Positions 1-31,016 of a DNA stretch of 31,016 bases are shown piece by piece. Made by a program: the position numbers and the translations under genes. Source of the stretch: a virus; the IMG/VR virus record IMGVR_UViG_3300031857_000899, positions 1 through 31,016 of that record; one strand, given 5' to 3'. Position 1 is the stretch's first letter. The number at the start of each line of letters is the position of its first letter. Under the pieces are notes generated by a model that worked only from the letters and a program-made list of their open reading frames with translations, was not told where the DNA came from and searched no databases.

Positions 1-30
1 AAATACTTCAATCTTTGCGAGTATTCTCAT
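1..30 (-). CDS. Start of a downstream gene (5' fragment only)
   Basis: An ATG at 30..28 overlaps the TGA stop of the preceding gene in an ATGA arrangement, the same coupling used between many genes here. The visible codons read MRILAKIEV before the window ends. Too little is present to assign a family. The call rests on the overlap geometry and on the frame staying open to the window edge. Confidence 0.4.
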   Translation of the reverse strand, partial: MRILAKIEVF

Positions 31-305
31 AGTAGTGATACCAATTTTTCTAAGTTGTACGACGGGTGATGAGTAGCAGTTAATTCTGGCAGCGCGTTGT
101 CAATTGATTTGACGATGACATCTCCGTTACAGATTTCAACCACTTCGCATAGTCTGCCGTTGTGTATCGAGCCAGTCGAGCCAGAGTATGCATTGTTCTT
201 AACACGAACAACGTCGCCTACTTTAATGTTTCCAGTGTGCACTTGTACCCACAATTCACTTATGGGGGCATTCGGCTGTATTACAGCTGCTGGTGTCGTA
301 GTCAT
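27..305 (-). CDS. Small SH3/KOW-like beta-barrel protein, function unknown
   Basis: A 92-residue protein if it starts at ATG 305 (MTTTPAAV...). The core, VKVGDVVRVKN-type (seen as IKVGDVVRVKNNAY) followed by a Gly-rich turn, HNGR, EVVEI and GDVIVKSID, alternates hydrophobic strands and turns as small SH3/KOW-like barrels do. Such proteins are common in phage early operons, often without known function. The chosen start overlaps the upstream pyrophosphohydrolase gene by 50 bp and has AGGG about six bases ahead. A TTG just after the upstream stop (about 254) is an alternative giving a 75-residue core without the N-terminal tail. The longer frame reaching to 470 is probably only readthrough inside the neighbour. 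Function is not inferable. Confidence 0.6.
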   Translation of the reverse strand: MTTTPAAVIQPNAPISELWVQVHTGNIKVGDVVRVKNNAYSGSTGSIHNGRLCEVVEICNGDVIVKSIDNALPELTATHHPSYNLEKLVSLL

Positions 306-717
306 CCAGCGCCCTAAAACAAGTGGTGCACTTGACTCCCGCGTCGAGAACCTTGTAGCCGTTCTTTTGCCTGTCAGCATTCTTTTGCATTTTTGCAAGA
401 TATTCTTCATCAAGTTCTTCATCTGTTGCTCCAGCTGCGCAGAGTATGTTTGCAACAAAGTGCAAGACATCTACGCACTCTTTGACGATCTCCTTGCGAT
501 CTGCGTACGGGTCGTCATGTTGCCACGGCTTCCACGAAATTGCCTTGCGCACTTCGGCGAGCTCATCGTCAATTGCAAGCATGTTCCAACGGATGTACTC
601 GATGAGATAGTTGAGGCTATCTGCGTCTTCACCGTGCAATAGCTCATAGTTGACATTGTACACTTGGTCTTGAAGCTGGCGTGTCTTTTTTAACCATTCA
701 TTGAACAGTATTTTCAT
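256..717 (-). CDS. All-alpha NTP pyrophosphohydrolase (dimeric dUTPase / dCTPase / MazG-like) with C-terminal Cys cluster
   Basis: This 153-residue protein matches the all-alpha NTP pyrophosphatase superfamily, whose members hydrolyse dUTP, dCTP or other NTPs to the monophosphate and pyrophosphate. The metal-binding pattern is visible: DELAEV (E52, E55) followed by a WKPW-type stretch, then KECVDVLHF (E80, D83), and a KNADRQKNGY segment (112-121) typical of dimeric dUTPases. After this core an extra tail carries C130-x2-C133 and C145-x4-C150, a possible zinc site. T4 dCTPase/dUTPase gp56 belongs to the same superfamily, which matters given the hydroxymethylase-like gene at 10201. ATG 717 lies three bases after the upstream stop region and is preceded by GGAGT. 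Substrate (dUTP versus dCTP) cannot be told from sequence alone. Confidence 0.75.
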   Translation of the reverse strand: MKILFNEWLKKTRQLQDQVYNVNYELLHGEDADSLNYLIEYIRWNMLAIDDELAEVRKAISWKPWQHDDPYADRKEIVKECVDVLHFVANILCAAGATDEELDEEYLAKMQKNADRQKNGYKVLDAGVKCTTCFRALDDYDTSSCNTAECPHK

Positions 718-718
718 T

Positions 719-1732
719 TCATACTCCTATGATTCTTTGCAATGTATCTGTCACTGTGTCTTGAGAAGGGATTGATGAAGTGTATTCTTGGCGCTGTAGC
801 ACTGAAAGTTCGTATCTGTCAATCTCCGACATTTCTTCGATGCCAGCCGCTAAGTGAGACCATGCTGGGCCAATGCTCGACGTGATCTTCCAATCGCTTG
901 CAACTGGAGCGCCAGCGTTCAATGCTTGCGCCCATCGATGACTCCATGAGATTGATCCGTTATCTTCTGGGCTAATTAAAGCTCCAAATGAAGATTGCAT
1001 TCTTTTGAAAACAGACTCGTCGTCGTCTGACCGCTTCTTCTTCATTGACGAGTGCGGCAGAGTAAGCGAGTGAAGCGTTGACTCAATCCATTTTGTTTTG
1101 TCTGTGTTTAGCAGCCACGTTCTTGACCGGTCCCCGTGGAAAAGTCTAAGCGAGGGTTCTATGAAAAAAGAATCTACGCAGATAGTAGAAACGGACTTAG
1201 CCGCATTCTCGCTAAGCGCGGAAGAAAAGCTCTCTGCTGACGACCACGGTGTCACCGGAATTATCGTAGAAGGCCACTCTTCTGAGTTCAGGAACTCGAC
1301 GGCTGAAAGAACAGCGTTCTTCACCTTCATGTTGATAATGACCGCCTCGTACTCTTTTCTCAACGCGTAAAAAGTCGTAAACAGCCTTGTCTTATCTTTG
1401 TCAATAGCTCTAAGGTTTGCCGCTATCGAAGAAATGTTAGGCGAGTCAATAAAGAACTTGAGGCGTTCATCTTCACGAAACGCGTCAATAAAGCTCAAGA
1501 CTCCGTAGGCTCTATTAGCTGTAACGCTTAGCGCTGGGGCTATGCCAACAAGAAAAGCGTCGTACTTGTCATAGTCTTTTCTTAAAAAGTTGACGTTAGG
1601 AGCTCCCCACTCAACGCGGTGCCCGCTCTTTTCTAAGATCTGAGAAGCTGCACCCGCAAAAGAAAGCGATTTGGCGTTGAGCTTTTTAGACGATTGAGGA
1701 GAAGTCATCCCCGTTACTAGAACTTTGGCCAC
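719..1732 (-). CDS. Glycosyltransferase-like GT-B fold protein (paralogue B)
   Basis: A 337-residue protein opening with a Rossmann-like strand-turn (KVLVTGMTSPQ), then a helix ending GHRVEW and a DAFLVGIAP strand, as in the N-terminal half of GT-B glycosyltransferases. A C-terminal block, FGALISPEDNG then WAQALNAGAPV, corresponds to the sugar-nucleotide side of GT-B enzymes, where an acidic/Arg loop precedes an Ala-Gly-Pro-Val strand. It aligns along its length with the adjacent 400-residue protein, so the two are tandem paralogues. The start is GTG 1732, two bases after the neighbour's stop, with AGGT ahead. In a replication operon such an enzyme could sugar-modify DNA bases, but a surface-glycan or nucleotide-sugar role is possible. 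The family is remote and donor and acceptor are unknown. Confidence 0.55.
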   Translation of the reverse strand: MAKVLVTGMTSPQSSKKLNAKSLSFAGAASQILEKSGHRVEWGAPNVNFLRKDYDKYDAFLVGIAPALSVTANRAYGVLSFIDAFREDERLKFFIDSPNISSIAANLRAIDKDKTRLFTTFYALRKEYEAVIINMKVKNAVLSAVEFLNSEEWPSTIIPVTPWSSAESFSSALSENAAKSVSTICVDSFFIEPSLRLFHGDRSRTWLLNTDKTKWIESTLHSLTLPHSSMKKKRSDDDESVFKRMQSSFGALISPEDNGSISWSHRWAQALNAGAPVASDWKITSSIGPAWSHLAAGIEEMSEIDRYELSVLQRQEYTSSIPSQDTVTDTLQRIIGV

Positions 1733-1734
1733 TG

Positions 1735-2937
1735 CTACCTAGAACCGTCTGGATTGATCTTTAGACCAGAGTCCTCTGCAAGCGCTCGAGTAACTATGCG
1801 CTCGCAATGCTCAACGAACGACTCGTACGCTGGCATGTGAGGGCGAAGAGCGTCTCCTTGCGCGGCAGCAGCAGCAGCGAGCTCCGCATCTGACATTGAC
1901 TCGACTTGCTTAATCGTTAGCTTGTACGCGTCTCCTAGCGGCGCGCCTTCACCTTTGTCAGCTACAAGAATGGAACCGACGCGTGCCGCATACATAAACC
2001 GGCTCCTCCACCATCCAGAGCCCGCGTGAGGATACGGAGGTGAAAGAATGCCCCAGTAATCATTGTAGAACGCGAGAACGTCTGCTTCACTGTCAAGACG
2101 CTGTCCGCCGAACTTCTTAATTAGCTTCCTGCTACCAACAATCTCAACTGGCCACTCCGGCTTTTTCTTTTCAAGCCAGGTGTCGTGCGGCATCAGTGCG
2201 CCAAGCACCCACTTGCGCTCTTTTAGAGTTGCATCTTTTGGCTCAGAGGTTGCGAGAATGTCGTAGATCGTCGCGCTCGGATCAAGCGCCTCAATACCAC
2301 TCATTGATTTTGGCATACGCTTGCGCACAAGCGAGCGATCTCCAAATGAGTACATGGGGCAGGCAGCGACTAGTCCTCTTGACCAGCGCTCATCTAGCAT
2401 TGTTTCAGCAGTGGCAACGAGCTGCTTCTCGTAGATCTTAATGTTTTCGTCCGTATCGTGAAAGAAGTATCTTCCAATCGCGCACTTGTCTGCTTCGTCT
2501 GGGTTGACGGCTCTGACTCGCTCGACTGCAGCCTCCGCGTCTGCAAGACTAAAGTACGTCGCTGGTTCGTCTCCACGAGGGCCAGTCAAGAGATACTTAT
2601 ACAAAAGCTCTGGATGATTCTTCAACGCGCGACAAGCGTTGAACACAGAGCTAAACTGCCAGTCGTCAAAAAAACCAACTGCCGGTATTCCTGAGCTTAG
2701 CGCGTACAGCGCTCCCATTGCACCCTGTCGCCCGTTTAGAGAATTGAGAGGAGCTAAGTTTACCCAAATTACGTCGTACTGCGAGAGGTCTTCTCCTGGG
2801 GTGACTCGTCGCCAGTCAACTTGGTGGCCGCGTTCTCCCAATGCTTTTGCAATTGAAGCAGGGACGTCAATTTTTTGAATAGTGCGTCTTTCAGTGTTAA
2901 TTTGAAGAGCTGTAAACCCGGTCATTAAAATGCGCAT
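1735..2937 (-). CDS. Glycosyltransferase-like GT-B fold protein (paralogue A)
   Basis: A 400-residue protein with an N-terminal Rossmann-like start (RILMTGFTALQ), helix ending GHQVDW, and strand YDVIWVNLAP (about 54-63), then a second set of beta-alpha units including IPAVGFFDDW. The C-terminal half contains FYNDYWGILSPPYPHAGSG and a following ARVGSILVADKGEG, the place where GT-B enzymes bind the donor nucleotide sugar, and a terminal helix. It resembles the next gene (719..1732) in domain order and spacing, so one probably arose by duplication. The 98-bp gap upstream holds a 12-bp inverted repeat around an AT-rich loop (2960..3007). Together with the TS-family and kinase genes it suggests base glycosylation. 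This is inference, since acceptor specificity is not readable. Confidence 0.6.
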   Translation of the reverse strand: MRILMTGFTALQINTERRTIQKIDVPASIAKALGERGHQVDWRRVTPGEDLSQYDVIWVNLAPLNSLNGRQGAMGALYALSSGIPAVGFFDDWQFSSVFNACRALKNHPELLYKYLLTGPRGDEPATYFSLADAEAAVERVRAVNPDEADKCAIGRYFFHDTDENIKIYEKQLVATAETMLDERWSRGLVAACPMYSFGDRSLVRKRMPKSMSGIEALDPSATIYDILATSEPKDATLKERKWVLGALMPHDTWLEKKKPEWPVEIVGSRKLIKKFGGQRLDSEADVLAFYNDYWGILSPPYPHAGSGWWRSRFMYAARVGSILVADKGEGAPLGDAYKLTIKQVESMSDAELAAAAAAQGDALRPHMPAYESFVEHCERIVTRALAEDSGLKINPDGSR

Positions 2938-2959
2938 GTCAAGTCTTTCGTAGTAAGCG

Positions 2960-3007
2960 TCGGTGCGCCAGAACTATACACTAAAAGGCATAGCGCTGGC
3001 GCACCGA
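2960..3007. repeat. 12-bp perfect inverted repeat with AT-rich 24-nt loop
   Basis: Arms 2960..2971 (tcggtgcgccag) and 2996..3007 (ctggcgcaccga) are exact reverse complements. The loop read on the minus strand contains TTTTAGTGTATAGTT, with a -10-like TATAGT. No T-run follows the hairpin in the direction of transcription, so it is not a standard intrinsic terminator. It sits between the ssDNA-binding protein gene and the glycosyltransferase gene and may be an operator, processing site or promoter. A second structure of the same design is at 30149..30195. Confidence 0.6.
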
Positions 3008-3019
3008 ACGTCGGCGTGA

Positions 3020-3041
3020 TTCTGATTTTGTTAGATCAGAA
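3020..3041. repeat. Short 7-bp inverted repeat over the ssDNA-binding protein stop codon
   Basis: ttctgat (3020..3026) and atcagaa (3035..3041) can form a 7-bp stem with an 8-nt loop spanning the TGA stop at 3036..3038. It lacks a following T-run on the minus strand. It may stabilise the transcript end or be incidental. Confidence 0.35.
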
Positions 3042-3614
3042 AGGCGCAGCCGGCGGAGCGGCTGGTGCCGGAGCAGCTTCGGCTACAGGCGCCTCTGCAA
3101 CTGGAGCAGCGGCGGGTGCCGGAGCAGGTGCAGGTGCAGGAGCAGCGGCGGGCGCCGGAGCAGGTGCAGGTGCAGGAGCAGCGGCGGGCGCCGGAGAAGC
3201 CGCGCCAGCCGGGACGCTGTAGTACGACTTGATCTCGTTCTTCTTCTGTCCCTGCCAAGTGCGTGTGCCAACCTGCGCGCGGAAGTTGCGACCGACAAGT
3301 GACTGCTCGATCTGAGCGTTGCTCGGGCCAGCAGCGAAGAAGTCGCGACCGAGACCGAGAGCGTTCATCTTGCGGAAGAAGATTCCGAGTGCTGTCGGGT
3401 TGTCAGTCGAAACGACGAGGTTGTCCCACACGAGACGCTTTGCGTGCGCCCCAGTCTGAACCTGTGCCTTGACTGCGAACATCGTCTTGCCGCTCTGCGT
3501 CGTCTTGGCAGTTGCCTCGATGATTTGCAGGTCGTAGTCGCCTTCCGGAAGTGGGTCGTAGCTACCAACGTCTCCGGCTTCTTTGACGAGGTCGCCCCAG
3601 TTTAGTGTACTCAT
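3036..3614 (-). CDS. Single-stranded DNA-binding protein (DUF669-like) with Ala-Pro tail
   Basis: A 192-residue protein. Residues 1-130 fit the DUF669-type phage ssDNA-binding family: LPEGDYDLQIIEA near residue 23, a SGKTMFAVKAQV strand, an LGIFFRKMNALG helix, and LVGRNFRAQVGTRTW, an OB-like core. The remaining 60 residues are almost only Ala and Pro with a few Glu and Val, ending PPAAPF. Bacterial SSB tails are acidic and end in DIPF-like tips that recruit partners. Here only the final Pro-Phe is retained. The tail is encoded partly by two exact 36-bp copies. It directly follows the Sak4-like ATPase gene (2-bp gap), a pairing typical of phage single-strand annealing/recombination modules. 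It probably coats ssDNA during replication. Confidence 0.75.
   Translation of the reverse strand: MSTLNWGDLVKEAGDVGSYDPLPEGDYDLQIIEATAKTTQSGKTMFAVKAQVQTGAHAKRLVWDNLVVSTDNPTALGIFFRKMNALGLGRDFFAAGPSNAQIEQSLVGRNFRAQVGTRTWQGQKKNEIKSYYSVPAGAASPAPAAAPAPAPAPAPAAAPAPAPAPAPAAAPVAEAPVAEAAPAPAAPPAAPF
3121..3192. repeat. Two tandem 36-bp direct repeats in the SSB tail
   Basis: Positions 3121..3156 and 3157..3192 are identical 36-bp units; a partial relative precedes them at 3103..3120. They encode the alternating Ala-Pro tail of the ssDNA-binding protein, so copy number could change by slippage without breaking the frame (36 is divisible by 3). Confidence 0.9.
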
Positions 3615-3616
3615 GA

Positions 3617-4405
3617 TTATTCACCATGTCCTTCTGTTTTGTTTTTTGTTGCTTGCGTCTCTGGACGTGGTCCAAAGACAATATCGAGCATACGCTCAAC
3701 CCCAAGGTCTTGCTGCTCGACGATCTTTCCTAGTCGCCCTTGAACGCGTTCACCAGCTTCGTACTGCGGTGTGCGCTCGACGTACATACGGCGCGCCTTG
3801 TACGGCGCTTGAGTTGGGTCTGGATTTGCGAATTCTTCGACAGATAGAGCACCGAGGATGTCGTAGAAATACGGAGCCTGAATTGCAAGCTGTCCCTGCA
3901 GGTACGGGCGGTAACGTCCGTCCTGGCTCTGGCGTGCCATTGCCGTGAGAACTACTGCTTCCAGCGGATTTGTTGGGTGCATCGTGAGATCTCGCAAATC
4001 GCGAAGCAGTGCGCCCATGTGACGAAGAAGCTCGCCCCACTGCTGCATTTGCATCTGGTTCTTGCCAGCAATGTTGTCAACGCACTTGACCTGGAGCTCG
4101 GATACCGAGTCGATGATCAACGACTTGAACTGATGTCTGCCAAGCTGCAGCCACTGGAATGTCTTGAGCACTGTGTCGTACTCTGTTACATTCACAACGC
4201 AGGTATCCCACGTCCCGTCTGCTACAGGCGGTTCTTCTCTAAGCGGGTCCCAGTACTTAACCGTGATTGGCAGGAATCTGTGTCCGCCCTCCACGTCAAG
4301 CATGAGGCGTGGGTATGGTGCTGTGACGGCAAATGTTGACTTTCCAACCTTCGACTCGCCATAGACCATGATTGTCAATGAGCGCTGCACATTAGACATT
4401 GTCAC
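3617..4405 (-). CDS. Sak4-like RecA-fold ATPase (ssDNA annealing / recombinase)
   Basis: A 262-residue P-loop protein. The Walker A motif GESKVGKST spans 16-24, and SLIIDS (95-100) gives the Walker B Asp99. An early DVEGGHRFL stretch and later AVVLTAMARQSQDGRY fit the compact RecA/RAD51-like Sak4 (AAA_24) proteins of phages, which promote strand annealing with a partner ssDNA-binding protein. That partner is encoded next door. GTG 4405 overlaps the upstream TGA in a GTGA coupling with AAGGAAG ahead; ATG 4399, two codons later, is an alternative start. It likely acts in recombination-dependent replication alongside the Cas4-like nuclease and SNF2 helicase upstream. Confidence 0.75.
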   Translation of the reverse strand: MTMSNVQRSLTIMVYGESKVGKSTFAVTAPYPRLMLDVEGGHRFLPITVKYWDPLREEPPVADGTWDTCVVNVTEYDTVLKTFQWLQLGRHQFKSLIIDSVSELQVKCVDNIAGKNQMQMQQWGELLRHMGALLRDLRDLTMHPTNPLEAVVLTAMARQSQDGRYRPYLQGQLAIQAPYFYDILGALSVEEFANPDPTQAPYKARRMYVERTPQYEAGERVQGRLGKIVEQQDLGVERMLDIVFGPRPETQATKNKTEGHGE

Positions 4406-5358
4406 TCACTTCCTTTCATCTCTATTGGTTTGTAGTATGCGTATGGGTCATCGACCACATACAATTCGCTAATTGCTTGTTCGGCGGCGCTGCCGTCGTC
4501 AAACAATGGGCAAACAGCGAAAAATTGGCACTTCCACTTGCAGTCTCTGCTCGGGCGCGGATATGCCACGAAATTAAAGTCAGCGCCATCATCTAGCGCC
4601 TTTCTTGTGCTCATTAGATCCATGACTGCGCCATGGAGTCTGTTCCAGAACGAGCGCAACGCGAACGTGTTATGGCGAACTTCTATCTGGTCGTAGAACG
4701 GCGGCTTGGCGTTAGCGGATCGTTTTACTTTCTTGAGCATCGTGAAGATTCCACCTTCGCAGCGCTCGCCCTCTTTATTCTGCGCGGCCTCAAGAATCAT
4801 GTATGTCAAGATTTGCTCGTTCATGTGAGCCATTGAGCCAAACTCTGCAAACGACCCGCCGACAGTTTTAAAGTCGCGGAACATACGAACTCCGTCTGCC
4901 TTGCGGCGCACTCGCATGTCGAGTTTACCCTGAAGCTCGACTTCACCATCAAGCATCGGCATTGAAATGATTTCCTCAGTCGAGATCATCTCGAGCTCGG
5001 CGTCAATTCCGTTTTCATTGACCCACTCGAGATACCCCTCGAGCATGATTCTCCCAAGCTCTGCCTCGCTGTCCAAGTCCATCGTGTCACGGAATTGCTC
5101 AAGAAGAGTATACTTGTCTGCTTGTACGAGACGAGCGTGCGCCTCAAGAAGAGGAGTACCGACAGAGTAGTACTCATCGAGAGCCGCGTGAATCCTAGAG
5201 CCAAGAGCAAGCGCGCCCGTGTAATTCTGAGTCTGAGGCTGCAAACGGCGGTAGTAGCTCAGCCACCACTTCCTACGACAGTCCTTAAACGTCTGAATCT
5301 CGGAGTTTGAGATCTTTATTGGCTGTCGAGGAGAAACCTGCACTGGCGTATCTGTCAT
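4402..5358 (-). CDS. Cas4/RecB-like PD-(D/E)XK nuclease with Fe-S cysteines
   Basis: A 318-residue nuclease. The start KISNSEIQTFKDCRRKWWL contains C27 and the SxSxxxxFxxCxRKW-type signature of RecB/Cas4 nucleases. H57 follows. The catalytic core is GKLDM (D147) and RDFKT (D162, K164), then an EQILTYMILE helix with Gln182 (motif QxxxY). The C-terminal C273, C277 and C283 with C27 form the four-cysteine set that holds a 4Fe-4S cluster in Cas4 and AddB. No cas1, cas2 or repeat array is present, so a recombination/end-resection role is more likely than CRISPR adaptation. The gene overlaps the helicase stop (ATGA) and is followed by the Sak4-like gene with GTGA coupling. Confidence 0.82.
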   Translation of the reverse strand: MTDTPVQVSPRQPIKISNSEIQTFKDCRRKWWLSYYRRLQPQTQNYTGALALGSRIHAALDEYYSVGTPLLEAHARLVQADKYTLLEQFRDTMDLDSEAELGRIMLEGYLEWVNENGIDAELEMISTEEIISMPMLDGEVELQGKLDMRVRRKADGVRMFRDFKTVGGSFAEFGSMAHMNEQILTYMILEAAQNKEGERCEGGIFTMLKKVKRSANAKPPFYDQIEVRHNTFALRSFWNRLHGAVMDLMSTRKALDDGADFNFVAYPRPSRDCKWKCQFFAVCPLFDDGSAAEQAISELYVVDDPYAYYKPIEMKGSE

Positions 5359-7151
5359 AGCGTCTCTTTGCTGTCTTGTAGCATCTTCAGAAGCTGATGC
5401 TTGTCTTTTACGATATTCTCGAAGTTGTCTGCCTTCGTGTCCAGCACGTCGATGACTCGTTCTTCAATCGTTCCTTCTGTAACATAATCCATGATCACCA
5501 CAGAATCGTGAATCTCTGACCCAATTCTGTGAACGCGATCAAGTGCTTGTTTGTAATCAACGAGCGACCACGGGCGCTGAAGCATGACAAGACGTCGCGC
5601 CGCAGTCAGCGTGACTCCGACGCCGCCGGCCTGGGCAGTAAACAGAATCCACTTCGTTCTCCCGGACTGAAAATCATCAATCGACTTCTGGCGCTCGTCT
5701 TCATTCTGTGCGCCAGTGATAAGCCCGTGCGGTATCTTTGCTTCTGTCAGCGCCTTGCTTAGCAGCTCGATTAGCTGCCGTGATACTGCGCAGACAGCGA
5801 CTGAGTCGTCTCCAAAGTCACCGTTCTTGATGTCGTCCATCAGCGCATCAACTTTGCACGATGGCTCGGAGAGAAGAGTGCGAACCTCCCCAGTGACTTC
5901 ATCAACTGACATCTCGGCGTACGAGCTCGCGAACTGTAGAAGACGTGTCGTCTGTGTCAGCGCGCTTGGCGCGACTACAGCTCCGCCACCCTCGAGCTCA
6001 GCAATCATCGCCTCGAGCATTTGCTTGTACGCCTTCTTCTGCTTAGTAGACATCTCGATGTCACGGCGCTCCTTGAGTACAGGCGGCAACCACGGCAGAA
6101 CTCTTGCCTTGAGCATACGGCGCATACGCGGGTTAATTGCCGCGTAGAACTCCTGCTCCATGTGCGGCTTGACGCCAATGACCATCATCCCGCCAAAGGC
6201 GTTCAGCATTGTGTCAATCATGCGATCAATCCAACGCGTCTTGCTCGGCCACTCGCTTGGAGACAGCCAGTGAAGAATTGACCACAGGTCAAGAACGTTG
6301 TTTGCAATTGGCGTGCCAGTCAGCGCGAAGCGAATGTCCGCGTCTCCAGTAGCAGCCCAAAGCGCGCGAGTCTGTTTTGACTTGGGGTCCTTAGATCTGT
6401 GAATTTCGTCGGCTACAACAGCCTTGAAATCAATTTCATTGAGCTCGCGAACGTGAACTTCACACCTGTTGGCGGACACGCTTTCATCGTGCCCACCGCA
6501 TTCGGTGCACCTAGCTAGCGCGATAGAACCGTACGAAGAAAGCTTCGAGTGAGTTCTCAGAGACTCCCAGTTAATCACGTACACGTCGGCCTGTTCAGCA
6601 AACTGCTTGCGACGCTGACCAGCAGAGCCAGAGATGACCTGCACATTTACTTCTGGCCACCACATCTTGAATTCTCTGAACCAGTTCTTCTTGAGCGTGT
6701 TGGGGCACACGATAAGAGCTGGAAAAACCTGCTCGCCATCGGCGGCGAGTTTCTTCAGCGCGCGAATTGTTTGCGCAGTCTTGCCCAGACCAGGCTCGTC
6801 AGCGAGAAGAGCTCTACGAGCGGTTGAAAGAAACGCGACGCCAGCCCTTTGATGAGGAAACAAGTCTTCGTCGCCTTCGTAATCTTCTAGGTCACGCAGA
6901 GAATTTGCGGGGGTTACTCTAGAGTTCAGCTCGTTTGTCGCCCACTCTGTTAGCCGTGGCCCGATCTGGAGATCGGTCTTGAACACGGACCTAAGAGCGA
7001 GACACGACGCCCAGCTTAGTGGCACCCGCCACAGCTGCTCCTTCGCATTCCAAGAAGCTCCTGGTATGCTCTTGCACAGCTCTTTGTAGCGCCACTCAGT
7101 TTCAATACGGATAATGTCACCCGCTTCGCTGAGCTCTACGTTTACTGGCAT
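5355..7151 (-). CDS. SNF2-family superfamily 2 DNA helicase/translocase
   Basis: A 598-residue SF2 ATPase. Motif I is ADEPGLGKTAQT (117-128), motif II ADEIH (247-251), motif III LTGTP (277-281), motif V TAQAGGVGVTLTAA (505-518) and motif VI QALDRVHRIGS (535-545). The SNF2-style VHRIG in motif VI and the C-terminal IEERVIDVLDTK block fit SMARCAL1/HARP-like remodelling or annealing helicases. The N-terminal segment near 30-48 (WNAKEQLWRVPLSWASC) resembles a HARP-type domain. Between motifs Ia and II there is C215-x2-C218 then C230-x2-H233, a possible zinc knuckle. It probably remodels forks or recombination intermediates. ATG 7151 is preceded by AGAGG and an extended -10-like element at 7190..7198. 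Confidence 0.88.
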   Translation of the reverse strand: MPVNVELSEAGDIIRIETEWRYKELCKSIPGASWNAKEQLWRVPLSWASCLALRSVFKTDLQIGPRLTEWATNELNSRVTPANSLRDLEDYEGDEDLFPHQRAGVAFLSTARRALLADEPGLGKTAQTIRALKKLAADGEQVFPALIVCPNTLKKNWFREFKMWWPEVNVQVISGSAGQRRKQFAEQADVYVINWESLRTHSKLSSYGSIALARCTECGGHDESVSANRCEVHVRELNEIDFKAVVADEIHRSKDPKSKQTRALWAATGDADIRFALTGTPIANNVLDLWSILHWLSPSEWPSKTRWIDRMIDTMLNAFGGMMVIGVKPHMEQEFYAAINPRMRRMLKARVLPWLPPVLKERRDIEMSTKQKKAYKQMLEAMIAELEGGGAVVAPSALTQTTRLLQFASSYAEMSVDEVTGEVRTLLSEPSCKVDALMDDIKNGDFGDDSVAVCAVSRQLIELLSKALTEAKIPHGLITGAQNEDERQKSIDDFQSGRTKWILFTAQAGGVGVTLTAARRLVMLQRPWSLVDYKQALDRVHRIGSEIHDSVVIMDYVTEGTIEERVIDVLDTKADNFENIVKDKHQLLKMLQDSKETL

Positions 7152-7189
7152 CTAAACCTCTGCTGAAATTCCGTCGTTGTGATATTGAC

Positions 7190-7198
7190 ACTGTATCA
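7190..7198 (-). promoter_or_regulatory. Extended -10-like promoter element TGATACAGT (helicase operon)
   Basis: On the minus strand the 105-bp gap before the helicase has TGATACAGT, matching TGn plus a TATAAT-like hexamer (TACAGT). It lies about 40 bases before the ATG. No good TTGACA lies at the expected spacing. The same nonamer recurs exactly at 12619..12627. Confidence 0.45.
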
Positions 7199-7199
7199 T

Positions 7200-7258
7200 A
7201 TACTAAGCTACTTTTTCTGCTTTGTAGAAGTTTTTTCTTAGTATCTTTTAGAAGTTTT
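7200..7258. repeat. Inverted and direct repeats upstream of the helicase promoter
   Basis: atactaag (7200..7207) and cttagtat (7237..7244) form an 8-bp perfect inverted repeat with a 29-bp centre. tagaagtttt occurs twice (7225..7234 and 7249..7258). The set lies just upstream (minus strand) of the -10-like element, a place suited to regulator binding. Nothing else was seen in this gap. Confidence 0.5.
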
Positions 7259-7724
7259 ATTGTAGAAGGCGCAGAGGCGTCCACCCATTGTTCGCAAGGT
7301 AGAGAAGGCCGTGCCTGATCGCATCAAGAGCGTGGCCGCCACCACCCTTGTGCCAGTAGTCAAGCTTCTTCAGCGCGTCATTGGTAAACATTCTTTTCGC
7401 GTCGGCTGGGCTTTGAAACTTAAGAGAGTTCTCGTTAAGGCCAGCATCGCGCATAATCTGCTTGAGTACCCCGATCTGCTCTAAAGAATACGGTGCCTGC
7501 GAGTTTCTAACCGTCTGTGCGTTGATAGTAAACCGCTCACATACGATCTCTACTGGGACACCTTCCGCGATCGCCTCGCTGATTAGACTTCTAACTGGTT
7601 CTGCAAATTCATTAGGTTGGTACTCGCCTGACATGACGAGGTATGGCTCTTCTCCAGTGTCAAGACCAAAGCAGCAGACTCCGCTTGCCTTGCCTGGATC
7701 GACTGCGATAATTATTCGTTTCAT
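7257..7724 (-). CDS. RuvC-like Holliday junction resolvase
   Basis: A 155-residue RNase H-fold protein. It opens with IIIAVDPGKASG, where D9 is the first catalytic Asp of RuvC-type resolvases. Glu63 in VCERF is the second acid, and GGGGHALDAIRHG brings His131 and Asp134 near the C terminus, completing the metal site. The length is close to that of bacterial RuvC. Such enzymes cut four-way junctions during phage recombination and packaging. Its ATG overlaps the polymerase TAA stop (TAATG), so the two are translationally coupled. The neighbours (polymerase, helicase, nuclease) support a DNA-processing role. Confidence 0.82.
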   Translation of the reverse strand: MKRIIIAVDPGKASGVCCFGLDTGEEPYLVMSGEYQPNEFAEPVRSLISEAIAEGVPVEIVCERFTINAQTVRNSQAPYSLEQIGVLKQIMRDAGLNENSLKFQSPADAKRMFTNDALKKLDYWHKGGGGHALDAIRHGLLYLANNGWTPLRLLQ

Positions 7725-9547
7725 TAGTACTTCTGTCCCCAGTTTTCAAGCGGGCCGTCAACGTCTGCCGTCAGCGGGACTGCCCATCCGTCTGACGTAG
7801 TCATACACTGCTTGACGAGCTGTTTAATCTCTTCTGCGTCCTTGCGCGGAGCATTGAGAACGATTTCGTCGTGCACTGGAACAATTAAGAGTTCTGTGAG
7901 ATCTGCTTGGTCGAGCTTTACGAGATTGCTCTTGAACACCTCTGCCGCTCCGCCTTGAATTAGGTAGTTAACCAGAGTATAGACGCGGTTGTCGTCACAC
8001 GGGAGTCTACGACCAGTCCAAGTATAGATGTACCCCTGGCCTTCGTTCTTGAATCGTCTCATGCCGATATCTTCAATTTGCCTCTGGAAATACGACATAC
8101 CCGGGTAGCGCATATCGAATGCGTCAGAGACCTGTTTCATCTGTGACTCATGTACGCCTGCGGTTAGCGCTTGCTTGGCAACGCCGGCTCCGTACAGTCT
8201 TCCGTACACCATGCTCTTGATCAGACCACGGCGCTTGTCTGACTTAGCCATCGTCGGGTCGTTGTAGACATCTCGGCCAATCTCAGTGAAAGGATCAGAC
8301 CCTGTCGAGTCAGCAAGATGAAACATGCCAATGAGGTTAGGGTCTTCCGACAAACTCGCGAACATTCTGAACTCGACCTGATCGAGGTCGGAAGTGACAA
8401 TCACATGATTTTCATCTTTTGGAATGAACGCACGGCGAACAACGTCATCACCCTTGGGCAAAGTCTGAAGCGCTGGCGCTGTAATTGACATACGAGACGT
8501 ACGCGCACCGAGCGTTCTCACGGAGGGGTGAACTACACCGTCAATAGACTCAGTGAGAAAATTGCTGAAGTAGGTGTTTGCTAACTTGTCAGCTTTTCGT
8601 TGCTTCAGTACTACGTCTGCTAAGCTCTTTACTTCTTCATTTCCGCCGATCACAAGCTTCTTTAGCTGATCCTTAGTGCATGACTTTTGGCCCGTAGGAG
8701 TAAACTCGGTAATTTCTGCCCCGAGTGATTCAAACAACCGCACGAGTTGCTGGTTACTTGTGATAGACACTCCGCCGTATTTCTGCTGTGCCCATGACTT
8801 GACAGACTCGGCGTAGTTGGTCAGCTCGTCAAACTTTCTCTTCGAATAGTCAAGATCGACTCGTGCGCCGTTAAGCTCCATACGGGTTACAATCTTGCGA
8901 GTAGCCATCTCGAGCTCGTACGGCTTAGTGTACGGTCCGTCGGGTCCGCACTTCTCATAGAACTGTTCCCACAGACGAGCTGTCAGCACGGTGTCAAGTG
9001 CGCCGTAAGACCAATATGGCTGGAAGTTGATTGGCACGCTTCCCCATGTCCAACCGTTCTTCGCAAGTTCAGTGTCAAGCGTGCCTTGAAGAGCGACAGC
9101 CCTGCTGTCAATGTTCAGCGCCGCGAGCTGCTTCAGCGCGCCTGAACCTAGAGGATCAATAACGTGGGCCATGATCATCGTGTCATGCGCACGGTGCCAA
9201 GGCAGGTCCCACCGCGACTGAACAGCAAACCAACGCGCTTCGAACGCGATGTTGTGGCAGATGATTGGTCCGTCAAACTTATCCATGGCTTCATAGAAAA
9301 CACCTTTCCACTCGTCCCATGGGATTGACCAACCCTGCTTGCCGTCTCCAACCTGCACTAGCCTAAGCTGCCCATGCCATGGAGAAAACGCGTGCTCCCT
9401 GGGGTTGCCAGGAATCTCGCCGGTCTCAGTGTCTATCGCCAGCGCGTTATGAGGGCGCCTTTCACTAAGCCACTCAAGAAACTCAGTTGCTTTTTGAGTA
9501 GAGTCGACCAAGTGTAATTGAACGTTTGACAGATCTTCAGTCGACAT
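7724..9547 (-). CDS. Family A DNA polymerase with 3'-5' exonuclease
   Basis: A 607-residue replicative-type PolA. The exonuclease domain (about 35-195) has Exo I DTETG (D39, E41), Exo II CHNIAFEARW and Exo III YWSYGALD (Y181, D185). In Exo II, Glu103 stands where Asp is usual, a form also met in phages. Polymerase motif A is TSDLDQVEFR (D387), motif B RRGLIKSMVYG (R440, K444, Y448) and motif C VPVHDEI (H559, D560, E561). Tyr448 aligns with E. coli Phe762, the T7-type residue that reduces discrimination against dideoxynucleotides. There is no 5' nuclease domain. ATG 9547 has AAGGAC ahead and overlaps the deaminase stop by 11 bp. Confidence 0.95.
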   Translation of the reverse strand: MSTEDLSNVQLHLVDSTQKATEFLEWLSERRPHNALAIDTETGEIPGNPREHAFSPWHGQLRLVQVGDGKQGWSIPWDEWKGVFYEAMDKFDGPIICHNIAFEARWFAVQSRWDLPWHRAHDTMIMAHVIDPLGSGALKQLAALNIDSRAVALQGTLDTELAKNGWTWGSVPINFQPYWSYGALDTVLTARLWEQFYEKCGPDGPYTKPYELEMATRKIVTRMELNGARVDLDYSKRKFDELTNYAESVKSWAQQKYGGVSITSNQQLVRLFESLGAEITEFTPTGQKSCTKDQLKKLVIGGNEEVKSLADVVLKQRKADKLANTYFSNFLTESIDGVVHPSVRTLGARTSRMSITAPALQTLPKGDDVVRRAFIPKDENHVIVTSDLDQVEFRMFASLSEDPNLIGMFHLADSTGSDPFTEIGRDVYNDPTMAKSDKRRGLIKSMVYGRLYGAGVAKQALTAGVHESQMKQVSDAFDMRYPGMSYFQRQIEDIGMRRFKNEGQGYIYTWTGRRLPCDDNRVYTLVNYLIQGGAAEVFKSNLVKLDQADLTELLIVPVHDEIVLNAPRKDAEEIKQLVKQCMTTSDGWAVPLTADVDGPLENWGQKY

Positions 9548-10019
9548 CTTTGTCCTTTATCACGGTAACCTCGATATTACACCGTCGCAGGTATTCAATG
9601 ACCTTGTACGGCTCTCTGTGCATGTCGGCTTTTTTCAACCTGCACACAACTCGTCGTAGACCTGAGTTTGAAATCAATTTTGCGCACTGCATGCATGGCG
9701 CACTTACTATGTAGATTGTCCCGCCGAGGCTTCTCGAGCGGTCAACGTACATCAGCGCGTTTGCCTCTGCATGGATAGCAGGGCATCCGTCATACAGAGC
9801 ATCTAAAGACGTTTTCCCCTGCGCTCTTTCGCACCACTCAACACAGTCTCCAGACTCTGGCCAAGAAGCTGCCGGGCCGTTGTATCCAGTAGAAACTATG
9901 TGCTGGTCGCGTGAGACGATCACTGAACCCATCTGTGCACGCGAGCATCTTGAGCGCCTTGCTATTGATTCGGCTATTTCCAGCCAGGTCTCATCCCACG
10001 TCGGTCGAGTATCTGTCAT
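9537..10019 (-). CDS. Deoxycytidylate (dCMP) deaminase
   Basis: A 160-residue zinc deaminase. HAEANAL (H83, E85) and PCMQC (C109, C112) are the catalytic zinc signature, and SRAQMGSVIVSRD plus STGYNGPA near the N terminus are typical of the dCMP deaminase/ComEB family. A further pair, C59 and C63 (GDCVEWC), is found in dCMP deaminases that carry a second structural zinc. The enzyme converts dCMP to dUMP. In context it sits with the TS-family gene, kinase and NTP pyrophosphohydrolase, so it sets the balance of dCMP and dUMP available to the TS-like enzyme. The ATG overlaps the upstream stop as ATGA. Confidence 0.9.
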   Translation of the reverse strand: MTDTRPTWDETWLEIAESIARRSRCSRAQMGSVIVSRDQHIVSTGYNGPAASWPESGDCVEWCERAQGKTSLDALYDGCPAIHAEANALMYVDRSRSLGGTIYIVSAPCMQCAKLISNSGLRRVVCRLKKADMHREPYKVIEYLRRCNIEVTVIKDKDVD

Positions 10020-10204
10020 TCTTCATCGTCTTCGTGCGTCATTACTTCACTAATTGTACCAGTCAAAATCTTTGCTAGAAGCTCAATTGAATCTCTTCTC
10101 GAGAACCCTGCTTCTTTAAGAGTAATGTAGAGCTCGTGAGCAGACAGCGCGGCTGCCCTTAGGGGGGAGACTTCCTCGAACTCGTATTCTTCTCCGTCTT
10201 TCAC
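10016..10204 (-). CDS. Small acidic protein of unknown function
   Basis: A 62-residue protein starting at GTG 10204, which overlaps the TGA of the TS-like gene in a GTGA coupling and is preceded by AGAAAGG at a good distance. An ATG at 10261 in frame would overlap its neighbour by 61 bp and add an Arg/Lys-rich stretch that looks like out-of-frame coding. The protein has an acidic start (KDGEEYEFEEV), two predicted helices (SPLRAAALSAHELYITLKEA and SRRDSIELLAKILTG), and an acidic tail ending HEDDEE. No family was recognised. Small acidic helical proteins here often act as accessory or inhibitor factors, but I assign none. Confidence 0.65.
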   Translation of the reverse strand: MKDGEEYEFEEVSPLRAAALSAHELYITLKEAGFSRRDSIELLAKILTGTISEVMTHEDDEE

Positions 10205-11052
10205 TGTTGCGCCTTTCTTGCGTTTCTGTCGACGGCAGAAATCATAGCTTCTGCGTACCACTCTTCGTCTGGGGTTAGACTACCGAGCATCTCGCGGTCA
10301 TCGACAGCCATGAGAGAACGCAAAGACGACTGCTTAATTTCTTCCCACGACGACCCAGTGAAGTGATACGGAATCACTTCTACAAGATCTCTCTTCTTGA
10401 GATTCTCTGCCGCTTCGTAGTGCTGCTCATAGATGTGCAGCGAACCGACATGATGAGCGTACTTACCAGGCTCAATACCGAGAACAGAGGCAAGCGCGAT
10501 TTGAACTCGAGTAAACTGAAAGAAGTCGTACGCGGCGCCAAGCCATACGTCGTTTGAGCGCATGTAGACGCTCATGTTTAGCCTGCCATCTCTGACTCTG
10601 AACTGATGCAGAACAGTGCACGGGTAGTCACGCTTGCTGGGCTGGTTGTCGTACTCGGGGTTCCAAATCGTAACGACTGCTTGACGCGAATCTGGGTCAT
10701 TCTTTAGTTTTTCTACTACCGCTTCGTACTGCCCATCAGTGCGAAGGCCGTACGCTCCGTGAAATATACCGCTGTCTTCTGTGTAGTTCTTAAACTGCGG
10801 TCCGATAGCAATTACGGTTTTTGGGAAGCTCGTGCCAGAAAGTAGCTGACACGCTTCAACAGCGCCAATTCCGGGTACAGCACCTCTACCGACGCCAATT
10901 GGCAGAGCCGCGTAGATGTTATCCAAAAAGATAACAGCGTCCTCGATCTCGCGCGTCTTCATACCGCGAGGGGCTGTTTCCTTGCCTTTTAGTAGAACAG
11001 TCTGTGCTAGGTCAACGTACCCGTTTACAGCGTCTTCAATTTCAATAATCAA
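10201..11052 (-). CDS. Thymidylate synthase family enzyme, probable dCMP hydroxymethylase
   Basis: A 283-residue TS-fold protein. The nucleophile is Cys145 in YPCTVLHQFRV. Arg123 (DPDSRQAVV) and Arg165 (MRSNDVWLG) fit the phosphate-binding Arg and RSxD motif, and HIY (206-208) matches the HxY that contacts the sugar. The key point is Asp176 in LGAAYDFFQF: it aligns with E. coli TS Asn177, which selects dUMP. Asp at this place marks T4-type dCMP hydroxymethylases. The N-terminal APRGMKTREIED also suits phage pyrimidine hydroxymethylases. The likely product is 5-hydroxymethyl-dCMP from dCMP and methylene-tetrahydrofolate; dCMP methylation is an alternative. TTG 11052 overlaps the kinase stop (TTGA) and has GGAG at six bases. 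Confidence 0.75.
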   Translation of the reverse strand: MIIEIEDAVNGYVDLAQTVLLKGKETAPRGMKTREIEDAVIFLDNIYAALPIGVGRGAVPGIGAVEACQLLSGTSFPKTVIAIGPQFKNYTEDSGIFHGAYGLRTDGQYEAVVEKLKNDPDSRQAVVTIWNPEYDNQPSKRDYPCTVLHQFRVRDGRLNMSVYMRSNDVWLGAAYDFFQFTRVQIALASVLGIEPGKYAHHVGSLHIYEQHYEAAENLKKRDLVEVIPYHFTGSSWEEIKQSSLRSLMAVDDREMLGSLTPDEEWYAEAMISAVDRNARKAQQ

Positions 11053-12059
11053 CGTATTCTCCAGTCTTTTGCGTCTTCTCTACGGCTTACTCGAGCGATG
11101 GCTTCTCCGTACTCGTGCTTCTTTGAGTTCTTGAAGCGTCTCACGAACTGCGGATGATGCATTACAACATAGTCATCAACATGGATGCTTGTCTTTAGAA
11201 CAGCCTTTTCGGCCATTCTTCCGAGCGCGACTATTGGAGGATGCCCAAGCTCAGCGTGCAAAGAAACCAGGTCTGTTGCTGAAATCTCGTTTGCATTGAC
11301 AATACCTACTTTCGGCCAAAGGTAGTCTGGAAGCGCCTCAAGGAGAAACTCTCCTGAGTTACCGCTGACTGGCATAAACGGAAGAATAGTCTCGTCACCG
11401 TAGACGTCTACGACGTTTCTTTTATCGCCAAGCAGCAAGACCGACGGATTTGGCACGCCGATGTAGCCAGGATACTTAAACAAGTGAGCCGCCCGACGGG
11501 ACACTGCTGTCGCAATATCAATAATGTGCTTAGCAAACTCCGGCAAATTGTCGATTGACGACTCGCCTGGAATGATTGTCTCCGCGATAAGAGCCGCAGT
11601 TTTTGCCGTAGAGTTGTACGCACCGTAGATCTTGTCGATCTCATCAAGGTTGACGAACGAATCTCCTCGATTTTCAATTCTGGCTTTGATGACCTCTGGC
11701 TTTTGATACAGGTAGAACTGCGCCATACCACGCGATTGCATGAATAACTCGACCCAGCGCCAGCCGGCCACGCCGAGCAGCCCGTGCCCGTCCTTGTTTG
11801 TGTGAGGGCGTTTAATCGGAGCGTATGTTCTTTCGCCCCAGTGCCAGCGGTCTGCTAGATGAATAGCCGATGCAAAATCAACATTTTCATAGTCGATTGC
11901 GTACTCGTACAGAAGGCAGCGTCGTGTCTCCTGTGGCGGCCTGCCCTTGTGATGCATGACTATCTCTGCAGACAGGTTGCCGCTGAGAATTTCGTCCTTA
12001 ATGGCAGCGACCAATGAGCTCTTGCCTGAGCCGTCGCATCCCTCGATTGCGATAAACAT
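11049..12059 (-). CDS. P-loop nucleotide kinase fused to a uracil-DNA-glycosylase-like domain
   Basis: A 336-residue two-domain protein. Residues 1-185 resemble thymidylate/deoxynucleotide kinases: Walker A GCDGSGKSS (7-15), a HLADRWHWGER segment (D70, R71) like the TMK DR motif, and an ENRGD lid-like loop (129-133). Residues 195-325 resemble the UDG superfamily: PSVLLLGDKRN (205-215), then PFMPVSGNSGEFLLEAL (227-243), a VNANE strand (255-259), VALGRMAEKA, and HHPQFVRRF (301-309) in the position of the catalytic His motif. Kinases of this class would phosphorylate (hydroxymethyl-)dNMP. The glycosylase-like part could act on a modified base or be regulatory. The fusion has no break or frameshift. 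An extended -10-like TGATATAAT lies 25 bp upstream. Confidence 0.65.
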   Translation of the reverse strand: MFIAIEGCDGSGKSSLVAAIKDEILSGNLSAEIVMHHKGRPPQETRRCLLYEYAIDYENVDFASAIHLADRWHWGERTYAPIKRPHTNKDGHGLLGVAGWRWVELFMQSRGMAQFYLYQKPEVIKARIENRGDSFVNLDEIDKIYGAYNSTAKTAALIAETIIPGESSIDNLPEFAKHIIDIATAVSRRAAHLFKYPGYIGVPNPSVLLLGDKRNVVDVYGDETILPFMPVSGNSGEFLLEALPDYLWPKVGIVNANEISATDLVSLHAELGHPPIVALGRMAEKAVLKTSIHVDDYVVMHHPQFVRRFKNSKKHEYGEAIARVSRREDAKDWRIR

Positions 12060-12083
12060 GTCCGTACGTCCTTACTTTTTGAG

Positions 12084-12092
12084 ATTATATCA
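12084..12092 (-). promoter_or_regulatory. Extended -10 promoter element TGATATAAT (kinase operon)
   Basis: The minus strand reads TGATATAAT, a perfect TGnTATAAT extended -10, about 25 bases before the kinase ATG. It overlaps the TGA stop of the upstream 156-residue gene. No clear -35 hexamer is seen at 17 bp, as is common for extended -10 promoters. This is the best match to consensus in the window and would drive the kinase to polymerase genes. Confidence 0.55.
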
Positions 12093-12560
12093 GGGGATAA
12101 GTTCAATTCTGTAAACTGACTCAATGCCTTTGTCTATAGAAGAAGCCTCCTCAAGAAGCCTCTGCGCGACGTGCGTGAGATAACGAGCTCCGCCGTTGTC
12201 GTACTTATATAGCGCTTCAAGAACTGAGTTCGGGTCTTCGCTTACCTGAGCCCAATGTCTATTCTTCTCCGGGAAGACGACGTCTGCAACAAGAGAAGGT
12301 TTGCATTCATCACAAGGATACACGTCGCGACCAATTGTCTCAGTAAGAACTTCTTGCAGCCCGTAGCGCTTTACAAGATTGCACGCCGCCGCATGATAGA
12401 TGACTGATACTCCGACACGAGATAGAACGTACGACCCGTTGTCAGTTTTGTAAAGCAAGAACTCAATCCAGCGATTAGATCCTCTTCTCCAAGAAGAAGA
12501 CTTGCCAAGCAATTTACCGTTGAACTTTAGGATTCTTGATCCGTCTTGTACTTCAATCAT
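12090..12560 (-). CDS. Conserved-looking protein of unknown function
   Basis: A 156-residue protein from ATG 12560 (MIEVQDGSRIL). A longer in-frame reading to 12671 would run through the promoter-like region and into the fibre gene's end, so it is rejected. Visible traits are a basic SSWRRGSNRWIEF strand, a VGVSVIYHAAACNLVKRYGL segment, a YPCDECKPS pair of cysteines, a VFPEKNRHWAQVS segment and a C-terminal helical part (GARYLTHVAQRLLEEASS). No catalytic signature was recognised. It marks the boundary between the virion genes and the replication genes and has its own extended -10-like element at 12619..12627. Confidence 0.75.
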   Translation of the reverse strand: MIEVQDGSRILKFNGKLLGKSSSWRRGSNRWIEFLLYKTDNGSYVLSRVGVSVIYHAAACNLVKRYGLQEVLTETIGRDVYPCDECKPSLVADVVFPEKNRHWAQVSEDPNSVLEALYKYDNGGARYLTHVAQRLLEEASSIDKGIESVYRIELIP

Positions 12561-12618
12561 CTTAGTGTCTTTCTGCGAGATCAATATTTGTAAAAATACT
12601 ACCACGCAAGGTCGCAGT

Positions 12619-12627
12619 ACTGTATCA
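12619..12627 (-). promoter_or_regulatory. Extended -10-like promoter element TGATACAGT
   Basis: In the 70-bp gap before the 156-residue gene the minus strand reads TGATACAGT, identical to the element before the helicase. It lies about 60 bases upstream of ATG 12560, just after the S74 fibre gene stop, where a new transcription unit would be expected to begin. Confidence 0.4.
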
Positions 12628-12630
12628 CTT

Positions 12631-13695
12631 TTAGCTCTCAAGAGCGGAAACTCGAGCCTCAAGATTTTCAACCTTTTCGACTAGTTCCTTAATTCCACCA
12701 GCAAGAAGAGCTGTCATCTTGCCGTAGTTTACACCCCAGGGATTTTGCGCCGGGTCATCGCCTCCAACTTTTACTACGTGCGGGTAGACTGCGTAAAGAT
12801 CTTGTGCAATAAACCCGTGATACTTTGAAGAATCTTTCTCTTCAATCATGTTGTAGCTGACTGGTTCAATTTGCTGAATGATAGAAAGACAGTTCTCAAG
12901 AGGCTGCATGTTTTCTTTAATTCTGGCGTCTGAAAGCTCAATGAGGTCAAAGCTTTCAACAAAGCTTGACCGTATTCTTGTAGTTCTTAGCACATTGCTG
13001 GCAGTGCCTGTTACGTCGATGCCACCCTGATCATTTGCTTTATTTAAGTAGATTTCAGTGTAGTACGTGCTAGAAAGACCGCTGTAGTCGTATCGAGTTG
13101 TTACTTGCGCGTTTGTCCCAAGCGAAAGACTTGAACTTATTGAGTACCCGACACCGGCATCAGAGTACGACGCAGTCAATGTAGAAGAAGACAGCGTAAA
13201 TGCTCCAATTGTCCCACTTACAGCACGCATGACACCAGCAGAGCTCACGCTAAACGGGTATACACCGCCGCTCAAGGTGCCAGCGTTGAACGTTACGCCG
13301 GAGATAGTGATTGCTGAAAGAACTCCCGTTGTTATTTTCCCGGCGTCGATAGTAGAAAACGCGGCGTTTCCAAGGCCAAAAGATTCCCAGATAGTCCCGT
13401 TCCACTTGCTTAGGGCGTAACCGTTGTCTGAGTCAAACCACAGGTCTCCAACTGTAAGCGTTGTTGTCGCGGCGCTGGGCGCAGAGGCTTGGTAGTAGAT
13501 AGCGTTCTTCCCATCCGCTGTCAACTGAGCGGTGTCAATCGAGTCGGACACTGGAGTTGACAATGCAAAGTTTGTTACTGCGCCCGGCGCGATCGAGGTT
13601 GGCACAGACTTTTTCTGCAGCCGTGTGACGCGACGATTTATGTCGCTTATTCTTTTTCCAACTGTTCTTTTGCTTCTTCTTAAGTTACTAGCCAC
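12631..13695 (-). CDS. Tail fibre with C-terminal S74 intramolecular chaperone
   Basis: A 354-residue protein. The N terminus is basic and helical (ASNLRRSKRTVGKRI...RLQKK), suited to attachment to the tail. The middle (about 60-245) is Ser/Thr/Gly-rich beta sequence with ISGVTFNAGTLSGGVYPF-type repeats. The last 100 residues match the S74 endosialidase-type chaperone: LSDARIKENM with the Ser-Lys dyad (about S255, K260), PVSYN, HGFIAQDL and VNYGKMTALLAGGIKEL, ending in a heptad coiled coil (VENLEARVSALES). S74 domains trimerise the fibre and then cut themselves off after the Ser. Start GTG 13695 has GGGAGG nine bases ahead and overlaps the upstream stop; a TTG at 13704 sits directly on that SD and is rejected. 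Confidence 0.85.
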   Translation of the reverse strand: MASNLRRSKRTVGKRISDINRRVTRLQKKSVPTSIAPGAVTNFALSTPVSDSIDTAQLTADGKNAIYYQASAPSAATTTLTVGDLWFDSDNGYALSKWNGTIWESFGLGNAAFSTIDAGKITTGVLSAITISGVTFNAGTLSGGVYPFSVSSAGVMRAVSGTIGAFTLSSSTLTASYSDAGVGYSISSSLSLGTNAQVTTRYDYSGLSSTYYTEIYLNKANDQGGIDVTGTASNVLRTTRIRSSFVESFDLIELSDARIKENMQPLENCLSIIQQIEPVSYNMIEEKDSSKYHGFIAQDLYAVYPHVVKVGGDDPAQNPWGVNYGKMTALLAGGIKELVEKVENLEARVSALES

Positions 13696-15718
13696 GCTTG
13701 TCAACCTCCCATTCGGTGATTAAGTTAAGCTCTACCTGCTCCGGAAATGCTGGGTTATCAGGCACAGAAACTCTATATGACTCGATCTTTCTTACGATGA
13801 TATCGTTTCTTGGCTCAAGATTGCTTTCAAGACGAAGAGCGACAAAGTCATCATTGATGATAATCGCGCACCAGTCCCCAGGGTTGTACGTTCCGACTGT
13901 AGGAGCAAGAGAACCATTCACAGAGATCTTCAAGTCAGAGACAGGCGGAAGAAACTCAGTCAAGTACCGTTGCGCGTACGAGTACAGTTGATCTTCGTCG
14001 TAGGTGTCGCTTCTTGTCTCTTCTTGGTCGAGCAACGGCCAACCCTGGGAAAGAAAATCAGTAGAAGTAGCTGCCGCGTATGGCTGGCTGGCATCATTAC
14101 CAAGCGTGCTGTCGCTGCCAGTGACAAAGAACCTTGTTGCGGCGTCCTCAGCCGACTCATCAAGAGTGACGTTCGAGATGTTTCCTGGGTACTCAAACAC
14201 GTAGTTCTGCGCGCCGAACCTAGTGATTGGTGAGACTTCTCCTGGAGGCGGAGGATTTGGAAAGTTTATTGGTATAAGAACAAAAGTTCGCTTAAATGAA
14301 GAAGTTGCAGTGTCGTAGCTGCAGTCAATTCTGTACTCAAAGCCGTCGAGAATGTCAGAGTACTCATCTAATTCTTCTCCAATCGACTTTAGCTCGTAGC
14401 CTCTTCTAACCTTGTCAAGTGTGCTGATGTAGACCCCGCTGTACGCTGCAGTCGAGTAGTCTAGACCGAAGTCCGCGTTAGCCGGGTACGGACCGTACGT
14501 GCCGTACACAACCTGCGGTGACGTTGCCGCGGTTCCGCTTGGGCTTATTGACTGAAGAATTTCGCTAGGCGCGTCAGTTCTTACTTGAATAGCAAACGCG
14601 TTGTTATAAACTAAAGAGCCAGGAGGAAATACTTGAGTCACTCTATGGACTCCGTTATATATGGGCTTATCTAAGGTCGCTGCGTCTACGCCAGTAATCG
14701 TGACGTAGTCCCCGACTGAGAAAGTCACCGGAGAAGAAGTCTGCAAAACTCCAATACCTGTCAACGTGCCGTTCTCTTCTACAACAATAGCTGTGCGCGA
14801 AATAATAGACGCACTCGTGGATGACACTGGCGTTGAAGCGACGTTGCCCGCAGTCTTAGCGTACGAAATCGTGGTTGCCGTTGTTGCTGTGACTTCATGA
14901 GTGCCGTTGAACGTGGCGTCAACGCTCAAGACGTCTACGCTCTGCCCGATCGCCACTTCATGATCTGCTCCGATCGTCAGCGTAGCCGTGTTATTGGTGA
15001 GTGACTTGTTAGTGACAGACTTTATTGTCTGCTTAGCGGGCTCGATTTCATCGTTGGGGAAGTCTATGTTTTCAAAGTCAACTAGCATTTCATTGAGAAG
15101 ACTTCGTACGTAGTCAAACGTGTCTACTCTTACCATCGCTGTCACGTTGTTGTATGTGCCGTTGGGCAGACCAGCAACGTTAATTGAGAACGTAGTTGTT
15201 GTCGGAGCAGGAGACGACAGTATCGTCGCGTTGGTGTTATATGTTGCGTTCACTGCTTCGTAGAACGCGATGCGCACCGGCACGCCGGCAGTGAAATTAA
15301 ATGATCCGTTCGTCAACGTAACGTTTGCGACTCCTCCTGACGCGACGACTGTCGCCGGGAAGTCGTGACTGTAGGTTTTCCAGATAAGTCTGTGGTGCAG
15401 GTAGCTAGTGAATTCAGATGCGCTAATAGACAGGTCTCTGCTCTCAACTGAGTACGATCTGCTCCAGATAATTCCGCCCCACACGCACTCGTCGTTTCTT
15501 ACGACGTACAAAGCAGTTTTTCCTGGCATCGTGCTTTCGTACAAGTTGTACGCAGCTGTTTTGTCAATTACGGGAATGTTAGCGCTGAACGTGCCAGCTC
15601 CCTTGATCGCACGCTCATAGCTTACGCCTTTGAGAGGCAGCTCTGCTATGACTGCGTTTGTAAGAAAGTCGGCAACAAAGTAACGGTACTCTGCTACTAA
15701 CGGGTCAAATACTGGCAT
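13688..15718 (-). CDS. Hub-like minor tail protein (Tal/Gp37-like) with inserted beta modules
   Basis: A 676-residue protein starting MPVFDPLVAEYRYFVADF. The N-terminal 130 residues (including AELPLKGVSYERAIKGAG, ALYVVRNDECVWGGIIW and SEFTSYLHHRLIW) fit the siphophage hub/Tal N-terminal domain of actinophage minor tail proteins. The C-terminal part has WPLLDQEETRSDTYDEDQLY followed by AQRYLTEFLPPVSDLKISV and a GDWCAIIINDDF beta strand, as in such hubs. In between lie inserted beta modules; one (about 14810..15030) is related to modules in three other virion proteins. It probably closes the tail tip and links to fibres. ATG 15718 has GGAG ahead. No peptidase motif was recognised. Confidence 0.7.
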   Translation of the reverse strand: MPVFDPLVAEYRYFVADFLTNAVIAELPLKGVSYERAIKGAGTFSANIPVIDKTAAYNLYESTMPGKTALYVVRNDECVWGGIIWSRSYSVESRDLSISASEFTSYLHHRLIWKTYSHDFPATVVASGGVANVTLTNGSFNFTAGVPVRIAFYEAVNATYNTNATILSSPAPTTTTFSINVAGLPNGTYNNVTAMVRVDTFDYVRSLLNEMLVDFENIDFPNDEIEPAKQTIKSVTNKSLTNNTATLTIGADHEVAIGQSVDVLSVDATFNGTHEVTATTATTISYAKTAGNVASTPVSSTSASIISRTAIVVEENGTLTGIGVLQTSSPVTFSVGDYVTITGVDAATLDKPIYNGVHRVTQVFPPGSLVYNNAFAIQVRTDAPSEILQSISPSGTAATSPQVVYGTYGPYPANADFGLDYSTAAYSGVYISTLDKVRRGYELKSIGEELDEYSDILDGFEYRIDCSYDTATSSFKRTFVLIPINFPNPPPPGEVSPITRFGAQNYVFEYPGNISNVTLDESAEDAATRFFVTGSDSTLGNDASQPYAAATSTDFLSQGWPLLDQEETRSDTYDEDQLYSYAQRYLTEFLPPVSDLKISVNGSLAPTVGTYNPGDWCAIIINDDFVALRLESNLEPRNDIIVRKIESYRVSVPDNPAFPEQVELNLITEWEVDKRG
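14810..15030 (-). repeat. Shared ~70-residue beta module, copy in the hub-like protein
   Basis: Encodes SVTNKSLTNNTATLTIGADH, then DATFNGTHEV, TTISYAKTAGNVAST and SSTSAS. The order TNKxLT-ATLT-H-G-V-DATFNG-V-FSY-K-A-NV-ST is the same as in the modules at 15960, 28960 and 30366, so the protein segments share descent. It resembles the FCCH-like beta domains often annotated in phage tail proteins. Confidence 0.7.
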
Positions 15719-15751
15719 TTAAACTTCTCCATGTCGCTTCAGTGTTATTCG

Positions 15752-17350
15752 CTAGCCAATCCATCCGGACCTGTAGTACACCTTGAGAGTAGCTGCTCCG
15801 TTGTTTGTGCCATCATCTGTAAATCTAATGACGTTGTCGCCAGACGCAAGAACAAGCCAATCTGTCAAGGTATCAATCATTACTCTTGCTCCAAGAGTAA
15901 TGCCATTGTACGCTACTTCTCTTTCATACGTGTCAATCTCAAGGATGTCTGCGTCTCTGACCACTGTTCCAGTAGCAATTGCAGTAGACGGCACGTTCTG
16001 TGCTTCTCGTGAAAAACTTACTGAAGTGTTTGACGGAACGTCGGTGACTTCGTATTCTCCGTTAAATGTCGAATCGACGCCCGACACCGTAATCGTGTCG
16101 CCCTCGATGATCGTATGCGCTGATGAAAAAGTCAAAGTTGCGACGTTTGACGTAAGAACTTTGTTGGTTACTGTTTTTGTTTCAGACCCGCGAAGAGTGT
16201 CAATTACAGTGAGCACTTCTCCGTTTGTTTCGTTGACAATCGTAAGATCTCCCGTGCTTGGCCCAGTTATTTCTAAGAACACGGCCACGTCGTAGTTGCC
16301 TTGGTTTGTTATCGTGTCAGAACCGCTTGCGCCGTCGTACGTGTAGTTGACAAGATCAAGCCACTCTATCTGAATATCGTTTAACTTTTCTGCGTACTCT
16401 TCAGCATACGCTACGCTGCCGCTACTGAACTTGCCAAGATGCTGCCCAGTAGAGTTGTAATGAGATATTGCAGACGTAGACGTAACTATCGCACCGCTGA
16501 CAACTCTTGGTATGACTACCTCATGCGAGCCGTCGTTAAAACTAAACGCTAGCAATGTCTCTACTTCTCCATAGTTTGCAACTAGTGGGCGAGCAGTAAG
16601 AGACAAGTTTCCAGCGACTACAGGGACTGGAGCTCCTGTTGGGTACAAACTTGCTGGCAGACCGGCGTTAGTAATTTGAGTAGACGTCGGGTAGCTGTTA
16701 ACAGTCACCGTACCGAGCTTTTTAGACGGTATGGTCGCAAGATCGTACCCATCCGGGTCTTCTTCGTTCCACGAATACTTAATTGGATCAGCCGCGCGAA
16801 GACCAATTGAAAACTCAGTACGCCCGCGGGGATTAACATTCGCGATATTAGGTCTGCCGCTTAGTCTGACGTACGACGCTCTGGTCGGGTTCTCTTTTGT
16901 CTTCAGCCACGCGCCTGTGTAGACAAGATTAGTCGCACGAATTAGTTTATCGCGTGCCGCCGAAGTATAGCTCGGGTCTGGTGGAAGAAACACACCATTA
17001 AGAGTAAGCTGACGCGCGGTCCATCTGCCCCGAGCGTCGTACGACCCGTCTCGCCAGCCACGCGTGACATCTGGGATCTCAGGATCTGGATGCACCCACC
17101 AGCCTTCAATGTCAGTGCACACCCAGACAACGTTGTTTTCGTCTATATTGTTAAGTATCAAGTCTCCAATAATCACGTCTCCCTTGAGCTTCATGCCCGT
17201 AAAGTGCGGAGGTGGTACTGGAGAAAGAACCTTGTTTACTATAGATGTTTCTACAGCCTGCCCGTATGAGTCCGGATACAGATACGCGCCGTACCCGTTC
17301 TGTCCGTACGTTAAGTACGTTTCAGTTATTGAGTTGTTAAATACTGGCAT
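15752..17350 (-). CDS. Distal tail (Dit-like) minor tail protein with inserted beta module
   Basis: A 532-residue protein. Residues 1-215 look like the Dit/minor tail family of actinobacteriophages: PPPHFTGMKLKGDVIIGDL, then GWWVHPDPEIPDVTRGWRDG, ARGRWTARQLTLNGVFLPPD, and FSIGLRAADPIKYSW, the usual place of the GDW-like first half of Dit that joins the tube to the tip. After about 215 the C-terminal half is beta-rich and includes a shared module (15960..16190) and a final ADILEIDTYEREVAYNG stretch with GDNVIRFTDDG near the end, typical of Dit C-termini. Its start codon overlaps the previous stop by 14 bp. The first 12 bases of this gene and the hub gene are identical. Confidence 0.75.
   Translation of the reverse strand: MPVFNNSITETYLTYGQNGYGAYLYPDSYGQAVETSIVNKVLSPVPPPHFTGMKLKGDVIIGDLILNNIDENNVVWVCTDIEGWWVHPDPEIPDVTRGWRDGSYDARGRWTARQLTLNGVFLPPDPSYTSAARDKLIRATNLVYTGAWLKTKENPTRASYVRLSGRPNIANVNPRGRTEFSIGLRAADPIKYSWNEEDPDGYDLATIPSKKLGTVTVNSYPTSTQITNAGLPASLYPTGAPVPVVAGNLSLTARPLVANYGEVETLLAFSFNDGSHEVVIPRVVSGAIVTSTSAISHYNSTGQHLGKFSSGSVAYAEEYAEKLNDIQIEWLDLVNYTYDGASGSDTITNQGNYDVAVFLEITGPSTGDLTIVNETNGEVLTVIDTLRGSETKTVTNKVLTSNVATLTFSSAHTIIEGDTITVSGVDSTFNGEYEVTDVPSNTSVSFSREAQNVPSTAIATGTVVRDADILEIDTYEREVAYNGITLGARVMIDTLTDWLVLASGDNVIRFTDDGTNNGAATLKVYYRSGWIG
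15960..16190 (-). repeat. Shared ~70-residue beta module, copy in the Dit-like protein
   Basis: Encodes KTVTNKVLTSNVATLTFSSA, then GDTITVSGVDSTFNGEYEV, SVSFSREAQNVPST and ATGTVV. It matches the module in the hub (14810), the adaptor (28960) and the major tail protein (30366) in motif order and spacing but is not nearly identical at DNA level, so the copies are diverged. Confidence 0.75.
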
Positions 17351-18461
17351 TGTCTAAGGTCTCTCTACGAACGGCAAGCGTAGCGACGTAGATAGCAAAC
17401 GACGGACTTAGCTTCGTTTCTCTTTTGTCCTGCATTGCTTGAACAACTGTATCAATGTCATCAACTGTGAACTTGTCCATTGACAGTTCAAGTTCGTCAA
17501 TCAACGCGCTCTGTCTTTTGGACACTATTTCTTCCTCACGAGCAGCGACGTCTTCGACGTCGTCGACTGTGTTGTCAAACAAAGCAAGAAGACGCGGAAG
17601 ACTGAGATGGCACATCTTCTTCTTAAGCTCTGTGTCTACGGTGGCAGACATCGGTACCGGTGAGAGCGATCTTGCGCGTGCGTTTGGCTCGCCTAAGAGG
17701 TACTTGACTACCTGCATATCAAGTTGATTTTCTCTGATGTCAGCAATAAGCTCTTGGCTAAACTGCATTTTCTCGAGAAACTCATGCGCCTTTACGGCAA
17801 TTGTCTCTGAGTTATCCCAAGGAGACTCAGAAACGTCTGCCCACTCGGTGATCAGCTTCAGCAGCTCCGGAAGAGTGCGTGCCGCTCTCGGAAGTTCGTA
17901 TTCTTCAAGATGAAAATCTTCTACCTCAGCGTCGCGCGTGCCGTTGACGTAGATGATGTGAGCAAGACCGCTGACAGAGAAGACTGGTTCATAGACAATG
18001 ATCTCGCTTAGGTCAGCAAACAACGGGTCATACTCAACATCGTTCTTCATGAAGAACTGCGGGCCGTATCTGTTGTAGTCGCACCGCCAGCCGTATCCGT
18101 CTGCTGGGACGGGTACCGAGTTTTCAAAGATAAAGAATCCTCTATTTTCAGCCGCAGGTATTTTGTAGTACTGATGCAGTCTTTCATACGTCTGAGTGTT
18201 TATGACTTCAGTGACGCCTTGATCATCAACTGCCCTGAGACTGTAGTCTACAAAGACTTTGTTGATTGAGTGAATTGCGATAAGAACTTTGCCGTCGTTC
18301 ATTCTGAACGCCGAGAAATCTTCAAATGGAGTCTCTCCGTCTACGGTGTTTACGCTCATCTCAACGTAGTCAGAGTGCCTGCCAGCGTTCTGAAGCATGT
18401 AGTACCCAACAGTGCTTTCATACTGTTTTAGCTGATTGGCGTCAAAAAGTTGAACTCTCAT
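17337..18461 (-). CDS. Tail-region protein of unknown function
   Basis: A 374-residue protein (MRVQLFDANQLKQYE...). The first half is mixed beta with aromatic residues (GYYMLQNAGRHSDY; ENRGFFIFENSVPV; DGYGWRCDYNRYGPQFF). The second half is largely helical and acidic (EYELPRAARTLPELLKLITE; VDDVEDVAAREEEIVSKRQS), with no fibre-type repeats. No family was recognised. Its place between the FN3/Gly-rich protein and the Dit-like gene suggests a tail-tip or assembly role. The ATG follows GGAGTG by four bases, so it is strongly expressed if transcribed. Other options are a baseplate-associated or packaging-linked factor. Confidence 0.75.
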   Translation of the reverse strand: MRVQLFDANQLKQYESTVGYYMLQNAGRHSDYVEMSVNTVDGETPFEDFSAFRMNDGKVLIAIHSINKVFVDYSLRAVDDQGVTEVINTQTYERLHQYYKIPAAENRGFFIFENSVPVPADGYGWRCDYNRYGPQFFMKNDVEYDPLFADLSEIIVYEPVFSVSGLAHIIYVNGTRDAEVEDFHLEEYELPRAARTLPELLKLITEWADVSESPWDNSETIAVKAHEFLEKMQFSQELIADIRENQLDMQVVKYLLGEPNARARSLSPVPMSATVDTELKKKMCHLSLPRLLALFDNTVDDVEDVAAREEEIVSKRQSALIDELELSMDKFTVDDIDTVVQAMQDKRETKLSPSFAIYVATLAVRRETLDNASI

Positions 18462-18462
18462 T

Positions 18463-20385
18463 TTACACTCCGTAGTACTTAAATCTCACGACGCCGGCGG
18501 TCGCCCCTGGCGAATTATTTCCTCTTGCACCTTTACCATACGTGCCGTAGGTGCCGTCGCTACCAATGCTTGTCCCAGACCAAGTAGAACCGCCGCCGCC
18601 TGCTCCGCCTTCAACACCGTATACTGTTACTCCATCTCCACCATTTCCGCCGGAGTTCGTGCCACTTGTTGCACTCGTACTCGCAGCGCCAGCGCTCCCA
18701 GCGCCTCCGGCGCCGCCACCGCCGCCATAGCCCCATCTTTCAGTCTTGTCTGTCGCGCTGTACACTGACGCGCCTGCAGCATTTGAAGTATTAGTACCAC
18801 TTCCGCTGCTGCCAGAAAACATAGCTCCTGGAGGCGCGGGGTAGTCATTGCTGCCGTTGCCGCCCCCTGTAGCTGAATAGCTGCCACCAGAAAGACCAGA
18901 TATCGTGGTAGTACCGCCGCCAGCAGCGCCAACAGTCCACGAAACATATCCGCTGCTGTCCGTGACTTCTATTGACGCACTGCTTCGATAGCCGCCACCG
19001 CCACCCGCAGCTCCGTATGTTCCGTAGTTTCCACCTCCGCCAAAGATCACTACTTCAATAATTGATGGATTGATTCTTGATCCACCGCGAGGAGTAATTG
19101 TTGGAATCGTTCTATTGCCGTCGCTTTGAGTCAGAACAGTTTCTTTGATACCCCACGTCGTAAAACTCGTAGAAGAACTTGTTGTCGTTCCTGCTTCGTT
19201 TGTCGCAGCTACTCGGACGTAGTGTAGGGTTCCGACGGGAAGCCCTGTTTCATTGAAGTACGCGTCTGTCGTCCCGACGGCTGTTTTCTCCGTGTATGTC
19301 CCAAATCCGCTCGAAGTCGAGTACTGAAAAGTGACGGACGACAACGTCCCGCCATTGGCGCTAATTGTTGCGTTGAACGTCGCGCGATCTTGGTTGAATC
19401 TGTCAACAGTGATGCTGTTTACAATTGGCAGCCCGCGCGGAGTAGTCCCTGTTGAGACAGGAGAAGATTCAGCACCATCTCCAACGCTGTTGATCGCTCG
19501 AAGCTTTACGTAGTATGCTTGACCGTTCGTGAGACCCGTGATTACTACAGGAGACGTCGTGTCAGCTGGGCTAAACGCAGTCCATGCGCCGTACGATGAA
19601 CCGCCGTTAGTAGACAGCGCGTACTGATAATTTGTAATCGCATCTCCACCATTTGAGCCAGCAGTAAACGCAATTGACAGCTGTTGGTTCCCCGGAGTAG
19701 ATACAAGAGACGTCGGAGCAGAAGGCGTAGTCGCTGGAGTCACAGCAGAAGACGGCGTCGAGTAAGAACTTTGCAGAGTAGCGTTGTTTACTGCAGCTAC
19801 TCTGAAGATGTAGCTCGTGCCGTTAATTAGGGAAGTTACAATTGCCGACGTTGCCGTAGACACGCCATCATTGAAGGTGTTCCAACTGCTGCCGCTGTCG
19901 GAAGAATACTGAATTACGTAGTCGCTCAATGCGACTCCGCCAGTGTTCCCTGGAGCAGTCCAAGTAAGACTGACCTGCGCGTTCCCTCGAGTACCGGAGA
20001 CTCCTGTTGGCGGATCTGGGTTTGAGGCGGTGATCTCGACAGGTGAAGACTTCGCCGTGTATGGGCCTTGGCCAATTACGTTGACCGCCGCGACGCGAAA
20101 AACGTACGTGGTTGCCCCTGAAAGGCCTGTCACAGTCGCAGAAGTAGAAGAACTCGTGCCATCTGAGAACGTGTTCCACGAGCTGCCGTCATCTGAAGAA
20201 TATTGAACTGCGTAGTCAGTTATTGCTGATCCGCCGTTGGATACCGGCGCGTTCCAAGTTAGGTCGACGACAAACGCGCCAAGGCCACTGTCGTACCGAA
20301 GCGTCGGTGACAAGTTTAGAGGCACGCCGGGAGCACCAGCGCCACCTCCGCTACTCGATTCAACGCCAACAATACGAGTCGTCAT
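18463..20385 (-). CDS. Minor tail protein: four FN3-like domains and a glycine-rich adhesin tail
   Basis: A 640-residue protein. After a short start (MTTRIVGVESSSGGG) there are four tandem fibronectin-III-like domains of about 95 residues; each has an ITDY-, LSDY- or ITNY-type strand, YSSDSGSSWNTF, and a T-x-Y-x-F/V-RVAAVN strand. About residues 425-640 are glycine-rich: VVIFGGGGNYG, AAGGGGGYRSS, YGGGGGAGGAGSAG and GGNGGDG, ending GVVRFKYYGV. Such Gly-rich sheets recall the polyglycine-II host-recognition tips of phage adhesins. This protein may touch the host surface. The start ATG 20385 overlaps the previous TGA as ATGA; an ATG 30 bases upstream is rejected because it would overlap the fibre gene by 34 bp. 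Confidence 0.8.
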   Translation of the reverse strand: MTTRIVGVESSSGGGAGAPGVPLNLSPTLRYDSGLGAFVVDLTWNAPVSNGGSAITDYAVQYSSDDGSSWNTFSDGTSSSTSATVTGLSGATTYVFRVAAVNVIGQGPYTAKSSPVEITASNPDPPTGVSGTRGNAQVSLTWTAPGNTGGVALSDYVIQYSSDSGSSWNTFNDGVSTATSAIVTSLINGTSYIFRVAAVNNATLQSSYSTPSSAVTPATTPSAPTSLVSTPGNQQLSIAFTAGSNGGDAITNYQYALSTNGGSSYGAWTAFSPADTTSPVVITGLTNGQAYYVKLRAINSVGDGAESSPVSTGTTPRGLPIVNSITVDRFNQDRATFNATISANGGTLSSVTFQYSTSSGFGTYTEKTAVGTTDAYFNETGLPVGTLHYVRVAATNEAGTTTSSSTSFTTWGIKETVLTQSDGNRTIPTITPRGGSRINPSIIEVVIFGGGGNYGTYGAAGGGGGYRSSASIEVTDSSGYVSWTVGAAGGGTTTISGLSGGSYSATGGGNGSNDYPAPPGAMFSGSSGSGTNTSNAAGASVYSATDKTERWGYGGGGGAGGAGSAGAASTSATSGTNSGGNGGDGVTVYGVEGGAGGGGSTWSGTSIGSDGTYGTYGKGARGNNSPGATAGVVRFKYYGV

Positions 20386-22532
20386 GAAGCCGCCAAGTTG
20401 CCAATGAGATACCAAACGTTTGTGTCACGCTTGATCAGCGTTCCCGCGGCGTACTGCACTGCGAGGAACAGCTTGGACGAGTCAGAAAGAATTGTCACTC
20501 CGGCGCCAGCGGCAAACTGAACCTTGCCAGTGCTGTTTCTAACAACCGTAATCTGAGTGCCAATTGCAATTGGCACTGTGTTGTTTGGCGGAACTGTCAG
20601 AACAGCGTCCGTCGAGTTGGTCATCTCAACTACCTTGCCTGCGTCGGAAGTTGCAAGCGTGTAGCTCGATGACTGCGCTACGATTGACGCCGGCCCAAGA
20701 ACTGTCGTGCCACTGACGGTCAGGCCATTGTTGATTGTTGTAGTGCCAGAGGAAGCGCCAATGCTAAGCGCGGTTGCCGCGCCTGCAAAGTTGATTGTCG
20801 TTGCAGTAGTGTTGACTAGTGCAAAGGTTGTGCTGCCTGTAGTAAGCGAAGTCGTGAGGTTTGGACTCGTGTCAAGAACAACGCTCCCAGAGCCGGTAGT
20901 GCTAGTAACGCTGAGCGTGCCGTCACTGTTGCTCGTTGTGACGATGCCGTTGCTTGTGAGGCTGCCGAGTTTCTTGTTTGTCAGAGACTCTGAGCCAGCA
21001 AGTGTGGCAAGAGTTCCCGTGGCAGGAAGCGCGACTGAGGTGTTTCCAGAGGTTGTAAAGTCCACCGTGTGAGTGCTTGAACCAATTGTAGTGTTCCCGC
21101 TGACGGTAATCGTCTTGCCCGTGTTGGCGACTCCTGTGCCGCCGTACTGGCCCGCAACAACTCCACCGTTCCATGTACCAGAGGAAATCGTTCCGACGCT
21201 TGTGAGTGATGAGGAGACAACGTTTGAACCAAGGCCAGTAGCGCTGAGAACAGTTGTTCCGTTGATCTCGTAGACTTTGCCAGACAATAGGTTGAAATCC
21301 TCGGACGACGTCCACGCCGCGGTAGAGCTTACCCAGTTGAGAGTCTTATCTGTAGTGCCTCTAAGAGTGACACCGCCACCGTCAGCTGTCACGTCCGACG
21401 GACTAGACACAGAGCCAAGTTCGATGTTCTTGTCATCAACTGAGATCGTTGTCGCATTGACAGTAGTTGTAGTGCCGTTTACGGTGAGGTCGCCTGTCAC
21501 GACAAGGCTGTTATTCACAGTCGTCGTGCCGCTTGCCGCGCCGATGCTTAGAGTTGTAGCAGCTCCCGCAAAGTTCACCGTTGTCGCGCCGGTATTGACA
21601 AGAGCAAACGACGCGCTCGCAGTTGTGATGCTGGTAGCAACTGAAGGAGTTGTCAGGGCAGGGCTCGTAGCAAGAACTGCGTCGCCAGATCCCGTTGTGC
21701 TGGTAACGCTTAGCGTACCGTCTCCACCAGATGTTGTGACGATGCCGTTGCTTGTGAGGCTGCCGAGTTTCTTGTTTGTCAGAGACTCTGAGCCAGCAAG
21801 CGTGGCAAGAGTGCCAGAAGACGGCAATGTCAATGACGTAGTTGCGCCAAGAGTCAGAGTCAAGTTATAGGCACCGCTTGTCTCAAGATTGCCGCCAAGC
21901 GTAATCGTCTTGCCCGTGTTGGCGACTCCTGTGCCGCCGTACTGGCCCGCAACAACTCCACCGTTCCATGTACCAGAGGAAATCGTTCCGACGCTTGTGA
22001 GTGATGAGGAGACAACGTTAGACGCAAGAGTAGTTCCAGTAATGCTAGCCGCGGCATTGAAAACGGCGTATGTGCTGCCGTCGTTGGTGTACTCCCACCG
22101 GTCGTCTGTTTCGTTCCAGCGAATCTGCACGTTTGTAGAAGTGCCACGTTCAATTTCAATCGCCGCGTTCTCAGTAGGAGAGCCAGTGACGTCATTATTT
22201 AGCACAATGACGTTGTCGGAGATGTTCAGCGTCGTCGTGTTGATCGTCGTGGTCGTACCGTTGATTGTCAGGTCACCGGTGATGACAACGTTTCCGGACA
22301 CAGCAAGCGCGGTAAGAGTCCCCAGAGAAGTCAGACTCGAGAACAGAACGTTGCTTGCAAGAGTCGTCCCGACTACGCCGCTGGCGAGAGCCTTTGTCGC
22401 GGGTATGCTCGACGCGCTTTGATAGGTAAATCTTCCGTCAATCGCGTTAATTGCCGCGTTTAGGGTAGTTCCCCAGTTTGTATCACCGTTCTCTGGGATA
22501 GGTGTCGTACCGTCAATTAGATACGTTGCCAC
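20382..22532 (-). CDS. Repetitive tail fibre-like protein
   Basis: A 716-residue protein starting at GTG 22532 (MATYLIDGTTPIPENGD), with GGAG six bases ahead; an upstream TTG at 22553 has no such site. The sequence is Ser/Thr/Gly-rich with repeated phrases: SSLTSVGTISSGTWNGG, VVAGQYGGTGVANTGKTIT, ATLAGSESLTNKKLGSLTS and DLTVNGTTTTVNATT, each seen twice or more. This is the style of trimeric beta-helical fibres common in aquatic phages. The C-terminal 110 residues (SYTLATSDAGKVVEM, KVQFAAGAGVTILSD) resemble the fibre-tip domain found in many tail fibres. It follows the tape measure and precedes the adhesin-like protein. Exact DNA repeats inside it offer recombination points. Confidence 0.82.
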   Translation of the reverse strand: MATYLIDGTTPIPENGDTNWGTTLNAAINAIDGRFTYQSASSIPATKALASGVVGTTLASNVLFSSLTSLGTLTALAVSGNVVITGDLTINGTTTTINTTTLNISDNVIVLNNDVTGSPTENAAIEIERGTSTNVQIRWNETDDRWEYTNDGSTYAVFNAAASITGTTLASNVVSSSLTSVGTISSGTWNGGVVAGQYGGTGVANTGKTITLGGNLETSGAYNLTLTLGATTSLTLPSSGTLATLAGSESLTNKKLGSLTSNGIVTTSGGDGTLSVTSTTGSGDAVLATSPALTTPSVATSITTASASFALVNTGATTVNFAGAATTLSIGAASGTTTVNNSLVVTGDLTVNGTTTTVNATTISVDDKNIELGSVSSPSDVTADGGGVTLRGTTDKTLNWVSSTAAWTSSEDFNLLSGKVYEINGTTVLSATGLGSNVVSSSLTSVGTISSGTWNGGVVAGQYGGTGVANTGKTITVSGNTTIGSSTHTVDFTTSGNTSVALPATGTLATLAGSESLTNKKLGSLTSNGIVTTSNSDGTLSVTSTTGSGSVVLDTSPNLTTSLTTGSTTFALVNTTATTINFAGAATALSIGASSGTTTINNGLTVSGTTVLGPASIVAQSSSYTLATSDAGKVVEMTNSTDAVLTVPPNNTVPIAIGTQITVVRNSTGKVQFAAGAGVTILSDSSKLFLAVQYAAGTLIKRDTNVWYLIGNLAAS
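20935..21800. repeat. 68-bp exact internal repeat pair in the fibre gene
   Basis: Positions 20935..21002 and 21733..21800 are identical 68-bp stretches, 798 bp apart, encoding the SESLTNKKLGSLTSNGIVTT region. A single mismatch follows and then further similarity. The distance is a multiple of three, so recombination between copies would keep the reading frame. Confidence 0.9.
21106..22019. repeat. 119-bp exact internal repeat pair in the fibre gene
   Basis: Positions 21106..21224 and 21901..22019 are identical over 119 bp, 795 bp apart, encoding the SSLTSVGTISSGTWNGG to GVANTGKTIT phrases. Together with the 68-bp pair this shows a duplicated segment of about 265 residues. In-frame deletion or gain by recombination is possible. 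Confidence 0.9.
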
Positions 22533-22560
22533 GATGTTCTCCGTTTCGTACAATTATTTA

Positions 22561-22569
22561 GCTGTATCA
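22561..22569 (-). promoter_or_regulatory. Extended -10-like promoter element TGATACAGC
   Basis: The 41-bp gap between the tape measure stop and the fibre start contains TTATGATACAGC on the minus strand, sharing TGATACAG with the elements at 7190 and 12619. It is about 30 bases from GTG 22532, allowing a short leader with the GGAG site. It would give the fibre and tail-tip genes their own transcript. Confidence 0.4.
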
Positions 22570-22573
22570 TAAC

Positions 22574-25500
22574 TTATGCAGCGCCTTTTCTAAGTTGGAA
22601 TGCGATCTGTCTGCTAACAAGTGACGCTAGCTCTACCTCGTCCATTCTCGCCGAAGGGTAGACGTTGATCGACGCACCGGAAAGTCCGCCGGTCAACGCC
22701 GCGATCATCGCTTTATCGCGCTTTGATAGACCGTCTGGGTCGAGAGGCTCTACTCTTTCAGGCCGCCCAGCCTCGGCTACTCTTACGAGTGTTCCGCCTG
22801 CTCGCGGAAGAACAGTGCCGCCAAGTGCAAGCCCAGGAATGTCACGATAACCGCCGGTGATGATCTGCTCAGGGTCGTTCTTTTTACCAGAGCCAATTGG
22901 ATTGATCTTGTCAAAACCAAACGTGCCGCCGCCAAGAATTCCTGGAAGAGTGAACTTCTTTCCGCCAAGAGTGTTGTTAAACCCGTCGATAATGAGGTTG
23001 ATGCCTTTTCGGAAGAGATCTATTACACCGTCCCAGATTTTGCCAATCAGCGTCGGAATCTGCTTAAATCCTTCTACAATGCCATCAAAAAGACCATTGA
23101 AAAAGCCAATGACTTTGTTAAATATCTCTTTGATGAATCCTGGAAAGTCCGTGAATGCTTTCTTGATTCCGCCCCAGACGTCACTGAACGCCTCTTTTAC
23201 CCCGTCCCACACGGCCTTGAACACAGAACTAATCTTGCCGAATACAGGCTGAATGACGTTGTTCCAAGCCCACTGAATTCCACCCCAGATTGCCGGCCAC
23301 ACGACGTCAAAAGCAGCTTTAATTTTGTCCCATGCGGCGCTGAACACCGAGCCAAGTAGATCAAACACTGGCTTGATGACATTCTCCCAGGCGAACGAAA
23401 TCGCGCCTGAAATGTACGGCCACACGAAATCAAACGCTGTCTTGATTCCGTTCCACACGGTGCTAAACACCGTTCCTAACATTTCAAACGTTGGTTTGAT
23501 GACGTTGTTCCATGCCCACTGAATACCAGTCCAAATGTACGGCCACACGAGATCAAACGCGGCTTTGATCTTGCTCCATACGGCACTAAATACTGAGCCA
23601 AGCATTCCAAATACAGGCTTGATGACGTTGTTCCATGCCCACTGAATACCAGTCCAAATGTACGGCCACACGAGATCAAACGCTTGCTTTATCAGCCCCC
23701 AGTAAAACTTAAACGCTTCAAAGATCTTTGTGAACGCCGGCTTGATGACATTCTCCCAGGCCCACTGAATTCCGCCCCAGATCTTGGGCCACACATTTTC
23801 AAACGCCCACCTAATAGCCTTGATGACAAACTTCCAATACGACAAGATGAGGCTAAACGCCTTCTTGATGACATTCTCCCAGGCCCACTGAATTCCGCCC
23901 CAGATCTTAGGCCAAATGTTTTCAAACGCCCATCTGACTCCACTTAAGACTTTTTCCCAGACTTCTTTGATCTTCTCAAACGTTGGCTTAATGACATTGT
24001 TCCAGGCCCACGGCACCGCTTCTGAGATGACGTCCCACGCCTTGCTGAACGCTTCAGACATCGCGCTGAACACACGCTTTGCGATCGGGAGAATGTTGTT
24101 AAACGTCTTTTTAAGAAAGGCAAAAGCCGCTTTTGCGCCGCCGGATATTAGCGCATACATGATCATGACTACGCCGCCAATTGCTGCAAATGCAATGACA
24201 GCGATGTCCTTGAACTTCTTTACTGCTCCGCCAAGTTTCTTTGCAATTATTTCAGCCAATGACTTGAGCTTGCGCCACATCTCAGCAATAATGATGCCGA
24301 TTGTTGTAAAGACGATTAGGAACGCGATGTAGAAGATGTTCCTAATCAGCTTCGCGATGAACACTATTACCTTAATTACAGGCTTCAAAGCGTTTGCTAC
24401 TGGGCTAATTACCTTTGAAATCCCGTCGATGATAGGTCCAATAATTTTGCCAACGGCTCCGAATGCCTTGGAGAACATTGAAATGATGGGGCGCATCAAA
24501 GGCGCGTCTTTGATTCCGTCAATTATCGCTGAAAACGCGGCTTTTACTATGCCCCCAATCGCGCCAAGAATTGAGGATATGCCGTCTTTAAAACTGCCAA
24601 GAGCTCCTTTAAAGTCGCCTTTAAAGAGCTTAATGATTCCGCCAAATATCTTGACAAGCCCGTTGAAAATCTTAATTACGTTAGCGACTACCTTGATAAT
24701 GAAAACAAATGAATTTGCAAGCGCTCTGATCGCTCCGACCAGAATCACTCTAAGCACGGGCACTAAGGTCTTAGAAAGAAAATCTCCGATATTTCTAAAG
24801 ATATTGCCAAAGTTAATGCCTTCTTTGCCCATCCCGCCGAAGGCAGCTTTGAACGCGTCGGAGACTTCTTTCCATGCGGCCTTGAGTTCTCCAATAACAA
24901 CCTTTACTAGGTCTGCAATAGACTTTCTGAATTTTTCGCTATACTTGTACGCAAGAATCAGTATCGCGACTATAGCAAAGATGGCTGCAGTAGCTCCAGC
25001 CGGTATCCCTATTTTTGAAAAGATGTTTACTAAAGTGCTTACCGAACTGTACATCGCTCGAAATGCGCCGAGCATGTACATAGCGACTGTCGTAAAGACT
25101 TTCATAATGACGCCGAAAGCTAATCGCGCTGCGTGCCACGCTGCCAAGAACTTAAAGATCTGCCTAACTACCTCGTTCTCCATCAATGAGCTAAACGCGT
25201 TCATTGCCTTCGTGAGAATGTTAAAGAATACCTCAATGCTTCCGGACTCGGATGTCACGAGCATGATCCTGCTAAACGACTCGATAAAGCGGCCAAACGC
25301 CGGGCCAGATCCTACAATTTCGTTAAACGCCTTACCAAGGTTGTCTACTGCGCGAGAGATGGAGTCAAGAACGACAAAGTTTTCGTCTGCAGTTGCAGAC
25401 TTCATTATGATCTTGAAGACTTTTCCAACAATTTCTGCAATCTTCATGAAGCCAGTCGATGCGTGTCTAAAGTACTCCGCAAGTGAGCCATCTTCAAGCA

Positions 25501-27016
25501 CTGCCTTCGACCAGTCTTTAAATCGCTCTGTAGATCGTTCAAGAGCGTCAAAGATCATCTGGCCGCCGCTGCCAGGGCCAGACGCAGCTCTGCCCATGTT
25601 CATGATTCCACCGGCGAGGTTCCCAAAGATGTCGCCAAGCTGCGCGGCAACATCTCCCGCCTTGTTAAACATGTCAGTGAGGCGGCTCATCTCGTCAGCG
25701 CTATCTTTTGATCTGCGCCACCCCTCAGTTAGCTCAACTACCCAGTCGGCAAACCTTCGCACTAATGGCCCTGCAGCCGCCAATAATGAAATAAACGCAG
25801 AGTATAAATTGCCGACTACTTTTCCAAGACGTTCGATAATGTATATGTTTGTGTTTCCGACCGTCTCAAAGTTGCGAAGGTTGACTGCCTCTGTCACTAT
25901 TTCAGAGAAGTCTTTAGCAGTCTCTCCGAGAGCCTTGCCCGTTCTACGCAGCAGGGGGATTAGTCTTGGAAAAAAGTTGTCTACTAGATTTTGAATAGCG
26001 TCTTGTAGCGGCCCAAACAGCTCTGCGCCCGCGGCATCCTTGAGCTTCTGTATCTCTGGTTTTAGAGACACTAAATACTTTGCAAACTCTTGAGCAGCCT
26101 TAGACAGTTTATTGAACTCAGTAAGGCCAGACGCTGTCGATGAGTTGAGATCTTTTTGCGCCTTTGCAAGTTCGCGTGTGGCTTCTTCTACCTCGCGCTT
26201 TGCCCGCACTACTTCATCTGATTGCTCGATTTGCTCTTCAGCATTGAGAGTGCCGTTTTTCGTGACTCTGTCTTGCTCTTCAGCTAGGTCGTTGCTTCTA
26301 TCAATTGCACGGCGATAGTTTAGATCTGCTTCTTTGAAAGCGAGCTCTGCTTCTTTTCTTGCTCTCGAGTTCGGCGGCAAATCTTGTACGCGTGCCAACG
26401 TCTCTCTCGCGCTTTCAAGAGCCATTGCTGATCTCTCCTGCGAGATCGCGGCGTCTTCAGAGTCAAACCCAAGCTGCTGCAGTCTTTCTGCCGCCTCGCG
26501 ATATGATCTATTTAGCGCGTCCTGAGCAGCTTTCAGCCGAGTTTGCGCGTTTGCAATTGCCGCGAGCTTTGCCGGCATCCGATCTACTCCGCCGGTTTTT
26601 TGTTTGCCAAGTTCTCCAACGGCCTTAAACACTCCGCCAAGCGCGAGCTTAGCGGTGATCGCTGCCTGCATAATCGCAGTCATCGCTGCCGGCAAAACAA
26701 TCAACGCGGGCGCGGCGGCAGCAGCCTGCGCGCCGAGGGCAAACAACCCAGCTACCAACTGAGCGACGATCGGCACAGCGGCGGCGATCGCGCCTTGCAT
26801 ACGGTAAGCTACTCGTATAAGTTGGTTTATGCTTTCGTATGTACCGTCGGCTTCGCGCGATAACTGTTTAAAGCTTTTTGTGTCAAACGTAAAAAGATCA
26901 GAAATAGGCCCTCTATCGGCCATCGCTTCTACTCGTTTGAGAGCTCGATAGATCTGAGCCTCAAAGCCTGTAGTTATCGCTGAAATGCGTACAGATGCTG
27001 TACCGACGATCGCCAT
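22574..27016 (-). CDS. Tape measure protein
   Basis: A 1480-residue protein, the longest here, placed just after the tail assembly chaperone pair as expected. Its length sets tail length, and by the usual rule of roughly 1.5 angstrom per residue it predicts a long tail of about 200 nm. After a helical N terminus there are hydrophobic segments (IAAAVPIVAQLVAGLFALGA and following), coiled-coil rich stretches (ERSAMALESARETLARVQDL; EVEEATRELAKAQKDL), more hydrophobic parts (ATAAIFAIVAILILAYKY; IIVFTTIGIIIAEMW-like), then tandem 41-residue Trp-rich repeats (about 1001-1280) and a Gly-rich end. ATG 27016 follows a strong AGGAGGTGA. No lytic transglycosylase or peptidase motif was seen. Confidence 0.92.
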   Translation of the reverse strand: MAIVGTASVRISAITTGFEAQIYRALKRVEAMADRGPISDLFTFDTKSFKQLSREADGTYESINQLIRVAYRMQGAIAAAVPIVAQLVAGLFALGAQAAAAAPALIVLPAAMTAIMQAAITAKLALGGVFKAVGELGKQKTGGVDRMPAKLAAIANAQTRLKAAQDALNRSYREAAERLQQLGFDSEDAAISQERSAMALESARETLARVQDLPPNSRARKEAELAFKEADLNYRRAIDRSNDLAEEQDRVTKNGTLNAEEQIEQSDEVVRAKREVEEATRELAKAQKDLNSSTASGLTEFNKLSKAAQEFAKYLVSLKPEIQKLKDAAGAELFGPLQDAIQNLVDNFFPRLIPLLRRTGKALGETAKDFSEIVTEAVNLRNFETVGNTNIYIIERLGKVVGNLYSAFISLLAAAGPLVRRFADWVVELTEGWRRSKDSADEMSRLTDMFNKAGDVAAQLGDIFGNLAGGIMNMGRAASGPGSGGQMIFDALERSTERFKDWSKAVLEDGSLAEYFRHASTGFMKIAEIVGKVFKIIMKSATADENFVVLDSISRAVDNLGKAFNEIVGSGPAFGRFIESFSRIMLVTSESGSIEVFFNILTKAMNAFSSLMENEVVRQIFKFLAAWHAARLAFGVIMKVFTTVAMYMLGAFRAMYSSVSTLVNIFSKIGIPAGATAAIFAIVAILILAYKYSEKFRKSIADLVKVVIGELKAAWKEVSDAFKAAFGGMGKEGINFGNIFRNIGDFLSKTLVPVLRVILVGAIRALANSFVFIIKVVANVIKIFNGLVKIFGGIIKLFKGDFKGALGSFKDGISSILGAIGGIVKAAFSAIIDGIKDAPLMRPIISMFSKAFGAVGKIIGPIIDGISKVISPVANALKPVIKVIVFIAKLIRNIFYIAFLIVFTTIGIIIAEMWRKLKSLAEIIAKKLGGAVKKFKDIAVIAFAAIGGVVMIMYALISGGAKAAFAFLKKTFNNILPIAKRVFSAMSEAFSKAWDVISEAVPWAWNNVIKPTFEKIKEVWEKVLSGVRWAFENIWPKIWGGIQWAWENVIKKAFSLILSYWKFVIKAIRWAFENVWPKIWGGIQWAWENVIKPAFTKIFEAFKFYWGLIKQAFDLVWPYIWTGIQWAWNNVIKPVFGMLGSVFSAVWSKIKAAFDLVWPYIWTGIQWAWNNVIKPTFEMLGTVFSTVWNGIKTAFDFVWPYISGAISFAWENVIKPVFDLLGSVFSAAWDKIKAAFDVVWPAIWGGIQWAWNNVIQPVFGKISSVFKAVWDGVKEAFSDVWGGIKKAFTDFPGFIKEIFNKVIGFFNGLFDGIVEGFKQIPTLIGKIWDGVIDLFRKGINLIIDGFNNTLGGKKFTLPGILGGGTFGFDKINPIGSGKKNDPEQIITGGYRDIPGLALGGTVLPRAGGTLVRVAEAGRPERVEPLDPDGLSKRDKAMIAALTGGLSGASINVYPSARMDEVELASLVSRQIAFQLRKGAA
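23177..24016 (-). repeat. Tandem 123-bp (41-residue) repeats in the tape measure gene
   Basis: Six full units of 123 bp fill 23177..23914 (residues about 1035-1280), with a shorter seventh copy to 24016. Each begins WPxIWxGIQWAWxNVIKPxF (one variant is WPYISGAISFAWENVIK) and ends in a helix with a W-x-x-I/V-K pattern. Some copies are close at DNA level: 23496..23560 equals 23619..23683 (65 bp). Unit gain or loss would change tail length in 41-residue steps. Confidence 0.9.
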
Positions 27017-27067
27017 GTCACTTCACCTCCTTCACCTGCGTCATGCATAATCTTACTACACTTACAA

Positions 27068-27490
27068 CTAGCCTAGTGGAGCGTCAAGAACCGACCCGAA
27101 CGGTCGAGAAGACGTGCCGTCAAAGCTCGTCGGAGGGACGTATGGTTTCACTTCAAAAGAGCGAAGTAGAGGGTCAACAGGGGTTGGGAGGTCATCTCCG
27201 TACGGATCGTCAATTTGACTAAAGTCATTTACGCGAGAAGAACCAGACCCGTATCTATACGCGCGCTTGTACAGGTCCCTGTACACCGTTTCTCTCATCT
27301 TGTCGCGAGCTTCTGCCTGTTCTCCAGACGCGACGTTCGCGTCTTCTTCAAAGAAGAAATGAAGAACGTCTACTAAATCAGCAGAGTCGAGTTCTGCTAA
27401 GTTTATTCCGCTCGCTACTGCCTTGCCGTTTACGTACGGCCAGAGGTCTATTCCCCACTCGAGGAAACTTCTGGCCGCTCCGTAGGGCGG
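27068..27490 (-). CDS. Tail assembly chaperone, frame-shifted T extension
   Basis: The frame -1 relative to the G gene is open from 27490, just after a TGA, down to 27068. It has no ATG, GTG or TTG before 27298, yet its upstream part reads as ordinary protein: RSFLEWGIDLWPYVNGKAVA then NLAELDSADLVDVLHFFFEE. This is the classic layout of the siphophage G-T product, made when ribosomes slip back one base near the end of G, here between 27490 and the G stop at 27448. The C-terminal part (VYRDLYKRAYRYGSG; PTPVDPLLRSFEVKPYVPP) is polar and Pro-rich. G-T wraps the tape measure before tube assembly. Coordinates give the extension only; the full product starts at 27801. Confidence 0.75.
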   Translation of the reverse strand, partial: PPYGAARSFLEWGIDLWPYVNGKAVASGINLAELDSADLVDVLHFFFEEDANVASGEQAEARDKMRETVYRDLYKRAYRYGSGSSRVNDFSQIDDPYGDDLPTPVDPLLRSFEVKPYVPPTSFDGTSSRPFGSVLDAPLG

Positions 27491-27801
27491 TCAGTGTACT
27501 GCTCCACGAGCCACTCGATGATCTTGCTTAGAGTATCCATCGTTACGATGCGCTCTGGATCTTCTGCAAGCGCGTCAAATCGGCCTCTGCTCTCTGGCAT
27601 AAGAACAGTCTTGAAAAAGTCAGTCACGACTGTAGCAGCCGCTCCCGGGTCATCTTCATTAGAAGATCTTGCAACGAGGTTTAGCACAGTTTTGCCGGGG
27701 ATCTCCGGTCTACAGGTAAACTCTTCATCGTGAAGACGAAACATAATTGGTTCTGCATTTGGGTTTCCGCCTGCTGAGCCAAAGTCCTTGAATCTTGCCA
27801 T
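27448..27801 (-). CDS. Tail assembly chaperone (G)
   Basis: A 117-residue protein. The first half (FRLHDEEFTCRPEIPGKTVL) and the helical middle (VVTDFFKTVLMPESRGRFDA; LSKIIEWLVEQYTD) are typical of actinophage tail assembly chaperones: a short beta start then helices with a phage_TAC-type LxxLxxxL pattern, ending in a Pro/Glu/Ser tail. It precedes the tape measure with the frame-shift extension between, as in lambda G/GT. ATG 27801 has GGAG eight bases ahead, and an extended -10-like element lies at 27855..27863. Confidence 0.82.
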   Translation of the reverse strand: MARFKDFGSAGGNPNAEPIMFRLHDEEFTCRPEIPGKTVLNLVARSSNEDDPGAAATVVTDFFKTVLMPESRGRFDALAEDPERIVTMDTLSKIIEWLVEQYTDRPTERPEVSSSGE

Positions 27802-27852
27802 CTTGATTTCTCCGTGATAGTCGTAGTGTCGTATGAACGCAACGCGTCGTTG

Positions 27853-28251
27853 CTATATTATCAAAGGAAGCGAATCAGCCAGGTACCGATTTGGCTTAGT
27901 TCCTGGGTGCATAACTGTTCGCGCGTACACCACTCTCCCCTTGCTAGCAAAGCGAAGAGTGCCGCCGTCTCTTGAATGAATGACGTGAGGCCTAGTGCCT
28001 TCGTGATGCATCAGCGCGTACGGTAGCTTTGAGCCAATCTCGATCGTCTGACCAGTCAGTGTAGCAGACTGATTAATGTACAGCGACATCGCAAGAGCTC
28101 CAGTTCGTTTGCCGACGCGTACTCGTGCCAATTCGCGAACAAGCTCTGCCTTGGTTCTCATGTGTCTACCAACCGGGCCATTAGCGGACTTCAGAGTGTA
28201 GTACATGCCGATGTCGTTTGATTTGAACTTTATTTCTACGTTCTTAGCCAT
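27853..28251 (-). CDS. Tail completion / neck protein (HK97 gp10-like)
   Basis: A 132-residue protein. The central VGKRTGALAMSLYIN with a following TIEIGSKLPYALMHHEGTRP, and the C-terminal ARTVMHPGTKPNRYLADSL, match the HK97 gp10-like family (TGxLxxS, G-S-x-Y-A, and HPGT-x-P-x-x-Y/FL). Members join or complete the tail end near the neck. TAATG couples its start to the preceding gene. The stop overlaps the -10-like element at 27855. Confidence 0.75.
   Translation of the reverse strand: MAKNVEIKFKSNDIGMYYTLKSANGPVGRHMRTKAELVRELARVRVGKRTGALAMSLYINQSATLTGQTIEIGSKLPYALMHHEGTRPHVIHSRDGGTLRFASKGRVVYARTVMHPGTKPNRYLADSLPLII
27855..27863 (-). promoter_or_regulatory. Extended -10-like element TGATAATAT (chaperone-tape measure unit)
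   Basis: The minus strand reads TTTGATAATATAG across the neck gene's stop codon, giving TGn plus TAATAT. It lies about 55 bases before the G chaperone ATG. A small 6-bp hairpin (27838..27852) follows. It is weaker than the element at 12084 but has the same placement over an upstream stop codon. Confidence 0.35.
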
Positions 28252-28754
28252 TACGGGATCGCCATCGTGAGCTGCATATTCACTACTTGAAAACCACCCT
28301 GCGGCTCTTGAATGTCGGCGGTCGCGATTACTCCAACTCCGTAGCCACCCGGCTCCCAGACGTCAAAAACGTTGATCGACTGCATAAACGTGTACGCGTC
28401 TATCGCCGAGATCTTCGCGGCTTCATTGATTTTCTCGGCGGTCGGCGGTCTACCATTTTGCCCGACGACTGGGATCTCTCTAGCGATCATTACGCTCATG
28501 ACCGCCGTTCTTGGCATGTTGCATCTCTGCGGAGAAGACGCTTGATCGCCAGGTGGTCCTAAATACACTTGAATCAGCGTGACTACCAGTTGCTCGCAGT
28601 CAATCGCTGGTTGACCAACTGTCCAGTACCGCCTAGCTGGCAGCGGGACGTTGTACGACTCAAAGACATCTTCCAGTCTCTCGAGGACGGCGTCCATGAA
28701 ATCTACAATGTTCGTTACATCTTCTGAGATGCCAGATACGTCAACAATCCCCAC
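28251..28754 (-). CDS. Probable tail terminator / head-tail connector protein
   Basis: A 167-residue protein beginning GTG 28754 after AGGATAGCTC. It has an N-terminal helix (ITNIVDF-type stretch through LERLEDVFESY), then PLPARRYWTVGQPAIDCEQL and VTLIQVYLGPPGD, a beta core with VMSVMIAREIPVV, a helix, and a last strand VVNMQLTMAIP. This alpha-beta layout with a helix-then-sheet and a closing strand suits tail-terminator proteins, and the position between adaptor and gp10-like gene fits. The identification is by layout and place more than by a unique motif. Confidence 0.6.
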   Translation of the reverse strand: MGIVDVSGISEDVTNIVDFMDAVLERLEDVFESYNVPLPARRYWTVGQPAIDCEQLVVTLIQVYLGPPGDQASSPQRCNMPRTAVMSVMIAREIPVVGQNGRPPTAEKINEAAKISAIDAYTFMQSINVFDVWEPGGYGVGVIATADIQEPQGGFQVVNMQLTMAIP

Positions 28755-28757
28755 GAG

Positions 28758-30122
28758 CTATCCTAGTGTGTAAGCGCTGACAAGTGAAGATGCCAGAGAT
28801 ATTGATATGTTACCTGAAGCAATGTAGGTTGTTTCTACAGTCGAGCCAACGGTTCTTTGCGCGTACAGATCATACGTTCCGGGGTCAACTTTTCCGAGCG
28901 TTTTGAGAACGTCGTCGTAGTCAACTACGATCTCTGCCCTGTCATCGGTAGCCGCGGTAACTGTTCCAGAAGACGCTGTAGATGCCACGTTAGCCGCTGT
29001 CTTTGAGTACGTGAACGTTGTTGATGAAGGCACGTTGTCGACGGTGTATGTTCCGTTAAATGTAGCGTCAACGCCTGAGATCACTACTGTCGCGCCATGA
29101 TAGAGCCCGTGCGCGACGCTAGTTGTTAGTGTTGCAACGTTTGAAGTTAGCGACTTGTTAGTGACGGTTCTCGTCACAGGCGTTGGGTCGCTCAAGGAGA
29201 CTACGTCGTCCAATGTTACTGACGCGCTTTCCGCATAATTTCTAACGATTATGTACGGGGACCAGCCGAGGTCTTCTACAAGAAACAGTGCGTTTATGTC
29301 CTCTAGAGCGATATCTACTGTCCCTGTACCGCCCGCTGTTACAACCATGTCCATACCACTGGCAGCCAATTTAAGCGCCTTAGGAGTGTACCTACGCGCT
29401 CTTGGCACGTCTGGGGTAAATACTCTTGCCCTCGCTCTAGCCTTGTCCGGGTTCACAGACTTGAGGAACATGTCAACTACGTACAAGCCTGTACGCATAT
29501 CGTCTATAAACTCTTGACTGTCAAGAATAGTGTACGACACACCCTGACGAGACACTGAAGTTACGCGCTGGGGGAGCATGCAGTCATCGTCGCCGTTCCA
29601 CAGTTTGCAGAACTCAAAAGCCAGTGTTCGCGCGGCGAGCTTGCCGAGCGTCGGTGGCTCTACGCCATACGTGTACGTTACTTCTACGTCGCACGGGGTC
29701 CATCTTGACCCAGAAGTTGCTTGAATCGTCGAGTGGTCTACAAGATAGTAGCTATTTTCATCAATTACTACTCCGGACCTGTTTCTTATCGAATGGATCT
29801 TAGTCACCGGCCTTCCGCGAAGGCGCAGGCGAGACTGTGGAGAAAGACCGTCACTTGTTACAGCCGTGTACGAGTCCATATCTGTGTACGGAATGTTGTA
29901 TATGTCGCCCAGAACAAGCTCAGCCTTGTTATTTCTTACTGACGGCCCGTATCTGTAGGAAAGCGTAGCACATACGTATCGCTCGGTGACGGTAGTTACT
30001 CCACTGTATTTTCTACCGGACAGTGACCACATCAAATAGGAAGCAGCCTTAGCTGCTTCGTACGCAAACTCAGTTTCTGCGTAAACTCCAAGCTCTTCTG
30101 GTGTAATCCACAGATTAGACAT
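28758..30122 (-). CDS. Head-tail adaptor protein with added C-terminal beta modules
   Basis: A 454-residue protein. Residues 1-230 look like a gp6/gp15-type head-tail adaptor: a helical start (ITPEELGVYAETEFAYEAAK), LMWSLSGRKYSG, then LRLRGRPVTKIHSI, DENSYYLVDHSTI, VEVTYTYGVEPP and LAARTLAFEFCKLW. Actinophage adaptors often end soon after the SVSRQGVSYTILDSQEF block, which is at about 190-206. Here the chain continues with roughly 200 residues of beta-rich sequence, including the shared module (28960..29180) and a final DLYAQRTVGSTVETTYIASG stretch. The extension probably decorates the neck. ATG 30122 has GAGG four bases ahead. An inverted repeat with an AT-rich loop sits upstream. Confidence 0.75.
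   Translation of the reverse strand: MSNLWITPEELGVYAETEFAYEAAKAASYLMWSLSGRKYSGVTTVTERYVCATLSYRYGPSVRNNKAELVLGDIYNIPYTDMDSYTAVTSDGLSPQSRLRLRGRPVTKIHSIRNRSGVVIDENSYYLVDHSTIQATSGSRWTPCDVEVTYTYGVEPPTLGKLAARTLAFEFCKLWNGDDDCMLPQRVTSVSRQGVSYTILDSQEFIDDMRTGLYVVDMFLKSVNPDKARARARVFTPDVPRARRYTPKALKLAASGMDMVVTAGGTGTVDIALEDINALFLVEDLGWSPYIIVRNYAESASVTLDDVVSLSDPTPVTRTVTNKSLTSNVATLTTSVAHGLYHGATVVISGVDATFNGTYTVDNVPSSTTFTYSKTAANVASTASSGTVTAATDDRAEIVVDYDDVLKTLGKVDPGTYDLYAQRTVGSTVETTYIASGNISISLASSLVSAYTLG
28960..29180 (-). repeat. Shared ~70-residue beta module, copy in the adaptor
   Basis: Encodes RTVTNKSLTSNVATLTTSVA, HGLYHGATVVISGVDATFNG, SSTTFTYSKTAANVAST and SSGTVTA. It is the clearest match to the modules at 14810, 15960 and 30366. 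A run of 14 bases, gacttgttagtgac, is shared with the hub copy near 15003. Confidence 0.75.
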
Positions 30123-30148
30123 GTGTCCTCGTATCTCGTCGCAAATGC

Positions 30149-30195
30149 GTAGGCGACGCGTCTAAGTAATTCTATACTAAAGACGCGCCGCCTAC
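30149..30195. repeat. 15-bp inverted repeat (one mismatch) with AT-rich 17-nt loop
   Basis: Arms 30149..30163 and 30181..30195 pair over 15 bp with one mismatch. The loop on the minus strand is TTAGTATAGAATTACTT, with -10-like TATAGA or TAGAAT. No T-run follows. It lies in the 99-bp gap between the major tail protein and adaptor genes. Its design, not its arm sequence, matches the structure at 2960..3007. It could terminate, process or restart transcripts. Confidence 0.6.
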
Positions 30196-30221
30196 ACAGG
30201 CTGGTTATGACTGTTCGTAAA

Positions 30222-31016
30222 CTACGACGTCGGGTCCTCGCTAGACGCGATGATGAAGTCGATGTCTTCGTCCGCGTTGTAGTCGGAGTTACCAGGCATG
30301 TTGTACGCTGTTGTTGAACCCTGCGATAGGAAGTCAGTGACTGTCCAGGAGTTCGCCGTGCACAGTACCGTGCCAGTGTCCGCAGCGGAAGTGATTGTGC
30401 CGCTTGTTGTAGTCGTGTAAGTGAACGTCGTGGTTGTCGGCACAGTTGCAATTGTCCATGTACCTTCGAGCGACGGGTTGCCGTTTGTGCCAGATACTGT
30501 GATCTCGTCACCTACGCGCAAGCCGTGTGCAGTCGAGGTTGTAAGAGTTGCAGTCGAGCCAGTGCGCGCGCTGTTCGAGATGGTCTTGGTGATGTCACCG
30601 TGCCACTCGTAGAAGCCCTTGCGACCAGTCGGCGCCCAAGATGCACGAGCGTAGGAGTACGGACGCTCTGTTGCGACCGGGAACTCCCATCTCTCATCCA
30701 GACCACTTGAGAACGCGGTATTTCCAAGAGCGTAACCTTCAAAGGTGCTTGCCATCATGCCGTTCTCGATGACTCTGTCGCCGGACTGACGAAGACGGCA
30801 GTACGGGAAGACCCAGTGGAAATACGGGAGAGTAGACGCACGCTTGCCATCGGCTACAGCGAACGACCAAACCTCGATGGCGACGCCATTGCCCGCCGGG
30901 TCGTCGCCGACGGCAGGAGCCGCCCAGCCGATGCTCTTGCGGTCCGGTGAAGCGTAGGTGCCCATGTTCTTGCGAAGCAGTAGACCGCCAGACATGAGCT
31001 GCGAAAGCTCCGGATC
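30222..31016 (-). CDS. Probable major tail protein, C-terminal part (5' end outside window)
   Basis: The frame is open through the right edge; codons above the first ATG (30995) read DPELSQL, so the true start probably lies outside. The visible 264 residues include VAIEVWSFAVADGKRAST, YFHWVFPYCRLRQSGDRVIE, NGMMASTFEGYALGN and RPYSYARASWAP, a pattern I associate with actinophage tail tube proteins: an aromatic strand, an ENG turn and an EGxAxxN strand. A shared beta module follows (30366..30590), then a short C-terminal segment. Tail tube proteins often carry such extra surface domains. A capsid protein is the main alternative, since the gene lies before the connector genes, where a capsid gene is more usual. 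Confidence 0.6.
   Translation of the reverse strand, partial: DPELSQLMSGGLLLRKNMGTYASPDRKSIGWAAPAVGDDPAGNGVAIEVWSFAVADGKRASTLPYFHWVFPYCRLRQSGDRVIENGMMASTFEGYALGNTAFSSGLDERWEFPVATERPYSYARASWAPTGRKGFYEWHGDITKTISNSARTGSTATLTTSTAHGLRVGDEITVSGTNGNPSLEGTWTIATVPTTTTFTYTTTTSGTITSAADTGTVLCTANSWTVTDFLSQGSTTAYNMPGNSDYNADEDIDFIIASSEDPTS
30366..30590 (-). repeat. Shared ~70-residue beta module, copy in the probable major tail protein
   Basis: Encodes TKTISNSARTGSTATLTTST, AHGLRVGDEITVSGTNGNPS, then GTWTIATVPTTTTFTYTTTT and DTGTVL. It keeps the AHGLxxGDxxxVSG and VPxxTTFTY landmarks of the other copies. In a tail tube it would be displayed many times along the tail. Confidence 0.7.

Follow-up and report, generated by a model that had tools for sequence, protein, structure and literature searches.

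In the window, i.e., the whole stretch of 31,016 nucleotides that was analysed, a tail assembly chaperone gene (G) overlaps a second frame (T) that has no start codon of its own, and we consider it very probable, judging from the sequence, that a fusion of the two (GT) is made by programmed -1 frameshifting at a single-tRNA tetramer site (Z_ZZN type). The slip most likely takes place on one proline codon, aided by a hairpin, in a family of actinobacterial phages, and the site would be of a weak and rare type. The features concerned are the following.

27801..27448, minus strand: G, tail assembly chaperone, the zero-frame product of 117 aa, assigned by homology and by its position upstream of the tape measure gene
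27502..27505, minus strand: SD-like GGAG, candidate upstream stimulator, 14 nt upstream of the tetramer
27490..27068, minus strand: T frame, a conserved protein without a start, predicted to be expressed only within GT, as its C-terminal part
27487..27484, minus strand: predicted shift tetramer C_CCT, with zero-frame CCT at 27486..27484 and re-pairing on CCC at 27487..27485, conserved in 64 of 64 junctions
27479..27483, minus strand: spacer from shift codon to hairpin, 5 nt to the G.U pair and 6 nt to the first C-G pair
27478..27436, minus strand: downstream hairpin of -25 kcal/mol, with an outer and an inner stem, containing the G stop codon
22574..27016, minus strand: tape measure protein gene, 1480 aa, matching PHROG tape measure families (best E 2.5e-83)

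The genes follow each other in the order G, T and, directly downstream of T, the tape measure gene, so that a second ORF in a shifted frame without its own start lies beside a tape measure gene, as in G/GT systems. The T frame is offset by -1 from G and is immediately preceded by a TGA (27493..27491). The original prediction had described it as open from 27490 and lacking a start before 27298, and this is indeed the case, as ATG, GTG and TTG are all absent from its first 64 codons and its earliest ATG is at 27298. G ends in ...YTDRPTERPEVSSSGE at a TAG (27450..27448), and its codons across the overlap read CGC CCT ACG GAG CGG CCA GAA GTT TCC TCG AGT GGG GAA TAG. None of the in-phase heptamers from 27490 to 27448 is of the X_XXY_YYZ type, which upholds the view that joining G to T needs a -1 shift without a standard heptamer. 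The tape measure protein itself carries tandem repeats of ~45 residues (VWPxIWxGIQWAWNNVIKP) in its C-terminal third, and no tRNA genes were found in the window.

Relatives of both frames are plentiful. G matches annotated tail assembly chaperones in 25 phage records (E down to 4e-36), with identities of 54% to that of DSL-LC01 and 48% to that of Cece, other actinophages being matched too; its homologues occur in Actinomycetia phage DSL-LC01, large Microbacterium phages, Arthrobacter phages and Gordonia phages, and PHROG and Pfam searches with G returned no family match. The T protein matches DSL-LC01 (51%) and Microbacterium phages, and its relatives are encoded in 387 IMG/VR stretches, the best 80 of which were taken; no relative of T turned up in a scan of bacterial genomes. 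After duplicates were dropped, the junction set comprised 64 distinct sequences from isolates and metagenomes, the window included, all with the identical -1 layout. At the DNA level, the best match to DSL-LC01 is limited to 113 bases around the junction (85%), which we read as an early hint that the RNA itself is constrained.

The site itself is tightly bracketed. In all 64 distinct junctions CGC CCN is read in the zero frame (in the window, CGC at 27489..27487 before the tetramer) and CCC in the T frame, i.e., an in-phase Z_ZZN tetramer, C_CCN, is conserved throughout. In one relative (L046) G stops 7 nt downstream, only one codon past C_CCG_GAA, in another (L043) and in two Arthrobacter phages the stop is at +16, and in 11 of the 64, the window among them, the T frame has a stop one codon (6 nt) before the site. 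Owing to the stops in L046 and in these 11 sequences, other places are excluded for a shared mechanism, and CGC-CCN and the next codon are the only ones left, given one mechanism common to the family. A slip from CCT to CCC at 27487..27484, favored from the outset, is thus the only site open to all relatives, and the conserved C-CCT expected of them was found as C_CCN in every case, but its last base varies (CCT 43, CCG 17, CCC 4, CCA 0). A weaker candidate, T-GGG-GAA just before the G stop, had to be dropped, as its sequence is not kept and the G frame is over before that place in 38 of the 64 (stop at +25, +22, +16 or +7). Codon choice at the site departs strongly from the rest of G, where CCA is the commonest proline codon (125/230, 54%) and CGC makes up 51 of 141 arginine codons (36%), vs none and all of the 64, respectively.

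The invariance of this CGC, equal to that of the CC, might point to a shift based on the arginine codon instead, either by a +2 move (a two-base skip) after CGC or by -1 re-pairing of the CGC-tRNA, with the proline lost or changed; the P-site codon may matter, and the preceding base is never T. We regard such a shift as improbable, since C_CCN requires the final C of CGC, which is enough to explain its invariance, and CGC is unable to re-pair on CCG, ACG or GCG. Moreover, the absence of CCA and the predominance of CCY are what re-pairing of Pro-tRNA predicts (PMC4066793). As to the base before CGC (27490 and its equivalents), T is missing from all 64 junctions and, at two-fold codons, C is found in 28 of 28 as compared with 61% elsewhere; the 5' context of the tetramer may be selected as well.

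The downstream stem-loop that the original prediction had proposed to look for exists. In its outer stem CGGCCAGA (27477..27470) pairs with TCTGGCCG (27444..27437) and G27478.U27436 closes the structure, which, at a spacing of 5-6 nt, falls within the range of stimulators (hairpin 4-10 nt downstream, SD 6-17 nt upstream; PMC4066793). Its stability exceeds what the coding sequence requires, with a z of -4.85 against dinucleotide shuffles and of -4.8 against synonymous recodings of T, and equally stable 45-base windows on the same strand are few (5 of 10324). Against synonymous recodings, the hairpins of the relatives give a mean z of -3.5 over 64 sequences, 55 of them below -1.5, and the mean folding energy along the junction in 57 relatives reaches its minimum at +6 from the tetramer. 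These single-sequence folds were used in place of consensus folding, where RNAalifold on the first 32 sequences gave no consensus hairpin, probably because five Microbacterium phages and alternative inner stems blur it. Slid controls speak for the stem (82% paired vs 22-41%), but its covariation is not significant and equals that of shuffled columns. The Arg codon has a synonymous identity of 1.00 and several stem codons have 0.83-0.92, but most codons past the stem are at ~0.25-0.6, i.e., background, so that synonymous conservation gives no sign of a pseudoknot. The large Microbacterium phages, all of the C_CCG_GAA form, are without this stem, and in the Arthrobacter phages Atuin and Mimi CGC CCT ACG is retained, followed at equal distance by an unrelated 8-bp hairpin. 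Upstream, GGAG is suggested as a stimulator by codon usage, given that, of the 57 sequences with Glu at codon -6, 52 use GAG, vs 241/517 (47%) elsewhere in G; this element overlaps the conserved VEE/VEQ peptide of G.

Two forms of the site can be told apart. The window (C_CCT_ACG) and 46 other sequences carry CCY followed by ACN (once by ATG), and all 17 CCG codons are followed by GAA. In the CCY-ACN form only the Pro-tRNA can re-pair; in C_CCG_GAA a G.U pair allows a second tRNA to re-pair on GGA as well. A tree was built from G and T with the junction left out, and on it the site form switches at least 8 times, three of these changes being forced by well supported branches; each form thus appears to have replaced the other repeatedly, moving as a block. 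Behind CCY the hairpins have a median of -21.9 kcal/mol and are more stable than those behind CCG (-15.7; p 2e-5, uncorrected for kinship).

An alternative, which we consider even a little less probable than the CGC-based shift, is that tandem two-tRNA slippage at C_CCG_GAA (the 'threetwotwo' class of PRFect, which names CCCGGAA) is the mechanism of the family and that C_CCT_ACG is a degenerate version of it. Such slippage would suit the 17 of 64 relatives in which every CCG is accompanied by GAA, but the 47 CCY sequences and the C_CCT_ACG of the Arthrobacter relatives stand against it, as a Thr or Met tRNA cannot re-pair on TAC or CAC and as it is the CCY sites that have the stabler hairpins (kinship uncorrected, as above). 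We therefore retain single-tRNA slippage as the preferred reading, and going one step further, we lean toward the idea that in this large family of actinophage tail chaperones the pure single-tRNA C_CCY is the main natural -1 site, swapped repeatedly and as a block with the two-tRNA-like C_CCG_GAA, the hairpins being weaker at sites where the second codon can contribute. If true, the family would offer a natural series for testing the trade-off between shift site and stimulator.

T was held from the start to encode a convincing protein, and the comparison agrees, as it is conserved as protein from the junction on in phages and IMG/VR stretches and shows a coding-type substitution pattern. Within its codons 14-45, all upstream of ATG 27298, changes per codon amount to 0.55 at the third position vs 0.32 at the first and 0.16 at the second. 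That T is translated alone, from this ATG or from a rare ATA/ATT near 27450, the overlap being incidental, is what the GenBank records of DSL-LC01, Cece, Zooman and others would imply by placing its start downstream. We hold this to be very unlikely, less so only than an error in the sequence, given that the 64 codons before ATG 27298 evolve as protein and hold the most conserved stretch of T (EWGIDLWPYVNGKA), that the annotated starts vary between relatives, that the codon near 27450 is ATA, ATT, ATC, GTA or TTA among them, and that the -1 layout and C_CCN occur throughout the family. An error of sequencing or assembly that joins or splits one gene, for which the frame break itself is the only argument, has a negligible probability, the same break being common to 64 distinct sequences from isolates and metagenomes. 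Codon 24 of T after the slip is, in nearly all relatives, GTG (36 of 39 Val codons, e.g., L016 around position 2074) or ATG, and GGAAGAG lies ~6 nt upstream of it in many of them, the window having GCG; an internal start of T at this codon is possible in a subset of relatives.

We infer the shift, its efficiency and the tRNA involved from these patterns and envisage it as follows. The majority of ribosomes would translate G and terminate at the TAG (27450..27448). While CCT (27486..27484) is being decoded, the hairpin 5-6 nt past it would stall the ribosome, pairing of the SD-like GGAG with 16S rRNA may pull the ribosome backward as well, and the Pro-tRNA, in the A or the P site, would release CCT and re-pair with CCC one base back. 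Translation would then go on from TAC at 27484 (TAC GGA GCG ...) through 27071 to the stop at 27070..27068, giving a GT of ~244 aa with the junction ...QYTDRP-YGAARSFLEWGIDLW... The tryptic peptide expected across it is IIEWLVEQYTDRPYGAAR rather than the RPYGAAR first put forward, because trypsin rarely cuts R-P. Together with G, GT would presumably have a lambda-like role, in which the tape measure protein is loaded and the subunits of the tail tube are brought in.

Public records (L002-L007, L048, L049, L051 and L052) give T as a separate hypothetical protein with varying downstream starts and no join, and the record of phage Phendrix (L047) has the join. It appears that T is annotated separately and from a wrong start because annotators and PRFect depend on heptamers or short repeat motifs; sites of the C_CCY type would be missed by standard motif searches. 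A tetramer ranked weak in E. coli is retained across many phages beside a strong hairpin, and C_CCT, C_CCC, C_CCG_GAA and the G_GGA_AAC of Gordonia phages are natural variants in one homologous gene, a set that could be used to measure the effects of slip site, hairpin and SD-like element on the ratio of G to GT.

In its arrangement and presumed role, the system would be that of lambda G/GT, in that two overlapping genes immediately precede the tape measure gene and the fusion is of similar general size (PMC5009743), but the lambda-type sites are two-tRNA heptamers and a single-tRNA tetramer C_CCY with a hairpin is unusual. The Z_ZZN tetramer is the minimal -1 shift site (PMC5009743), and the natural cases discussed in PMC4066793 are A_AAG, U_UUY and A_AAA in insertion sequences. 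Known Z_ZZN sites such as those of IS1222 and Bacillus cdd at A_AAG resemble the predicted site in that one tRNA moves from ZZN to ZZZ and a stimulator is needed. In E. coli, C_CC.U and C_CC.C shift >4 times above background with a stimulator, and C_CCA and C_CCG are weak, barely shift-prone (PMC4066793, Sharma 2014). The general weakness of C_CCN tetramers there counts against the proposed site, and the relatives follow the same order (C_CCU, C_CCC > C_CCA, C_CCG). In the literature examined we came across no natural C_CCY site in a tail chaperone gene, an absence that is weak evidence. From annotated actinophage genes PRFect proposed CCCGGAA as 'threetwotwo' (PMC10885494), which is the C_CCG_GAA of 17 relatives, including Cece, Pumpernickel, Zooman, Big4 and A3Wally, whereas the CCCTACG of the window matches no motif named in that paper. 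The Listeria phages PSA, A118 and A500 likewise slip a Pro-tRNA in a phage tail or capsid gene (PMC5009743), but by +1 at CCC_UGA, with a stop codon or pseudoknot, and in a tail shaft or capsid gene rather than a chaperone. Finally, because the more distant Gordonia relatives of G (L047, L048, L050 and L052) have canonical two-tRNA heptamers, A_AAA_AAA or G_GGA_AAC, roughly a codon before the corresponding position, it appears that the shift site was replaced in evolution and the fusion kept.
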